Shown: piece after piece, positions 1 through 64,000 of the stretch | Layout of the letters: the number at the start of each line of letters is the position of its first letter | Position numbering within the stretch: position 1 is the first letter of the stretch | NCBI RefSeq assembly: GCF_900163755.1 | Contig: NZ_FUKI01000092.1 | Coordinates: 62,001 to 126,000, forward strand | Direction: 5' to 3' | Length of the DNA stretch: 64,000 bases | Source: Crenothrix polyspora | GTDB taxonomy: Bacteria > Pseudomonadota > Gammaproteobacteria > Methylococcales > Methylomonadaceae | Position numbers and translations under genes: made by a program | The notes under the pieces: model-generated | What the model was told of the DNA's origin: nothing | The model's database searches: none | Seen by the model: only the letters and a program-made list of their open reading frames with translations

Positions 1-148
1 TAAAATTAAGTGTACGGTCAGACTGGGCATACTTATCGGATATAAGCTTTCGTGGGCTTATTCGATATTCTCAGTTTATATGACTCCTCTATAATCCCTC
101 CAAAGTAGTCTCTTGGAGGGTCTTTTAGCTGAACAGCAAGGATCTCCC

Positions 149-577
149 GTGCGTAATATTTCTGCCATTGCCTTGCAATGCGCTCAATATGCCATTGAGG
201 CTAATTTTTATGTATCCTTACTCATGATGTCGGTAGGTAGCCTGTTATCACTCACTGAAAATTACAGTATTTTTGAATTTAATGTCGATCTTTATGGCGA
301 GCTGGCCAATAATCTACGATCTATTATGGCGTACTTGGCATTGACAGAAATTATGGTTTTTTTGTTTTGTTTTCTTACCAAACAATACCAACATTTTATT
401 TTTGTAGGATTTTTTCTCATCGTCATGATCGGTTCAGTGCAATTTTATGGTGAGATAAACAGCATAGAAACAGACCCCAATCTTGATCTATGTCTTTTAT
501 ACGCGGGTTTATCGCATATTTTATTCGGCACACTGGCTGTTTATAAAAATAAACGTATTTTAGAGTCCCCTAAATAA
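149..577 (+). CDS. small multi-pass membrane protein of unknown function
   Basis: I do not recognise the family. The reading frame opens upstream at a TTG (113), but a GTG at 149 has AAGGA at 138-142 with a 6-nt gap, so I take 149, giving about 142 residues. The protein has about four hydrophobic segments: one near the N-terminus around FYVSLLMMSVGSLLSL, two adjacent ones in the middle (TEIMVFLFCFL and FIFVGFFLIVMIG), and one near the C-terminus (LLYAGLSHILFGTLAV). The tail is short and basic (YKNKR). No catalytic motif is visible. It stands alone, followed by about 700 bases without an intact gene. The membrane topology is clear but any function is unknown. Confidence 0.6.
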   Translation: MRNISAIALQCAQYAIEANFYVSLLMMSVGSLLSLTENYSIFEFNVDLYGELANNLRSIMAYLALTEIMVFLFCFLTKQYQHFIFVGFFLIVMIGSVQFYGEINSIETDPNLDLCLLYAGLSHILFGTLAVYKNKRILESPK

Positions 578-789
578 ATCTACCGAAGCGCTCAAGCCAA
601 GCGGCATTTTGCCCCAGTTTAACTCAACAACCTCTAACCTGTGGTAACGTCTTTGCTTAAATTTCTGTAAGTATTCACTTCCCCATAACGTGCCCGTGAG
701 AGTACGCTACGAAACGTAAAATCAGATAAATCCGTTAGCAATTCCTCTAAATTGTGCTTTTTTTGTCAGAATTTACTGGTTTTACACAA

Positions 790-1100
790 TTTATCCAAGT
801 GAGCGAAAAACCCCGCCGCTTTAGGGCGAGGATGAAAACGACCCACACTGCAACAGACCGAACCCTTAAAAGGGTTTAGTCACTTGTTTAGTGCGGCTAT
901 ATTCGCTACAATCAAGACTGCTGCTTAGGATCGCTACTATGACGGCAATCATGAAATCAACTGTCGGGCTGACGGAGCCAGTCTGTAAAGTGAACGATGC
1001 AACAATGCCGTTAGCAGCAGAAACCAGCAGGTAATAGCACTGTACGCCTGCTCCTTAGCAATAAGGAATCCCCTTGCTTTAGCTAGGGGAGGAAGTCGAT
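790..1100 (+). mobile_element. relic of an IS200/IS605-type element: tnpB 3' end plus right end / omega-RNA-like scaffold
   Basis: This stretch is about 311 bp and matches, in inverted orientation, the segment at 28728-29033. A short frame ending at TAA 1032-1034 encodes STVGLTEPVCKVNDATMPLA followed by AETSR, which resembles the usual TnpB C-terminus (TVGLTE...). It is followed by a hairpin with a GCAA tetraloop (TCCTTA 1052-1057, TAAGGA 1062-1067) and a terminal hairpin (CCCCTTGC 1070-1077, GCTAGGGG 1082-1089). This is the arrangement of the right end and guide-RNA scaffold of tnpB elements. Upstream of about 930 the frame no longer resembles TnpB, and no transposase ORF exists. I read it as a decayed element of which the 3' RNA-like part is best preserved. 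Confidence 0.75.
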
Positions 1101-1290
1101 GCCATATTCTCTAAAAAATAAGCACGTTAATTTTAGGCCATTATCTGAACCATTCACTGTATTGTGCATTAGTATTGTAAGTTTTAATATTTTATAGTAT
1201 TTTGTCGATTGAGCCGAGCCGTCACCGCAATAATACGGCATCATTAAGCTCCCGTTTTTGCTATAACCTAAAATTAATGAGGAGAACTGA

Positions 1291-1497
1291 ATGGCGCAAA
1301 CATCGTGGTTATCGATAGTAAATTCTGTCATCGACTGGGTACAAAAACGCATAACCGAGCGCTCATCCTGGGATGGATTTACAATTATTGTCATCAGTAT
1401 TTTGGCGTTGATTGCATCCCCTCTCATAAAATACGCGGCGTGGATTGGCTTGGCCTACGGCGGTTGGAGTTTATGGAAAACAGAGAAAAAACTGTAA
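1291..1497 (+). CDS. small membrane protein, 68 aa, unknown function
   Basis: It starts at ATG 1291 after a good ribosome binding site (GAGGAGA at about 1279-1285). The N-terminal half is amphipathic and charged (VIDWVQKRITERSSWDG). The C-terminal half holds one or two hydrophobic stretches (FTIIVISILALIASPLI and AAWIGLAYGGWSL), ending in WKTEKKL. A second frame opening at 1305 overlaps it, but lacks a ribosome binding site. About 70 nt downstream lies a coiled-coil gene on the same strand, so the two may be cotranscribed. No family recognised. Confidence 0.65.
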   Translation: MAQTSWLSIVNSVIDWVQKRITERSSWDGFTIIVISILALIASPLIKYAAWIGLAYGGWSLWKTEKKL

Positions 1498-1570
1498 AAT
1501 AATAATAATTGTTTCACGCTTATTGCTTAAACAAAAGCGTCTTTTAACCTGAGATGGAGATAACACTGCT

Positions 1571-1900
1571 ATGACGAAAGATGAAATTCAAGCTAAATTA
1601 CAAGAACATCTAACCAGCTTACAAGCTGACTTAGATGTTTTGCAAGCTAAAGCCGGTGACGCGACAGACGACCTTAAAGTAGAGCTCGATGAACAAATCG
1701 CTAACTTAAAAATTAAATTTTCAGAAGCTGAAGTTAAGTTTGATCAAATAAAAGACGCAACAGAAGAGGCTTTAAGCGGCCTTATTGCTGAAGCTGAAGG
1801 CCTATGGAACACAGTCAGCACCGAAGTAATGGAAGAAGTTGAAGAACACATAAGCAGCCCGACAGGGTTACTTGCCAAAATTAAAGCGCTATTTAGCTAA
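1571..1900 (+). CDS. small acidic coiled-coil protein, 109 aa
   Basis: It starts at ATG 1571 with GATGGAGAT about 15 nt upstream. Nearly the whole protein is helical with heptad-like spacing (LQEHLTSLQADLDVLQAK, DEQIANLKIKFSEAEVKF), has few aromatics and no transmembrane segment. The C-terminus (SSPTGLLAKIKALFS) could form a short amphipathic helix. The composition resembles small stress-induced or apolipoprotein-like helical proteins, but I cannot assign a family. A strong terminator-like hairpin follows at 1925-1956, so it is probably the last gene of its unit, perhaps with the small membrane protein upstream. Confidence 0.65.
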   Translation: MTKDEIQAKLQEHLTSLQADLDVLQAKAGDATDDLKVELDEQIANLKIKFSEAEVKFDQIKDATEEALSGLIAEAEGLWNTVSTEVMEEVEEHISSPTGLLAKIKALFS

Positions 1901-1924
1901 AGCCTGTAAAAATCAGTGATCACG

Positions 1925-1956
1925 GGTGGCGAATGCCTCTGCATTCGCTACCTTTT
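1925..1956 (+). terminator. rho-independent terminator after the coiled-coil gene
   Basis: The sequence GGTGGCGAATGC (1925-1936) pairs with GCATTCGCTACC (1941-1952), with one G-T pair, around the loop CTCT, and is followed by TTTT. The stem is 12 bp and lies 25 nt past the stop at 1900. Confidence 0.75.
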
Positions 1957-2054
1957 CAGAGACAGCCATTGTGCAATAACATGGTTCTGCAAGATATCAT
2001 CTGCATTGAGTCTATAGCAGAAATTATTTACCTGACAATCTATCGCCTGTTAGC

Positions 2055-3104
2055 CTAAAAAAATATCTCAACCGGTAAACCATTTATCAATTTTTGTTTA
2101 ATAGGCTGCATAAACTCTAGCTGTATCATAACTTCATTGCCCGATAAAGTCGGCTTATTTAAAGGCGTAAGTTTTGCCACTTTAGAGGCCTCCAACACTT
2201 TTGCGAATACTTTTTCACCATCGGCAAACAGTATTTTTGCCGACCGTCCTGCAACGGCATAATCAATATTATCGGGTGCCAAATACGCAGTTATATAAAT
2301 TTTTTCATTTTTTGTTAGCGTAAAAATCAAATCCCCCCGAGAGACATAGCTACCTTCAACCGCCAATATGTCAGAAATACTACCAGGAATGGGTGAAAAA
2401 ATAGCCAGCGCTTTAGCTTGTAAATCCAACTTCTTTCTTTCTAGAACCAACTCTTTAATACGCAATGCTTCTTGACCTATTTCAGCCGATTGCATCATAC
2501 GGGTAGTTGCCTTGGCACGCGCTATCGCCGCTTCTAAATCAGCCAGATGCACCAATGTTTCTTCATACTGAAATCGAGAAAATTTAACTTCGGCATCGGT
2601 TGCCGCGCCCCGATTAAATAACTGCGTCACCTCATCCAACCGTTTTTTCATATACACTTTCTGGCTGATTGCAAAATTGAGATTAACATGCTTTATAGAA
2701 TCTCGATTTTTGATATCTTTTGCAGACGGATTGTGCTGTAAATAATCCAATTCGGATTTAATTAAACTTTCTTTTTTCTTCAGCTCAGGCTGGTCAAGTC
2801 GACACAAAAACTCGCCCGCTTTAATTTTTTGTCCCGATTTAACAGATATATTTGCTATATAGCCATCCTCATTTGCCCTGACTTCTATCTGTGGCACAGC
2901 AATATAACCGGAGACACGCACCGTTAATAAATGCATACCAAATTTAATAAGAAAAAAAACTAACGGGCTACATATAAGCAGCATAAGCAAAGTCACTCGC
3001 CACGGTGTTAACTTTATTTTCTCTTGTCTCGGCATTGCATCTACAGGACCTTGACCTAATTCTTTATAAAATTTTTGTGTTCGCCTATCGAATTTCATTT
3101 TCAT
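2055..3104 (-). CDS. HlyD-family periplasmic adaptor (membrane fusion) protein
   Basis: This is a 349-residue protein with a cytoplasmic N-terminus (about 30 aa), one transmembrane helix (about residues 34-57), a split biotinyl-lipoyl domain (VRANEDGYIANISVKSGQKI, resuming at PIPGSISDILAVEGSYVSRGD), a long coiled-coil hairpin (about 105-215) and a C-terminal beta-barrel region. The start ATG at 3104 has AGGATG about 8 nt upstream. Such adaptors link an inner-membrane transporter or synthase to an outer-membrane channel. No transporter or TolC gene is adjacent. It is divergent from pgaABCD and separated from it by about 565 bp, so a link to PGA export, comparable to the HlyD-like part of Alg44 in alginate export, is possible but only inferred. 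It carries no PilZ domain. Confidence 0.85.
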   Translation of the reverse strand: MKMKFDRRTQKFYKELGQGPVDAMPRQEKIKLTPWRVTLLMLLICSPLVFFLIKFGMHLLTVRVSGYIAVPQIEVRANEDGYIANISVKSGQKIKAGEFLCRLDQPELKKKESLIKSELDYLQHNPSAKDIKNRDSIKHVNLNFAISQKVYMKKRLDEVTQLFNRGAATDAEVKFSRFQYEETLVHLADLEAAIARAKATTRMMQSAEIGQEALRIKELVLERKKLDLQAKALAIFSPIPGSISDILAVEGSYVSRGDLIFTLTKNEKIYITAYLAPDNIDYAVAGRSAKILFADGEKVFAKVLEASKVAKLTPLNKPTLSGNEVMIQLEFMQPIKQKLINGLPVEIFF

Positions 3105-3670
3105 GTTTAAAACATCCTTTCATCAAACCCCGATTAACCCACGCATTATGAAAAATACGTTCTTCCTTTATTACCAGCAGCCTATTAAAGACCTAATGTT
3201 ATACTGCACATGAATTACAAAAATTGTAAAATTAAGCAATAAAATGCCGTAATCTCGACATATAGCAGTGCCTAATTTATCACGATGGCTTGTTAACATC
3301 AAAAATGAGTGGCAAAATAATACCCATCACCCTAGCACCTAGATTAATTTCTGCATTACTAAGTAGGCGATAAAAAAACTGTTTTGGATAAAAACAACAA
3401 AACACTAGCTTAAAAGCAACAACAAAATATCTGCACTGTTGGCGTTAAATAATGTGACACCTAAAAATTAATTTTGTTATAAATCAAATTGATATATCTA
3501 CAAAAAATCACTAAAAAAAGTAAAGATATGCGCGTCTCACAATTTTTATTACATTATCTATGACTCCAAACAATAATTTTTTATTTGCAAATAAAAAATT
3601 ATATGCTTAACATACCTACTAAGCTGCTAGGCCATATTTTAAAAAAAACAAGGGCATTTTAAAATTTTTT
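3105..3670. promoter_or_regulatory. divergent AT-rich regulatory region between the HlyD gene and pgaA, with a perfect 30-bp palindrome
   Basis: About 565 bp without a gene separate two divergent transcripts. The striking feature is a perfect 30-bp palindrome at 3573-3602, whose left half is ATAATTTTTTATTTG, centred between 3587 and 3588. It ends 68 nt before the pgaA start. It could be a regulator binding site or an RNA hairpin in the pgaA leader. I cannot pick a convincing promoter in such AT-rich DNA and see no cyclic-di-GMP riboswitch consensus. Confidence 0.55.
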
Positions 3671-6238
3671 ATGAAAAGACTAAGAGCGTCTGCGTCAAAG
3701 TCCGTTAAAAAAATACTCTTACTCAGTATGTGCCTGCACGTACCCGCAGCATTGAGTGAAATGGCTTCCGACGCGCAGTACCAACAAGCCATACAAATTG
3801 CACGCACAGGTGACACAGCACAAGCACTAAAGCTACTTGAGCATATCTTGCAAAATAACCCCGGTATTCAACGTTATCGTTACGATTATATACAGATATT
3901 GTCATGGGAAAACCGCGATAGCGAAGTGCTTAAACAAGAGGCGGTTATCAATATCAATACTGCACCTATTTTTGTCCTTGAAGCCGTTGCCAAATCCGCC
4001 AGAAATACTAAAGACTTTCATCATGCAGAAGTCTTGTATCGCCGTGCTATGGCAGCAGACCCTGCACGCCTTGATCCACAACTGGGCTTAGCATGGGTCA
4101 TGATTGATCAACAACAAGCAGATTCTGCCATTCCTCTACTGACCAATCTTGCCCAAACATACCCGCAAAATATTGATATACTGATGGCGTTGGCATCGGC
4201 CTATGAAGTCAAAAAGCAATACCTGACTTCAATTATGTTATACGAAAACATTCTTAGCCTTCAGCCTGACCATACAGGCGCGTTGCGCGGCCAAATTTTT
4301 GCTTTAACAGCAACCGGCGCTATCCCGCTCGCCTATGAAAAAGCACAGGCCAACAAAGGGTTATTTTCTGATGATGAATGGGCGCACTTTCATTGGGATG
4401 CTGCAGCGACGTTAATCCGCTGGGGTGAGGCCACGCCATTTGAAGAAAAACAGCGTTTTGATGAAACAGATATTGCCATCAAAGCCGTTGAAGACAATAT
4501 CGCTCTTATTAAAACGCTAAAACTTAAAGAACCTGAAGTCTGGCTTAGGCGTGCACGTATTGATTTAATTATAGCGCTGCGTTATCGATACAGAATGCAA
4601 GATGTCATTAAACAGTACGACATTTTACAGCAGCAAAAAATTGCGATACCCGCCTACGGACGCGCACCAGTGGCGGATGCTTATCTGTATTTAGAAGAAC
4701 CCGAAAAAGCCCGCGATATCTATCTTTCCATTATAAAAGAACTGCCGCAAGATTTTAGCGCCCGTTCAGCGCTGGTATATGCCTATCTTGAAACAGAACA
4801 ATTTGATGAGGCCGTTAAACTGGCCGCACAACTGGCCAAAGAACAGCCTGCTAAATTACGCTTTAAACCTGCTAATGCGGCAGAATACACCAAAGGTAAT
4901 CCTAAAAAAACCAGTACCGAATTAACACTTGCTGATATGAGTGCTTATGCCGACAAACTTGACGACGCTGTGGATAAGCTAGAAGCTTTATATAATAGAG
5001 CGTCTTTTAATACCGACATCCGCCACGATTTAGCCCGTGCTTACTATTTTCGTGGTTGGCCGCGCCGCGCCGAAAAACATTTTGATATGGCGTTAAATAT
5101 CGCGCCTAAACACTTAGGTCTTAAAGTAGGTCATGCTGAAATAATGCGCGAATTACAGTCTTACCGCAAAGCAGAAAAAGAAACACTGACATTATTCCGC
5201 GATTACCCCGAAGATAAAGGCGTGCAAAAACAAAAACAGCTTTGGGATATTCATAACGATTGGCAGTTTAAATCCTCTAATAACGGCGGAATCAGCACCA
5301 ATCCCAAGTCAGATACCAATAACAACCCCAGAGGTAGTGAAGATATCAGTACGGAAAACTATCTGTACACACCGCCTATTGATTACAATTTCCGCATTTT
5401 TGCGCATCAAGGCTGGAGTACAGGGCTATTTCCTATGCAATCAATTCAAAGACCGGCACAGCCAGGGCAAGCTCGCCCGCCTCTAGAGCCACAGCCTGAT
5501 TTGCGTGCCTACTTAAGAACTTACGGATTAGGACTAGAATATTCTGCTAGAAATCTGATCGCCACCTCTGAAATTCACTATGATAACTTTAGCCAAGACC
5601 ATGCGCACGTTGGCATAAATGGTGCTGTCAGCTATGAATTTAATGATCGCTGGCAACTGTCCGCAGGATTTGATAGCCTCGACAACAATATTTCTTTACG
5701 CGCACTTAGCGCTGGCACTACCGCAACGTCAGGTAAACTGGGTGTAACCTACCGAGTGCATGAGTCTAGGCAGTTTGATCTCAATACACAGTATGCCGCT
5801 TACTCAGACAATAATAATCGCTTTGAAGTCGGCGGCAGTTACTATGAGCGCTGGTACAGTGGTCCGCGCTACAAATTTTCCACACGGTTAAACGCGGGCT
5901 ACTCCAATAACTCAGAAGGATACACGCCTACGTTACGCAGCGGCCTACCCTACTTTAATCCTAAAAATGATGCGACGGTATCTTTAACAGTAGATAACGA
6001 CTACCTGACCTACCGTTATTATGACACGACATTCCATCAAAGACTGGCTTTGTCCGTAGGCAATTATTGGCAACAAGGCTATGGCTCTGACTTAATAGGA
6101 AGTATTCAATATGAACATCGCTGGAAAACCCTTGACCGCTTTGAACTAACCTACGGCGCAAGCCGAGGTTATACATCTTACGATGGAACGCCAACAGAAA
6201 ACTGGATTTTTTACCTGAATACCGATTTAAGATTCTAA
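3671..6238 (+). CDS. pgaA: PgaA, outer-membrane poly-beta-1,6-GlcNAc export porin
   Basis: The 855-residue product has a signal peptide (basic MKRLRASASKSVKK, then a hydrophobic core ending at about ALSE). A long periplasmic superhelix of TPR-like repeats covers about residues 35-520. A C-terminal beta-barrel of about 300 residues ends in DLRF, a typical outer-membrane C-terminus with terminal phenylalanine. The length and layout match PgaA/HmsH, which guides deacetylated PGA through the outer membrane. It is first in pgaABCD, with only 2 nt before pgaB. The start ATG 3671 lacks a clear Shine-Dalgarno sequence but fits the signal peptide exactly. Confidence 0.92.
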   Translation: MKRLRASASKSVKKILLLSMCLHVPAALSEMASDAQYQQAIQIARTGDTAQALKLLEHILQNNPGIQRYRYDYIQILSWENRDSEVLKQEAVININTAPIFVLEAVAKSARNTKDFHHAEVLYRRAMAADPARLDPQLGLAWVMIDQQQADSAIPLLTNLAQTYPQNIDILMALASAYEVKKQYLTSIMLYENILSLQPDHTGALRGQIFALTATGAIPLAYEKAQANKGLFSDDEWAHFHWDAAATLIRWGEATPFEEKQRFDETDIAIKAVEDNIALIKTLKLKEPEVWLRRARIDLIIALRYRYRMQDVIKQYDILQQQKIAIPAYGRAPVADAYLYLEEPEKARDIYLSIIKELPQDFSARSALVYAYLETEQFDEAVKLAAQLAKEQPAKLRFKPANAAEYTKGNPKKTSTELTLADMSAYADKLDDAVDKLEALYNRASFNTDIRHDLARAYYFRGWPRRAEKHFDMALNIAPKHLGLKVGHAEIMRELQSYRKAEKETLTLFRDYPEDKGVQKQKQLWDIHNDWQFKSSNNGGISTNPKSDTNNNPRGSEDISTENYLYTPPIDYNFRIFAHQGWSTGLFPMQSIQRPAQPGQARPPLEPQPDLRAYLRTYGLGLEYSARNLIATSEIHYDNFSQDHAHVGINGAVSYEFNDRWQLSAGFDSLDNNISLRALSAGTTATSGKLGVTYRVHESRQFDLNTQYAAYSDNNNRFEVGGSYYERWYSGPRYKFSTRLNAGYSNNSEGYTPTLRSGLPYFNPKNDATVSLTVDNDYLTYRYYDTTFHQRLALSVGNYWQQGYGSDLIGSIQYEHRWKTLDRFELTYGASRGYTSYDGTPTENWIFYLNTDLRF

Positions 6239-6240
6239 AC

Positions 6241-8118
6241 ATGTTTAAAAAACTCGCTTTTGTGTTGTGTTTACTGGCTAGCTCGGCAGCTAGTGCTTAC
6301 CAAGATAGCTTTATTGCACTGTGTTATCACGATGTTAAAGACAGCTGGGACGACGACCCAACCACGGTTAGCGTTGATGTATTACTCAGCCATTTATCTT
6401 GGATTAAAACCCACAATTTTCATCCGGTTAGCATACAAGATATTGTCGATGCGCGGAATGGTGATAAACCGTTGCCGGAAAATGCCGTATTACTGACTTT
6501 TGACGACGGTTACAGCAGTTTTTACAGCCGTATTTACCCCGCTTTAAAATCATTTCACTACCCTGCCGTTTATGGCTTAGTCACCAGCTGGATGGAAATA
6601 CAGCAAGGCCAAATGGTAAAATACGGTAGTCAATTAAAACCACGCGAAGACTTTATCAGTTGGCCACAAGTGCAAGAAATGGTTGACTCCGGTCTCATTG
6701 AAATGGCTTCCCACACCGATGATTTACATCACGGTATTATCAGCAACCCACAAAATAGCTCAGAACCTGCCGCTACGTCACGCGGCTATAATCCCGATAC
6801 CAAAAGTTACGAATCAGACAACGCTTTTAGAGCGCGTATTGATGCCGATTTACAAAAAAGCGCTGATACCTTATTCCAGCATTTAGGCAAAAGACCCAGA
6901 GCCTTAATCTGGCCTTATGGTAGTTTCAGCCACGAAACTATTGGCATTGCCCGTGACAATGGTTTTTCTGTTACTATGAGCCTGCAAGATGGCATGAACA
7001 ATCTGTATGATCTGATTGCAGTGAAACGGCATTTAATAACAGACAACAAAACATTAGCCGATTTTGCTTATACATTGACACACTTTAATGAATCTGAGCC
7101 GGTTCGTGTTGCCCATGTTGACCTTGACTACGTCTACGATAAAGATCCGCTGCAACTTGATCGCAATCTGGATAAATTGCTGGATCGTATGTTAAGCCTG
7201 CACATCAATACAGTTTATCTGCAAGCCTATGCCGATCCAGATGGTAACGGCAATGCCGATGCCCTGTATTTCCCCAACCGACACTTACCCATGCGCAGCG
7301 ACTTATTTAACCGTGTCGCTTGGCAATTAAAAACCAGAGCCAGAGTAAACGTATTTGCCTGGTTGCCCGTATTGGCTTTTGCGGTGGATGCGCCCGATGA
7401 TTGGTGGGTTCATGAATTAAAAGACGGCAAAACAATGCGCAGTAAAAACAGTTACCAACGCTTGTCACCGTTTCATCACGAAGCCCGTGAATTTATTACT
7501 GAAATTTATGAAGACTTAGCTAAAAACGCGCATTTTTACGGCGTATTGTTTCACGATGATGCTATGTTAACCGACTTTGAAGACATGAGCCCAGCGGCGT
7601 TATCGCATACCAAAGGCTTAAAACCCGAAGAACAGATGGCTGTTAAAGTATCGGCCTTAACCGATTTTACTTTACACCTCGCCGAAAAAGTACGGCATTA
7701 CCGCCCAGAAATTAAAACCGCGCGTAATCTTTATGCCAACGTCGCTTTAAACCCTGCTAGCAGCGCCTGGCTATCGCAATCTTTACCTAATTTTTTACAA
7801 AGCTATGACTATGTCGCGGTTATGGCTATGCCACAAATGGAAAATGCAGAAAAACCTAGCGAATGGTTAACCGAGTTAATCAATAAAATTGCCTTACACC
7901 CGCAAGGCCTGAAAAAAACTGTTTTTGAATTACAAGCCGTAGACTGGAAAACACGACAACCAATACCAGATGAAGAAGTTGCATCACAAATGGAATTATT
8001 GCAAAGACATAATGCCTTAAATTTTGGTTATTACCCTGACAATTTCCTTCTTAACCAACCTTCACTGACAATGTTAAAAACGATGATGTCGCTGGAAACC
8101 CACCCATACGGTAACTAG
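6241..8118 (+). CDS. pgaB: PgaB, poly-beta-1,6-GlcNAc N-deacetylase with C-terminal hydrolase domain
   Basis: This 625-residue periplasmic enzyme deacetylates part of the PGA chain for export. The N-terminal CE4 polysaccharide deacetylase domain (about 22-275) has TFDDGY at 86-91 (D88, D89) and SHTDDLHHG with H158 and H163, corresponding to the metal and catalytic residues of the E. coli enzyme. The C-terminal domain (about 285-620) matches the PgaB glycoside-hydrolase-like barrel, with HDD at 438-440. The N-terminus is a signal peptide (MFKKLAFVLCLLASSAASA) without a proper lipobox, so the protein is probably soluble in the periplasm, unlike the E. coli lipoprotein. It follows pgaA by 2 nt and precedes pgaC by 2 nt. 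Confidence 0.93.
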   Translation: MFKKLAFVLCLLASSAASAYQDSFIALCYHDVKDSWDDDPTTVSVDVLLSHLSWIKTHNFHPVSIQDIVDARNGDKPLPENAVLLTFDDGYSSFYSRIYPALKSFHYPAVYGLVTSWMEIQQGQMVKYGSQLKPREDFISWPQVQEMVDSGLIEMASHTDDLHHGIISNPQNSSEPAATSRGYNPDTKSYESDNAFRARIDADLQKSADTLFQHLGKRPRALIWPYGSFSHETIGIARDNGFSVTMSLQDGMNNLYDLIAVKRHLITDNKTLADFAYTLTHFNESEPVRVAHVDLDYVYDKDPLQLDRNLDKLLDRMLSLHINTVYLQAYADPDGNGNADALYFPNRHLPMRSDLFNRVAWQLKTRARVNVFAWLPVLAFAVDAPDDWWVHELKDGKTMRSKNSYQRLSPFHHEAREFITEIYEDLAKNAHFYGVLFHDDAMLTDFEDMSPAALSHTKGLKPEEQMAVKVSALTDFTLHLAEKVRHYRPEIKTARNLYANVALNPASSAWLSQSLPNFLQSYDYVAVMAMPQMENAEKPSEWLTELINKIALHPQGLKKTVFELQAVDWKTRQPIPDEEVASQMELLQRHNALNFGYYPDNFLLNQPSLTMLKTMMSLETHPYGN

Positions 8119-8120
8119 GT

Positions 8121-9521
8121 ATGAAACTTTACGAATCTGTTATTGATGCCACGCTCGCATCCAAGTGGTCAGATTTTTTTTCGGCGCTGTGGCGAGCCTT
8201 TTTAAACCACTCAGATAGCATAGGTAATGCTATCTTTCACCCTAGCACAGCAAGCGTAACCAGTATTTTTCGATTTTTAATGGATTTTGCTTTTTACTAT
8301 CCGTTATTAATGGCCTACATGTGGATTATCGGCGGGCTTATTTATTATTATCGGTGGGAACGCAAAGAAAATAACAACTCAGTCGAGAAGCTTGAGTTAA
8401 CAGAATACCCACCTGTATCCATTCTTATCCCTTGCCATAATGAAGGCTATGATATTTTAGAGACTATCGAATTTTTATTACAGCAAGATTACCCTGACTT
8501 TGAAATTATTGCTATTAACGACGGCAGCACCGATAACACCTTAGAAGTATTATTGTCTCTAGCCACTAAGCATGAGCGGGTGCGGGTAATTAACCTGGAG
8601 CAAAACCAGGGTAAAGCCATGGGTTTAAACACCGCCGCGTTGTTTTCAAAAAATGAATTTCTTATTTGCATTGATGGCGATGCCCTACTTGATCCGGGCG
8701 CTACCCGATTAATTATGCAGCATTTTCATTCTGGTACACGCGTGGCGGCAGTAACCGGTAATCCTAGAATCAGAACGCGCTCAACGCTACTGGGTAAAAT
8801 ACAAGTGGGTGAGTTTTCAGCGATTATTGGTTTAATCAAACGTTGCCAGCAAATATACGGGCGTATTTTTACCGTGTCTGGTGTGGTGTGTGGTTTTCGC
8901 AAAGCGGCGTTGCATCGTGTTGGTTACTGGAGTACCGACATGATTACCGAAGACATTGATATCACTTGTAAATTACAACTGGATCATTGGGACATACGCT
9001 ACGAACCGCGTGCGCTGTGCTGGATTTTAATGCCAGAGACCTTTAAAGGCCTGTGGAGTCAGCGTAAACGTTGGTCACAAGGCGGCTCAGAAGTGCTGCT
9101 AAAACACTTTAGAAACATGCTTACCTGGAAATCCCGTCGCATGATACCTATTTACCTGGAATACATGATCAGTGTATTTTGGGCTTATGTCATGATGATG
9201 TTTTTTATCCTCTGGGTCATCAGCCTGTTTACTAAACTGCCTGACGGTGTCATGGTGCCAGGTATGTATCCAACCTGGGGCGGCATGTTACTGGGTTTAA
9301 CCTGTTTACTGCAATTCGCGGTCAGCTTAGTGATTGACTCACGCTATGAAAAAGGCATGGGTAAAGAATATTACTGGATTATCTGGTATCCCATTATCTA
9401 TTGGGCAGTTAATGTGTTAGTGGCTGTCACTGGGCTTTATCTTGCCGTACGTAAAACGTTTTTTGCTAAAGGCAAGAAAAAACGCGCCGTTTGGACTAGC
9501 CCAGACCGAGGAAATCGATGA
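8121..9521 (+). CDS. pgaC: PgaC, processive beta-1,6-N-acetylglucosamine synthase (GT2)
   Basis: The 466-residue inner-membrane glycosyltransferase polymerises UDP-GlcNAc into PGA. Membrane helices flank a cytosolic GT2 domain: N-terminal ones at about 53-78, and C-terminal ones at about 345-370, 385-410 and 420-440. GT2 signature residues are present: NDGSTDNT (D134), DGDA at 185-188, TEDID at 276-280, and QRKRW at 314-318. It overlaps pgaD by 4 nt (ATGA), indicating translational coupling. In E. coli PgaC and PgaD together form the cyclic-di-GMP-responsive synthase. Confidence 0.94.
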   Translation: MKLYESVIDATLASKWSDFFSALWRAFLNHSDSIGNAIFHPSTASVTSIFRFLMDFAFYYPLLMAYMWIIGGLIYYYRWERKENNNSVEKLELTEYPPVSILIPCHNEGYDILETIEFLLQQDYPDFEIIAINDGSTDNTLEVLLSLATKHERVRVINLEQNQGKAMGLNTAALFSKNEFLICIDGDALLDPGATRLIMQHFHSGTRVAAVTGNPRIRTRSTLLGKIQVGEFSAIIGLIKRCQQIYGRIFTVSGVVCGFRKAALHRVGYWSTDMITEDIDITCKLQLDHWDIRYEPRALCWILMPETFKGLWSQRKRWSQGGSEVLLKHFRNMLTWKSRRMIPIYLEYMISVFWAYVMMMFFILWVISLFTKLPDGVMVPGMYPTWGGMLLGLTCLLQFAVSLVIDSRYEKGMGKEYYWIIWYPIIYWAVNVLVAVTGLYLAVRKTFFAKGKKKRAVWTSPDRGNR

Positions 9522-10003
9522 AAGAGCTTATTATTAACACACCGTCCATCCTTAACTTAAAACAAAAATCCTCATCTGCGTTTTTGTCATTTATTTTTTG
9601 GCTTATCTGGTTTTATCTGTGGATACCGTTATCCACCTTTCTCAGTTGGTATATGGGTTTCGACTTAATCCATTTTCAGATTATTGAGCTAAAACACAAT
9701 GCAAAATTTTTTGGCGAGCTGTATTTTTTTGGTAAAGTATTAACCGTTTTTGGCCTGACTTTTGCTGCGTGGGTATCTTACAATTATTACCGCTTTCGAT
9801 ATATCGAAAGAAGAGGTCAAGCATTTCATGTAGTAGGCAAAGATTTGGCGGATCACTTTAATGTCAATTTGTTTTCCTTAATAGAACAACAATCCTCTAA
9901 GTACATCAGTGTCAGTTTTGATGACGATGGCAATATTATTAACCATGAATCCATTAGCTTGATGGACAGAAAAAAGTTTGCTGACAGCCTATTAAAAGAA
10001 TAA
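9518..10003 (+). CDS. pgaD: PgaD, small membrane subunit of the PGA synthase
   Basis: The product has 161 residues. Two transmembrane helices (about 22-46 and 68-90) are followed by a basic stretch (YNYYRFRYIERRG) and a cytosolic tail. This is the PgaD layout, and the gene is last in pgaABCD, overlapping pgaC by 4 nt. The tail of about 65 residues (DLADHFNVNLFSL...) is longer than I would expect for E. coli PgaD. In E. coli PgaD joins PgaC in cyclic-di-GMP binding. A palindromic family A repeat begins 5 nt after the stop and probably forms the transcript end. Confidence 0.85.
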   Translation: MKELIINTPSILNLKQKSSSAFLSFIFWLIWFYLWIPLSTFLSWYMGFDLIHFQIIELKHNAKFFGELYFFGKVLTVFGLTFAAWVSYNYYRFRYIERRGQAFHVVGKDLADHFNVNLFSLIEQQSSKYISVSFDDDGNIINHESISLMDRKKFADSLLKE

Positions 10004-10007
10004 CCGC

Positions 10008-10152
10008 GGCTGCTCACATAAGACGGGACAGTTTCAGCTTAAGCCGTTCGTGGTGAGCTTGTCGAACCATGATCGGATTAACCGCCCACCCTTCGACAAG
10101 CTCAGGACGAACGGTTAATCCTTGTACTGTGTCCCGTCTTATGTGGGTAGCC
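10008..10152. repeat. family A palindromic (MITE-like) element after pgaD
   Basis: This 145-bp element has inverted ends GGCTGCTCACATAAGACGGG and, on the other strand, GGCTACCCACATAAGACGGG. Inside lies an inverted pair of REP-like units: CCGTTCGTGGTGAGCTTGTC from 10044, and its complement ending at 10114 (CTCAGGACGAACGG). It fills the gap between convergent pgaD and alr and would fold into a long hairpin. Confidence 0.85.
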
Positions 10153-10166
10153 ATAATCGCCAAGCT

Positions 10167-11240
10167 TTACACAAATTGAACACGCGGGGTAATACCGCAT
10201 ACCAAAGTGTAAGCAATGGTATTAGCGCAACCGGCAATTTCTTCAACCGGTAATGCCTTACCCCACAACATAACCGGATCGCCCATTTTAGCTTGCGGTT
10301 GACTGGCCAAATCCACCGTCATCATATCCATAGACACACGACCGATCAGCGGCACACGGTAACCATTAACCAATACCGGCGTGCCCACTTTGGCACATCG
10401 TGGATAACCGTCGCCATAGCCCATAGCAACCACGCCAATACGTGTGGCTTGCTCACAACGCCAACTGCCCGCATAGCCCACTGTCTCACCTACTGCGATG
10501 GATTTTACCGCGATCAGCTGTGAGTGCAAACTCATCACCGGCTGCAAGCCAAGCGTTTGCCCTACCCGATCAGAAAAAGGCGAAATACCATACAACATAA
10601 TGCCTGGTCTAACCCAATCACTCAAAGTTGCTGGCCATGCTAATAATCCTGCGGAATTGGCAAGACTGCGCGGCGCTAAATAGCCTTGTGTTACTTTATT
10701 AAATAAAGCCATTTGCCTTAAGGTAAAATCATCGCTGCTATCATCCGCATTGGCAAGATGCGTCATTAATCCCACAGGATGTTTTACCATAGCGCAGCCG
10801 TTTAACGCCTGATACGCCATAGAAAAATCATTGACTTTAAAACCTAAGCGATTCATACCAGTATCAATTTTTAACCATACCGTAATCCGCGCCTGTGGGT
10901 GTGCGTTGTTATTTAACAAGCGTATTTGCTCAACCGTATGCACCACCGTATCCAGTTGATAATGCACGATAGCCGCCAATTGTTCCGCTGTGCTAAAACC
11001 TTCTAATACCGTGATTGCCTTTGTACAGCCCGCTGTCCGTAAGCGAATAGCCTCATCCACTCTGGCAACAGCAAACGCATCCGCATCGGCTAAGGCACTG
11101 ACAACACGTAACAAGCCATGCCCATACGCATTGGCTTTTATTACCGCCATCACTTTAGCATGTGGTGCATGGCTACGAACCAGCGCCAAATTATGGCGTA
11201 AAGCCTCGTCATTAAGCTGTGCATACGCCCCAACAATCAT
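10167..11240 (-). CDS. alr: alanine racemase
   Basis: This 357-residue PLP enzyme interconverts L- and D-alanine for peptidoglycan synthesis. The N-terminal PLP-binding barrel has the Schiff-base lysine in MAVIKANAYGHG (K35). The C-terminal domain carries the VGYAGSW motif with the catalytic tyrosine and YGDGYPR. The length is normal for the family. The start overlaps the dnaB stop by 4 nt, so it is cotranscribed with dnaB, a common gammaproteobacterial gene order. Confidence 0.96.
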   Translation of the reverse strand: MIVGAYAQLNDEALRHNLALVRSHAPHAKVMAVIKANAYGHGLLRVVSALADADAFAVARVDEAIRLRTAGCTKAITVLEGFSTAEQLAAIVHYQLDTVVHTVEQIRLLNNNAHPQARITVWLKIDTGMNRLGFKVNDFSMAYQALNGCAMVKHPVGLMTHLANADDSSDDFTLRQMALFNKVTQGYLAPRSLANSAGLLAWPATLSDWVRPGIMLYGISPFSDRVGQTLGLQPVMSLHSQLIAVKSIAVGETVGYAGSWRCEQATRIGVVAMGYGDGYPRCAKVGTPVLVNGYRVPLIGRVSMDMMTVDLASQPQAKMGDPVMLWGKALPVEEIAGCANTIAYTLVCGITPRVQFV

Positions 11241-13672
11241 TCATAATCCTGGGTTGTATACGCGCCAGAGAAGTTTTCAAAGCGCGTGTATTGCCCTAAG
11301 AATGTCAATCTAACCGTGCCTAAAGGCCCATTACGCTGTTTGCCGATAATTATTTCGGCAACGCCTTTATCAGGGCTGTCTTCGTTATACACTTCATCAC
11401 GATAGACAAAGACAATCAAGTCGGCATCTTGCTCAATCGCACCAGACTCACGCAAATCCGACATCACCGGACGTTTGTTAGGCCGCTGTTCAAGATTGCG
11501 GTTAAGCTGAGACAAGGCCACAACCGGCACATGTAATTCTTTGGCTAACGCTTTCAAACCTCTGGAAATATCAGAAATTTGCTGCACCCGATTTTCGCCG
11601 CTAGAAGGCGATTGCATTAATTGCAGATAATCCAACACAATCAAACCCAATTGCCCGTGCTCACGGGTTAATCGACGCGCTCTGGCACGCACTTCCGTGG
11701 GGGTTAGCGCGGGGGTATCGTCAATAAACAGCTTAGTTTCTGCCAACATATTAATAGCCGAGGTTAACCGTGGCCATTCATCGTCTTCCAATTTACCGGT
11801 TCTCACACGGTGTTGATCTATACGCCCTAGGGACGACATCATCCGCATAGCGAGTGCATCACCGGGCATTTCCATACTAAAAACCGCAACCGGCATCCCA
11901 CTGCGTATGGCGACATTTTCCGCCATGTTCATCGCTATAGTGGTGTTATGCACCACCGTCATGTCTTCTAATAAAAACAATCGATTACCGTCACAAACAA
12001 AACCGTAATAATCGTCTACCTTGTCGTATTCAATTTTAATACCCGTGTGTTGCCAGGTTCGGTTAGATGTCCAGATAGCGGCTTTTTTGCGCACAATTTT
12101 GACCGGAATATCACTGATATTACCCGAAAAACGTAGCCGATACACCGTGCATTCGTAGCCTGTTTTTTTAATACGCGCCTGCTTCTCAACAAGAGACGTT
12201 CTAAAACCCAAGCTATCGCATAAAAATTTAATCTGTGTCGCTAATGCAAAATTCTTCTGGGTGATTTCGTACACTTTATACGACTGTGCATAATGGCCAT
12301 CACTGTCTATCAAGCCTGCTAACAACTTTAATCGATTAGCGCGAGAATTGATTAAAAACAGCGATGGGATATGTTTATTATTAAGTAACGCCAATTGCCT
12401 TAAGATTTTCTGCAACGAAAAAGTGTGCTGATGATTACCACACTGTTGAGAACTGATACTATACAATAGACATTTATGATTGCCGTCTTTATCTGTAGAC
12501 AATTTTTCAGTCAAATGCAAATTTAATTGCTCAGCATAATCTCGTAAATACGCAACCACTTCGCTATCCGTCGTGGCAATATCTACCGAAGCACTCGTAC
12601 CATCACCTAACCATAAACCCAAAAAATACGGACACAGCGGCAAAGTTTGCTCTGCAAACTCTACAGCCATTTTATAACCTTTGTAATTAGACTTAAACTT
12701 AGCTGAGGCCGCCATATAATCAGTGAGCGGCAGGTTGAGAACATCCCCGTTTTTAGAGTTATTTTCATTACGACTGCGTTTTAATGACAAAATATGTGAC
12801 GCATTCACGCGGTAATCCAAGGCTTTATTTTGTCGCACCCAATACATGGCCTCTTGGCCGCGTGCCAACGATAATACCTGTCTTGGCGTGGAATCATCAC
12901 CCATTAAAACGTCACCCACCTGTATGTCTTCTACCGCCTTGATTGCACCGGAGTACATTAAAATACGCGTGCCTTTGCCAAAACATTTACCCATGGACGG
13001 CCTACCCGCCACTATAATTAAATCCGCAGGTTGCAAGCCAGAGGTTAATTCATCAAAATCAGTAAATCCGGTTGCGGCACCGGTAATTGTGCCTTCTTGC
13101 CCGTATAACGTTTCAATTTTATCAACCGCTTTAGCAAGTAAAGATTTAATCGAGGTAAACCCACTGTTTTGGCCACGTTGTTTTTGTTCAGCAATTTTAA
13201 ACACTGCCCGCTCAGCACTCTCTAACAGCTCGGAAGTGTCGCGGCCATCGGTATTAAAGGCTGAGTCGGAAATTTCTGTACCAATATGAATCAACTGCCG
13301 TAACACAGAACGGTCACGCACAATATTGGCATAATTAACAATATTGGCCGCGCTAGGGGTGTCTTTGGCTAGCATACCCAAATACGCTAAACCGCCAGCA
13401 TCACTTAACTCACCCAATACTTCCAACGCTTCCGAAATAGTGATTACGTCAAACGGAATTTGTTTTTCCGCTAATTGCTCAATGGTTTTAAAAATCAACC
13501 GATGATCTCTGCGGTAAAAATCAACCTCGCTGACTTTATCAGCGATGGAATCCCAGGTTTGATTATCCAGCATTAACGCCCCTAAAACCGATTGTTCGGC
13601 TTGAATAGAGCTGGGTGGAACTTTTAAAGATTCCATTGCATAATCACGATCAAACACATAATTTTCAGACAT
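11237..13672 (-). CDS. dnaB: replicative DNA helicase DnaB, interrupted by an intein
   Basis: The precursor is 811 residues, and removing the 347-residue intein leaves 464, a normal DnaB length. The N-extein (1-229) holds the DnaB N-terminal domain, linker and the first part of the RecA-like domain up to GRPSMGK (223-229). The C-extein resumes with TTIAMNMAENVA and includes the Walker B region LIVLDYLQLM, SQLNRNLEQR and the arginine-finger region KQRNGPLG. The intein splits the ATP-binding loop, so helicase activity needs splicing. The ATG at 13672 encodes MSENYVFDRDYAMESLKVPP. The gene is upstream of, and coupled to, alr. Confidence 0.96.
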   Translation of the reverse strand: MSENYVFDRDYAMESLKVPPSSIQAEQSVLGALMLDNQTWDSIADKVSEVDFYRRDHRLIFKTIEQLAEKQIPFDVITISEALEVLGELSDAGGLAYLGMLAKDTPSAANIVNYANIVRDRSVLRQLIHIGTEISDSAFNTDGRDTSELLESAERAVFKIAEQKQRGQNSGFTSIKSLLAKAVDKIETLYGQEGTITGAATGFTDFDELTSGLQPADLIIVAGRPSMGKCFGKGTRILMYSGAIKAVEDIQVGDVLMGDDSTPRQVLSLARGQEAMYWVRQNKALDYRVNASHILSLKRSRNENNSKNGDVLNLPLTDYMAASAKFKSNYKGYKMAVEFAEQTLPLCPYFLGLWLGDGTSASVDIATTDSEVVAYLRDYAEQLNLHLTEKLSTDKDGNHKCLLYSISSQQCGNHQHTFSLQKILRQLALLNNKHIPSLFLINSRANRLKLLAGLIDSDGHYAQSYKVYEITQKNFALATQIKFLCDSLGFRTSLVEKQARIKKTGYECTVYRLRFSGNISDIPVKIVRKKAAIWTSNRTWQHTGIKIEYDKVDDYYGFVCDGNRLFLLEDMTVVHNTTIAMNMAENVAIRSGMPVAVFSMEMPGDALAMRMMSSLGRIDQHRVRTGKLEDDEWPRLTSAINMLAETKLFIDDTPALTPTEVRARARRLTREHGQLGLIVLDYLQLMQSPSSGENRVQQISDISRGLKALAKELHVPVVALSQLNRNLEQRPNKRPVMSDLRESGAIEQDADLIVFVYRDEVYNEDSPDKGVAEIIIGKQRNGPLGTVRLTFLGQYTRFENFSGAYTTQDYE
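11945..12985 (-). mobile_element. DnaB intein (Walker A site) with LAGLIDADG homing endonuclease
   Basis: This is the in-frame segment of residues 230-576 of the DnaB precursor. The N-terminal splice block starts with Cys (CFGKGTRILMYSGAIKAVED), a His block is ASHILSLKR, and the C-terminal block ends VVHN before Thr +1. Cys1, the terminal His-Asn and Thr+1 are all present, so splicing should work. The endonuclease blocks FLGLWLGDG (about 350-358) and LLAGLIDSDGHY (450-461) retain both acidic residues, so the homing endonuclease may be active. The insertion point between K and T of GKT is a known DnaB intein site. Confidence 0.94.
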
Positions 13673-13722
13673 AGTACGCCATACAAAAATAAAGACTCTT
13701 TAATCCGAGACTCATACAGTTA

Positions 13723-13844
13723 AGCTTGCCACTTAACACCAATGCAACAAGTAAAACCGTTCATGATGAGCTTACTAACCATCAGCTGCTTACCCACCAC
13801 ACGACAAGCCGCACCGTTACTATCGTACTGTTAAGTGATAAACC
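13723..13844. repeat. degenerate family A-like palindrome
   Basis: Inverted ends are recognisable (GCTTGCCACTTAACA at 13724-13738, and TGTTAAGTGATAAACC at 13829-13844), with a mutated REP-like core (CCGTTCATGATGAGCTT from 13758, and ACAAGCCGCACCGTT). It lies upstream of dnaB. A 71-codon open frame runs through it but I regard that as fortuitous. Confidence 0.45.
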
Positions 13845-14026
13845 AAACAAGCTGAGGAAAATTAATGAAGATACACACAGTGGTTATTATAACGCGTTAT
13901 TGAGCGCTACATTGTTTGCACACAACAATGAAGTAGGCTAAAAAATGACAAGAACAAATACAAATACAAAAATAACTTAACGTCTATGGCTATACTTTCG
14001 ACACAAACCCTATTTGTTTGTAAGTA

Positions 14027-14135
14027 GCTAAGGAACGCGCACGAAATAACTTGAGCAAGTTCATGCTTCGACAGGCTCAGCACGAACGGTGGTGGCGTTT
14101 AAGTTGTTCAAGTTATTTCATGCACGTTCCTAAGC
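14027..14135. repeat. family B palindromic (MITE-like) element, copy 1
   Basis: The element is 109 bp with inverted ends GCTAAGGAACGCGCACGAAA and, on the other strand, GCTTAGGAACGTGCATGAAA. It carries one REP-like unit (GCTTCGACAGGCTCAGCACG). The same 109-bp length and arrangement recur at 43609, 45719 and 50960. A family A element follows after 27 nt. Confidence 0.85.
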
Positions 14136-14162
14136 ACAGCGTATTAGCTAATTTCTAAAATT

Positions 14163-14285
14163 GGCTACCAACTTAAAAATAGACAACTTTAAATAAAACC
14201 GTTCGTGGTGAGCTTGTCGAACCATGAACCACAAATCCTTCGACAAGCTCAGGATGAACGGATGTCCCGTCATAAGCTAGTAGCC
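14163..14285. repeat. family A palindromic element upstream of the glycosyltransferase
   Basis: The ends are GGCTACCAACTTAAAAATAG and, on the other strand, GGCTACTAGCTTATGACGGG. An inverted REP pair lies inside (CCGTTCGTGGTGAGCTTGTC ... TTCGACAAGCTCAGGATGAA). It ends 35 nt before the ATG of the glycosyltransferase gene, so it may affect that gene's expression. Confidence 0.8.
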
Positions 14286-14320
14286 CTAAAATTAATTTGT
14301 AACCCTGCTGAATAATATTA

Positions 14321-15592
14321 ATGAAAAATATCTTGATGATTGCCTATCACTTTCCGCCGATTAAAGGCAGCAGTGGCATACAACGAACGCTCAAATTTTC
14401 ACACTACTTGTTAGATCATCACTGGCGAGCCTTAATCTTAACCGTACATCCTCGCGCCTATAGTTTGATTAGCAATGACCAAATCAAAGAAATCTCGCCA
14501 CAAGTACTGGTTAAGCGAGTATTTGCTTTAGATACCGCCAAACATTTAGCCTTTAAAGGTCGCTATATCAGCTGGATGGCTTTGCCTGACCGCTGGGTAA
14601 GTTGGTGTATTGGCGGCCTATGGTCTGGACTGACACTGATCCACACACATCGTCCAGACATTATTTTTTCTACCTACCCCATCGCCAGCGCACATTTACT
14701 GGCTTTACTGTTGCAACGTTTTACCAAATTGCCTTGGATAGCAGATTTTCGTGATTCGATGACCGAAGACAATTACCCCGCTAATCCATTGCAACGCACA
14801 CTCTACCGCTGGATAGAACGCCAAACTATCACCTATTGCACACGCGCCATATTTACTACCCCTGGCGCAATTCGTATGTACCGTGCACGTTACCCTGACA
14901 TTTGCACGTCTAAATGGGCACTGATTGCTAATGGTTATGATGAAGAAAATTTTGTTCGCGCCGAACAGTCCACAGACTTAGCCGCGCTTAAAAGCGCCAA
15001 AAAATCCGGCCAACTCGTATTATTACACAGCGGCGTGCTATACCCTTCTGAACGTGATCCTAGTCAGTTTTTTCAAGCCCTGGCAGCACTGCAACAGCAA
15101 GGTATTATCGGTGCTGACAATTTAAAAATCATTCTCAGGGCGACAGGTCACGACGCTTTATATCAGCCATTATTAAACAGCTATCATTTACAAGATATTG
15201 TCCACTTTGCACCTAATATTGCTTACGAGACGGCACTGGCCGAAATGTTGAGTGCAGATGCCTTGCTGATTTTTCAGGCGGCTAATTGCAATCACCAGAT
15301 TCCGGCCAAAATCTACGAGTATTTACGTGCTAAACGCCCTATTTTTGCCTTAACCGACCCTGCGGGCGATACCGCGAGTGTACTGAAACAAGCAGGTTTA
15401 TCAAGCATTGTAGCGTTGGATGATAAAGACGCTATTATCGTAGCACTCAGCGCTTTTCTTGAGCAACTTAAAACACAGCAAGCCCCGATAGCATCAAACG
15501 CCGTTATCAATCAACATTCAAGGCAAGCTAAAACGCAACAACTGGCACAGCTGTGTGATGCTATTTACAACAATCTTAATCGTGCCCAATAA
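14321..15592 (+). CDS. glycosyltransferase, GT4-like (group 1)
   Basis: The 423-residue protein opens with ILMIAYHFPPIKGSSGIQRT, typical of the N-terminal Rossmann domain of GT4 enzymes. It has a donor-domain region with LIANGYDEENF and a C-terminal acidic motif region (QIPAKIYEYLRAKRPIFAL), where the GT4 glutamates bind the nucleotide sugar. It has no signal peptide and probably acts at the cytosolic membrane face. The substrate is unknown. It stands alone between repeats and the convergent comF, so no pathway can be read from context. Confidence 0.85.
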   Translation: MKNILMIAYHFPPIKGSSGIQRTLKFSHYLLDHHWRALILTVHPRAYSLISNDQIKEISPQVLVKRVFALDTAKHLAFKGRYISWMALPDRWVSWCIGGLWSGLTLIHTHRPDIIFSTYPIASAHLLALLLQRFTKLPWIADFRDSMTEDNYPANPLQRTLYRWIERQTITYCTRAIFTTPGAIRMYRARYPDICTSKWALIANGYDEENFVRAEQSTDLAALKSAKKSGQLVLLHSGVLYPSERDPSQFFQALAALQQQGIIGADNLKIILRATGHDALYQPLLNSYHLQDIVHFAPNIAYETALAEMLSADALLIFQAANCNHQIPAKIYEYLRAKRPIFALTDPAGDTASVLKQAGLSSIVALDDKDAIIVALSAFLEQLKTQQAPIASNAVINQHSRQAKTQQLAQLCDAIYNNLNRAQ

Positions 15593-15700
15593 CTAAACAC
15601 ACCAAAACTACGGTCGGGCAAAAAATAAACTGGATTACACCGAGCAATACAACCGCAAAATCTTAATTATTGCCCAATAGCGCGCTATTGAAAGGGCGTA

Positions 15701-16408
15701 TTACGCCCTGGCACACACCCACACATCCACTTGCCGCACCCCGGCTGTTTTCAACACCGCCGCCAATTCATGTACGGTTGAGCCAGTGGTCATCACATCA
15801 TCAACAATCGCAACGTGGCATGCGTTTATTGGTTTGATGAGCGCAAAGGCATTTTTTATATTGTGTCGGCGCTTTTTGGCGGTCAATGCCGCTTGGTGGC
15901 CGGTATCGCGCTGGCGCACACAGCTGGTAACATCCAGTGGTAGTGCCAATTGCTTGGCGACCGTGCGGGCTATCTCTATCGATTGGTTAAAGCCGCGTTC
16001 ACTGTAGCGGGCTTTATACAAGGGGATAGGGATAATTAATTCCGGTTGCTGTGCATGCTGGCGTAAATAATCAGCCATGAGATGTCCCAATAGCCGTGCA
16101 TTTTTGTAGTGGGCGCTAAATTTTAAAGACGCGATCAAAAAGCGCGGCGTGCCTTGGTGTAAAAACGGTGCATAACTGCAATCATAAGCTGGTTTGCCGT
16201 GTGTGCAACGTTGGCACACACTGGATGCAGGTGTGTTTACGTCCAATGCCTCAGCGCATTGCGGACAACAATGCGTGTTATGCGGTAAATGCCGGTAGCA
16301 TGACGTACACAAATCCAAATCTGCCATGCCTTGATTGCCGCATAAGATACAGATAGGCGGTAACAGGTTCTTCTGTATAATATTAAGCCAGTTGTATCCT
16401 ATTTTCAT
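15701..16408 (-). CDS. comF: ComF family phosphoribosyltransferase-like protein
   Basis: The product is 235 residues. The N-terminal zinc-binding region has four cysteine pairs (CILCG, CTSC, CCPQC, CQRC), and the C-terminal phosphoribosyltransferase fold has the PRPP-type loop VAIVDDVMTTGSTVHE. ComF proteins support DNA uptake in competent bacteria and are also widespread in species without known competence. It is divergent from bioB with 62 nt between the starts, an arrangement seen in many gammaproteobacteria. Confidence 0.9.
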   Translation of the reverse strand: MKIGYNWLNIIQKNLLPPICILCGNQGMADLDLCTSCYRHLPHNTHCCPQCAEALDVNTPASSVCQRCTHGKPAYDCSYAPFLHQGTPRFLIASLKFSAHYKNARLLGHLMADYLRQHAQQPELIIPIPLYKARYSERGFNQSIEIARTVAKQLALPLDVTSCVRQRDTGHQAALTAKKRRHNIKNAFALIKPINACHVAIVDDVMTTGSTVHELAAVLKTAGVRQVDVWVCARA

Positions 16409-16470
16409 GGTGACAAGTTGACGAGTGTGTTAGCAGTGTTGCCACTTAACTGTAGTTGGAGTTTTCTAAA

Positions 16471-17466
16471 ATGTCTGCAAACCTCGCAAATATCGGTCAT
16501 CTTGCACCGGCTATACGCCACAATTGGCAGTTGGAAGAAGTACAAGCCCTGTACGCTATGCCATTTAATGATTTGATTTTTAAAGCCCAAACCGTACACA
16601 GAGCCCATTTTGATCCCAATGAAATCCAGATCAGCAGTCTGTTGAGCATTAAAACCGGCGCGTGTGCAGAAGATTGCGGCTATTGTCCACAAAGCGCCCG
16701 TTACGATGCCGGTGTTAAAGCCGAAGCTTTAATGCCGGTGGATGAAGTCTTGCTGATGGCGCAACGTGCTAAAGATCAGGGCGCGTCACGGTTTTGCATG
16801 GGTGCTGCCTGGCGCAAACCCAAGGACAAAGATGTCGAGCGGGTGATTGAAATGGTACAAGGCGTAAAAGCGATGGGTATGGAAACCTGTGTCACGCTCG
16901 GTATGTTAACCGATGCCCAGACCGAGCGTTTAAAAGAAGGCGGACTGGATTATTACAATCATAACCTGGATACCTCGGAAGAATATTACACCGAAGTAAT
17001 TACTACGCGCACTTATCAAGACCGCTTAGATACCCTGGAGCGGGTCAGAAATGCCGGTATTAACGTGTGCTGCGGCGGCATCGTTGGCATGGGCGAAAGC
17101 GATGTGGACCGCTCTAATTTGCTGATACAACTGGCCAATATGCCCAAGCACCCCGAAAGTGTGCCGGTGAATATGCTGGTACAAGTGGAAGGTACACCGT
17201 TAATGGGCACAGAAGCGCTAGACCCGCTGGTATTTATTCGCACGCTGGCTGTCGCCAGGATCATGATGCCAAAATCCCGTGTGCGTTTGTCGGCAGGGCG
17301 CAATCAAATGAGTGATGAAATGCAGGCACTGTGCTTTTTGGCCGGTGCTAATTCCATTTTCTACGGCGATAAATTACTGACCACCGACAACCCGATGACC
17401 AATGATGATTTGGCCTTGTTCAAACGCTTGGGTGTGTATTCCGGCGGTTCTAGCCACGCTGTGTAA
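16471..17466 (+). CDS. bioB: biotin synthase BioB
   Basis: This radical-SAM enzyme inserts sulfur into dethiobiotin. I take ATG 16471 ([10 protein letters not shown]), because GGAG at 16458-16461 sits 9 nt upstream and the in-frame TTG at 16456 overlaps that site. The product is 331 residues. The radical-SAM cluster motif is [13 protein letters not shown] (C65, C69, C72), and the [2Fe-2S] region residues and the [12 protein letters not shown] motif are present. The stop overlaps the bioF start by 1 nt (TAATG), the first of a chain of couplings through bioC. Confidence 0.97.
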
Positions 17467-18626
17467 TGCGGCCAGCGTTTGCACATTTGGCGGATGATCT
17501 TGACAATCTGCGCCAACAAAACCGCTACCGTTCTCGGCGTGTTGTGCAATCTGTGCAAGGCGTTTACGTGCAGATGGACGGCAGAAAGTTGGTTAATTTT
17601 TGCAGCAACGATTATCTGGGCTTAGCGCAGCATCCTGATGTCATCAATGCCTTTAAAAATGCTGTGGATGAATTTGGGGTGGGCAGCGGCTCGGCGCATT
17701 TGATTTGCGGGCACAGTGCAATTCATCACGCGCTTGAAGACGAATTAGCCGATTTTACCGGCCGTGACAGGGCACTGTTGTTCTCTACTGGCTACATGGC
17801 CAATGTGGGGATCATCACCGCGTTATTGGCGCGTACCGATGCGGTGTTTGAAGACCGTTTAAATCATGCCTCGTTGTTAGATGGCGGCTTGGCATCGGGG
17901 GCTATATTTAAACGCTATGCCCATGCGGACACCGATGCTTTGGCGCGGCATCTGCAAGCAGCCAGCGGCAATAAATTGATCGTAACCGATGGCGTGTTTA
18001 GCATGGACGGTGATTTTGCACCCTTAGATAGATTGTCTGCTTTAGCAAAACAGCACAACGCCTGGTTAATGGTGGATGATGCGCACGGTTTGGGCGTGAT
18101 CGGTACACAAGGCAAAGGCGTACTGGATTATTACGGCGTGTCTCAAGATGATGTGCCGATATTAATGGGTACGCTGGGTAAAGGTTTTGGTACGTTCGGC
18201 GCGTTTGTAGCAGGTTCTGAAACCCTGATTGAAACCTTGATTCAAAAAGCCCGAACCTATATCTATACCACCGCCATGCCCACAGCAGTTGCAGCGGCAA
18301 CCCGTGCCAGCTTGCTCCTGCTGATAAAAGACCAATGGCGACGAGAGAAATTACACGTCTTATCTGATCGTTTTAAAGCGGGCGCTAACGACTTGGGTTT
18401 ACCACTCATGCCATCGGCATCGGCGATTCAACCACTTCTGGTTGGAGATAGCCAAGCGGCGGTCGCCTTAAGTAACACACTGTTCAAGGCAGGATTTTTG
18501 GTCAGCGCCATTCGGCCTCCCACTGTAGCGCAAGGCAGCGCTCGTTTGCGCATCACTTTTTCTGCCTTGCATGAAATACAGCACGTTGATGGCTTACTCG
18601 ATGCCTTGTCCACCGTAAAACTATGA
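17466..18626 (+). CDS. bioF: 8-amino-7-oxononanoate synthase BioF
   Basis: This PLP enzyme condenses pimeloyl-ACP and L-alanine, and the 386-residue length is standard. SNDYLGLAQHP, the cofactor-stacking region HASLLDGG, VDDAHGLG and the Schiff-base lysine in GTLGKGFGTFG (K239) are all visible. It overlaps bioB by 1 nt and bioH by 4 nt. Confidence 0.97.
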   Translation: MRPAFAHLADDLDNLRQQNRYRSRRVVQSVQGVYVQMDGRKLVNFCSNDYLGLAQHPDVINAFKNAVDEFGVGSGSAHLICGHSAIHHALEDELADFTGRDRALLFSTGYMANVGIITALLARTDAVFEDRLNHASLLDGGLASGAIFKRYAHADTDALARHLQAASGNKLIVTDGVFSMDGDFAPLDRLSALAKQHNAWLMVDDAHGLGVIGTQGKGVLDYYGVSQDDVPILMGTLGKGFGTFGAFVAGSETLIETLIQKARTYIYTTAMPTAVAAATRASLLLLIKDQWRREKLHVLSDRFKAGANDLGLPLMPSASAIQPLLVGDSQAAVALSNTLFKAGFLVSAIRPPTVAQGSARLRITFSALHEIQHVDGLLDALSTVKL

Positions 18627-19402
18627 GCAAACTTTATCAGCGCACCGTGGGGGCAGGTAAATCCCTCGTATTAGTACACGGCTGGGGCATGCACAGCGGC
18701 GTATGGAATAATTTTGCCGAACAATTAGCACAGTATTATCGGGTGACTTGCCTAGATTTACCAGGACATGGCTACAGTGCAGCCTGTGATGACCTGTCTT
18801 TGGCAACGATTAGCGCTGCGTTGGCGGATACGGTTGAAGAAAAAAGTTGCTGGTTAGGGTGGTCATTAGGTGCCAGTGTGGTGCTGGATTTGGCGGCACG
18901 ATACCCTGAGCGAGTCAGTTCGGTGATTTTACTGGCCGGTAATCCACGTTTTGTGCAAACTGCCACCGGTGTTGATGCTTGGCCTGGTATGCACAACGAT
19001 ATATTTACCGCGTTCAGCCAAAGCTTACAACAAGATCGTGTGGCAGCGCTAAAACAGTTTTTAATTTTACAAAGCATAGGATTGTCTGGCGCTAAAAGCC
19101 AGTTACTACAGCTTAAGCAGCGCTTAGCTGGCTGTGAGTTTCCGTGTCTAAATATTTTACAGTCTGGATTAGCCTTATTGCAGCACAGCGATCTGCGTGC
19201 AACACTGGCTGCACTGGATATTCCGGTGTTGGCCATAATGGCTGAAAAAGATGCTTTAGTACCGGCTGCATTAGGTCATTATCTGCTGACGTGCCAGCCA
19301 AGGCTACAGTTAAACCTTATAGAAAATGCGGGGCATGCCGTATTTCAATCCCACGCAGATGAGGTGTTGGAAGCTGTGTCGCGTTTTATGGAGCAACAAT
19401 GA
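18623..19402 (+). CDS. bioH: pimeloyl-ACP methyl ester esterase BioH
   Basis: This 259-residue alpha/beta hydrolase frees pimeloyl-ACP from its methyl ester, ending the BioC-initiated chain. The nucleophile elbow is GWSLGAS (S81), the acid is probably D210 (AEKDALVP) and the histidine H238 (NAGHAVF). The oxyanion region VLVHGWGMHSGVW is present. It overlaps bioF and bioC by 4 nt each, so its role in the pathway is secured by context. Confidence 0.95.
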   Translation: MSKLYQRTVGAGKSLVLVHGWGMHSGVWNNFAEQLAQYYRVTCLDLPGHGYSAACDDLSLATISAALADTVEEKSCWLGWSLGASVVLDLAARYPERVSSVILLAGNPRFVQTATGVDAWPGMHNDIFTAFSQSLQQDRVAALKQFLILQSIGLSGAKSQLLQLKQRLAGCEFPCLNILQSGLALLQHSDLRATLAALDIPVLAIMAEKDALVPAALGHYLLTCQPRLQLNLIENAGHAVFQSHADEVLEAVSRFMEQQ

Positions 19403-20199
19403 CTGAGTGTTTTAAACTTGATAAACAACAGCTTAAGCAGGCATTTTCTCAATCGGCACTAAGCTATGACTCGGTAACGCAATTGCAACGCACGATCGGC
19501 AATGCCTTATTACAGCATTTAGAAATAACCCGTACCACAGATAGCGTGGCGGATTTAGGCTGTGGCACGGGCTTTTTAACCGCTGAGTTAGTGGCTATGT
19601 TGCGTTGTGAACGCATGGTGGCGGTAGATTTGGCATTGCCTATGCTGTACGCGGCGCGTCATAAACTGTCTGCGCTCAATAAAGTGACTTATGTATGTGC
19701 CGATGCAGAAAAATTACCGTTTTTAAATCAATCGTTTGACAGTATTTTTTCAAATCTTATGCTGCAATGGTGTGTAGATTTGGCAGCGATTTTTACCGAG
19801 ATTAAACGCACACTAAAACCCAATGGACAACTGATTTTTTCCATTTTTGGTCCTGCTACCTTGCAAGAACTGAAGCACGCATGGGCGGCGGTGGATGACT
19901 ATAGCCATGTCAATTATTTTTACGCTCTGCATGAGCTAGAGCAGTTTTTACAGGATGCAGGTTTTGAAATTATCAAAACTCATCAGCAACACTATATTTC
20001 TCAGTATGATTCGGTATGGGCTTTAATGAAAGAGCTAAAAGCCATCGGTGCGCACAATGTTAACAGTCAGCGTAATAAGCAGTTGACCAGCAAATCTCAG
20101 CTACACGCCATGTTAGCAGCGTATCCTCATAATAAAGACAGTACCGGAGTTTGCGCGACGTTTGAAGTGATTAGCGTCGTTGCTCGTACTCCCAAGTAA
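19399..20199 (+). CDS. bioC: malonyl-ACP O-methyltransferase BioC
   Basis: This 266-residue class I SAM methyltransferase methylates malonyl-ACP to start pimelate synthesis. The SAM motif is VADLGCGTGF, followed by the acidic residue in MVAVDLALPML and motif SIFSNLMLQWCVD, typical of BioC. The N-terminus AFSQSALSYDSVTQLQRTIG is also a BioC hallmark. It overlaps bioH by 4 nt. About 210 nt separate it from bioD. Confidence 0.95.
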   Translation: MTECFKLDKQQLKQAFSQSALSYDSVTQLQRTIGNALLQHLEITRTTDSVADLGCGTGFLTAELVAMLRCERMVAVDLALPMLYAARHKLSALNKVTYVCADAEKLPFLNQSFDSIFSNLMLQWCVDLAAIFTEIKRTLKPNGQLIFSIFGPATLQELKHAWAAVDDYSHVNYFYALHELEQFLQDAGFEIIKTHQQHYISQYDSVWALMKELKAIGAHNVNSQRNKQLTSKSQLHAMLAAYPHNKDSTGVCATFEVISVVARTPK

Positions 20200-20410
20200 G
20201 TTAATTTTCACGAAAGAATATCCCAAATAAAAGCTTTATATGCCCACAAAAGGCACGAAAAACACAAAAAAAGTCTTTATATTCCATGCTTTTTATGTTT
20301 TCTGGTGATCTACCTTTTGGTAGGTTCATTATTAGAAATCACCTAATGTTACCGTTAAACCTAGCAGGTTTTTGTAATACCCCATTCATCTTTCTATTGT
20401 GTAACTACTT

Positions 20411-21070
20411 ATGCAACAAGGCTATTTTATTACCGGCACCGATACTAACGTGGGCAAAACCTGGTCTACCGTGGCGTTAATGCGCTATTTTAAACGCCAG
20501 GGTAAATCGGTAGTTGGCATGAAGCCGGTGGCATCCGGTTGTTTTATGGAAAAAGGTTCGCTCAGGAATTTAGATGCGTTGTTGATTCAGGAAAATGCTT
20601 CTGTGCCAGTGACTTATGATGTAATTAATCCTTATGCTTATCTATTGCCAGTATCGCCACATATTGCCGGTGTTGATAACCCGGTCGATTTAGCGGTGGT
20701 GTCGGCCACGTTTAAGCAACTGAGCACCTTGGCTGATATTGTCTTGGTTGAAGGTGTTGGTGGCTGGTATGCGCCGATCAATAACCAGCACGATGTCAGC
20801 GATATGGCACAAACTTTAGGCTTGCCGGTTATTTTGGTGGTGGCTATTAAGTTAGGCTGTATTAATCATGCCAGATTGACTTTTCAGGCGATTGGGCAGT
20901 CTGGATTGGCATGCGCGGGCTGGATTGGCGTGTGTACCGAGCCACAGTTATTGTGTCTGGATAATAATATTCACACGTTAAGCGCTGTATTAAATACGCC
21001 ATTATTAGGTATTTTGCCCTATATGAATGCTATGGATTTTGATGTTTTGTCTAGGCAGATAAATTTATAG
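20411..21070 (+). CDS. bioD: dethiobiotin synthetase BioD
   Basis: This 219-residue ATPase closes the ureido ring of dethiobiotin. The P-loop is GTDTNVGKTW near the N-terminus, followed by KPVASGC and VEGVGGWYAPI. It probably belongs to the bio operon, but is separated from bioC by about 210 nt that contain no gene. That gap has a small inverted repeat (GGTGAT 20305 ... ATCACC 20344) that could modulate read-through. bioA is not in this window. Confidence 0.95.
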   Translation: MQQGYFITGTDTNVGKTWSTVALMRYFKRQGKSVVGMKPVASGCFMEKGSLRNLDALLIQENASVPVTYDVINPYAYLLPVSPHIAGVDNPVDLAVVSATFKQLSTLADIVLVEGVGGWYAPINNQHDVSDMAQTLGLPVILVVAIKLGCINHARLTFQAIGQSGLACAGWIGVCTEPQLLCLDNNIHTLSAVLNTPLLGILPYMNAMDFDVLSRQINL

Positions 21071-21566
21071 TTAGTTTTTAATGAGACTGTAAAGATTTTT
21101 TCAAGTAATTCAAAAATTGGCGCAAGACTTGCTATGTTATTTAACAAGTAAGATTACAATGCTTATTGCCAGATTTACAGCATTTTTTAGCCACTGCACT
21201 GCAATAAAACAAGCATTTATGTCTATTTTTTTTACATTATATTGATTGTCCTTATTATGCACAGCGCCCCAAAAAAAACCAATAAATACAGAAAATACAG
21301 AACGTCTAAAAATTATTTTAATACCTCAGCATTAATTAATGCTGTTTATGGTGTGCGGCCTCTGGGGTGTCTAAAAAATTTAACCTTAAAAATAGTGTAC
21401 TAATTTTTTTATACTAAACTAGGCATGATTAATTTCAATCAATCCCATCCTTTAAAAATACAACACGAGCGCAATTAATTTTCAAGTTGTTCAACTTGAT
21501 TCATACACACAGGTGAGCTAGCCCTGTATCCAGACAAAGCAAGCTCAAACAACAAACGATGACACT
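21071..21566. other. AT-rich intergenic spacer
   Basis: About 495 bp without a recognisable gene. It contains a perfect 18-bp palindrome at 21327-21344 (CAGCATTAATTAATGCTG) of unknown meaning. No repeat family member was recognised. Confidence 0.4.
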
Positions 21567-22592
21567 ATGATGACGCTATATCACCCTAATAATTTATTAG
21601 TCACCGGCGGTGCTGGCTTTATAGGCAGTAATTTTGTGCATTATTGGCGACACCAATACCCAGATACACGAGTTGTGGTATTGGATGCGCTAACGGAGAC
21701 AGGATGTTACGAAAATGTACTGGTTTTAGAGGGTGATAACCATTTTCGATTTGTTGAAGGCGATATACTCGATCAAACGCTAGTAGAACAGCTATTGCGT
21801 GATGAAAAAATTGACACCTTAGTGCATTTTGCGGCGCAATCTCAGGCAGATGATTCAATTTATGGCGCAGATGCTATTTTAAAAACGAATGTTGAGGGTA
21901 CGCATAGTTTATTAAAAGCAGCGAAAAAAGTGTGGCTGGATGAAAATCCTGATTCACGTCACCGCTTTCACCACGTCTCTACCGATGAGGTATACGGGGC
22001 GTTGCCAGCCACAGAATTAGCGGCGACAGAAATAACACCCTATTCGCCAGATTCGCCCTATGCTGCCAGCAAGGCCGCTGCCGATCATATGGTACGAGCA
22101 TATCATCATGCTTACGGACTGCAAACGACAATCAGTCATTCGTCTAATAATTACGGGCCTTATCAGTACACAGAAAAACTTATTCCGCTGGTTATTACTC
22201 AACTGCTACAAGGCCAGTGTGTACCCATTTACGGAGATGGCCAACAAATGAGCGACTGGCTGTATGTCAATGATCATAATCGAGCCGTTGATCTGATTAT
22301 TCGTTCTGGACAAGTCGGCGAGTCTTACAATATAACGGCTAATAATGCGCAAACTGATTTAAATTTGGTACAAGGATTATGTGCATTGTTAGATGCCCGT
22401 TTTTCACATTCAACACATGTACCACACAGTCAATACATTACCTATGTTACCGACAGGCGCGAACGTTGTCGGCATTTCGCCAGTGACAACAGTAAAATTT
22501 GCCGTGAATTAGGTTATTCACTGACCGAGACTTTTCAATCGGGCTTAGCTAAAACAGTCGATTGGTATTTAGATCAACCTTCATTTTGGTAA
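21567..22592 (+). CDS. NAD-dependent dTDP-glucose 4,6-dehydratase family protein
   Basis: This 341-residue extended short-chain dehydrogenase has GGAGFIGSN for NAD binding, DALTETGCYENV, STDEVYG with the catalytic Thr-Asp-Glu, and the YAASKAAADH Tyr-Lys pair. Sequence style and length fit RmlB/RfbB, which converts dTDP-glucose to the 4-keto-6-deoxy sugar. The rest of the rml pathway is absent, so the nucleotide-sugar substrate is not certain. The start could be ATG 21567 or 21570, and neither has a clear ribosome binding site. Confidence 0.88.
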   Translation: MMTLYHPNNLLVTGGAGFIGSNFVHYWRHQYPDTRVVVLDALTETGCYENVLVLEGDNHFRFVEGDILDQTLVEQLLRDEKIDTLVHFAAQSQADDSIYGADAILKTNVEGTHSLLKAAKKVWLDENPDSRHRFHHVSTDEVYGALPATELAATEITPYSPDSPYAASKAAADHMVRAYHHAYGLQTTISHSSNNYGPYQYTEKLIPLVITQLLQGQCVPIYGDGQQMSDWLYVNDHNRAVDLIIRSGQVGESYNITANNAQTDLNLVQGLCALLDARFSHSTHVPHSQYITYVTDRRERCRHFASDNSKICRELGYSLTETFQSGLAKTVDWYLDQPSFW

Positions 22593-22874
22593 GGTCATTT
22601 TAATTTAAATACCCCGATACATCATCAAGCCAAAAAAGAATCACTTAATCCGCTAGTGATAAATTCCCATACACTATTGAGTGCCTCACTTTAATTAGCT
22701 GGCATTATTGCAGCTTAAAGCCCACTACCAACCCCATAACACAACAAAATTTTCATTGAACACTACAGCCTTAAAAATATTAATACCTACAAAACAAAAT
22801 TTTATGCCAGCTAGCTTCTGGCACAACTTACGCAATCACTAACACCGTAACCCAGCTATTTATAACATTTAACA

Positions 22875-22999
22875 GGTTACCGACTTAATGCAGGACAATA
22901 CCTGAGAATCTGGATTAGAAAAGGTATTACCCCCCCTCATCCCAGCCGCCTCCCCCCCTGGAGCAGGTGCAATATTTATCCCGCGTTAAGTCGGTAGCC
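22875..22999. repeat. family A element with a non-REP interior
   Basis: The inverted ends are GGTTACCGACTTAATGCAGG and, on the other strand, GGCTACCGACTTAACGCGGG. The interior lacks the REP core and is C-rich (CCCCCC tracts near 22931-22957). It lies 85 nt upstream of the secreted hydrolase gene, in an otherwise featureless 490-bp spacer. Confidence 0.7.
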
Positions 23000-23084
23000 A
23001 AAATAATGTAATAATCATTTTTAACTGACTACACACATTTTGGCATAGGTATTTAATAATCATAACTTTATTAGGGAAGATCCC

Positions 23085-24299
23085 ATGAAAAAATTAATTT
23101 TTGGACTCCAATTTCTATTATCCACCGCATTATCGACCTCTCTGTTATATCACTCTGCACACGCTGTAACCACAAGCCCTACCAGTGCAGGAAAAGTCAG
23201 ATTTTTTCATAATGCTAATAGCGAATTTGATCCTTATCTAAGCAACCCCAGTGTTGCTGAAAAAAATTGGATGCAAACACATTATTACCGAATGCTGGTT
23301 CACTCACCTTATTTTGATAAAAACATGCCGTGGTATTCCGGTGGCCAAGCGTATGTAGATGCCTACGCTATTTACCTGAATGATCCTGTGGTAAAAAATC
23401 ACCCAGAATGGATTATGCGTGATACAAAAGGCAATAAACTGTATATTCCTTGGGTTTGTAAAAAGGGTGTTTGTCCGCAATATGCCGGCGATTTCAGCAA
23501 CCCAGGATTCCGAAACCATATGCTGCAAAAGATGACGACTTTGACAGCCAAAGGCTATCGTGGCTTATGGCTGGATGATATCAACTTCACTTGGCGAATC
23601 AGTGACGGTTATGGAAATTTTGTTGCTCCCGTTGATAAAAATACCGGCCAAGTCATGACACTCGATAATTGGCGCTTATATTTTGCTCAATATTTAGAGC
23701 AAGTTCGCGCTACACTTCCTAAAACTGAAATTACGCATAATATCCTTTGGTTTGCCGGCGCATTGGATAACAAAAATCCTTATATTAGCCGTGAGATTGA
23801 TGCAGCGGACTATATCATGATTGAACGCGGGGGTAATGATGACGGATTGGCGGGCGGAAATGGCCAATGGGGCTATGAAAGCCTTTTAAATTTTGTTGAT
23901 TATGCGCACGGACGTGGCGCAGATGTCATTATTATGGACAACAGCCTCAGTGCAGCTACTAACAGCCAAAAACTTGAATATGGGTTAGCAACCTGGTTGC
24001 TTATCAGCCAAGGCAATGATCTTATTGGTAATCTAGCAACCAATAGAATGAAATGGAATGCACCCAACACCTGGTGGCAGGGTTATGATATAAACCTAGG
24101 CAATGCTAAAGGCAAGCGCTACCTGTGGAATAGTTTGTGGCGTCGAGATTTTGTCTGCGGCAGTGTGTTATTAAATCAACCCGATAGACCAACCAAAACG
24201 ACTTCTCTGGTTAATGGCTATAAAAATATCAATGGGCAAGCGGTAACGGGGCTTACGTTAGCAGCAAAGCAAGCTGCGATTTTAAAAACTTGCAATTAA
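23085..24299 (+). CDS. secreted putative glycoside hydrolase, TIM-barrel (GHL15-like)
   Basis: The 404-residue protein has a signal peptide (MKKLIFGLQFLLSTALSTSL to SAHAV). The mature region has barrel-strand motifs GYRGLWLDDINFTW, EITHNILWFAG and DYIMIERGGNDDG. This pattern of acidic residues at strand ends resembles the hypothetical glycosyl hydrolases of the GHL15 type. The substrate is unknown. It is a single gene with a hairpin terminator downstream. The ribosome binding site AGGGAAG lies about 7 nt before the ATG. The family call is by resemblance only. Confidence 0.65.
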   Translation: MKKLIFGLQFLLSTALSTSLLYHSAHAVTTSPTSAGKVRFFHNANSEFDPYLSNPSVAEKNWMQTHYYRMLVHSPYFDKNMPWYSGGQAYVDAYAIYLNDPVVKNHPEWIMRDTKGNKLYIPWVCKKGVCPQYAGDFSNPGFRNHMLQKMTTLTAKGYRGLWLDDINFTWRISDGYGNFVAPVDKNTGQVMTLDNWRLYFAQYLEQVRATLPKTEITHNILWFAGALDNKNPYISREIDAADYIMIERGGNDDGLAGGNGQWGYESLLNFVDYAHGRGADVIIMDNSLSAATNSQKLEYGLATWLLISQGNDLIGNLATNRMKWNAPNTWWQGYDINLGNAKGKRYLWNSLWRRDFVCGSVLLNQPDRPTKTTSLVNGYKNINGQAVTGLTLAAKQAAILKTCN

Positions 24300-24327
24300 A
24301 ATACAGTAACTTAGTAAGATAGAAGCG

Positions 24328-24354
24328 TGGGGTGTGATGACATATTACACCCCA
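24328..24354. terminator. hairpin between convergent genes
   Basis: TGGGGTGT (24328-24335) pairs with ACACCCCA (24347-24354). It lies 28 nt after the stop of the secreted hydrolase gene. There is no T-tract, so it is a probable rather than classical terminator. Confidence 0.5.
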
Positions 24355-24440
24355 TACGATAAGAACCGCTGATAATGTTTACCTGATAAAATAAGGTAAT
24401 ACCTGATTGACCGCTTGCTGCCTGCAAAATAATAACGCCT

Positions 24441-25172
24441 TTACAAAGCTGAAAACTTACGCTGATTGGCTTCTGACACGGATTGTGCAATCGCTAATAC
24501 CACAACCAACATATCCAGCGTAGCAATGCTAAGTGAAAATACCAATGCTGTGACATTAATAGCATTAACAGCAGGCAAAGCAGGGTTATATACAAATTCT
24601 ACTGCCGCCATCACCGTATAGTGCATAGCACACACAACACCACCCAACAACATCGCGCCAATCAACATCTGCCACACGCGGCTAACATGCACAGCAAGCC
24701 ACAAGGCGATAATACAAGCCGTTATCGCGATGAGCAACGAAAGCGCAGCCACCCCCCAATTCCAATGTGCATCTGCTTGTATTTGCATGGATAATAAGCT
24801 GCTGTAATACATGCCTGCAACACCAATACCCACCAAAATACCCGTTGAAATGACTGCGCCGATCTTAAATTCATCAATCGCAATAATAGTCAGACCAACA
24901 TAAACCGCACCCACACCGATATAAAACGAAAATGCCGTAAGCCACAGGTTATAGCTTATTGCGACACCATCCCGGTCGAAGGCCAATATACCCATAAAAT
25001 GCATCGACCAGATAGCAACACCGCCTAAGCACAATGCGGCCAAAGCAATTAAACCGCGCCGACTGTCGCTAGGGCGTAACAAGGCATCACGCATAACGAT
25101 TAATGCTATGAATGCACCTACCACGGTTACAATAAAAGACAGAATAACCAAGTTCAAATCATAGTGCGCCAC
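24441..25172 (-). CDS. stand-alone MHYT-domain integral membrane protein (degenerate copy)
   Basis: The 243-residue protein has seven predicted transmembrane helices. MHYT domains carry repeated Met-His-x-Tyr-type motifs proposed to bind copper and sense oxygen, CO or NO. Here the three sites read MHFM, MYYS and MHYT, so the middle site has lost its histidine. No GGDEF, EAL or kinase domain is attached, unlike most MHYT sensors. It is a clear paralogue of the protein at 32361, sharing the N-terminus (MA-Y--L-L), the LAALCLGGVAIWSMHF segment and the C-terminal AIAQ-SEANQRK. Confidence 0.85.
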   Translation of the reverse strand: MAHYDLNLVILSFIVTVVGAFIALIVMRDALLRPSDSRRGLIALAALCLGGVAIWSMHFMGILAFDRDGVAISYNLWLTAFSFYIGVGAVYVGLTIIAIDEFKIGAVISTGILVGIGVAGMYYSSLLSMQIQADAHWNWGVAALSLLIAITACIIALWLAVHVSRVWQMLIGAMLLGGVVCAMHYTVMAAVEFVYNPALPAVNAINVTALVFSLSIATLDMLVVVLAIAQSVSEANQRKFSAL

Positions 25173-25283
25173 TTTTGATGCCTCATCAGATCAATAGTTA
25201 AAAGGCACTCTGCCATTATCGGTCAGATTAACCACTGTGGAATATGGCTTTTTTTGATTTTTTTGCGGATAAAATAACTGTTG

Positions 25284-26711
25284 TTAATTTAAATACAGTA
25301 GCTCAGCGTTTTTAATAGCCACTGAGCCATCTTCTGAACCCATGGTTTTTACTACAGTTAAATGTATTGTTTTGAGTGATTGCTTCGATGTTGCTAATTC
25401 ATCAGTAATGTCATAACGGAACGATCTATCACCGCCTTTACCCGTGGGATCGTTAACAAAAAATGAGATTGCGCCAGCAAAATAAGCCTGCGCTTCTGTA
25501 CTTGTCGTTAGCATATTTTCTGGCAAGTTAACATAAACTTCGTAACGACCTTTCGGTTTGCCAGCGTAGTGGGTATCCAACGCCAATATGATACGCTCAT
25601 TCAGCGCCTGAGTGACTAGCAACAGCTTGTCATCGGTTAAATTAAGCGCAATATGAGCAGATTCAGTTTGAGTGACAACAGCACTCAGCGGGGTAGACAT
25701 AATCGTGTGTTCTACCAAACGCTGTGTAGCCACCTTAGCTTTACTACGCGTAACCAATTGTTTGTCATAGATATAACTAGGCTTGTTAATAGCTGCTAAC
25801 ACTTGCTCCATAGTATAATTAATCGCTAAACCATTATCCTTAAAGAACATATATGGCCACTTAACGTTGTTAAGCTGCTCTAAGGTAACATTTTGACCGG
25901 GATGATCCGCCATCCATTTTTGCCATAACCGGTCAACATTACTGTGGTGTAACCAAAAAATAGGGTCAAATGCTGCCGAAGCGACATTACCCATTAATCC
26001 TGCCGAAATTTCTTGGTTATACACTTTATTATAAGAGGTTGTAGTGCCACCGATATAATCGTGTAAGAAATCATGTAAGCCTTTATTAATTTGGCTATTA
26101 TAAGTTGCGTAATCAAAAATATCAGTTAATGCCTGATTTTCTTGCTTTATAGTTTGAGTGGCGCTATTTACAATACGCAACCCTTTGTTTAATGAATCTA
26201 ATCTTGCTGGCTCATACAAACTGCCTTTGGCTTTTACCTGAAATCTATCAGGTAAAATAGGCGTTTTTTCGTAATCCCAATACGGTAATGCAAATTTAGG
26301 ATCGCCTGAATATTTACGGATTATTTTTTCAAAATTTTCAACATACAATCTGTGCCAGGGCAAAAAATGAATATCTGATGGCGGACCAGAACGGTCATGT
26401 GAGGCACATTTAGACCACGATGGCTTTGGAGCTGTGTTAACAATAAAGGATGGGCACAAAGGATTACTTGTTAAGTTTCCTTCTTGGCCTGGATTGGGTA
26501 CGCCGTGCATGGCACTTTGATAATACCAGCTCATTGTTTTATTGCAATTCAACGCTTTTAATTTAACAAAAGCTTTCTGCATGGAAACCAAGGCTTTTTT
26601 ACCTTGCGGGGAGTGTGCGTCATATCTAATATATGTTGCAGCAAGCGTATCAACATGCCAAGACAACGTTAATGCGCTGAGTACTATAGGGAATAGGTGA
26701 TGTTTTTTCAT
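25284..26711 (-). CDS. secreted tyrosinase-family copper oxidase
   Basis: The 475-residue protein has a signal peptide (MKKHHLFPIVLSALTLSWHV to about LAA). The type 3 copper centre residues are visible. The CuA histidines are in AMHGV, DIHFLPWHRLYVENFE. The CuB histidines are in LHDFLHDYIGG, and DPIFWLHHSNVDRLW. The C-terminal part of about 150 residues resembles the shielding or accessory domain of plant-type polyphenol oxidases. It would oxidise phenols to quinones outside the cytoplasm. It is monocistronic. Tyrosinases are uncommon in bacteria of this type. Confidence 0.9.
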   Translation of the reverse strand: MKKHHLFPIVLSALTLSWHVDTLAATYIRYDAHSPQGKKALVSMQKAFVKLKALNCNKTMSWYYQSAMHGVPNPGQEGNLTSNPLCPSFIVNTAPKPSWSKCASHDRSGPPSDIHFLPWHRLYVENFEKIIRKYSGDPKFALPYWDYEKTPILPDRFQVKAKGSLYEPARLDSLNKGLRIVNSATQTIKQENQALTDIFDYATYNSQINKGLHDFLHDYIGGTTTSYNKVYNQEISAGLMGNVASAAFDPIFWLHHSNVDRLWQKWMADHPGQNVTLEQLNNVKWPYMFFKDNGLAINYTMEQVLAAINKPSYIYDKQLVTRSKAKVATQRLVEHTIMSTPLSAVVTQTESAHIALNLTDDKLLLVTQALNERIILALDTHYAGKPKGRYEVYVNLPENMLTTSTEAQAYFAGAISFFVNDPTGKGGDRSFRYDITDELATSKQSLKTIHLTVVKTMGSEDGSVAIKNAELLYLN

Positions 26712-26900
26712 TGACTTATATATGTAAAATTAATTTACAGAAAACACTATTCTTTCATTAAAAAATACTTTAATCAATAGCATGAAAATATATATTTATT
26801 TACATATTGTAAATAAAATAAAACATTTTTATAGTCTTTGATTAAAAAAGAAAAATATCTTTCTACCTGCCAATAATCGCACAGGAGTACCGCTTACACA

Positions 26901-28145
26901 TTACATAAGCGCCACTGAATTAGCTGTGGCTTGTGATTTATGGATCAAAGCCGGTAATTCACGTAATGATGCTGCTGATAAATCAATAATCTGTACAGAT
27001 TGTGTAGCACGAGGCAATATTGACTGTATGGTTTCCATGCGAGCTACCCATTCTGTATTCAACAAAACAACCCAGGTACTCAGCTGATCCCCCTGAAACA
27101 GACTGGCTCTTAAATAACTGGAGAGTTCTCTGTCATTTAAAACGGTGTGTTCCCCCAAAAAAATAAGACTGGTGAGTTTATTGTTATACTGACTAATAAA
27201 AGGCGTGGTCTCAAAAAAACGCTGTGCAGCCAATTGATTACCGCAAGTCAACACGCGAAATTCTGGCTCATTATCATCAGTAACAACGTGTCCGCCCCAT
27301 TTTTTTTTGTAAGCTAAGACCCCGTTTTTAAGAAAAGGTCGTGAAGTACCTAAATTTACAGTGCGACAGCCCCGACGGTGTGCTTCAACAATACCAAACC
27401 AATAAATAGCCGCAACGACACCGTCTTTTATTAATTTTCGGTCTGCATTTAATACCCCATTTGCGTAACCCGTATAGCAATCATCGGTTTGTAAATTTAA
27501 TGCTCCCGCCACCAGTTGCCCTTCTTTACTGAGTAACAGTAATTCCATATTTTCATGGATGCGCTTAAAAGATGGCCAAGAAGGTATACGTGCAGAATCG
27601 CGGTGTCGACTGAGAATAAAAGGCTTATACAACCATTGATAAAAATGCTCAAGTTGTGCAGGATCGCTTGAAATGTGGTATTCAAATCCGGCTTTTTGAA
27701 TTTTATGTATATCGCTAACGGTAGAGGGATCACGAAAAGCGGGTAATAAATCACTGTCTTTAGGCGGTATATTCGCGGTTTGTGTCACGTAATACGGTAT
27801 ATTAAACAGACTATCTACCAGCGCTCCTGACGGCTGAAAACCTCGGTCTCGAAATACAATAAGATCAGAGTTTTTTTCCCAATACAAAATGGTTTTGTTA
27901 ATATTCCACGTAGCGGTTATAGCTATTTTTTTACAGTCTAGGCATTCGCCATAAAGCAAAGAAATCAAATAGGGATCACAGCTGCTGCGACCTATGAAGG
28001 TGACTGTTAACGTCGAACTTTCAATACGATACACCGGAATGCACGGAGACATTCGACTCCACACATGCAAAATAGATGATTTTATTTGCTGCTGTAAGTG
28101 CGGTGGTATATTTTGATAAAATTTTTTTTTCAGGTAATCCAGCAT
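26901..28145 (-). CDS. GNAT/FemAB-like acyltransferase
   Basis: The 414-residue protein resembles the Acetyltransf_6/FemAB group in its central region (GQLVAGALNLQTDDCYTGYANG, GCRTVNLGTSRPFLKNGVLA, YKKKWGG), which acylates sugars or peptides of surface polymers. The N-terminus and the last 70 residues are not recognisable. It is probably cytosolic, with no signal peptide. It is monocistronic between the tyrosinase gene and a repeat-rich spacer. Its substrate cannot be read from the sequence. Confidence 0.7.
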   Translation of the reverse strand: MLDYLKKKFYQNIPPHLQQQIKSSILHVWSRMSPCIPVYRIESSTLTVTFIGRSSCDPYLISLLYGECLDCKKIAITATWNINKTILYWEKNSDLIVFRDRGFQPSGALVDSLFNIPYYVTQTANIPPKDSDLLPAFRDPSTVSDIHKIQKAGFEYHISSDPAQLEHFYQWLYKPFILSRHRDSARIPSWPSFKRIHENMELLLLSKEGQLVAGALNLQTDDCYTGYANGVLNADRKLIKDGVVAAIYWFGIVEAHRRGCRTVNLGTSRPFLKNGVLAYKKKWGGHVVTDDNEPEFRVLTCGNQLAAQRFFETTPFISQYNNKLTSLIFLGEHTVLNDRELSSYLRASLFQGDQLSTWVVLLNTEWVARMETIQSILPRATQSVQIIDLSAASLRELPALIHKSQATANSVALM

Positions 28146-28214
28146 TTTTAAATTAACATAAAAAGACGTTAGTAAGTGTGTGTGTTTTGGCTTTCTTATA
28201 AAATCGTCAATTCA

Positions 28215-28362
28215 GGCTACCGGCTTAATAAGAGACAAAATGTAGGTTGAATTGAACGCTTTTCTCAACCCGACATTCCCATTGTAAATGTTGGGTTGCC
28301 AAACAGCAGGCAGCTCAGCCTACTTGAATAATATTATTTTTGTCCCATTTGTATGGGTAGCC
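28215..28362. repeat. family A element carrying a GTAGGTTG-type inner palindrome
   Basis: The inverted ends are GGCTACCGGCTTAATAAGAG and, on the other strand, GGCTACCCATACAAATGGGA. Its interior has GTAGGTTGAATTG, a TTGGGTTG unit, and CAGCCTAC, related to the common GTAGGTTGGGTT repeats, instead of the REP core. The ends define the family while the cargo varies. Confidence 0.75.
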
Positions 28363-28540
28363 TCAATTCATTAATAACGCGTTTACCTGCAAATACAGTA
28401 TTTTTAATAAGAATAAGCCGTAATATAACGACCTAAGTTGAAGTAACCCAAAATTTTCTCACAGTATCACTAAGTGAGTTACAGGCAACGTCTAACCTAA
28501 TCTACACTTTACCTGTTATCAATTGAGAATAAAAACACTG

Positions 28541-28669
28541 TACAGCGTTTTCAACTTAGGACAGTTACAGCCACCGTTCGCACTGAGCTTGTCGAAGTGT
28601 GCCGTTCATGCTTCGACAAGCTCAGCACGAACGGTTACGCTGTAACTATTGAACGGTGAAAACACTGTA
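28541..28669. repeat. three-level nested palindrome around a REP pair
   Basis: The outer arms are TACAGCGTTTTCA (28541-28553) and TGAAAACACTGTA (28657-28669). The middle arms are GTTACAGC (28564-28571) and GCTGTAAC (28639-28646). The inner REP pair is CCGTTCG (28574-28580) to CGAACGG (28628-28634). The flanks belong to neither family A nor family B. Confidence 0.75.
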
Positions 28670-28727
28670 AGTACTAAAAATACTATCTGGAAAATGGATT
28701 TTTTGTGAGTGAATTGACTACTAAGTT

Positions 28728-29033
28728 GACCTCCTCCCCTAGCTAAAGCAAGGGGATTCCTTATTGCTAAGGAGCAGGCGTACATCGTTATTACCTGCTG
28801 GTTTCTGCTGCTGACGACATTGTTGCACCGTTCACTTCACAGACTAGCCCCGTCAGCCCAACGGTTGATTTCATAATTGCCGTTATAAAACGAGCCTAAG
28901 CGGTCTTGATTGTAGCGAATATAGCCGCACTAAACAAGTGACTAAACCCTTTTAAGGCTCGGTCTATGCTTGCTGTGCAGGTCGCATTCATCCCGCCCTA
29001 AATCGGCTGGTTTTTTTGCTCATTTGGATAAAT
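28728..29033 (-). mobile_element. second relic of an IS200/IS605-type tnpB end / omega-RNA-like scaffold
   Basis: This copy is inverted relative to 790-1100 and about as long. On the minus strand it encodes the same frame end (STVGLTGLVCEVNGATMSSA then AETSR, stop at 28791-28793), then the GCAA-tetraloop hairpin, then the CCCCTTGC/GCTAGGGG hairpin ending GAGGTCAAC. Many differences between the copies fall at frame-neutral places, and both keep the stop. The remainder of tnpB is absent. Confidence 0.75.
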
Positions 29034-29350
29034 GAAGCACATTTGCTGAATTTAACGCAATTGATGCGCTTCTTACCTAAGGCAACACATCCTGTAACTT
29101 ATATTTTTATCTCATTGAAAATAAAAATATAAACTCTTAACTATGGACAATAATGACCATCAAGCAAAGCCTATTAAGCCTTGGCTAAAAACTTATTTCC
29201 CTAGAGTATAGCCTGAGTTATCTATACTAGTACATCAAATCATATAAAAACAGGATAATAAAAATCTTCAAATCATGAATGAAACGCTGTTGTGTACTAC
29301 ATCAAGTTAATATTTAAATCCTGTTGATTTACAATTTGGTGTACTAGGTA

Positions 29351-30412
29351 TCAAGGGTATGTTTGCCAAGTGTACGTGCGCATAAAAGCATGCAACTTAC
29401 GTAGCTCAAAGCCTATTGTAGCAGTTACTCGACTAAACGCATGTTCACAGCAATCAAATTCGCCGGGCAATACACCTTCCACACCATTTTTACCAATTAA
29501 GCCCGACTTAAATTGCCGCAAGCCTTGGTTATCACAACTCCCACCTAAGTCGTACCATGCAATTGCTTGATCGTGCAATACTTTAATTACTTGCCATTGC
29601 ATATAATACCCAGCATCTAGCTCCAATCCTTTGCTATTGGTTGCGCCAAACAAATATTGCGCAGTATCACCCATCACAGAAATAACCGCACCCGCCACAG
29701 GCGTATCTTGATCAAAACACACTAAAATTTTGGGTTTTAAGGCAGGCTCAAGGTCACGATAAAAAATAGGCAGCTCTGAAATTGCCGAAGTATCCATAAA
29801 TGATTTTCGATTTATCATGTTGCCGTACAGCGTCATGAATATATTAATAGCTTCTTCGCCTTCTAACCATTTACACACTAAATTGTGTTTTTCAGCACGG
29901 TTAAGGTGATTTCGCCACCGACTTTTTAAATTTTTTCTAATATCGTCGAGCGAAGAAGATAAATTTACAAAAAAGCGCTCAGAGCTTACATCTCCAGTCG
30001 ATTTAAACCCAGTTCGCTGTAAAATATTGTAAAATATATCGACACCCTCTTTGGACGGCGGCGGCATGACGCGTAATAATAAACCACGTTTAACGACATA
30101 TTCTTCACGTAAAAAACGCAGTACTTGTTTTAAATGCTCTGGATTAGTCGGTTGATCACGTTGTTGCCATAACGGACCGAATTTAACATGAGCAACACCA
30201 GAGCGCAAAAAAGGAATTTTGCGAATAGCTACTTGAGCGGCAGCAACAATTTGATCATCACGACGCACAACCAAGTTGCTGATAGAGGCTTTTTGCCAAC
30301 GTGCTTCAGCATAAGAACGGCTTTGATCAATCGACGCATCCGTAAAGCCCAATAAAACCTGATGCCAATCGGTTTTGCTTAATTTATCAACTTCATATTT
30401 ATAAAGAGACAT
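29351..30412 (-). CDS. FemAB-like aminoacyl/acyl transferase
   Basis: The 353-residue protein has features of FemA/FemB-like lipid II:glycine glycyltransferases and their exopolysaccharide-associated relatives: SRSYAEARWQKAS near the N-terminus, KSRWRNHLNRAEKHN at the core of the first GNAT-like half, and AGAVISVMGDTAQYLFGATN and WYDLGGSCDNQGLRQFKSGL in the second half. The last of these is highly typical. It probably transfers an amino-acyl or acyl group to a cell-envelope precursor. It is alone, flanked by a tnpB relic and a long AT-rich spacer, and is distinct from the acyltransferase at 26901. Confidence 0.8.
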   Translation of the reverse strand: MSLYKYEVDKLSKTDWHQVLLGFTDASIDQSRSYAEARWQKASISNLVVRRDDQIVAAAQVAIRKIPFLRSGVAHVKFGPLWQQRDQPTNPEHLKQVLRFLREEYVVKRGLLLRVMPPPSKEGVDIFYNILQRTGFKSTGDVSSERFFVNLSSSLDDIRKNLKSRWRNHLNRAEKHNLVCKWLEGEEAINIFMTLYGNMINRKSFMDTSAISELPIFYRDLEPALKPKILVCFDQDTPVAGAVISVMGDTAQYLFGATNSKGLELDAGYYMQWQVIKVLHDQAIAWYDLGGSCDNQGLRQFKSGLIGKNGVEGVLPGEFDCCEHAFSRVTATIGFELRKLHAFMRTYTWQTYP

Positions 30413-31145
30413 AATGTAATGTGGCGAGTTGAAGGTAGTAGAGATGAAGACTTTAAAGATTCTTTATTACAATTATGTATCGGTTGCTAAAAATATTTAT
30501 GGCCGTAATTGTATAATCACTTCTTGTCAGTCACTTATTGCGTAATACTGATACGCTCACAAAATACACAGCATATATTATGCCAAAAACATTTTTATTT
30601 TACTTTTCAATATTTTACTTAATTTTTTATTAAAAATCCAAAGTAATTGCTTTTTATTTTTTACCTAGTGTAAATTAATACGACACACACCATAAATCGC
30701 ACAAGCCGCTAAAAACCTAACCATGCAAAGATAAAAATTAAAAAGCATTACAGTTCAATTAATTAAAGAATAGTTATAACTTTATGTTATGTTATTTATT
30801 ACGAATAATGAGTTTATGATCTAAAATTAAACAGGGCACTGTGTAAATCAAAATGACAGCTAATGACTATACAATTCATCCTTTAGATAATACCAATAAT
30901 TATATTTTTGTAAAATATTTTCGTTAATCTGTAACCATGTATATTACTTTATTAAAAAGCTATCCTTTGGCTCTACCTGAAGCATTTTAAGCGCTGTGCT
31001 ACGCTCTAGCAACAATATAAACAGCTTTATTTTATTGTTTAACTTTCAAACACAACAAACAAATCATTAACTTAAAACTTTATAACTGGATTAAATAAAA
31101 ATCCAGTCATTTTTAATAACGAACACATGCTTAGTTCATAATAAA
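30413..31145. other. long AT-rich spacer before the SMR gene
   Basis: About 730 bp without an ORF or recognisable repeat. An 8-bp stem ACTGGATT (31085-31092) / AATCCAGT (31100-31107) followed by CATTTTTAA lies 38 nt before the next gene and may be a terminator-like leader hairpin. I looked for guanidine riboswitch features and did not see the ACGR loops. Confidence 0.4.
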
Positions 31146-31478
31146 ATGGGGAAATATGTGGCGTGGTTGATTTTGTTTTCCGCAGGCCTTGTGGAGATAG
31201 TTTTTGCATTAAGTCTCAAATATAACCAAGGCTTCACCAGACTTTGGCCTAGTTTGGTAACTATGGTGTCTGGCATTAGCAGCTTTGGCTTACTGATGTG
31301 GGCCATTAAAACCTTGCCGCTTGGAACGGCTTACGCCGTATGGACGGGTATGGGAGCCGTGGGTGTTGCTTTATTAGGTATCCTATTATTTAAAGAATCC
31401 GCTGATTGGTATCGTTTACTTGCACTTACCTTAGTTATTTCTGGCATTGTTGGTCTTAAATTGACGGACACGCATTAG
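31146..31478 (+). CDS. small multidrug resistance family transporter, SugE/Gdx type
   Basis: The 110-residue protein has four transmembrane helices. The essential membrane glutamate lies in AGLVEIVFALSLKYNQGF, and the LPLGTAYAVWTGMGAVG motif matches the SugE/Gdx subgroup, which exports guanidinium and some quaternary ammonium compounds, rather than the EmrE subgroup. The stop TAG directly abuts the tusB start codon, so the three genes 31146-32089 probably form one operon, an unusual partnership. Confidence 0.9.
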   Translation: MGKYVAWLILFSAGLVEIVFALSLKYNQGFTRLWPSLVTMVSGISSFGLLMWAIKTLPLGTAYAVWTGMGAVGVALLGILLFKESADWYRLLALTLVISGIVGLKLTDTH

Positions 31479-31769
31479 ATGCTACACTTTATTTTTCAAT
31501 TACCTATAGACTCTGCCACACTAGCGCGTATTGATGCCGATGACGTGGTAGTGTTTTTTGAAAGTGCATTATTTAAACTACTTAAAACAGGTGTATTCAG
31601 TGAGTTATTGACTGAAAAATTAAAAACTAATCGGCTGTGCGTGGTAGCGGATGAGCTAGTCGTACGCGGCATAGCGGCAGATACCTTGCTATGTGGCCTA
31701 GACATTATTGATTATACCGAACTGGTTAACTTAAGCGTTAGTAACACACTTATTCAGTCATGGACGTAA
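31479..31769 (+). CDS. tusB: TusB/DsrH family sulfur-relay protein
   Basis: The product is 96 residues. The N-terminus MLHFIFQLPIDSATLARI and the segment DDVVVFFESALFKLL fit the DsrH/TusB family, which works in the TusBCD heterohexamer that passes persulfide sulfur to TusE for tRNA 2-thiouridine synthesis, or in the DsrEFH complex of sulfur oxidisers. TusC and TusD are not next to it. It follows the SMR gene without a gap and overlaps the downstream gene. Confidence 0.78.
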   Translation: MLHFIFQLPIDSATLARIDADDVVVFFESALFKLLKTGVFSELLTEKLKTNRLCVVADELVVRGIAADTLLCGLDIIDYTELVNLSVSNTLIQSWT

Positions 31770-32089
31770 TGCCAAGCTCGCATTTAAACTTAACTGATCA
31801 GGGTTTTTTATTAAACAGTGCAGAGTGGAATGAAGACATTGCACAGACATTAGCAGATTTAAATTATATCCAACTAACCGATAGTCACTGGGAAATTATT
31901 TCGTTTATCCGGCATTATTATAAACAATTTAAACACTTACCCAATGCCCGTGTATTCACTAAAGCGCTTGCTAAAGCACTGGGCGAAGATAAAGGCAACA
32001 GTCGTTACCTGCATCAATTATTTCCCGATGGACCTTTAAAAACTGCGTGTAAATTGGCTGGTCTGCCTAAGCCACCTACGTGTTTATAA
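31760..32089 (+). CDS. DsrC/TusE family sulfur carrier with two conserved cysteines
   Basis: The product is 109 residues. KGNSRYLHQLFPDGPLKTAC followed by KLAGLPKPPTCL is the hallmark C-terminal arm. Both Cys108 (penultimate) and Cys97 (11 residues earlier) are present, as in DsrC, whereas E. coli TusE has only the penultimate one. It could serve tRNA thiolation or a DsrC-like trisulfide role. ATG 31760 overlaps tusB by 10 nt. An alternative start at 31769 sits in a TAATG coupling with the tusB stop and may be the real one. Confidence 0.88.
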   Translation: MDVMPSSHLNLTDQGFLLNSAEWNEDIAQTLADLNYIQLTDSHWEIISFIRHYYKQFKHLPNARVFTKALAKALGEDKGNSRYLHQLFPDGPLKTACKLAGLPKPPTCL

Positions 32090-32360
32090 TAATTTTGGTA
32101 AAAAATATGTAACTTATTGATTTTATAATTTTAAAAACCCTAGTATTTCACAATAGCTAATCATCAGTAAGAATATTTCTTACATTCAACTAAACTATTT
32201 AAATGGGTGGTTAAAAAATTATTTACGGTATGAATAATGCTTAGTTATATTGGTGACTGTTGTTACAGAGTTTAGATATGGTTTTACTAAGTACAAACCC
32301 TATTGTCGATTCTGTCATAACAGTATTTTCAATTTATTTGACCTATACAGAGATTAAAAA

Positions 32361-33092
32361 GTGGCTAATTACAATATTTCCTTGGTTTTACTGTCCTATG
32401 TTGTGGCAGTGATTGGGTCTTTAATGGCTTTAATCGCGACCCGCGATGCTTTGCAACGACCAGCTGATCGTCGTCGTGGTTTAATTATATTAGCGGCACT
32501 GTGCTTAGGCGGTGTGGCTATTTGGTCTATGCATTTTATCGGCATGTCAGCATTTGATATGCAGGATATGACTATGAGTTATAACGCATGGCTGACTGCT
32601 TTATCTTTTGTTGTCGGTGTCGGTGTGGTTTACGCAGGCCTAGCGTATATGACGACGGGGAAATTCAGGTATAGAAAATTAATTATAGCGGGTGTTTTGG
32701 TCGGATTGGGTGTTGTTGCCATGCACTACACGGGCATATTATCTATGCAAGTGCAGGCAGATGCGCATTGGAATAGCCTATTGATTATGGCCTCTATTGT
32801 TATTGCAGTAGTCGCTGCCATTGTTGCGTTATGGCTGGCTGTGCATGTGCAACATTTTTGGCAGATGGTCATCAGCTCACTCATTATGGCTACTGCGGTA
32901 TGCGGCATGCACTATACGGGCATGGCGGCTGTAGAGTTTGTGCATAACATGGCCTTGCCAGTTGTACAAATTATGCCAGTCACGGCATCGGTTTTTTCGA
33001 TGTCGGTGGTTACTGTTGATATTTTGATTATTGTCTTAGCCATTGCTCAAGCACTGTCAGAAGCTAATCAACGAAAATCTAAATTTATCTAA
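32361..33092 (+). CDS. stand-alone MHYT-domain integral membrane protein
   Basis: The product is 243 residues with seven transmembrane helices. It starts at GTG 32361, giving MANYNISLVLL, which aligns with the MAHYDLNLVIL start of its paralogue at 24441-25172. All three MHYT motifs are intact (MHFI, MHYT, MHYT), so it keeps the proposed metal ligands. There is no output domain. It might act as a sensor through a partner or have another membrane role. It converges on ygiQ across a strong hairpin terminator. Confidence 0.85.
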   Translation: MANYNISLVLLSYVVAVIGSLMALIATRDALQRPADRRRGLIILAALCLGGVAIWSMHFIGMSAFDMQDMTMSYNAWLTALSFVVGVGVVYAGLAYMTTGKFRYRKLIIAGVLVGLGVVAMHYTGILSMQVQADAHWNSLLIMASIVIAVVAAIVALWLAVHVQHFWQMVISSLIMATAVCGMHYTGMAAVEFVHNMALPVVQIMPVTASVFSMSVVTVDILIIVLAIAQALSEANQRKSKFI

Positions 33093-33098
33093 GTGTTA

Positions 33099-33128
33099 TT
33101 GAAGAGACGCAAACCTGCGTCTCTTCAA
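33099..33128. terminator. bidirectional terminator hairpin between MHYT gene and ygiQ
   Basis: A perfect 13-bp stem TTGAAGAGACGCA (33099-33111) / TGCGTCTCTTCAA (33116-33128) with loop AACC, placed between two convergent stops (33092 and 33138). Confidence 0.8.
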
Positions 33129-33137
33129 CCGGTTACT

Positions 33138-35285
33138 TTACCGTTTTACTGAAGAGCGCAGTTTATTTTTACCAAACTGGCTGGCCATATTGACATGCTT
33201 GGTCTTAAAGCTTTGAAATTTGCCAGAGTCTTCTTCCATGCCTTTAGGCTGAAAGGTGGGAATCAAATGGTGTTTGCCATTACCAATCAAATCATTACGC
33301 CCCATAGCATTTAAAGCCTCCCGCAATAACGGCCAGTTTTTCGGGTCGTGATAGCGCAAAAAAGCTTTGTGTATCCGGCGCTGTTTAACGCTTTTCGGTA
33401 TCGAGATGTCCTCGGCTTTATAATTGACCTTCTTCAAAGTATCTTTACCAGAATGGTACATTGCCGTTGCAATCGCCATCGGTGATGGCAAAAACGCCTG
33501 CACTTGATCCGCCCGAAAACCATGACTCTTTAACCAGAGCGCCAGATTCAGCATATCTTCATCGCGTGTACCAGGGTGTGCGGCAATAAAGTAAGGGATT
33601 AAATACTGCTCTTTACCCGCTTCTTTGGAATATTTATCAAACATTTCCTTAAAGCGATCATAACTGCCCATGCCAGGCTTCATCATTTTGGATAACGGGC
33701 CTTGTTCGGTGTGTTCGGGGGCAATTTTTAAATAGCCGCCCACATGATGCGTCACCAACTCTTTTACGTATTCTGGCGAGGTTACTGCCAGATCATAACG
33801 CAAGCCTGAAGCGATAAAAATCTTCTTAATACCTGGCAAGGCGCGGGCGCGGCGATACAGCTTTATCAACGACGAATGATCGGTATTTAAATTAGGACAA
33901 ATACCCGGATACACACACGATGGCAAGCGACAGGCAGCTTCAATCTTGGGATCTTTACACGCCAACCGGTACATATTGGCGGTCGGGCCACCTAAATCAG
34001 AAATATGGCCGGTAAACTTGGGCGACATATCACGGATGTTTTCAATTTCCTTGATAATGGAATCTTCCGAGCGGCTTTGAATAATGCGGCCTTCGTGTTC
34101 AGTAATGGAACAAAACGTACAGCCGCCAAAGCAGCCGCGCATAATATTCACCGAATGCTGAATCATCTCAAACGCCGGTACGTTAGCATCGCCGTAGCAC
34201 TGGTGCGGCACGCGTGAATACGGTAAATCGTACACACCGTCCATTTCTTTGGTAGTGAGCGGAATTGGCGGTGGATTGATCCACACTTCACGCGTGCCGT
34301 GCTTCTGGATGAGTGGCCGCGCATTTCCCGGATTGGTTTCACCGTGCATCACCCGTGAGGCATGGGCGTACAAAATGGCATCGTTTTTAACGGCTTCGTA
34401 ATCCGGCAAGCGAATCACGGTTTTGGCGCGGCGGTCTTTAATCAGCTGACGATCAAATTTAATAACTTTGACTTCGGGGTCAATGCTGGGGGTGTCGTCT
34501 TTTAAATCACACGCTGGTTGCTCTTGATACGGATCAACCACAGGCGCAATCTTGCCAGGTTTGTCGATTTCGGTGGAATCTTTTAGCTGCCAGCCTTCCG
34601 GAATTTGCTTCACAAAATGCGCGGTGCCGCGTATGCCTTTTAGCTCAGAAATCGCCTCGCCATTGGCCAAACGGTGGGCAATCTCCACTACTTGCCGTTC
34701 GGCATTGCCGTATACCAGTAAATCGGCTTTAGAATCCAGCAACACCGATTTACGCACTTTGTCCGACCAGTAATCGTAATGCGCAATACGACGCAAGCTG
34801 GCTTCTATGCCACCGATAATAATCGGTACCTCTTTAAAAGCTTCGCGGCAGCGGTGCGAGTACACGTTAACAGCACGATCCGGGCGTTTACCTGCCGCGC
34901 CATCGGGTGTATAGGCATCGTTGGAGCGAATTTTTTTGTCAGACGTGTAGCGATTGACCATAGAATCCATATTGCCGCCGGTCACACCGAAGAACAAATT
35001 GGGGCGGCCTAACACGGTAAAATCTTTAGCGCTAGTCCAGTCGGGCTGGGAGATAATGCCAACCCGAAAACCTTGGGCTTCCAGCAAGCGACCAATCAGC
35101 GCCATGCCAAAGCTGGGGTGATCGATATAGGCATCACCGGTCACCAATATCACATCGCAGCTATCCCAGCCTAATTCATCCATTTCCGCACGCGTCATGG
35201 GCAGCATGGGAGACACGCCAAAACGCTGCGCCCAATATTTGCGGTAACTAAAAAGAGTGGGTTCTGATTGTAAGATAGCCGACAT
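33138..35285 (-). CDS. ygiQ: YgiQ family radical SAM protein
   Basis: The 715-residue protein has an N-terminal B12-binding-like region ([20 protein letters not shown]), a radical SAM core with [16 protein letters not shown], and the long C-terminal extension typical of the UPF0313/YgiQ family. The reaction is not established. It overlaps the upstream spermidine-synthase-like gene by 1 nt (TAATG), so the two are coupled. The C-terminus is basic ([13 protein letters not shown]). Confidence 0.93.
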
Positions 35286-36094
35286 TAAGGTTTTATCACG
35301 TTGTTGATTACGCTAGCGTTGTGCTTGGTAAGGTCTTTTAAAAATACGGGAAATTCGATTTGATACTGGTGTTCAAGGTCAAGCGCACGCTCTTTCAATG
35401 TCTTCATAGAAAACAAGGCAGCCCCATCATTAAAGCCGATGGCGATAATATTGCCCTTGCCGCGTACCGGTAAAAATAACACCCGCCAATCAAACATGCG
35501 GCTTAGCCACATAGCACAGTCTTGAAAAGGCTTGTTGTTCATGCCGCCCCATAAGTTAACCAGCAATAAGCCATTAGCTTGCAACAAGGTTTTGCACTGC
35601 TTAAAAAAAGCTTCATTGCACATGGATGGAGCCATGCCTTCATGGTCAAAGGCATCAATAAACATCAGGTTGTAATGCTGTGCGTGAGTTTCTACCCGCT
35701 GCTGCATATAGTGTGCGCCATCGCCCATGATGATTTTTAAGCGTTTGTCTAACGGCAAACCAAAATGACTGCGGGCAATTTTCACCACGCTTTGCCGGTA
35801 TTCTACCGCGTCCAGATGGCAGTCAGGGAAATGATACAATAAATGTTTAGCCAACGAGCCTCCGCCAAGACCTACCAGTAATGCCTCACTTGTTAGGCTT
35901 TCTTGAAACAGTAGCCAGCAGGACATGGCGCGTGCGTAATCCAGTTCTAGCCGGTAAGGTTCGGCGATTTTCATGCTACTTTGCCGTGCCGCAGAACCAA
36001 AATGCAGCGATCTGACCCCACCACGTTCAATCACCTCTACAATACCGTCATCATCGTGGCTCTGGTGAACCAGAAGTCCATTGTATTTATACAT
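35285..36094 (-). CDS. spermidine synthase-like (SpeE fold) protein
   Basis: The 269-residue protein has the Rossmann motif [16 protein letters not shown], the acidic motif [11 protein letters not shown], the MGDGAHYM motif and [14 protein letters not shown], typical of the polyamine synthase/spermidine synthase fold. Short family members like this often lack confirmed polyamine activity, so I call only the fold. The N-terminus ([20 protein letters not shown]) replaces the longer beta-domain. It precedes and overlaps ygiQ. Confidence 0.82.
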
Positions 36095-36439
36095 ATACCG
36101 GCTTTAAATTGCTTTTTTATTCAAAGCCTGATTATACCTGAAATAAAATAGCCTACCCATTTAAGCTTGATCAGGTTTTATAGGTTGGGGAGAGATAACA
36201 AACCTTAGTATGAACAAAATCTGGTTAATAAGTGTTTTATAAGAATATTTTCGTGGCTTTAGCGTTTTTCATAGACGGCGCATCGCATCCGTAACAAAAT
36301 AATCATAAATTGGCACAGCAAAGCTTGAAAAACACATTCTCGCCTCGATTATCTGTAAATCATATCGAGTTTATTGTGAGATTTATTGCCAATTCACGTA
36401 AAATCAAGACAAATTCCATCAAACCACACGAGGAAGATT

Positions 36440-36826
36440 ATGAAACCGCTGTTTTTTATTGCGATGTTACTGTTTGCGAGCTGCACGTTTGCCGCAGAGA
36501 CAAAAAACGATTGGGAGCAAGGCACCAGTTTGTCTGACGAGTTGATTAAAAAAATTCAGGAGGCGCAATACCAATACAAAAAATGTGTGTCTGATGAAAT
36601 GCAAAAACCAGACTACCAAAGCCTGGAAAGTCGTGATGCTACTGGCAAAATCATCAAGCAATGTGAACCGTCGCTAGCCAAAATGCGCACGATGTATTTA
36701 TCTGAAAAAGTGCCTGGCGAAGTGGCCGATCGGCATTTAAAAAAAATGCGCCTACAAACCATCCGTAACGTGCTGCAAAACATGATGTATGGCGAAGCAG
36801 CCCGCAAAGCGGGGCAGCAGAAATAA
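36440..36826 (+). CDS. small secreted hypothetical protein
   Basis: The frame opens at a TTG (36386), but ATG 36440 has GAGGAAG at 36430-36436 and begins a clean signal peptide (MKPLFFIAMLLFASCTFA then AETK), giving 128 residues. The mature part is helical with three cysteines besides that of the signal peptide region (KKCVSDEM, IKQCEPS) and a basic C-terminus. It precedes the DUF2760/Hsp70 pair with about 20 nt spacing and is probably cotranscribed. No family recognised. Confidence 0.7.
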   Translation: MKPLFFIAMLLFASCTFAAETKNDWEQGTSLSDELIKKIQEAQYQYKKCVSDEMQKPDYQSLESRDATGKIIKQCEPSLAKMRTMYLSEKVPGEVADRHLKKMRLQTIRNVLQNMMYGEAARKAGQQK

Positions 36827-36845
36827 TATGGAAGAGCCTCTTGTT

Positions 36846-37526
36846 ATGAGTAATTATACAATCGACTTAGCCTTGAAACCGACCACCTTCGACTTATGGC
36901 ATGTGTGTTTGGCAGGCACCGTGGCGGTGTTGGCGCTGATGCTAATTTGTCTGTTACTGGCGATGGTTATTAGCCTGTCCAGACGCAGTAAAAAACCACA
37001 GCCCGTTGCCGAGCCGATCATTCAATATGTGCAAGCACCTGCGCCGGAACCGGTCATTAAGGTCGTTGAAAAAATCGTCGAAAAGATTGTTGAAGTGGAA
37101 AAAATTGTTCATGCGCCTGCGCCAGAACCTGTGGTGCTTAAAGAAGCCACCCCCGATGCGGCGTTGCAATTATTAGGTTTGCTGCAAAAAGAAGCCAGAT
37201 TCATTGACTTTGTTAAAGAAAATATTACCGAATACAGCGATGAAGACATCGGTATTGCAGCACGAGTGGTTCATGAAGGCTGTAATAAAGTTATTAACGA
37301 GCATTTCACGCTCGCACCTATCCGTAACGAAACCGAAGGCAACAATATCACGCTACTCAAAGGCTTTAATGCCGCAGAAGTCCGATTAACCGGCAATATT
37401 GTAGGTAATGCGCCATTTCATGGCACGTTGGTACACAAAGGCTGGCAAATTACCCACACCCGATTACCCAAATTAACCCAAGGCCATAGCGCCAATATCA
37501 TCGCCGCAGCGGAAGTTGAAATATGA
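36846..37526 (+). CDS. DUF2760 family membrane-anchored protein
   Basis: I choose ATG 36846 (MSNYTIDLALKPTTFDLW), because GGAAGAG at 36830-36836 lies 9 nt upstream. Earlier in-frame starts at 36789 and 36828 are possible. It has one transmembrane helix (about residues 20-43), a Pro/Glu/Val-rich linker with repeated KIVEKIVEVEKIV-like segments, and a C-terminal globular domain (ALQLLGLLQKEARFIDFVKE to ANIIAAAEVEI) matching DUF2760. It overlaps the Hsp70-like gene by 4 nt. DUF2760 proteins are repeatedly found beside this type of Hsp70, suggesting a shared function that is still unknown. Confidence 0.8.
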   Translation: MSNYTIDLALKPTTFDLWHVCLAGTVAVLALMLICLLLAMVISLSRRSKKPQPVAEPIIQYVQAPAPEPVIKVVEKIVEKIVEVEKIVHAPAPEPVVLKEATPDAALQLLGLLQKEARFIDFVKENITEYSDEDIGIAARVVHEGCNKVINEHFTLAPIRNETEGNNITLLKGFNAAEVRLTGNIVGNAPFHGTLVHKGWQITHTRLPKLTQGHSANIIAAAEVEI

Positions 37527-39700
37527 GTTTATTCGATCACATCAAAAAAAAACAAGCAGCCAAAACCGAAGCAAAACCGGTTGCCCCAGACGTTGAAGTC
37601 AGTGCGGCTAAGCCACCTAAAGTCACTGAAACCATCGCTGAAGCACCCACGCCAACTGAGCCAGAAATTGTTGTTGCAGCTGTCGTCGAGCCTGAACCAG
37701 AGTTAATAGCTGTGGTAGAACCAGAGCCAGAACCAGAAATCAGTACCCCTGCGCCTGTTGAAGCTGTTATAGATGCGGCACCGATCAGTACAGAGCCTGC
37801 TGTAAATACACCAGCAGCACCCAGCCCACAAGCCACAACAATGTCGACCCCTGCAATAGATACGCGCAGTGACCGGCATTATTCCATCGGTATCGATTTG
37901 GGCACGACTCACTGCGTGCTGTCGTATGCGGATATTACCGACATACAGGATGATGAATTTAATCTGCATGTTATGCCAATACCGCAACTAACCGCACCTG
38001 GCATGGTGGAAGATGGCAAGCAATTGCCGTCGTTTTTGTACCAGCCACACGCAGCGGAACTGGCTGAAAATACGATTGTGTTGCCGTGGACCGCGCATCC
38101 TGAACATTTGGTTGGTGAGATTGCGCGTAATTTGGGCAGCAAAACCCCGATACGTTTGGTGTCCAGTGCCAAAAGCTGGTTGTGTCATGCCGGTGTCGAT
38201 TGCAAAGCGCCAATTTTACCGGTTGATGCACCGGATGAAATCGCCCGTATCTCACCATTTGCTGCAACCACGGCGTTCTTGCAACATTTATGCGATGCCT
38301 GGAAATACGCACACCCCAATGCACCGTTATCCGAACAAAGTTTAGTTATTACCGTACCGGCTTCGTTTGACCCTGCGGCACGGGAATTGACGATAGAATC
38401 TGCCCGTAGCGTAGGCTTAGGTCAGGCGATTTTGCTGGAAGAGCCACAAGCGGCACTGTACAGCTGGATAGAAAAAAGCCAAGGCAAATGGCGCACACAG
38501 GCCAAGTGCGGCGATATTATCTTGGTAGTGGATATTGGCGGTGGTACCACCGACTTATCGCTCATTGCCGTTACTGAACACGGGGGTAATCTGGAATTAA
38601 CCCGTGTCGCGGTAGGTGATCATATTTTACTCGGCGGCGACAATATGGATTTGGCGTTAGCGTATACCGTTAAAGCCAAATTGGAACAAGACGGCAAGCG
38701 TTTAGAGCCGTGGCAGTTACAAGCCTTAACCCATGCTTGCCGCGAAGCCAAAGAAAAAATCTTTAACAGTGCTGATGTGGATTCCATGCCCATCGTGGTG
38801 GCTAACCGCAGTTCGTCATTAATTGGTGGTAATTTACGTACCGAATTAACCCGCGATGAAGTCAATAGCGTGTTAGTGGAGGGGTTTTTCCCACAAGTTA
38901 ATGTCAGTGAGCGACCCGTGAGCCGTACTCGTACGGGTTTGCGCACCACCGGTTTACCGTATGCACAAGATGCAGGGATTACGCGGCACTTGGCGGCGTT
39001 TTTAACCAAGCAACAAGGCGCTACCGAAGATTTAAAAGATATCAATCTGCCCGCAAATGCGACTTTCTTACACCCCACCGCAGTGTTATTTAACGGTGGC
39101 GTGTTAAAGGCGCAGCCATTAGCCAATCGCTTAATGCAGGTAATGAACAGTTGGTTAAGTACAGAGCAAGCGCCGGAAGCGCGGTTGCTAGCCGGTGCTG
39201 ATCTGGATTTGGCGGTAGCACGCGGTGCGTCTTACTACGGTTATGTGCGTAAAGGCAAAGGCGTGCGTATTAAAGGCGGTACGGCGGCATCGTATTATGT
39301 CGGCGTGGAAAGCGCCATGCCAGCCGTGCCAGGGCGACCACCAGAACTTGAAGCCTTGTGTATTGCACCGTTCGGTATGGAAGAGGGTACACAACAGGAA
39401 TTACCTGATGATGAATTCGGTTTAGTGATTGGTGAACCAGTACGCTTCCGTTTCTTTGCCTCTACTACGCGCCGTGAAGACCGTGTCGGTACGCGCTTAG
39501 ATCATTGGACAGCAGATGAAATTTCTGAGCTGGATGAAATTGAAGTTACTTTGCCAGAAGAAGGTTTCCGTGCCGGCGAAGTAATTCCGGTGCATTTGTG
39601 TGCAGCAGTCACTGAAGTGGGTACGTTGGAATTACAAGCAGTATCACATAAAAATAACAGCCGCTGGAAGATTGAGTTGGATGTGCGCGGCAAGGATTAA
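37523..39700 (+). CDS. Hsp70 family (DnaK-like) protein with long acidic/proline-rich N-terminus
   Basis: The 725-residue protein has about 115 N-terminal residues of Pro/Ala/Glu-rich low complexity (VEPEPELIAVVEPEPEPE). An Hsp70 ATPase domain follows: YSIGIDLGTTHCVLSYAD (phosphate 1), VITVPASFDPAARELT, LEEPQAALYSW, VVDIGGGTTDLSLI (phosphate 2) and FNGGVLKAQPL. The substrate-binding end is short and atypical, so it is not the housekeeping DnaK. It is coupled by a 4-nt overlap to the membrane-anchored DUF2760 protein. A terminator hairpin follows at 39726. Confidence 0.88.
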   Translation: MSLFDHIKKKQAAKTEAKPVAPDVEVSAAKPPKVTETIAEAPTPTEPEIVVAAVVEPEPELIAVVEPEPEPEISTPAPVEAVIDAAPISTEPAVNTPAAPSPQATTMSTPAIDTRSDRHYSIGIDLGTTHCVLSYADITDIQDDEFNLHVMPIPQLTAPGMVEDGKQLPSFLYQPHAAELAENTIVLPWTAHPEHLVGEIARNLGSKTPIRLVSSAKSWLCHAGVDCKAPILPVDAPDEIARISPFAATTAFLQHLCDAWKYAHPNAPLSEQSLVITVPASFDPAARELTIESARSVGLGQAILLEEPQAALYSWIEKSQGKWRTQAKCGDIILVVDIGGGTTDLSLIAVTEHGGNLELTRVAVGDHILLGGDNMDLALAYTVKAKLEQDGKRLEPWQLQALTHACREAKEKIFNSADVDSMPIVVANRSSSLIGGNLRTELTRDEVNSVLVEGFFPQVNVSERPVSRTRTGLRTTGLPYAQDAGITRHLAAFLTKQQGATEDLKDINLPANATFLHPTAVLFNGGVLKAQPLANRLMQVMNSWLSTEQAPEARLLAGADLDLAVARGASYYGYVRKGKGVRIKGGTAASYYVGVESAMPAVPGRPPELEALCIAPFGMEEGTQQELPDDEFGLVIGEPVRFRFFASTTRREDRVGTRLDHWTADEISELDEIEVTLPEEGFRAGEVIPVHLCAAVTEVGTLELQAVSHKNNSRWKIELDVRGKD

Positions 39701-39725
39701 TAAGCGCTTTTAAGTCACCGTAATT

Positions 39726-39757
39726 AAACGACCACCGACGAAAGTGAGTGGTCGTTT
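39726..39757 (+). terminator. terminator after the Hsp70-like gene
   Basis: AAACGACCAC (39726-39735) pairs with GTGGTCGTTT (39748-39757), followed by T and TCT. It lies 26 nt past the stop and is palindromic, so it may also serve the convergent acyltransferase gene. Confidence 0.75.
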
Positions 39758-39867
39758 TCTAAAACACAGCGGTTTCTGATTTACAAATAACCATTTAAAA
39801 GGTGTTTGTATCTGCTTTAAAATATAAGCTGACAGTGCTTTTTTGTCCGCCACTGCATATAAAGCGT

Positions 39868-41868
39868 TTATTCTGTCTTTACAGGTTGTATCGCAAGTGC
39901 CTCAGTCAATCCAAGTTTAGTAATAAGAGCGGTTCGAGCCACAAAGCTAAAATTTCGCCGCAGATGGTGGGAATCGCGATAGAGAAATTCATTTTTTACA
40001 TACGTTAAGCAATTTTTATCAGTACACATCCGAGCAGCACTAGGAATAAAAATAACCCGTTTGTCCGTTAATGCCGCCGCTTTTAACACAGCGTCAGTAT
40101 CCGCATGTCGGCGGATGACTTCAGCAGAATTAAGAATATCTAAATCACAAGATTGCTGTATCAAGCTGGCATCTATTCTTCGTCGTGCGCAAGGTATTGG
40201 ATCGTTTGAAAAACGGGGAACATCACCCAATAACACAATGTGGTCAATAGTGGCAGGTAATACTTTAAATAGATCAACAAACCCATCCTTCATAAGCTTA
40301 AGGCCATAGGCGCGTGAACGAATATCACTGTCCGATTTATAAATGGCTTCCGGTTGATCACGCCATGCACCAGCCAATACCATCGTTTGTATCAATTTTT
40401 TTTCCGCTATCCATTCCTCAAGCCGCTTTCGTGAATTTGCACATTTTAAATAATATTCTGGCATTTTGGATCGAAACAGCTTTATATCGTAACTGGCATA
40501 CGCTGGACATGCACGCCAAAGCAACAATGAAAGATTTTGTTGCTTTGCCACTTCATGGATTTCTGGCGCAAAATGTTCTGCATGAGAATCCCCCCATAAC
40601 ACGCCTTTTCTGCTTGCTTTATCCCAGTCTGCACCTAAGACACACCATTCGTTACCGGCGAGACCTTCAATAGCACGCGTTTGTGAACATGGCCAATCCC
40701 ACATTACTTTTAAACTTGATAACCCGCGAACATTCGCTGACAACCTATGTGGAAATCCCTCTTGAGCGTTAATGATATGACCCGATAGTGCAACCAAACC
40801 CGCAGCGACAATACCGATAGAAACACGCCGTATCGCCGACATTTTCATATAGCGCAAAGGGTTTTCAATCAGATACATGGTTAAAGTTGCTAACACAACA
40901 GACGCGATAAAAATACAGCCTTGCTCATAACGCGTTAATTCCCCTCCTCCTTTGTAAAAAATAAAAAAAACAATCAACGGCCAGTGCCAAAGATAGAGTG
41001 AATATGAAATATGTCCAAAAAAACGGGGGATTGCACTTGAAAGAAAGCGCACGCCCCACCAATTCGTATAGAGTCCTGAAGCAATTAATAGCAGTGCTCC
41101 AATGACGGGTAGCAGTGCGTAAATACCTGGAAAGGCATCATCCTCAGTGATAAATAACAGTGCGTATGTCATGCAAAAAAAACCAATGACACCTAACATA
41201 GCTGACAAAAAACCGGTTAAGTTTAACCGTGAATACCCAACGGCTAAAGCCGTACCCAACAAAAACTCCCAAGCCCGATAATACGGCAGAAAAAAAGCCG
41301 CTTTTGGCTCATGCAAGGTAACAAATAGACAGGCTAATAAACTGGTACTCAGCAAAATACCTAAAATAGAAGCAAATACAATGCCTTTAAACTCGGTCAT
41401 TTTCCACAACAACCAGGCAACTATTGGCCAGACAATATAAAACTGTTCCTCAACAGCCAATGACCAAAGATGAAGTAACGGCATTGCGTGTGCCGAAGCA
41501 TCGAAATAACCGGTGTTGTGCATAAAATAAACGTTGGCGAAAAACAACGCTGAACTGAACGCACTATTTCCGAGCGACGCATAATCTCCGGAAGGTAACG
41601 CAAAATAACCATAGATTAAGGATAACCCCACAATAATCAACATTGCGGGAAAAATACGCCGTACACGGCGATCATAGAAATCGAGAAGTGAAAATTCGCC
41701 TTTGGCTAACCTGTCTTTTATGCCGTAGGTAATAACAAAACCAGAAATCACAAAGAAAATATCGACTCCAACAAAACCACCTGGTAGCCAATGGATTCCA
41801 AGATGATTAAAAACAACAGCTAACACCGCTATCGCCCGAAGCCCATCGATATGGGTAAAATGTTTCAT
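39868..41868 (-). CDS. OafA/YrhL-type membrane acyltransferase with SGNH domain
   Basis: The 666-residue protein has an N-terminal acyltransferase-3 domain with about 10-11 transmembrane helices (HIDGLRAIAVLAVVFNHLGI, GFVGVDIFFVISGFVIT, RRVRRIFPA). A periplasmic SGNH-like domain follows, with GDSHAEHF near residue 445 and a DSHHL motif near the C-terminus. Such proteins O-acetylate lipopolysaccharide O-antigen or exopolysaccharide. It is a single gene. The nearest carbohydrate locus in the window is pga, over 30 kb away, so the substrate is unknown. Confidence 0.92.
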   Translation of the reverse strand: MKHFTHIDGLRAIAVLAVVFNHLGIHWLPGGFVGVDIFFVISGFVITYGIKDRLAKGEFSLLDFYDRRVRRIFPAMLIIVGLSLIYGYFALPSGDYASLGNSAFSSALFFANVYFMHNTGYFDASAHAMPLLHLWSLAVEEQFYIVWPIVAWLLWKMTEFKGIVFASILGILLSTSLLACLFVTLHEPKAAFFLPYYRAWEFLLGTALAVGYSRLNLTGFLSAMLGVIGFFCMTYALLFITEDDAFPGIYALLPVIGALLLIASGLYTNWWGVRFLSSAIPRFFGHISYSLYLWHWPLIVFFIFYKGGGELTRYEQGCIFIASVVLATLTMYLIENPLRYMKMSAIRRVSIGIVAAGLVALSGHIINAQEGFPHRLSANVRGLSSLKVMWDWPCSQTRAIEGLAGNEWCVLGADWDKASRKGVLWGDSHAEHFAPEIHEVAKQQNLSLLLWRACPAYASYDIKLFRSKMPEYYLKCANSRKRLEEWIAEKKLIQTMVLAGAWRDQPEAIYKSDSDIRSRAYGLKLMKDGFVDLFKVLPATIDHIVLLGDVPRFSNDPIPCARRRIDASLIQQSCDLDILNSAEVIRRHADTDAVLKAAALTDKRVIFIPSAARMCTDKNCLTYVKNEFLYRDSHHLRRNFSFVARTALITKLGLTEALAIQPVKTE

Positions 41869-42253
41869 TTAATAATGACTCAATATTGGTATTGGCTTAG
41901 CAAGCCATAATGTTTACATGTTACCTTTGATTTCAAAAGATTATTTATTCATTATCAGTTCAGCCAATTTAACAAAAACGCATCGCGTGGTATCGAATAA
42001 ATTTGGATGATTACATTTTACGCAGTTATATCAAGTAAATACAGACTTTGTAAAACATAAAATATCAGCGACTTATCCTGCCATTCATTTTATTAAACGC
42101 TGCTTATACCACCCAAAAACGGCATTTCACAACGCTAATTCGCCAATTCGCCATGCAACGATGGCATCTCATGTTATTTCTAGGGATAATCAAAAACCAG
42201 ACACTGCTTAATCGCAGTCAAACCACGTTTTACAATTTAACGTAGGAACGGCT
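41869..42253. other. AT-rich intergenic region between divergent genes
   Basis: About 385 bp with divergent promoters presumably inside. I see no repeat family member and no convincing operator. AGGA at 42243-42246 is the ribosome binding site of the symporter gene. Confidence 0.35.
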
Positions 42254-43528
42254 ATGACCATGAAACCCCACACGCACAGCACTCCAAAACCCAATCACCA
42301 AACCTTGTATGTTAGCATTGCCCTGTTACTTGGCATTGCGGTTGGTGAGTTACTTAATGTAACCCTTACCGACAGTGAAACCGGTAACGCACATCCCGCA
42401 CTTGCCCATATTATTGATGTTTTTACCGTACTAACCCAAGTGTTTTTGCGTCTGGTAAAGATGATTATCGCGCCGCTGGTGATTTCTACTTTGGTTGTTG
42501 GTATGGCCAAAATGGGCGACACCCAAACGGTTGGTCGCATTGGCAGTAAAGCAATTTTTTGGTTTTTTTCTGCGTCTATCTTCAGTTTGTTACTGGGTAT
42601 GTTGTTAGTTAATGTGTTAGAGCCTGGCGCGTCTTTACATATCGCTTTACCCGCTATTGACGCAGATAACGGCCTAGCCAAAGTGCCGCCCTCATTAAAA
42701 AGCTTTGCCGAACACATGTTTCCCAGCAGCATTATTGATGCTATGGCACATAATGAAATCCTGCAAATCGTGGTGTTTTCGCTGTTTTTTGGTGTTGCCT
42801 GTGCAGCATTGGGCGAGCTGGCACTGCCTATTGTTAAAACGCTGGATTCTTTGTCTCATATCATGCTTAAAGTCACCAGCTACATCATGCACTCAGCACC
42901 GATAGCGGTATTTGCGGCGATGGCTTCAGTTATTGCCCAACAAGGTATCAGCGTATTAATCACTTATGGCCGATTTATTGGTGAATTTTATTTTGGCTTG
43001 CTGCTGCTGTGTACTCTATTAGGCTGCATCAGTAGCGTATTTATCGGGCGACGCATTTTTTCGCTGCTGCGCCATATTCGTGAACCCATGCTATTGGCAT
43101 TCGGCACTGCCAGCAGTGAAAGTGCCTACCCAAAACTGTTACAGCAACTGGAACGCTTTGGCTGCGATGACAAAGTCTGTGGCTTAGTCTTACCGCTAGG
43201 CTATTCATTCAATTTGGACGGCAGCATGATGTACATGACCTTTGCGGTACTGTTTATTGCCCAGGCTTACGGTATCGACATGGCGCTAACCGACCAGCTG
43301 ACCATGTTGCTGGTACTGCTGTTTACCAGCAAAGGCGTGGCGGGTGTACCCAGAGCCTCACTCATCGTTATCTCGGCAACATTGTCCATGTTCGATATTC
43401 CAGAAGCCGGTTTACTGCTGCTATTGGGCATAGATCAGATTTTGGACATGGGACGCAGCGCCACCAATGTCTTCGGTAATAGCATGGCCGCTGCTGTTAT
43501 CAGTCGTTGGGAAAAAGCGCTGCGTTAA
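42254..43528 (+). CDS. dicarboxylate/amino acid:cation symporter (DAACS family), copy 1
   Basis: The 424-residue protein has about eight transmembrane helices plus re-entrant loops. The family signatures are FGTASSESAYPKLL (serine-rich hairpin) and [13 protein letters not shown] (NLDG motif), with the RSATNVFGNSMA C-terminal substrate region. It moves glutamate/aspartate or C4-dicarboxylates with cations. The DAACS paralogue at 43902 is diverged enough that different substrates are likely. The start ATG 42254 has AGGA about 8 nt upstream. Confidence 0.9.
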   Translation: MTMKPHTHSTPKPNHQTLYVSIALLLGIAVGELLNVTLTDSETGNAHPALAHIIDVFTVLTQVFLRLVKMIIAPLVISTLVVGMAKMGDTQTVGRIGSKAIFWFFSASIFSLLLGMLLVNVLEPGASLHIALPAIDADNGLAKVPPSLKSFAEHMFPSSIIDAMAHNEILQIVVFSLFFGVACAALGELALPIVKTLDSLSHIMLKVTSYIMHSAPIAVFAAMASVIAQQGISVLITYGRFIGEFYFGLLLLCTLLGCISSVFIGRRIFSLLRHIREPMLLAFGTASSESAYPKLLQQLERFGCDDKVCGLVLPLGYSFNLDGSMMYMTFAVLFIAQAYGIDMALTDQLTMLLVLLFTSKGVAGVPRASLIVISATLSMFDIPEAGLLLLLGIDQILDMGRSATNVFGNSMAAAVISRWEKALR

Positions 43529-43608
43529 TAAAGCCATTGTAAAGGGGATAAGCAACTCGCCAGCTCTTCGGTGAGACAAGCAAAACTCAATTTGCCTTCC
43601 TATGAAAA

Positions 43609-43717
43609 GCTAAGGAACGCGCATGAAATAACTTGAACAACTTAAACGCCACCACCGTTCGTGCTGAGCTTGTCGAAGCATGAACGTGCTCAAGTTATTT
43701 CGTGCGCGTTCCTAAGC
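43609..43717. repeat. family B palindromic element, copy 2
   Basis: The element is 109 bp with ends GCTAAGGAACGCGCATGAAA and, on the other strand, GCTTAGGAACGCGCACGAAA. It contains CCGTTCGTGCTGAGCTTGTC. It is in opposite orientation to copy 1 and is followed after 7 nt by a family A element. Confidence 0.85.
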
Positions 43718-43724
43718 GGATTTT

Positions 43725-43858
43725 GGCTATCCACTTAAGACCAAACAATAAACTACAACTACCGTTCGGCCTGAGCTTGTCGAAGGCTGTTGTTCATGGT
43801 TCGACAAGCTCACCACGAACGGCTTAACCTGAAACTGTCCCGTCTTAATTGGGTAGCC
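43725..43858. repeat. family A palindromic element between the two symporter genes
   Basis: The ends are GGCTATCCACTTAAGACCAA and, on the other strand, GGCTACCCAATTAAGACGGG, with an inverted REP pair inside. It ends 43 nt before the start of the second symporter gene, so it sits in that gene's promoter or leader region. Confidence 0.82.
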
Positions 43859-43901
43859 CGGATTTTGAAGGATTCACTGATTTGTTTAGGACAAAAATTT
43901 T

Positions 43902-45176
43902 ATGACCGTCAAAAAACCACACCACCATCTTTACCTGCAAGTGTTATTTGCTATTAGCTTAGGCATTTTATTAGGGCAATTTTATCCCGACTTAGCAACC
44001 CACATGAAGCCTTTAGGAGAGGGTTTCATCAAACTGATAAAAATGCTTATTGCGCCGATTATTTTCTGTACGGTAGTAACTGGTATTGCCGGTATGCAAG
44101 ATATGGGCAAAGCGGGGCGTATTGGCGGCAAAGCACTATTGTATTTTGAAGTAGTGAGCAGCTTGGCACTGATTATTGGCCTTATCGTCGTGCATACGCT
44201 AAAACCCGGTGCCGGCATGAATATTGATGTTAGCACGTTAAATATCAGCGATATTCACGATTACACCGAGAAAGCTAAAAGCCACAGCACCGTAGAGTTT
44301 TTACTGAATATTATCCCCAGCACGGTGTTTGATGCCTTTGCCAAAGGCGAGATTTTACAGGTGTTATTGTTTTCATTGCTGTTTGGCTTTTCACTGGCAG
44401 CCATGCAAGATACTGGCAGCGAAGTGGTTGTCTTTATCGGCAAAGTATCGCATGTGTTGTTTGGTATCGTGGAAACCCTGATGAAACTTGCACCCATTGG
44501 CGCGTTTGGTGCCATGTCATTTACTATCGGCAAATACGGTATTGCCTCGTTACTAGCATTGGCCAAATTAATGGCTAGCTTTTACCTGACCTGTTTAGTG
44601 TTTATTTTTGTGGTGCTGGGGCTGATTGCCAAACTCACCGGCTTTAGCATCATCAAATTTATTATCTACATTAAAGAAGAGTTGTTAATTGTACTTGGCA
44701 CGTCGTCGTCAGAATCGGTGTTACCACGGATTATGATTAAGATGGAAAAGCTGGGCTGTGCGAAATCGGTCGTGGGTTTAGTGATTCCCACCGGTTACTC
44801 GTTTAATTTAGATGGCACATCCATCTATTTGGCAATGGCGGCTATTTTTATTGCCCAAGCGACTAATACACCGATTACCTTTACACAAGAACTGACTTTA
44901 TTGGGGGTATTATTGCTGACCTCAAAAGGTGCGGCAGGGGTAACTGGCAGTGGTTTTATCACTTTAGCAGCCACATTAGCCAGTGTACCGACGATTCCCC
45001 TTGCAGGCTTAGCCTTGATACTGGGAATTGATCGTTTTATGTCCGAAGCCAGAGCGTTAACTAATTTAATCGGCAACGGTGTGGCTACTGTGGTAGTCGC
45101 TAAATGGGAAAATGAGCTAGATATAAAAAAATTAAATACTGTCTTGAATGCTGAGAAAACTCAACTACAGTTGTAA
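43902..45176 (+). CDS. dctA: C4-dicarboxylate:cation symporter, DctA-like
   Basis: The 424-residue DAACS member opens with [20 protein letters not shown], has [13 protein letters not shown] (serine-rich hairpin) and [13 protein letters not shown], and ends its transport core with [15 protein letters not shown]. These features agree closely with DctA, which takes up succinate, fumarate and malate. The last 20 residues are polar. AGGACA lies about 12 nt before the ATG. Transcription may start in the repeat-rich DNA just upstream. Confidence 0.9.
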
Positions 45177-45201
45177 ACAACTGTCGTTAACTGCGTGCAG
45201 A

Positions 45202-45253
45202 GTTAATCAGCTGTAACTACCCTCTCAAAGTTGATTAACACCTATTTGAGAGG
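45202..45253 (+). promoter_or_regulatory. leader with two interlocking stems (possible pseudoknot) upstream of the DUF805 gene
   Basis: Stem 1 is GTTAATCA (45202-45209) with TGATTAAC (45232-45239). Stem 2 is CCTCTCAAA (45221-45229) with TTTGAGAGG (45245-45253). The 5' arm of stem 2 lies in the loop of stem 1 and the 3' arm of stem 1 lies in the loop of stem 2, so they form either an H-type pseudoknot or two exclusive hairpins. The structure ends 23 nt before the DUF805 start codon. It could equally belong to the end of the dctA transcript. Confidence 0.45.
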
Positions 45254-45276
45254 CACAAGATGAGAGAACTCGCACA

Positions 45277-45678
45277 ATGGAAAGTATTAATTGGTTTATA
45301 CGCGCGTTAAAAAAATATTCGGATTTTAAAGGCCGGGCACGCAGAAAAGAATATTGGTGGTTTATTTCAATTAATTTGCTGATAATTATCGCGTTGGCGA
45401 CAGTGGAATCTGTATGCAATATAAGCCAAATCGAACTGGCCATGCATCTAAAAATAGGCCTGTTAAACGGCATTTACATGCTGATAATGCTCTGCCCTAC
45501 CCTCGCCGTCACAACAAGACGACTACACGATACCAACCGCAGTGGCTGGTGGCAATTAATCTATTTACTGCCTATTATTGGTGCTTTTGTCATTTTTATC
45601 CACGTATTAGAAGACAGCAAACCAGGCGATAATTACTATGGCAAAAACCCACGAGGTCGATGCCTGGCACTGCATTAA
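45277..45678 (+). CDS. DUF805 inner-membrane protein (YhaH-like)
   Basis: The 133-residue protein has four transmembrane helices. SDFKGRARRKEYWWFISINL near the N-terminus, TTRRLHDTNRSGWW in the middle and DSKPGDNYYGKNPRG at the C-terminus are the conserved DUF805 segments. The function of the family is unknown. It is preceded by a leader with two interlocking stems and followed after 40 nt by a family B repeat. Confidence 0.92.
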   Translation: MESINWFIRALKKYSDFKGRARRKEYWWFISINLLIIIALATVESVCNISQIELAMHLKIGLLNGIYMLIMLCPTLAVTTRRLHDTNRSGWWQLIYLLPIIGAFVIFIHVLEDSKPGDNYYGKNPRGRCLALH

Positions 45679-45718
45679 TCGGTTATTTTTCATGTTTCAT
45701 CGGTACTAAACAACTGAT

Positions 45719-45827
45719 GCTAAGGAACGTGCATGAAATAACTTGAACAACTTAAACGCCACCACCGTTCGTGCTGAGCCTGTCGAAGCATGAACTTGCT
45801 CAAGTTATTTCGTGCGCGTTCCTAAGC
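45719..45827. repeat. family B palindromic element, copy 3
   Basis: The element is 109 bp with ends GCTAAGGAACGTGCATGAAA and, on the other strand, GCTTAGGAACGCGCACGAAA. It has one REP-like unit, CCGTTCGTGCTGAGCCTGTC. It is nearly identical to copy 2 and in the same orientation, 2.1 kb away. Confidence 0.87.
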
Positions 45828-45959
45828 CATAAATAGCCACAAAATCCTAATCCCCGCCAGATTACTCAAACGGTTTTTTGTATTCGATGTTTTTGAAACT
45901 TGACAGGTGTTTCGCTATGCTAAAATCTCAGACATTGAATAGCCTATCTGGAGAATACA

Positions 45960-46583
45960 ATGACAGATGATGAATTAAAAGCTTTGGTTGCAAGTCTTGC
46001 TGTTGCACAAAGAGAAACTGATGAACAAATTACTAGCTTGATTGTTGCCCAGAGGGAAACTGCTGAACAAATGAAGCATACCGACGAACAAATGCAGCGT
46101 ACTGCCGAACAAATGCAGCGCAACGATAAATTGTTAACGGAAAAGCTCGATCGAATCGGCATTACGCTGGGTAACATAGGACAAAATCAAGGTGACGTGG
46201 CGGAAGAGTTCTTTTTGCAAAGTCTATTAAAAGACAATCACTTAGGTAGTATCCGTTTTGATGATATAACGAAAAATATGCAAAAGCACCGTGGCAAAAT
46301 TCAAGAAGAATACGATTTGGTTATGACTAACGGCACTGCCCTCGGTATTGTTGAAGTGAAATACAAAGCCCATACCCATGATCTGGATAAATTAGATCGC
46401 AAGATGAAACACTTTAAACAGCTGTTTCCAATCTATCAACACTACAAGCAATACGGTGCTATCGCGTCATTCCACATTAACGACGATGCTAAAGAAGAAG
46501 CGTTAAAACGCGGTTATTTTGTTTTGCAACGCAGTGGTGATGTGGTTCATACCGAAAGTGGCGAACATTTGAGGGTGTTGTAA
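45960..46583 (+). CDS. coiled-coil protein with PD-(D/E)XK nuclease-like domain
   Basis: The 207-residue protein has a coiled coil with repeated EQ(M/I) heptads (ETAEQMKHTDEQMQRTAEQM) over about residues 1-65. A small nuclease-like fold follows: GDVAEEFF (possible conserved Glu), EEYDLVMTNGTALGIVEVKY with the D...EVK arrangement of PD-(D/E)XK enzymes. Such proteins are common and variable in Methylococcales and cyanobacterial genomes, often annotated DUF3782-like. No nuclease activity is proven. A decayed second copy of its coiled-coil part follows directly downstream. Confidence 0.75.
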   Translation: MTDDELKALVASLAVAQRETDEQITSLIVAQRETAEQMKHTDEQMQRTAEQMQRNDKLLTEKLDRIGITLGNIGQNQGDVAEEFFLQSLLKDNHLGSIRFDDITKNMQKHRGKIQEEYDLVMTNGTALGIVEVKYKAHTHDLDKLDRKMKHFKQLFPIYQHYKQYGAIASFHINDDAKEEALKRGYFVLQRSGDVVHTESGEHLRVL

Positions 46584-46601
46584 GCCAGGCAAGCCGCTAT
46601 C

Positions 46602-46772
46602 AAAAGCGCGGTTGTGCAAATGAGACATACCGATGAGCAAATAAAACGTAACGATAAAATGTTAACGGAAAATTTAATCGAATAGGCATTACGCTGGGCA
46701 ACATATCGCATTACCAATATGGCAAAAACCGTCGAAAAAGCCATTGAAATGTATGTGCGATACTTGGCGTAA
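46602..46772 (+). pseudogene. decayed tandem copy of part of the upstream coiled-coil/nuclease gene
   Basis: Translation of 46617 onward gives QMRHTDEQIKRNDKMLTENL, matching QMKHTDEQM...QRNDKLLTEKL of the gene at 45960. The following GAATAGGCATTACGCTGGGCAAC corresponds to the upstream sequence for IGITLGN, but after a small deletion it is frameshifted and hits TAG. The nuclease part is missing. I infer an unequal tandem duplication followed by decay. Confidence 0.7.
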
Positions 46773-46834
46773 CAAGCCATTATCCAAAAGTTCGGTACAA
46801 TAGATTACCCAGAAGCTAGACAGCCGACACCATC

Positions 46835-47911
46835 ATGACCAAACAAATACTAGTCGTATTTACCGGCGGCACCATAGGATCCACCGCTACTCAAGGCACC
46901 ATCAACACTAACCCCGCCACAGCCTACCAACTCATCCAGTTGTACCAACAACATTACCCTCACCATCACATTAACTTTACTAGCATACAGCCGCTACAAA
47001 TCTTAAGCGAAAATCTAGCACCACCGGCCTGGACAACCTTAATCACCGCCATAGAAGCCGCACAACCCGAAAACTACGATGCCATCATAATAACCCACGG
47101 CACCGACACCTTAAGCTTTACCGCCTGCGCGTTAAGCTATTATTTCTACGCCATCAAAAAGTCCATATTACTGGTATCCAGCAACTACCCATTAAATAAC
47201 CCCAAAGCCAACGGCCTGGAGAACTTCATCTGCGCGGTAGAATTTATCTTGCAAGTCAGTGAACCCGGCGTATTTGTGCCGTACCGGAATCCCTACCATG
47301 TCATGCACATCCACAGAGGCACACACCTGGCCGCCTCCTTACAACTGAGCAGTGACTTCATCAGCGTACAGAACAAACACTATTTAATTTATGACTACGG
47401 GCGCTTCTCAGAACTCAACCTCAGCATACCCGCACCCAGCCAAAGCATAGCGCCCTTGCAAGCACTATTCTCTGACAAAATTCTGTTGATAACGCCCTAC
47501 CCTGGCCTTAATTACAGTCATTTTAATCTGGATAACACCGTGGCCGTCTTACACGATTTATACCATTCCGGTACCGCCTGTGTCAGCCAACACTGGGGCG
47601 ATGATTATTCTTTGCTTGAATTTATCAAACGCTGCTCAGCACAAGGCATTCCGATCTATTTGACACCCGCCTTAAAAACCGCAGAGGCTTACCACAGTAC
47701 GCGAGTCTTATTGGAACTGGGTGTAAGCATGTTATGGAATATATCGCTGGAAGCGGCTTACGTCAAGTTGTCGCTGGCCTACGGCAACTTTACCGATAGC
47801 CAGCAAATCGCCGAATTCCTCACGCAAAACATAGCACGGGAAATCCTGAATTGGGCAGATTTAATCGACGAAACAACGCCCTCTTCAAGCTGCATACCAC
47901 AACGCCCCTAA
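46835..47911 (+). CDS. L-asparaginase (type I-like)
   Basis: This 358-residue enzyme hydrolyses asparagine to aspartate and ammonia. The first nucleophile motif is VFTGGTIGS at the N-terminus, and the second catalytic motif is IITHGTDTLSFTA. It has no signal peptide, so it is cytosolic. It stands alone. The usual family length is about 330-350. The C-terminal tail (IDETTPSSSCIPQRP) is variable. Confidence 0.88.
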   Translation: MTKQILVVFTGGTIGSTATQGTINTNPATAYQLIQLYQQHYPHHHINFTSIQPLQILSENLAPPAWTTLITAIEAAQPENYDAIIITHGTDTLSFTACALSYYFYAIKKSILLVSSNYPLNNPKANGLENFICAVEFILQVSEPGVFVPYRNPYHVMHIHRGTHLAASLQLSSDFISVQNKHYLIYDYGRFSELNLSIPAPSQSIAPLQALFSDKILLITPYPGLNYSHFNLDNTVAVLHDLYHSGTACVSQHWGDDYSLLEFIKRCSAQGIPIYLTPALKTAEAYHSTRVLLELGVSMLWNISLEAAYVKLSLAYGNFTDSQQIAEFLTQNIAREILNWADLIDETTPSSSCIPQRP

Positions 47912-48011
47912 ATAAACGCGGCAAAAACTAACCAAGCCAAGGCAAAAACGGTTAAAATGGGGCAGTTAAACACCTAATTCTGTACTAAATCAACGGGGTG
48001 GTAGCCCTTAC

Positions 48012-49082
48012 ATGCACACTAAATATAAAACTGACGACCTTCGAATCTGTGAAATCCGTGAAGTGATTGCACCGAATCAAGTACATGACGAAATGCCGAT
48101 CAGCGAACAAGCGGCCAAAACCACGCTGGAAGCACGCCAGGCGGTACATAAAATCCTTACTGGTGAAGATGACCGGCTTTTGGTGGTGGTCGGCCCATGT
48201 TCCATCCATGATACCCAGGCGGCATTAGAATACGCACAACTGCTAAAACAAGCCAAAGACGATCTGGCCGATGACTTGCTCATCATCATGCGGGTGTATT
48301 TTGAAAAGCCGCGTACTACCGTGGGCTGGAAAGGTTTGATCAACGATCCTGATATCGACTCCAGTTTTAACATCAACAAAGGCTTACGGGTTGCAAGACA
48401 ATTGCTAATTGATGTCAACAACCTTGGTATGCCGGCCGCTACCGAATACCTGGACTTAATCACCCCGCAATATGTCTCTGATTTGATTGCCTGGGGCGCA
48501 ATTGGTGCCAGAACTACCGAAAGCCAAGGTCACCGCGAACTGGCTTCCGGCGTATCTTGCCCTATCGGCTTTAAAAATTCCACCGACGGCACTGCCAAAA
48601 TCGCCATAGATGCCATCGGCTCTGCGATGAGTCCGCATCATTTCTTGTCGCTGACCAAAGCAGGTCGCTCAGCAATTTTTTCCACCACCGGCAATCAGGA
48701 CGTACACATTATTTTACGTGGTGGCAACGAAGGACCAAACTACGATGCGGTCAGCGTCGAAAAAGTTGCACAAAGCTTAGACAACGCCCAGCTAAGAGCC
48801 AACATCATGATTGATTTCAGCCATGCTAACAGCCTTAAACAATGCCACAGACAACTGATCGTCGGTGAAGATGTCAGCGAACAAATCGCCAGCGGCGATA
48901 CCCGCATTATGGGAGTCATGATCGAAAGCCATCTTAAGTCCGGTAGCCAAAAAGTAATAGACGGACAACCCTTAGTCTACGGCCAGAGTATCACCGACGG
49001 CTGTTTAAGCTTTGAAGATACCTTGCCGCTGTTACAAACACTGGCCAGCGCTGTGCAACGTCGCCGGAGTTTTAGCGTATGA
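48012..49082 (+). CDS. 3-deoxy-7-phosphoheptulonate (DAHP) synthase, class I
   Basis: This 356-residue enzyme condenses phosphoenolpyruvate and erythrose 4-phosphate, the first step of aromatic amino acid synthesis. The class I signatures are [20 protein letters not shown] and [19 protein letters not shown], with [10 protein letters not shown] and IDFSHANS. The N-terminal 40 residues are the regulatory arm of AroF/G/H types. Which feedback type it is cannot be told by eye. It overlaps thiS-thiG by 4 nt. Confidence 0.95.
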
Positions 49083-50056
49083 AAATTATTATTAATGGCG
49101 AAACCCACGATGTTAACGAAGCTATCTCGGTGGCGGATGTGGTTGCTAAACAAGGTTTAACGGGCAAAAAAATAGCCGTCGAATTAAATCTGGAAATCCT
49201 GCCCTTCCAACACTACCCCAGCCAAATACTGGCCGAGGGTGATCGCTTGGAAATTGTCCATGCCATTGGCGGTGGCCAAAACGACAGTTTTGTACTGGCG
49301 GGCAAAGCGTATCAGTCACGCTTGCTGGTCGGTACCGGTAAATACAAGGACATGGAAGAAACCCGTTTGGCGATAGAAGCCAGCGGCGCACAGATTGTTA
49401 CTGTAGCTATTCGCCGTACCAATATTGGCCAAAATCCTGGCGAACCCAATTTGCTGGATGTGATCTCACCAGACAAATACACTATATTGCCCAATACCGC
49501 CGGTTGTTACACCGCTGAAGACGCTTTGCGTACTTGTCGTTTAGGCAGAGAATTGCTCGGTGGCCATAAGCTGGTAAAACTGGAAGTGTTAGCCGATCAA
49601 AAAACCTTATTTCCAGATGTCGAACAAACCTTTATTGCCGCCAGGATGCTGGTGCAAGAAGGCTTTGACGTGATGGTATACACCAACGACGACCCGATTG
49701 CCGCCAAAAAACTCGAAGACATTGGCTGTATTGCCGTGATGCCACTGGCAGCGCCAATTGGTTCTGGTTTGGGTATCCGCAATCCCTATAATATTTTAAC
49801 TATTGTGGAAAACGCCAGCGTACCGATTTTGGTGGATGCCGGTGTCGGCACGGCATCCGATGCGGCACTGGCGATGGAATTGGGTTGTGATGGTGTGTTA
49901 ATGAACACCGCTATCGCGGCAGCAAAAAATCCAATACTGATGGCTTCTGCCATGCGCAAAGGCATAGAAGCCGGACGTGAGGCGTATTTGGCAGGCCGTA
50001 TGCCGAAACGCCGTTTTGCGTCGGCATCATCGCCGCTGGATGGTTTGTTTTTTTAA
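49079..50056 (+). CDS. thiG: fused ThiS sulfur carrier and ThiG thiazole synthase
   Basis: The 325-residue fusion has residues 1-66 as a ThiS ubiquitin-like fold ([20 protein letters not shown] to VHAIGGG), directly followed by ThiG (about 70-325). ThiG has its Schiff-base lysine in [10 protein letters not shown] (K167), the [11 protein letters not shown] phosphate-binding loop and a conserved C-terminus. ThiG joins deoxyxylulose phosphate, glycine imine and ThiS-thiocarboxylate into the thiazole of thiamin. ThiS normally acts through a free C-terminal Gly-Gly, which here lies inside the chain at 64-66. It is coupled to the DAHP synthase gene by a 4-nt overlap. Confidence 0.94.
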
Positions 50057-50065
50057 CACCGGCCA

Positions 50066-50145
50066 TGTAGGTTGGGGTGACGCTAGGAACCCCAACACAT
50101 AACGCACTGCATCGTTGGGATTCGTTACCTTACCCCCAACCTACA
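50066..50145. repeat. GTAGGTTGGGG-type palindrome after thiG
   Basis: TGTAGGTTGGGG (50066-50077) pairs with CCCCAACCTACA (50134-50145), with further internal GTTGGGG/CCCCAAC pairing. It starts 9 nt after the thiG stop. It resembles the widespread GTAGGTTGGGTT repeats of gammaproteobacteria, and may act as a transcript end. Confidence 0.7.
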
Positions 50146-50216
50146 ATAATATCCCAACGTAAATATGTAGCCATTATTCTTGTCTATACCCTCTCAATAA
50201 CCATAAACCTGCACGC

Positions 50217-50906
50217 ATGACCTCACCCGCTCCTACTGTGACACCAAGAATCCGAAGCTTTATGCCACGCCAAGGCCGCATCACCGCTGGCCAAGAGTTT
50301 TCTTTGGAAAATTATTGGATGGAATACGGTCTCGACACCAACATTCACTATGATTTTGCCCAGGTTTTTGGCCGTGATGCCCCGTTAATTATCGAGATTG
50401 GTTTTGGTAATGGCGAAAGCTTGGCCAAAATGGCCGCAGAAAATCCGGACAATAACTATATCGGTATCGAAGTACATCGGCCTGGGGTTGGGCATTTACT
50501 GATGCTGATTAAGCAAAATGGCATCACTAATCTAAAAATCTATAACCACGATGCCATCGATATTCTGGAAAACCATATTTCGGACAATAGCCTTGGCGGT
50601 GTGCATTTGTTTTTCCCTGACCCGTGGCCCAAACAAAGACACCATAAAAGACGCATCGTGCGCCCCAGTTTTATTGAAGTGTTACTGAAAAAACTTAGAG
50701 TGAACGGTTACTTCCATACTGCAACCGATTGGGAAAACTACGCCAAACATATCTTGGACATGTTGACTCCGGTGCAAGGTTTTAATAATACCAGCCCAAC
50801 ACACACTTACTGCGAGCGCCCTGATTATCGGCCTTTAACAAAGTTTGAACAACGCGGAATACGTTTAGGGCACGGCGTATGGGATTTAGTTTTTACTAAA
50901 AACTAA
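50217..50906 (+). CDS. trmB: tRNA (guanine-N7-)-methyltransferase TrmB
   Basis: This 229-residue SAM enzyme makes m7G46 in tRNA. IEIGFGNGESLAKMA (SAM loop), GIEVHRPGVG, and HLFFPDPWPKQRHHKRRIV with the conserved PDPWPK motif are visible. It is monocistronic, with a perfect 12-bp hairpin downstream. Confidence 0.96.
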   Translation: MTSPAPTVTPRIRSFMPRQGRITAGQEFSLENYWMEYGLDTNIHYDFAQVFGRDAPLIIEIGFGNGESLAKMAAENPDNNYIGIEVHRPGVGHLLMLIKQNGITNLKIYNHDAIDILENHISDNSLGGVHLFFPDPWPKQRHHKRRIVRPSFIEVLLKKLRVNGYFHTATDWENYAKHILDMLTPVQGFNNTSPTHTYCERPDYRPLTKFEQRGIRLGHGVWDLVFTKN

Positions 50907-50920
50907 GGGTTTGATGGTTT

Positions 50921-50949
50921 GAGTATCGTTGTTCGACACAACGATACTC
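50921..50949. terminator. hairpin after trmB
   Basis: A perfect 12-bp stem GAGTATCGTTGT (50921-50932) / ACAACGATACTC (50938-50949) with loop TCGAC lies 15 nt after the trmB stop. There is no T-tract. Confidence 0.65.
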
Positions 50950-50959
50950 TGTCTTCAAT

Positions 50960-51068
50960 GCTTAGCAACGTGTATGAAATAACGTGAGCAAGTTCATGCT
51001 TCGACAGGCTCAGCACGAACGGAAGTGGCGTTTAAGTTGTTCAACTTATTTCATGCACGTTCCTTAAC
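50960..51068. repeat. family B palindromic element, copy 4, reaching into a coding sequence
   Basis: The element is 109 bp with ends GCTTAGCAACGTGTATGAAA and, on the other strand, GTTAAGGAACGTGCATGAAA. Its right end covers the last five codons and the stop codon of the dynamin-like gene. Confidence 0.85.
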
Positions 51069-52991
51069 CACAGCATCCAGCTGCATGGCTCTGATCATCA
51101 TTGCCAACTCGTCTTTTTGCCGTTTCAGTGGATCAATCTCAGCTTCCAGTAAAGCAATTTTTTCTGCTACCGAACCTTTTGAGTCATTGATTTTTCTCAG
51201 CAACTGCATCCGACTTTCTATTTGTTTTTTATGGTCTTTAATTTGATGCATTAAGGGTGTTAATACACCGTTACTCCACGAGATAGCATCTGCATGTGCT
51301 TGTCGCAATACGTTTCTGGCTTTAGCAATCAAGGTGCTATACAACTTATGGATAACCAAACTTTGTTCGGTCATCGTGGTTTTTGCGCTTAATCGAAACG
51401 CCTCACCTTCTGCAAATACTTGCTCTAATTCAACTTGATAAGGTTTTATTGAAAACAACGGCGGCTCAATCTCTTTAAAACCGTATTCATCTTTAAATTT
51501 TTTGTGGATCGCTTTTACCAGACGGCGTGTTTCGTTGGTAATATCAATAGAATCTTGTAGCAAATCCCGTAAATCATCAAACAATTTACGCATATTTTGC
51601 TTCATGCCAAACGTCGTTAAGCTTTTGGCCATATCGGTGCGGGTACTTCTAATAATCGGATCGATTTTTTCTTTAGAAAACGAATCAATCAGCATTTTAG
51701 CCTGCACAGAAAATACCCGACGACTGGCTTGGAAATTTTCAATATTGGCCATATACAGCTGTTGTCTATCACGGGTTTCGGCCATTAATTTGGCAGTCAT
51801 ATCGTGATTTTCAAAATCAATTTTCTTAAACTCTTCTAACTGTTTACCCGCATTAGTCATTGCTAATTCGGTAATGCTGGAAGACTCATTCACTAAAAAA
51901 CCAATATCACGCACCAATGATCCCATCAATATGGTACGACGCTGATTTAAAATATCCCGCGACAAATATTGTTCCAGCGCTGCTAAACGGCTTTTTTCTA
52001 ATACTGCGTTGTCATTTTTAACCTTACCTAATAAGGCTTGCTTGGCTGACACGGGAAAAATAGCCGCTTCATCAAGCTTTAAAGTAGCTGCTGCGGTTTT
52101 AATTTGCGAGTTAATTGCATCTTGATAGCCACGCTCTCCGGCAAGATCATCCCACATCGCGTCAATTTTATTCATGACGACAGCAAGACCTTGCTTATTG
52201 CCACCGCGTGTTAAACAGACATGATTCATCCACATATCCATGTCACTTTTAGTAACGCCAGTATCCGCCGCCAATACAAAAACAATGGCTTGTGCGCTCG
52301 GCAGCATATTTAAAGTTAGCTCAGGCTCAGTGCCTAAGGCATTTAAACCGGGCGTATCTAAAATACATAAGCCTTGCTGTAATAACGGGTGTGGAAAACT
52401 GATTAACGCATGTCGCCAACACGGAATTTCAACTTTTTCTGGGTTGACTACGCCTTGTTCAGCGGCCAATCTATCATTCCATAAACCCAATTTATCAGCC
52501 ACTTGCCGATCAACCATTTTGGTAGCGCACAATTCTTTAAAGGCTTCTTGCATTTGCCCTGGTGAATTGCTGTCCAGCTTAAATTGTGTCCAACGCTGCG
52601 GTTGCTGCTTTAATTCCGCTAAAGAAATATCTTCTAAACGACTTTCTATATTCAACAAGCGGATATAACTGCCACCTTCTTCATCGTAAAAAAGCTCGGT
52701 GGGCGACATGGTTGTGCGTCCAGCGGTGGATGGTAATAAACGCACTCCCGTTTCAGCAAAGAACAGCGCATTGATTAACTCGGTTTTACCGCGCGAAAAC
52801 TCCGCGACAAAAGCCAAGGTAATACGGTCAGTTTGCAAATTACTGATTGCGTTTAAAATCGTATTGGTGCTGTGCGGATCATTCATTCCGTAACGAATGC
52901 GCCACTGATGATACATTTCTATAGCCTGCACCACCTTGGCACGCCAGAGCGCATACTCGTGCATTTGATCTTTAAATTCCAGATTCCTCAT
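51051..52991 (-). CDS. bacterial dynamin-like GTPase
   Basis: The 646-residue protein has GTPase motifs G1 AEFSRGKTELINAL (about 63-76), G2-like GRTTMSPTE, G3 LDTPGLNALG (211-220) and G4 VVMNKIDAMW (272-280), followed by a long helical region with coiled coils (about 390-640). The G1 loop FSRGKT departs from the usual GxxxxGK(S/T) by having E-F-S-R before GKT, as in many bacterial dynamins. Such proteins remodel or repair membranes. The gene is monocistronic. Its final codons (VKERA, stop) are formed by a family B repeat. Confidence 0.88.
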   Translation of the reverse strand: MRNLEFKDQMHEYALWRAKVVQAIEMYHQWRIRYGMNDPHSTNTILNAISNLQTDRITLAFVAEFSRGKTELINALFFAETGVRLLPSTAGRTTMSPTELFYDEEGGSYIRLLNIESRLEDISLAELKQQPQRWTQFKLDSNSPGQMQEAFKELCATKMVDRQVADKLGLWNDRLAAEQGVVNPEKVEIPCWRHALISFPHPLLQQGLCILDTPGLNALGTEPELTLNMLPSAQAIVFVLAADTGVTKSDMDMWMNHVCLTRGGNKQGLAVVMNKIDAMWDDLAGERGYQDAINSQIKTAAATLKLDEAAIFPVSAKQALLGKVKNDNAVLEKSRLAALEQYLSRDILNQRRTILMGSLVRDIGFLVNESSSITELAMTNAGKQLEEFKKIDFENHDMTAKLMAETRDRQQLYMANIENFQASRRVFSVQAKMLIDSFSKEKIDPIIRSTRTDMAKSLTTFGMKQNMRKLFDDLRDLLQDSIDITNETRRLVKAIHKKFKDEYGFKEIEPPLFSIKPYQVELEQVFAEGEAFRLSAKTTMTEQSLVIHKLYSTLIAKARNVLRQAHADAISWSNGVLTPLMHQIKDHKKQIESRMQLLRKINDSKGSVAEKIALLEAEIDPLKRQKDELAMMIRAMQLDAVVKERA

Positions 52992-53137
52992 GGCAAGCCT
53001 TTTATTGCTAACACAATTCTATGATGTAAGTCGAACGAGTGAATTAAGTGAACGATTCCCGTTAATTGTAGCCTATATACAAATAACTGTTAGCGTAAGA
53101 TGTTTTTATTTTTGAAAAGTGAAAAAATACTTTTATC

Positions 53138-53773
53138 TTAAATACCGTAACGCTGCTGATAGGCCAAAATCACATCAACGGAATAGTTAGAACTGAGTTT
53201 AGTGTATTCTATGATATCTGCCAATGTAATTATAGAAACAACCGGTATCTGAAACAAAATACTAACTTCTTGTATGGCAGATGTGTCATTATTGCCTTTT
53301 TCTTGGCGATCTAAAGCAATTAATACCCCCACTGGCGTAGCATCGGCATTTTTAATAATATCAACCGATTCTTTAACCGATGTGCCCGCTGTAATGACAT
53401 CATCTAAAATAAGCACACGGCCTTGCAACGGCGATCCCACTAAATAGCCACCCTCGCCATGATCTTTCGCTTCTTTGCGATTAAACGCAAACGGAATATC
53501 TTCTGTGGTTAACCGCGCATAGGCAATAGCAGTAGCACTTACTAAGGGAATACCTTTATAAGCAGGCCCATACAAAATATCAGGATTAAGCCCTGATTCA
53601 ACCAGCGCTTTGGCGTAAAACTCACCCAGCTTTGCCAATTGCATGCCGGTATTAAACAATCCAGTATTAAAAAAATACGGGCTAACACGGCCAGATTTAA
53701 GTACAAACTCACCAAATTTTAAAACACCGCAGTCCAGCGCATAGCCAATAAAGTCTTTTTTATAATTGAGCAT
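53138..53773 (-). CDS. pyrE: orotate phosphoribosyltransferase
   Basis: This 211-residue enzyme makes OMP from orotate and PRPP. FGEFVLKSGRVSPYFFNTG and the PRPP loop VLILDDVITAGTSVKE are characteristic. I choose ATG 53773 (MLNYKKDFIGYALDC), which matches where PyrE proteins begin. An in-frame ATG at 53809 would add 12 residues and overlaps the hemW stop as TAATG, so translational coupling from that start cannot be excluded. It is downstream of hemW on the same strand. Confidence 0.94.
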   Translation of the reverse strand: MLNYKKDFIGYALDCGVLKFGEFVLKSGRVSPYFFNTGLFNTGMQLAKLGEFYAKALVESGLNPDILYGPAYKGIPLVSATAIAYARLTTEDIPFAFNRKEAKDHGEGGYLVGSPLQGRVLILDDVITAGTSVKESVDIIKNADATPVGVLIALDRQEKGNNDTSAIQEVSILFQIPVVSIITLADIIEYTKLSSNYSVDVILAYQQRYGI

Positions 53774-53808
53774 AATTTTTAAGGATAAATTGATTCTGAA
53801 AATTGTCA

Positions 53809-54942
53809 TTACGGCATAAATTTTTCTAGGATATTATCCAAGAAATCCCATCCCTTGTCAGAGCAATAATAACGATTAGCTTGTTTAACAAGCAAATTTT
53901 CGTGTACGCACGCAGACAAAGCCGGCATTAAGCTTTCTACCGTTAAGCCTGTCGCGGCCTGATAGGCCGACAAACTAAAACCATGCCGCAAACGCAGATG
54001 GTTCATAACAAACTCCAACGGCACATCGGCCTGTGCAATCACGCTAGCATCTGCTGTTTTAAAATCGGTTGCCAAATAGTGTGCAGGGCTTTTCGGCTTA
54101 ACGGTTCGTACAATATTATGCGGCAACCCTTGGCTTAGCTTGCCATGCGCCCCCGCACCTATGCCCAAATAATCACCAAATTGCCAATAATTGACATTAT
54201 GACGACACTGGCGATCAATCAGGCTGTAAGCCGAAATTTCATATTGTTGATACTGATGCTCTGCCAACAGGCTTTGACAATGCTTTTGAATAACATAAAC
54301 CAAGTCGTCGGCTGGCAAGGGCGGCGGGAATCGATAAAAATAGGTATTTGGCTCTAACGTCATTTGATAAAACGAAAGATGCGTAGGCGCAAGACTGAGC
54401 GCCATCATGATATCGTCTGTACTGGTGTTTAAAGTTGCGCCGGGAACAGCGTACATTAAATCCAAATTAACGTTAGTAAACCCTGCCAACTGCGCAATCT
54501 CTGCGGCTTTAATCGCCTCTGAGCCAGAATGCACTCGGCCTAAGTTAGCCAGCAACGCATCATTAAACGACTGCACTCCAATGGAAAGACGATTAATGCC
54601 AACAGCCCTGAATTCGATAAATTTATTACTCTCAAAACTACCTGGGTTGGCTTCTAAAGTAATTTCTATATCATCTGTCAAAACCAGCTGTTTTTCTATG
54701 CCGCGTAATAACTGATTAATAGCGTCTGGTGAAAACAAGCTGGGCGTACCCCCCCCCATAAAAATACTGCTGATAGGCCGGGAAATCGCATAACGTTCAA
54801 TATCTTTAGCTAAATCTTCCAGCAATTTATTGACGTATTCTGTTTCTGGAATAACCGATTTAACAGCGTGCGAGTTAAAATCACAATACGGGCATTTTTT
54901 AATGCACCACGGAAAATGAATATACAAACTGAGCGGTAACAA
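53809..54942 (-). CDS. hemW: HemW, radical SAM heme chaperone (HemN-like)
   Basis: The 377-residue protein has the radical SAM motif WCIKKCPYCDF (C13, C17, C20), with Phe where coproporphyrinogen dehydrogenase HemN has a fourth cysteine. This marks it as HemW rather than HemN. HemW is a heme-binding chaperone that loads heme onto respiratory enzymes. GGGTPSLFSPD and NRLSIGVQSFND are conserved. The length is normal. Confidence 0.94.
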   Translation of the reverse strand: MLPLSLYIHFPWCIKKCPYCDFNSHAVKSVIPETEYVNKLLEDLAKDIERYAISRPISSIFMGGGTPSLFSPDAINQLLRGIEKQLVLTDDIEITLEANPGSFESNKFIEFRAVGINRLSIGVQSFNDALLANLGRVHSGSEAIKAAEIAQLAGFTNVNLDLMYAVPGATLNTSTDDIMMALSLAPTHLSFYQMTLEPNTYFYRFPPPLPADDLVYVIQKHCQSLLAEHQYQQYEISAYSLIDRQCRHNVNYWQFGDYLGIGAGAHGKLSQGLPHNIVRTVKPKSPAHYLATDFKTADASVIAQADVPLEFVMNHLRLRHGFSLSAYQAATGLTVESLMPALSACVHENLLVKQANRYYCSDKGWDFLDNILEKFMP

Positions 54943-55294
54943 AATAACCTAAGTGTTTAATGGCGATGCCGATCAGTTTATCATTAGACTCCTGGTAAAA
55001 AAGGTAATTTTTCACATTGTGCGGTAATTTTTGTTACATTTAGCTACCAAAAACATAAAAGCCACGACAAAAATGCAATGCCGTCAATTTCTGACGCACT
55101 ATAACCGAAGTAAAAACTATAAAAACACCACAAAATACCTGATATTTTGAAGCAGATAAGCTAAAACATGGCCAGCACTATACAAACAATTAACTACCGA
55201 CACGCAGACTAACTTATTTTCTGTCGTGTCTTTTAGCTATTTGGTAGACAATAACCAACATCACTCTATTAACAATCCACCACATTTAAAACCC
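54943..55294. other. intergenic region between hemW and the two-component genes
   Basis: About 350 bp between divergent genes. I see no repeats of families A or B and cannot single out a promoter. An open frame from 55226 runs into the response regulator, but its first 23 codons do not resemble the family. Confidence 0.35.
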
Positions 55295-55963
55295 ATGAGA
55301 TTATTACTTGTTGAAGATGACGAAATACTGGGCGACGGTCTGGTTGCCGGTTTAAAAATGGAAGGCTATGCCGTAGACTGGTTAACCAACGGCAAACTTG
55401 CCGACGAAGCACTGCGCATTAATAGTTATGAATTGATTGTGCTCGATCTTAATTTACCCGACATGGACGGCATGGATATTTTACGTGCGCTGCGCGCCCG
55501 TAAAGATGAAACCCCCGTCATGGTACTCACCGCAAAAGATACCGTACCCGATCGCGTACTAGGGTTAGACAGCGGCGCAGACGACTTTGTTATTAAACCC
55601 TTTGATCTGGATGAAGTGTGCGCTCGTCTACGTGCTTTGGCACGGCGCAATGAGGGTCGCAGTGTGCCATATATTGAACACCGAGGCGTTATTTTAGACC
55701 CTGCCTCACATCAAATCACCTACCACGGTGAAAAAGTAGAACTGTCACAAAAAGAATTCGAAATACTCAGCTTTCTAATGAGTAATATTGGCCGCGTCGT
55801 CTCTAAGGCCCGCTTGGAAGAAAGCCTGTATTCGTGGAATTCCGACATAGAAAGCAATACCGTTGAAGTACATATCCATTATTTACGCAAAAAACTGGAT
55901 AGCTCACTGATCCGCACCGTCAGAAGTGCCGGTTATATTATCGACAGCGATGACGACGCATGA
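55295..55963 (+). CDS. OmpR-family response regulator (QseB/TctD-like)
   Basis: The 222-residue protein starts at ATG 55295 (MRLLLVEDDEILGDGL), the standard receiver N-terminus. An upstream frame start at 55226 is unsupported. The phosphoacceptor is D51 (IVLDLNLPDMDG), with acidic pocket E7-D8-D9, T80 and K102. The C-terminal winged helix ends with VEVHIHYLRKKLDSSLIRTV. It overlaps the kinase gene by 4 nt, forming a two-component pair whose signal and targets are unknown. Confidence 0.95.
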   Translation: MRLLLVEDDEILGDGLVAGLKMEGYAVDWLTNGKLADEALRINSYELIVLDLNLPDMDGMDILRALRARKDETPVMVLTAKDTVPDRVLGLDSGADDFVIKPFDLDEVCARLRALARRNEGRSVPYIEHRGVILDPASHQITYHGEKVELSQKEFEILSFLMSNIGRVVSKARLEESLYSWNSDIESNTVEVHIHYLRKKLDSSLIRTVRSAGYIIDSDDDA

Positions 55964-57585
55964 ATTATTCACTCCGGCAACGCTTACTGATTAGCCTACT
56001 GTCGGCCTCTATGCTGATCTGGGGCATCACCGCCTACATCAGCTACAAAACCACACGCGCCGAAGTGGGCGAATTATTTGATGCCGAATTGGCGCAATCG
56101 GGCAAAGTATTACTGGCATTTTTAGAAACATTGCCAAAAGATGAACCTCTGGAAGAAAATTTTCAGCCAAATCCAACCGAAACGGTTAATCGGTATTTTC
56201 CCAAAAAATTCCCTTATGAGCTCGACAACGAAAATCAGGATTTATTGTTAGAGGAAGAAAACGATCCTAAATTTCACCTGCACAGTTTCAACGAAATAGA
56301 TGCCAGTGATCCCTTATCACATGCTTTCGATGAGTTATTGCAAGCCAAAGATTTTGACCACAAATACAAATACGAGCGCAAAATTGTCTTCCAATTATGG
56401 AGTGAAAATGGCCGCTTGTTACGACATTCCAAAAATGCCCCCGAAAAACCGTTTGCCAAGGGCACAGAAGGTCTCAGTAAAACCACCATAGACGGCGATT
56501 TATGGCATGTATTTAGCCTGGCCAATACTAGCGGTGAATATATTATTCAAGTCGGTCAAAAGCAGGAAATTCGTACTGAATTAACTGAAGAAATTTCATC
56601 ACAATTAGTCATACAATTTCTGTACGGTATGCCATTTTTGGGTGTGGTAATCTGGTTAATTGTCGGCCATGCTTTACGGCCATTAAACCGATTAGAAAGG
56701 CAACTAGCCAAACGGGAGGCCAGTTATCTCAAGCCCTTATCAACTAAAGAATTACCCAATGAAATTGTACCTGTCGTTAATGAAATGAATAACCTGTTTG
56801 CGCAACTCGAAGAAGCACTGGAGCACGAAAGGCAATTTACCGCCGATGCCTCACATGAATTACGAACACCGCTGGCGGGCTTATTAACACAAGCGCAAGT
56901 CGCGCTAAAAACCACTGACACCGACGTGCGTACCCAAGCCTTGCAACGCATTACCCAAGGCGTTAATCGTATGACTTACATGGTGCAACAATTACTCACT
57001 TTTTCGCGCATTGAATCATCAAGCTCAGCATTTTTGGCCAAAACAACTTTGTTATTACAACATGAAATTATTCAGGTAATGACCGAGTTAGAACCCCATG
57101 CGCACAAAAAGCGTATACACATTGAAGTAGTTATCGAAGATAATCTACCGACAATAACAGCCAATGACCAACTCATCAATATTTTGGTCAAAAATATTAT
57201 TGATAACGCGATTAAATATACACCCGCCAACGGTACGGTGTTAATTAACCTAAGCGCCAGCCTCAAGCATCTGGTATTTTGCGTAGAAGACTCCGGCCCT
57301 GGCATTGCTCCTGATCAATACGAAAAATCCTTAAAACGCTTTCACCGCTGTGTAGAAACCGCCGGTACTGCGCAAGGTACTGGCCTTGGGTTTTCTATTG
57401 CGCAGCGCATCGCCAGTATTCATGATGCCACGCTAACCTTAGGTGAAGCCCCCTTAGGTGGCCTTAAAGTAACGGTATTATTTCCACTGTCTAAAAAACT
57501 TAACGAATTATCACTGCACAGCAAATTAAGTTTTTTCAGCAGAAGAAAATCTGACACACTGCTTAACCCACCGTTTAAAAAATAA
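55960..57585 (+). CDS. two-component sensor histidine kinase (QseC/TctE-like)
   Basis: The 541-residue protein has TM1 at about 8-28, a periplasmic domain of about 185 residues with an unusually acidic stretch (about 60-110, LLLEEENDP), TM2 at about 216-238, HAMP-like residues 240-290, HisKA with H299 (TADASHELRTPLAG), and HATPase with N-box IDNAIKYTPA, VEDSGPGI and GTGLGFSIA. The acidic loop could bind metal cations or polycations, as in PhoQ-type sensing, but that is speculation. It is coupled to the response regulator. Confidence 0.94.
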   Translation: MNYSLRQRLLISLLSASMLIWGITAYISYKTTRAEVGELFDAELAQSGKVLLAFLETLPKDEPLEENFQPNPTETVNRYFPKKFPYELDNENQDLLLEEENDPKFHLHSFNEIDASDPLSHAFDELLQAKDFDHKYKYERKIVFQLWSENGRLLRHSKNAPEKPFAKGTEGLSKTTIDGDLWHVFSLANTSGEYIIQVGQKQEIRTELTEEISSQLVIQFLYGMPFLGVVIWLIVGHALRPLNRLERQLAKREASYLKPLSTKELPNEIVPVVNEMNNLFAQLEEALEHERQFTADASHELRTPLAGLLTQAQVALKTTDTDVRTQALQRITQGVNRMTYMVQQLLTFSRIESSSSAFLAKTTLLLQHEIIQVMTELEPHAHKKRIHIEVVIEDNLPTITANDQLINILVKNIIDNAIKYTPANGTVLINLSASLKHLVFCVEDSGPGIAPDQYEKSLKRFHRCVETAGTAQGTGLGFSIAQRIASIHDATLTLGEAPLGGLKVTVLFPLSKKLNELSLHSKLSFFSRRKSDTLLNPPFKK

Positions 57586-57648
57586 GCGGGGATGCATTAA
57601 GTAAACACCTTGTGAAGTTTACGCAACAATGGTTTGTTTTTATCGCAC

Positions 57649-60504
57649 TTAGACGGGATGACTTAAAACTTTTTTAGCTAATAAATCCGTCATAACCATC
57701 GCTGTAACAGGCCGACTGAAATAATAACCTTGAATCAAATCGCAATGCCAGCGGTTAAGTTGATTGAATTGATCGAGTGTTTCGACACCTTTGGCAACAA
57801 CATTCATGTGCATATTATGGCCGAGTACAATAATAGTTTGAATGATATTAGCCGCATCGCTATCTTGGCTCAGTTGTGCAACAAACGATTTATCAATTTT
57901 TAATTGATCAATCGGTAGATTTTTAAGCGTATTTAACGAAAAATAACCAATACCAAAATCATCAATGGCAATAGACACACCTAACGCTTTAATATCACAC
58001 AGTATTTGAGCGATACGATCAATATCTTTTATCATGACATTTTCTGTGATTTCAACTTTAAGGCTGTTAGCCTGTAAATGATGCTTAATAAGTGCCTGAT
58101 CAATACGCCGACATAAATCATTATGCAAAAACTGCTTGTGTGACAAATTAATTGCCACGTTAATAACCGGCAAATTAGTTTGTTGCCAGCTATGCTGCTG
58201 ACTGCACACCGCATTTAACAACCAATCGCCAATAGGATTAATTAAACCAATGTCTTCTGCAAGTGAGATAAATTTACTCGGCAGTAACAAACCCTTCTGG
58301 GGGTGGTGCCAACGCAGCAAAGCTTCCGCACCAACAATCCTGTGCGTCTTGATATCGACTTGTGGCTGATAAAAAACCTCAAAATGCCCCGCATCAAGTG
58401 CGTCATACATTTCTTTTTCCAGCGTCAGGCGTTTTTTGGCCGATTCATTTAAACCATTAGCATAAAAACTGTAATTGTTTTTGCCTTTTTCCTTGACGCG
58501 GTACATAGCCGTATCGGCTTGTGTCAGCAACGCTTCGCTGGTTAAACCATCTTTAGGAAAAATACTAATACCTATGCTGGAGGTAACATACAGTTGCTGA
58601 CCAGCAAAAAAATACGGTGGCGCTAAGCGCTGTAATAATTTGTTGGCAATCGGTGAGATAGTGTCTTCGTTAGGCAAATGATTAAGCAATACAACAAATT
58701 CATCACCACCCCATCGCGCAGCGGTATCCAGTTGTCGCATATCGGCACATAACCGAGTGGCCATTTCTTTTAGTACCAAATCACCAATCACATGACCCAT
58801 ACCATCATTAATTTTTTTAAAACCGTCTAAATCAATAAATAATAGCGCGAAACACGTACCATTGCGGTTGGCTGCTAAAATAGCGTTGGCAATACTTTCT
58901 TGCAATAATATGCGATTAGGCAAACCGGTTAACGCATCATGCGTAGCCAAATGCGCTAGTTGGCTACTGATATGCAAGGTATTGGTCAGATCATTCAGCG
59001 CAAACACCATGCCGGTCACATGTTTATTGTCATTTTTAATGAGCGTGCCTTTAATTTGTATGGCATATTCCTCACCACGCGGGTTAATTAAAAACCAAGG
59101 CATTGCGGTCTGAAATGATTGCTCGCTTACTAAACCGTGCGTGATGCTATCAAGATCGCTTGAGTTATTGGTGTTTTGGTGATTAAAGCGCAGGATTGAA
59201 TCAATGTGCGAACCACTGGCTAACCTAAGAGTATAGCCAGTTAATAGCTCGGCAGCAGGGTTCATATACTCGATAAAGCCTTTGCAACTGGTGGTAATCA
59301 CCGCATCGCCTATGCAATGCAAGGCGGCTTTGGCCAGTTGCCGTTCAGAAAATAACATCTTGGCAAAACAATCTAAACGTTGCCAGCGCCATAACAAATG
59401 ATTAATCGTCAGTAGTACCAACACCGGCACAGGGCCATACCATAAATGAAACTGCTTCAGTAATACTCCGCTAATAATCACGGTGAGTAAACAAAAAAAC
59501 AGGCTGCTGTGCAATGACCGCTGCGGACAAAAAAAACTATAGTAAATAATGGGAATAGCAAGCAAACTCAGCGTTAACCACATTGCCGCCAAACGCGGCA
59601 GTTTTTGTATCGATAAATTATTAATAAGTACATCAAGGACATGGGCATTAATTTCTACACCACTTAATAAACTGGCATTTTTATGCAACGGGGTTTTAAA
59701 CATTTGCGTTAAGCCGGAGGCTGTCGCACCCACGACAACAATTTTTCCACGTAAACTGTCCCTGACTTCAGCATTTGTCAACACGTCGACATAAGACACC
59801 TGTTTAAAATGCTGGTTAGCACTGGCAAAAGGAATTTCAATGCGAAAATCACCTTGCCAGCAAGGACAGTTTTCTATTTTAGGTGGGTGGTCGCCTTTTA
59901 AAAAACGCTGTTTATTAGGTTCGTTTATAGATAATAATGCCAGCGCAAAAGAAGGCCAATATGAACCTTTAACACCCGCTTGCAGACAGGTGCTGCGTAC
60001 CACGCCGTCATTATCTAATTCAACATCAACATGTCCAAAACCTGCGGCAGCACTCACTAATTCTGGCCAAGGCAAAGCTGTCGGTAAGGTTTTTTTAGCA
60101 CCGGAAATTTCCGGAAAAACAGGCAAAATAACCCGTCCATTATTATGGATAGCTTGAATAAGTTTGCGATCGCCTATCATATCTTTGGGATTGGGTTTGT
60201 CAAAGACAAGATCAAGTCCTATGGCTTTAACACCCACGGCGCTTAAGTAATTAATAAGTTGAGCGTGCTGGCGACGAGACCACGGCAAGCGCCCCAGTTT
60301 TTTCACACTATTTTTGTCAATAGCAACAATAACAATATCGCGGCTGATGTCTCTGGAAAATAGCGCTAAGCCTCTGTCGTATAATTGATTGTCCCACTGT
60401 TTTAACGTGTCATACTGCTGCAAAAAAAGCGCTAAGCACAGCAAACAACCAAGCCACAGACATTTATATATGTCTACGCGGTAAATTATTGAAAACCATT
60501 TCAT
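57649..60504 (-). CDS. CHASE2-PAS-GGDEF-EAL cyclic-di-GMP signalling protein
   Basis: I take ATG 60504 (MKWFSIIYRV, 951 residues). The frame opens 57 nt earlier at a TTG (60561) without a ribosome binding site. Order of domains: a short N-terminal TM, an extracytoplasmic CHASE2 sensor (about 30-290), three TM helices (about 305-370), PAS (about 385-505), GGDEF (about 520-680, WGGDEF intact at 598-603) and EAL (about 700-940, EALLRW intact at 727-732). Both output domains keep their signature residues, so diguanylate cyclase and phosphodiesterase activity are both possible. Cyclic-di-GMP controls PGA synthesis in other bacteria, so a link to pgaABCD is plausible. Confidence 0.93.
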   Translation of the reverse strand: MKWFSIIYRVDIYKCLWLGCLLCLALFLQQYDTLKQWDNQLYDRGLALFSRDISRDIVIVAIDKNSVKKLGRLPWSRRQHAQLINYLSAVGVKAIGLDLVFDKPNPKDMIGDRKLIQAIHNNGRVILPVFPEISGAKKTLPTALPWPELVSAAAGFGHVDVELDNDGVVRSTCLQAGVKGSYWPSFALALLSINEPNKQRFLKGDHPPKIENCPCWQGDFRIEIPFASANQHFKQVSYVDVLTNAEVRDSLRGKIVVVGATASGLTQMFKTPLHKNASLLSGVEINAHVLDVLINNLSIQKLPRLAAMWLTLSLLAIPIIYYSFFCPQRSLHSSLFFCLLTVIISGVLLKQFHLWYGPVPVLVLLTINHLLWRWQRLDCFAKMLFSERQLAKAALHCIGDAVITTSCKGFIEYMNPAAELLTGYTLRLASGSHIDSILRFNHQNTNNSSDLDSITHGLVSEQSFQTAMPWFLINPRGEEYAIQIKGTLIKNDNKHVTGMVFALNDLTNTLHISSQLAHLATHDALTGLPNRILLQESIANAILAANRNGTCFALLFIDLDGFKKINDGMGHVIGDLVLKEMATRLCADMRQLDTAARWGGDEFVVLLNHLPNEDTISPIANKLLQRLAPPYFFAGQQLYVTSSIGISIFPKDGLTSEALLTQADTAMYRVKEKGKNNYSFYANGLNESAKKRLTLEKEMYDALDAGHFEVFYQPQVDIKTHRIVGAEALLRWHHPQKGLLLPSKFISLAEDIGLINPIGDWLLNAVCSQQHSWQQTNLPVINVAINLSHKQFLHNDLCRRIDQALIKHHLQANSLKVEITENVMIKDIDRIAQILCDIKALGVSIAIDDFGIGYFSLNTLKNLPIDQLKIDKSFVAQLSQDSDAANIIQTIIVLGHNMHMNVVAKGVETLDQFNQLNRWHCDLIQGYYFSRPVTAMVMTDLLAKKVLSHPV

Positions 60505-60568
60505 AATGAGTATGCCAAAGCGCGTCAAAAACAATAATGCTGATATTTTTAGAGCGATCAATTTTTTT

Positions 60569-60678
60569 GGCTATCCGCTTAAAGCGGCACATCCGCTCGC
60601 CCTGAGTTTGTCGAAGGGCTTGTAGTTCAGTTCACCACGAACGATTTTAAAAAAATATCCCGCCTTAAACGGGTAACC
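60569..60678. repeat. family A element (diverged copy) upstream of the GGDEF-EAL gene
   Basis: The ends are GGCTATCCGCTTAAAGCGGC and, on the other strand, GGTTACCCGTTTAAGGCGGG. The REP pair inside is mutated (CCGCTCGCCCTGAGTTTGTC, CACCACGAACG). Confidence 0.7.
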
Positions 60679-60702
60679 AAAATTTAGTGTCTAAAAATAT
60701 TT

Positions 60703-60808
60703 GGATTATCTACTTAACTGGAGACAAAAAAATAATATAATTCAAGCAGGTTGAATTGCTTGCTGTTTGGCAACCCAGCCTGTATTTTGTTACGTTAAAT
60801 TGGTAGCC
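60703..60808. repeat. family A element with a GGTTGAATTG-type interior
   Basis: The left end is GGATTATCTACTTAACTGGA and the right end on the other strand is GGCTACCAATTTAACGTAAC. The interior CAGGTTGAATTGCTTGCTG ... CAACCCAGCCTG resembles the interior of the element at 28215. It lies 24 nt from the previous element. Confidence 0.6.
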
Positions 60809-61292
60809 CATATTTGTATTCAAAATAGTGAGTGTGGACTGTATTTTAAATTAGAAGCGTCCATGAGATAAGTCAGTAACCTTGTTGGCGCACTCAGAAC
60901 GAATAGTGGCTTATTTTAATTGCTCAGCGCATTTCATGCAAATTACTTAACAAATATATCAACTTATTGAACTACTATAGCAATAATAATGACACAAGCG
61001 CTGTATTTATCGCTGATAAGCTATAACATCGCCCAAACTGGGAATGCCTATGCCAAGAAAAAGTTCATGTATATCGGAAAATTGCGGAAAAGTAACGGAT
61101 AAAATACTGTGTGAAATAATGAATCCCGCTTTAAAAAACATCCACATTTAAAATCTAAAGCGTTAGATTAATGTGGCACATTCTTTGGTGGCACTCACCG
61201 TAGGTTGATAAAAACACTGTGGATTGCAGCCGAGCGCGTTAGCGTGATTAATTTTTTAATCTTACCGTACACGCACGGCCACGGATGTGTTT
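60809..61292. other. intergenic spacer with a strong composite hairpin
   Basis: It contains a remnant resembling family B near 60890-60950 and a hairpin at 61142-61176: outer stem CCACATT/AATGTGG, inner stem AATCTAA/TTAGATT, loop AGCG. No convincing gene; a 36-codon frame around 61048 is unsupported. Confidence 0.45.
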
Positions 61293-61547
61293 TTAAGCTG
61301 TCGTAATGTCGGCAGATTTAAGTATACGCAACGCTGCCTGCGTATGTTCGGCAGCTTCGCGGCCAAGACTGGTTAAATAACCACCATCTTCTTGGGAAAT
61401 TAAACCTTTGTTAAATAATCGCAAAGTGGCAGCAATTGTTGCTGCTTGGGCGCTGTGCTGGTGTACCTTGATGCCTTCCAATGTGGTTGCCAGGTTATAG
61501 CGCGCCAAAATGTCCAACTCTTCTAAAATATCTTGTGTGTAGGGCAT
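61293..61547 (-). CDS. TIGR02647 family small protein
   Basis: The 84-residue protein MPYTQDILEELDILARYNLA ... LFNKGLISQEDGGYLTSLGR matches the conserved TIGR02647 family of gammaproteobacteria. It is predicted to be all-helical and possibly DNA-binding, but of unknown function. It is monocistronic. Confidence 0.88.
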   Translation of the reverse strand: MPYTQDILEELDILARYNLATTLEGIKVHQHSAQAATIAATLRLFNKGLISQEDGGYLTSLGREAAEHTQAALRILKSADITTA

Positions 61548-61704
61548 TAGCAGTCCTCTGTTGTTTTTAAAATGAACGTATAGAATAAGGCCATTTTTGT
61601 CATGTGACAGATTTATTTTTTATCAAAGGCGGCTGGGATACAATACGTTCAATAACACAAGATTTGTATTGTCTTAGCGTCAGCGTGTGCAGACGCTAAG
61701 ACAT

Positions 61705-62355
61705 TTAGTTTGATAGCGGCTTGCCAGGCTCGTCAGTTGCCATATAGAAACGCGGCACACCTTTAATGGGGGCTTGCCCTATGTGAATATACTGTAGACC
61801 TACCAGCATTTCGGTACTCGATACGTATTCTGTCCAGATAACTTTTATTTCACCTTCGATTTCTAAGGCTTTAAATTCAAACACAGTGATCAGATTTTTT
61901 TCAATGGCTAATTTTTCAGCCAACCGGATCATAATGCCATCGACAGAAGCATTCACTGAATAAAACTCGCGATAAACACCGTCTAGTAAGATAAGCCCTG
62001 GCGAGGCAATGGTCTTGCGATAGGCTTTTCTTTTATAAAGAACTCTGTCGATATCGTAAGATACATTTTTAAACTCTAATGCCAGCAATAGATAATCATC
62101 TTCTATGTCAACTCTAACAGCTTCTGTTTCACCCGCCAATCGCAAGCTAGGAATGTACATGTCAATAAGGGTGGCGGCCAATATTTCTCGGTAAATTCTA
62201 TTAAGATCATTTTGATTTTGCTTTTGATTGATTTTAACGAGCACACCGGTTAACGAAATATTTTTAACGGTAATGCTATATTCCTCACCGCCCATATAAA
62301 TCAAGCCATAAGAGGCCAGATTTTTCCGATAAGGTCGTTTTACATGTACGCTCAT
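61705..62355 (-). CDS. tandem PilZ-domain protein, putative cyclic-di-GMP receptor
   Basis: The 216-residue protein has two PilZ-like halves. The first has KRPYRKN (R/KxxxR) and NISLTG (D/NxSxxG), at about residues 6-40. The second has KRKAYRKT and NASVDG, starting near residue 107. These are the two cyclic-di-GMP contact motifs, present in both halves. There is no output domain or membrane segment. It could relay cyclic-di-GMP levels to a partner. It is about 1.2 kb from the GGDEF-EAL gene and on the same strand, with one gene between. Confidence 0.82.
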   Translation of the reverse strand: MSVHVKRPYRKNLASYGLIYMGGEEYSITVKNISLTGVLVKINQKQNQNDLNRIYREILAATLIDMYIPSLRLAGETEAVRVDIEDDYLLLALEFKNVSYDIDRVLYKRKAYRKTIASPGLILLDGVYREFYSVNASVDGIMIRLAEKLAIEKNLITVFEFKALEIEGEIKVIWTEYVSSTEMLVGLQYIHIGQAPIKGVPRFYMATDEPGKPLSN

Positions 62356-62506
62356 ACTGATCCTCTATTTCGCTTTTGCAGTGGCGCTATTACTGTAGTA
62401 ATTTAGACTAGAAGTATAGTAGGTTAATTAATTTTTATTTGGTATTTTTACGATTTACTTGTTTTTATAGTCCTTAATATTTAAATCTTTACGTGTGTTT
62501 TTTATT

Positions 62507-63064
62507 ATGAAAAAGTTTGTCATAGTGTGTTCTGGCGTGCTGTTAGCAGCATGTACCACTTTACCGCCTAAAAATACCAACAATATTTGCTCTGTATTTA
62601 GAGAAAAAGACGGTTGGTATGCCGATGCACAGCGTACTTTTAAGCGCTGGGGTGTGCCTGTACCAGTACAGATGGCCATCATGCACCAAGAATCACATTT
62701 TGTTGCCGATGCGCGGCCGCCACGCACTTGGCTAGGGTTTAGAGCCAGTAGCGCGTATGGTTACTCACAAGCCTTAGACGGTACCTGGCATCAATACTTA
62801 AAAAGTACCGATAATTCGGGGGCGGATCGTGATGATTTTGCCGATGCCAGTGATTTTATCGGCTGGTATTGCGATATAAGCGCCAACAAACTGGGCGTTT
62901 CTAAATGGGATACCAAAAATTTATATTTAGCTTATCACGAAGGCCACGGTGGTTTTCAGCGCAAAAGTTATTTAAATAAACCCTGGTTGATGCAAGTGGC
63001 CAAGAAGGTCTCTAAACGTGCCAGCCTATTTCAAGGGCAATTAACCGGCTGTGAAATGAATTAG
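62507..63064 (+). CDS. lytic transglycosylase-like lipoprotein
   Basis: I take ATG 62507 (MKKFVIVCSGVLLAACTTLP), 185 residues, beginning a lipoprotein signal with lipobox LAAC. An in-frame GTG at 62495 is less likely. The mature part MAIMHQESHFVADARPPRTW (with catalytic-type Glu in QESHF), AYGYSQALDGTW and LYLAYHEGHGGF fits SLT-type transglycosylases of the small lipoprotein class. It would cleave peptidoglycan at the periplasmic side of a membrane. Confidence 0.85.
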   Translation: MKKFVIVCSGVLLAACTTLPPKNTNNICSVFREKDGWYADAQRTFKRWGVPVPVQMAIMHQESHFVADARPPRTWLGFRASSAYGYSQALDGTWHQYLKSTDNSGADRDDFADASDFIGWYCDISANKLGVSKWDTKNLYLAYHEGHGGFQRKSYLNKPWLMQVAKKVSKRASLFQGQLTGCEMN

Positions 63065-63124
63065 CCGAAGTCGGTAGTTTTTTTGCTAAACTAGCGGCTT
63101 TAATTCACTCAAAAGGCGAAAATC

Positions 63125-63607
63125 GTGAGAAAAATGCACGCTAAACTTCTTTCAGTTATCACCGTTATTGTTATAGGACTTTCTATGTTTTCAATGGCCA
63201 ACGCTGGCACACCAGACGAAAATAAAGCGGCAGGTGCTGCGTATCTTGCAACCAATGCTAAAAAAGCCGGTATTTCGACGACTGCCAGTGGTTTGCAATA
63301 TGAAGTTGTCACTAAAGGTACCGGCACTAAAAACCCAGCGGCCACAGATAAAGTTACTGTACATTACAAAGGCACAACCATCGACGGCAAAGAGTTTGAT
63401 AGTTCTTACAGCCGTGGCGAGCCTATTGCCTTTGGTTTAAACCAAGTTATCCCCGGTTGGACAGAAGGCGTACAACTGATGACCGAAGGTGCGAAATACC
63501 GTTTTTATATCCCATCAGAATTAGCCTACGGCGAAAATGGTGCGGGTGGTGCGATTGGCGCTAACGAAGCTTTAATTTTTGATGTTGAGCTGATCAAAAT
63601 TAATTAA
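63125..63607 (+). CDS. secreted FKBP-type peptidyl-prolyl cis-trans isomerase
   Basis: The 160-residue protein starts at GTG 63125 with AAAGGCGA about 7 nt upstream, where the next ATG is at 63134. The signal peptide ends at SMANA. The FKBP domain has VTVHYKGTTIDGKEFDSSYS, GEPIAFGLNQVIPGWTEGVQ and YRFYIPSELAYGENGAGGAI, all family signatures. There is only a short dimerisation region, so it resembles FklB-like single-domain forms. A terminator formed by a repeat follows. Confidence 0.94.
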   Translation: MRKMHAKLLSVITVIVIGLSMFSMANAGTPDENKAAGAAYLATNAKKAGISTTASGLQYEVVTKGTGTKNPAATDKVTVHYKGTTIDGKEFDSSYSRGEPIAFGLNQVIPGWTEGVQLMTEGAKYRFYIPSELAYGENGAGGAIGANEALIFDVELIKIN

Positions 63608-63621
63608 ATTGTAGACTATAG

Positions 63622-63655
63622 GCTGGGTTGAAGCATAGCGGAAACCCAGCTTTTT
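63622..63655 (+). terminator. terminator after the FKBP gene, built from a GCTGGGTT repeat
   Basis: GCTGGGTT (63622-63629) pairs with AACCCAGC (63643-63650), followed by TTTTT (63651-63655). It lies 15 nt after the stop. The sequence belongs to the same kind of repeat as those near 28245 and 60750. Confidence 0.75.
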
Positions 63656-63745
63656 CAACATTTGGATTATCCGTCGGGAAAGCTACCAACACCAGTAAGC
63701 GTGTTTAATTCCCTAAAGGCAAACATTCAACCTTAGCGTTTCACA

Positions 63746-63774
63746 TTGACACAAACTGCAAATACTTGTACATT
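63746..63774 (+). promoter_or_regulatory. sigma70 promoter of the antitoxin gene
   Basis: TTGACA (63746-63751), a 17-nt spacer and TACATT (63769-63774): a near-consensus promoter. The start site would fall around 63781, about 18-25 nt before the start codon. Confidence 0.75.
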
Positions 63775-63785
63775 TATCCTGTACG
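63767..63785. promoter_or_regulatory. probable autoregulatory operator, TGTAC boxes
   Basis: TGTACA (63767-63772) and TGTACG (63780-63785) lie in a direct repeat TGTACRTTTAT, 13 bp centre to centre, overlapping the -10 box and start site. YefM-type antitoxins are known to bind TGTACA hexamers in their own promoters. Confidence 0.6.
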
Positions 63786-63798
63786 TTTATTTCTTGTG

Positions 63799-64000
63799 AT
63801 GCCCATGACAATCCAAACCACTTATACCCAAGCGCGTGCTAATTTCGCCACATTACTAGACGCAGTGACAGATAACAGGGAAGTGGTCATCATTCAACGC
63901 CGTGGTGCTGAAGATGTTGCGCTAATTGCCGCTGATGAGCTTCAAAGCCTGCTTGAAACTGCGCATCTTTTACGTTCGCCTGTTAATGCTGAACGCCTGT
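63799..64000 (+). CDS. YefM/Phd family antitoxin (partial, cut by window end)
   Basis: The reading frame MPMTIQTTYTQARANFATLL ... VVIIQRRGAEDVALIAADEL ... TAHLLRSPVNAERL runs off the window end. It is the Phd/YefM antitoxin fold: N-terminal DNA-binding part, then a tail that binds a RelE-type toxin. The start may be ATG 63799 or 63805. A RelE/YoeB-type toxin gene is expected just past the edge but cannot be seen. It has a strong promoter and candidate operator directly upstream. Confidence 0.88.
   Translation, partial: MPMTIQTTYTQARANFATLLDAVTDNREVVIIQRRGAEDVALIAADELQSLLETAHLLRSPVNAERL

Follow-up and report, generated by a model that had tools for sequence, protein, structure and literature searches.

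Bacterial MITEs such as Nezha, NEMIS/Correia and MITEAba12 are short, non-coding, intergenic sequences present in many copies, which share inverted ends with an insertion sequence (IS) and are flanked by target site duplications (TSDs). REPINs and BIMEs are palindromic doublets of REP sequences, the GTAG-type REPs being associated with RAYT (PMC3116915, PMC3733652), and REP dimers have been reported inside longer palindromes in three other species, with no transposon named (PMC3733652). The stretch of DNA analysed here (the window, 64,000 nucleotides from Crenothrix polyspora) contains repeats that resemble both kinds of sequence.

Seven elements with shared ends had been proposed in the window, and all of them are present, each bounded by inverted ends of 22–23 bp (consensus GGCTAYCNNCTTAAGNNGGGACA) and starting within about 1–3 bases of the position given in the original prediction. 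Their interiors are also of the types that had been described, namely a REP pair, a GTAGGTTG palindrome or C-rich DNA. None of the seven overlaps an ORF of at least 90 aa. The elements and their duplications are as follows:

10008–10152, no strand: MITE of 145 bp, ends GGCTGCTCACATAAGACGGGACA / GGCTACCCACATAAGACGGGACA enclosing a REP pair
10000–10007 and 10153–10160: 8-bp TSD of the preceding element, 7 of 8 bases identical (ATAACCGC/ATAATCGC)
14163–14285, no strand: MITE of 123 bp with a REP pair inside, TSD CTAAAATT perfect
22875–22999, no strand: MITE-like element of 125 bp, C-rich interior, no visible TSD
28215–28362, no strand: MITE of 148 bp, GTAGGTTG-type palindrome doublet as interior, perfect TSD TCAATTCA
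43725–43858, no strand: MITE of 134 bp with a REP pair inside, TSD CGGATTTT perfect
60569–60678, no strand: MITE of 110 bp, degenerate REP-pair interior, no visible TSD
60704–60808, no strand: MITE of 105 bp adjoining the preceding element, short GTAGGTTG-type interior, TSD with 7 of 8 bases identical (AATATTTG/CATATTTG)

Thus, 8-bp TSDs are perfect at three of the seven elements, match at 7 of 8 bases at two and are absent at two. For the motif GGCTACC-N0-25-TTAA, 1.06 occurrences would be expected in the window and seven are observed, a number reached in none of 100 shuffles; one of these matches (48934) lies outside any element and two represent the same end.

Other repeats were observed alongside these elements. 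A second family of about 110 bp (GCTAAGGAACG...CGTTCCTTAGC) carries a single REP at its centre and has four copies in the window:

14027–14136: copy of the second repeat family
43609–43717: copy of the second repeat family
45719–45827: copy of the second repeat family
50960–51066: copy of the second repeat family

The boundaries of this family are fixed by a further copy elsewhere in the genome, located within L003 1211–1469, because it interrupts the right end of an element of the first family (family A), beside a duplicated TAAG; this suggests that the second family is a MITE with a TSD of about 4 bp. The window also contains a long inverted repeat pair (864–1097 and 28728–28957, about 28 kb apart), complementary at 91% over 160 nt and at 98% over 59 nt, each copy of which includes a hairpin with a GCTTTAGCTAGGGGAGG-like sequence. 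Elsewhere in the genome, a RAYT-like gene (L417 1345–1890, G000:C36) is accompanied by adjoining GTAG-type REPs (GTAGGATGGGTAGAGGCGTGAGCC) that differ from the REP carried by the MITEs, and the transposase frame of an IS1595-family element (L031 1170–2304, G000:C99) is seemingly interrupted by a REP (...PFVLSLSKHG...).

When the whole genome was searched for the 23-bp end, allowing up to three mismatches, 152 matches (76 + 76) were obtained, compared with 1 + 0 for the same pattern read backwards. In a sample of 62 non-redundant elements from retrieved regions of the genome, 38 were flanked by an 8-bp TSD with at most one mismatch, against a mean of 0.9 and a maximum of 6 for shuffled flanks, and the length of the duplication was constant at 8 bp. 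The elements are short, multi-copy and devoid of coding capacity, they have empty sites in relatives, and their terminal inverted repeats are common to an autonomous IS (see below). Since the inverted ends occur throughout the genome and 8-bp TSDs flank 38 of the 62 sampled elements, the seven repeats of the window are MITEs, a known kind of element. An exact end search of public genomes and a search of relatives revealed elements with these ends in Methylococcales, Leucothrix, Desulfobacteraceae and cyanobacteria (Hormoscilla, Symploca and Xenococcaceae); among those of them chosen for a TSD with at most one mismatch, the duplications were mostly perfect and the interiors mostly consisted of other palindromes. 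The proposal that the ends are the mobilised unit is therefore borne out by paired ends with 8-bp TSDs both genome-wide and in other phyla. Our literature search found no paper on these ends, the sole match being an unrelated Drosophila paper.

Empty sites were found for both the MITEs and the IS. Four IS copies in G010, a genome of the same family, interrupt other repeats, uninterrupted copies of which correspond to the flanks rejoined with one 8-mer (98–100% identity over 120 bp). For a REP-loaded 122-bp MITE of G002, the window's genome contains the corresponding empty site, 85% identical and ungapped, in which the duplicated 8-mer is present once. Furthermore, the element at 10008 is absent from the orthologous site in the two same-genus genomes G001 and G002, and that at 14163 is absent from the corresponding intergenic region of G002.

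A probable transposase gene lying between matching ends was found in relatives. In G010 (3.0 Mb), which contains about 38 matches to the Pfam family DUF6399, many of the ends bound an IS of about 1.70 kb whose 23-bp ends match those of the MITEs and which is likewise flanked by 8-bp TSDs, as three copies exemplify:

L287 476–2187: IS copy with perfect TSD TATGGATA
L290 229–1930: IS copy with perfect TSD CAACATTA
L293 1309–3012: IS copy with perfect TSD TATTTTTT

Where the reading frame is fully open, the IS encodes a single protein (about 540 aa) matching DUF6399 (PF19936, E=6.5e-63), and other copies are frameshifted. Pfam describes DUF6399 as a 'family of unknown function'. G001 has an intact copy, 1704 bp long and containing an ORF of 540 aa, although without a matching duplication in its flanks. 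The window's genome was found to contain no intact DUF6399 gene, only a relic of 47–48 aa abutting an end. The autonomous copies, with DUF6399 between matching ends and flanked by an 8-bp TSD, define a DUF6399 IS group. The stop codon of the transposase ORF falls within the right inverted repeat (CTG GAT GTC CCG TCT TAA, LDVPS-stop), and most homologues have VP before a final S, A, T or L. The constancy of the GGGACA and TTAA blocks is thereby explained, since the right inverted repeat also supplies the final codons of the gene.

A four-member alignment of DUF6399 proteins shows DETFF, DRA-ALIK and SSAVEGRNG among its invariant positions, which point to a probable D-D-E triad formed by D149, D204 and E455 of the G001 protein. 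Some members possess an N-terminal helix-turn-helix. No Pfam transposase domain was found in DUF6399 members, and a sequence search of the PDB returned no match supporting a DDE fold. A structure prediction based on six sequences was of low confidence (mean pLDDT 47.7); its secondary structure, consisting of three strands, a helix, a strand and a helix followed by further helices, would fit an RNase H-like core, although we give this no weight as evidence. None of the open-access papers searched mentions DUF6399, and its role as a transposase thus appears to be undescribed in them.

DUF6399 was detected in 5 of 61 relatives and the ends in 20 of 61, all five DUF6399 carriers having the ends (Fisher p=0.003). 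Since the relatives G011, G016 and G005 harbour many ends without DUF6399, the link between DUF6399 and the MITEs rests on identical ends and not on universal co-occurrence. Across the phylum, the distribution of DUF6399 is patchy (11 of 399 genomes). It also occurs in five plasmid records, with Acaryochloris, Crinalium and Thiodictyon among the hosts, where it is annotated merely as 'DUF6399 domain-containing protein'. More distant DUF6399 elements have other terminal inverted repeats that likewise start with GG; two of them, the Thiodictyon copy and one from a second lineage, again show exact 8-bp TSDs (GTCCAACC at L413 and CCAATCTT at L328). Phage records yielded no DUF6399 homologue; a 53-kb contig of the IMG/VR viral collection (L414, IMGVR_UViG_3300002092_000058) carries an intact DUF6399 IS with ends GGCTACCCACTTAAAGCGGGACA and TSD TTCATTTT, and it is a possible vehicle of the IS between hosts.

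Two other mobile systems could in principle account for the repeats. Ends beginning with GG and 8-bp TSDs are also features of IS1595, the family whose ends look most similar at first glance. One of its elements starts GGCTATCCACTTGA in another family of the order (L069), and two IS1595 remnants occur in the window's genome. Nevertheless, derivation of the MITEs from an IS1595-family element is extremely unlikely: the IS1595 ends of about 40 relatives (40–41) mismatch beyond approximately the first 13 bases, in contrast to the DUF6399 elements, which agree over all 23, the IS1595 copy of the window's genome has different ends (GGCTCTTATTGAG...), and no IS1595 ORF was found near any end-matched locus examined. 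IS1595 was rejected as the partner, no transposase of this family (PF12762) being found between these ends. It is only slightly less improbable that the repeats are ordinary REP or BIME clusters moved by RAYT, a Y1 transposase, and that the ends are simply the outer parts of such clusters. Such an origin would fit the REPs present in most interiors, the RAYT-like gene with adjoining REPs in the genome, and the REPs reported inside longer palindromes of other species. To our knowledge, however, Y1/IS200-type transposition leaves no target duplication, and 8-bp TSDs are the rule for these elements; moreover, the same ends are found with unrelated or almost no interior, and they bound an IS. The ends are thus distinct from ordinary parts of REP clusters.

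Several unrelated types of interior are indeed exchangeable between the same ends. Within the sample of 62, REP pairs (TTCGACAAGCTCAG type) occupy 32 elements, 20 of them with a TSD, GTAGGTTGGGTTGA doublets nine (eight with a TSD) and GTAGGGTGGGC doublets four (all with a TSD), so that each of these three types is amplified together with the ends; the remaining types are singletons or pairs, and that of the 22875 element is single-copy. A 134-bp class was found at three loci between three different duplications (TAAAAACT, TTTAAAAG and TAATTGTG), and therefore ends and REP cargo transpose as a whole unit. The original prediction held that the ends had been captured around older repeats, the segment between them becoming a unit. 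This is rather unlikely, although two loci speak in its favour: a chimeric unit (L099 1165–1416), in which a whole GTAGGTTG unit and half of a GTAGGGTGGGC unit lie between duplications CTTATTGA, uses the ends of two different elements, and a 1.3-kb unit between CTCGTTGT duplications (L093 5475–6776, G000:C33) includes family A copies of 193 bp that carry REP pairs and are arranged in tandem. Ends of different elements can therefore also pair. Against capture around a resident REP cluster stand minimal forms of 68–69 bp with perfect TSDs, together with loaded and unloaded forms whose subterminal sequences are nearly identical, the REP pair being the main difference. A Methylomonas assembly has a 69-bp element (TSD GTTTCTTG) that differs at 1–3 of 69 positions from 145–146-bp elements at other sites; the latter additionally hold a REP pair flanked by copies of GGTTAAGCC. 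Similarly, two elements of 68 and 125 bp in a Methylobacter assembly are distinguished mainly by a 57-bp hairpin, with differences at 5 of 68 positions. Since loaded and unloaded copies of one genome share their subterminal sequence, gain of REPs in the loop, or their loss from it, fits better: a MITE loop that already existed may have been invaded by REPs, or recombination between the short repeats may have removed them.

Taken together, these sequence comparisons make it very probable that the repeats of the window are MITEs of an IS group whose transposase is DUF6399. The DUF6399 protein would recognise the inverted ends of about 23 bp and transfer any segment bounded by two such ends to a new site, generating an 8-bp target duplication there; it would presumably be catalytic and act on the MITEs in trans. 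The lack of TSDs at the 22875 and 60569 elements counts against this explanation. The MITE loop may serve as a tolerant cargo space that REP doublets and GTAG-type REPs entered repeatedly, probably by their own mobility, before being amplified with the ends. Given that only a 47–48-aa transposase relic was found in the window's genome, its MITEs are probably immobile now unless the enzyme is resupplied. More tentatively, we suggest that host-specific REPs could generally use DUF6399 MITEs as a landing pad and shuttle; they would enter by a RAYT-type route and then be dispersed by an unrelated DDE-like transposase, a double parasite that would have recurred in Methylococcales, Leucothrix, cyanobacteria and Desulfobacteraceae.

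These findings indicate that DUF6399, a Pfam family without an assigned function, probably provides the transposase of an IS group found in several phyla and on plasmids, and they explain one class of palindromic repeats that methane-oxidising bacteria carry. They also provide a case of one mobile element carrying another, in which REP-type DNA moves along inside MITEs, and the loaded and unloaded copies within one genome offer sequence-level examples for the long-open question of how REPs spread.

In comparison with known systems, the DUF6399 group resembles IS256 and mutator-type elements in its 8-bp TSD and in its putative D-D-E triad with a long helical region before the E. One DUF6399 member weakly matched the NCBIfam model IS256_Zn_var (1.7e-6), far below the curated cut-off (27.5 against 150 bits); other members gave no match or remained below the cut-off, with the G001, IMG/VR and plasmid members among those that did not reproduce the match, and assignment to the IS256 family was rejected. 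The MITEs share with Nezha, NEMIS/Correia and MITEAba12 all the features listed at the outset, but their interiors comprise several unrelated palindrome types instead of one conserved body, and their IS partner has an uncharacterised transposase. Assignment to REPIN/RAYT was likewise rejected on the basis of the 8-bp TSDs and the non-REP ends, even though the interiors themselves are REP-type palindromic doublets like those of REPINs and BIMEs. What sets them apart from these doublets is that the REPs are carried within an unrelated element, one that generates 8-bp TSDs.
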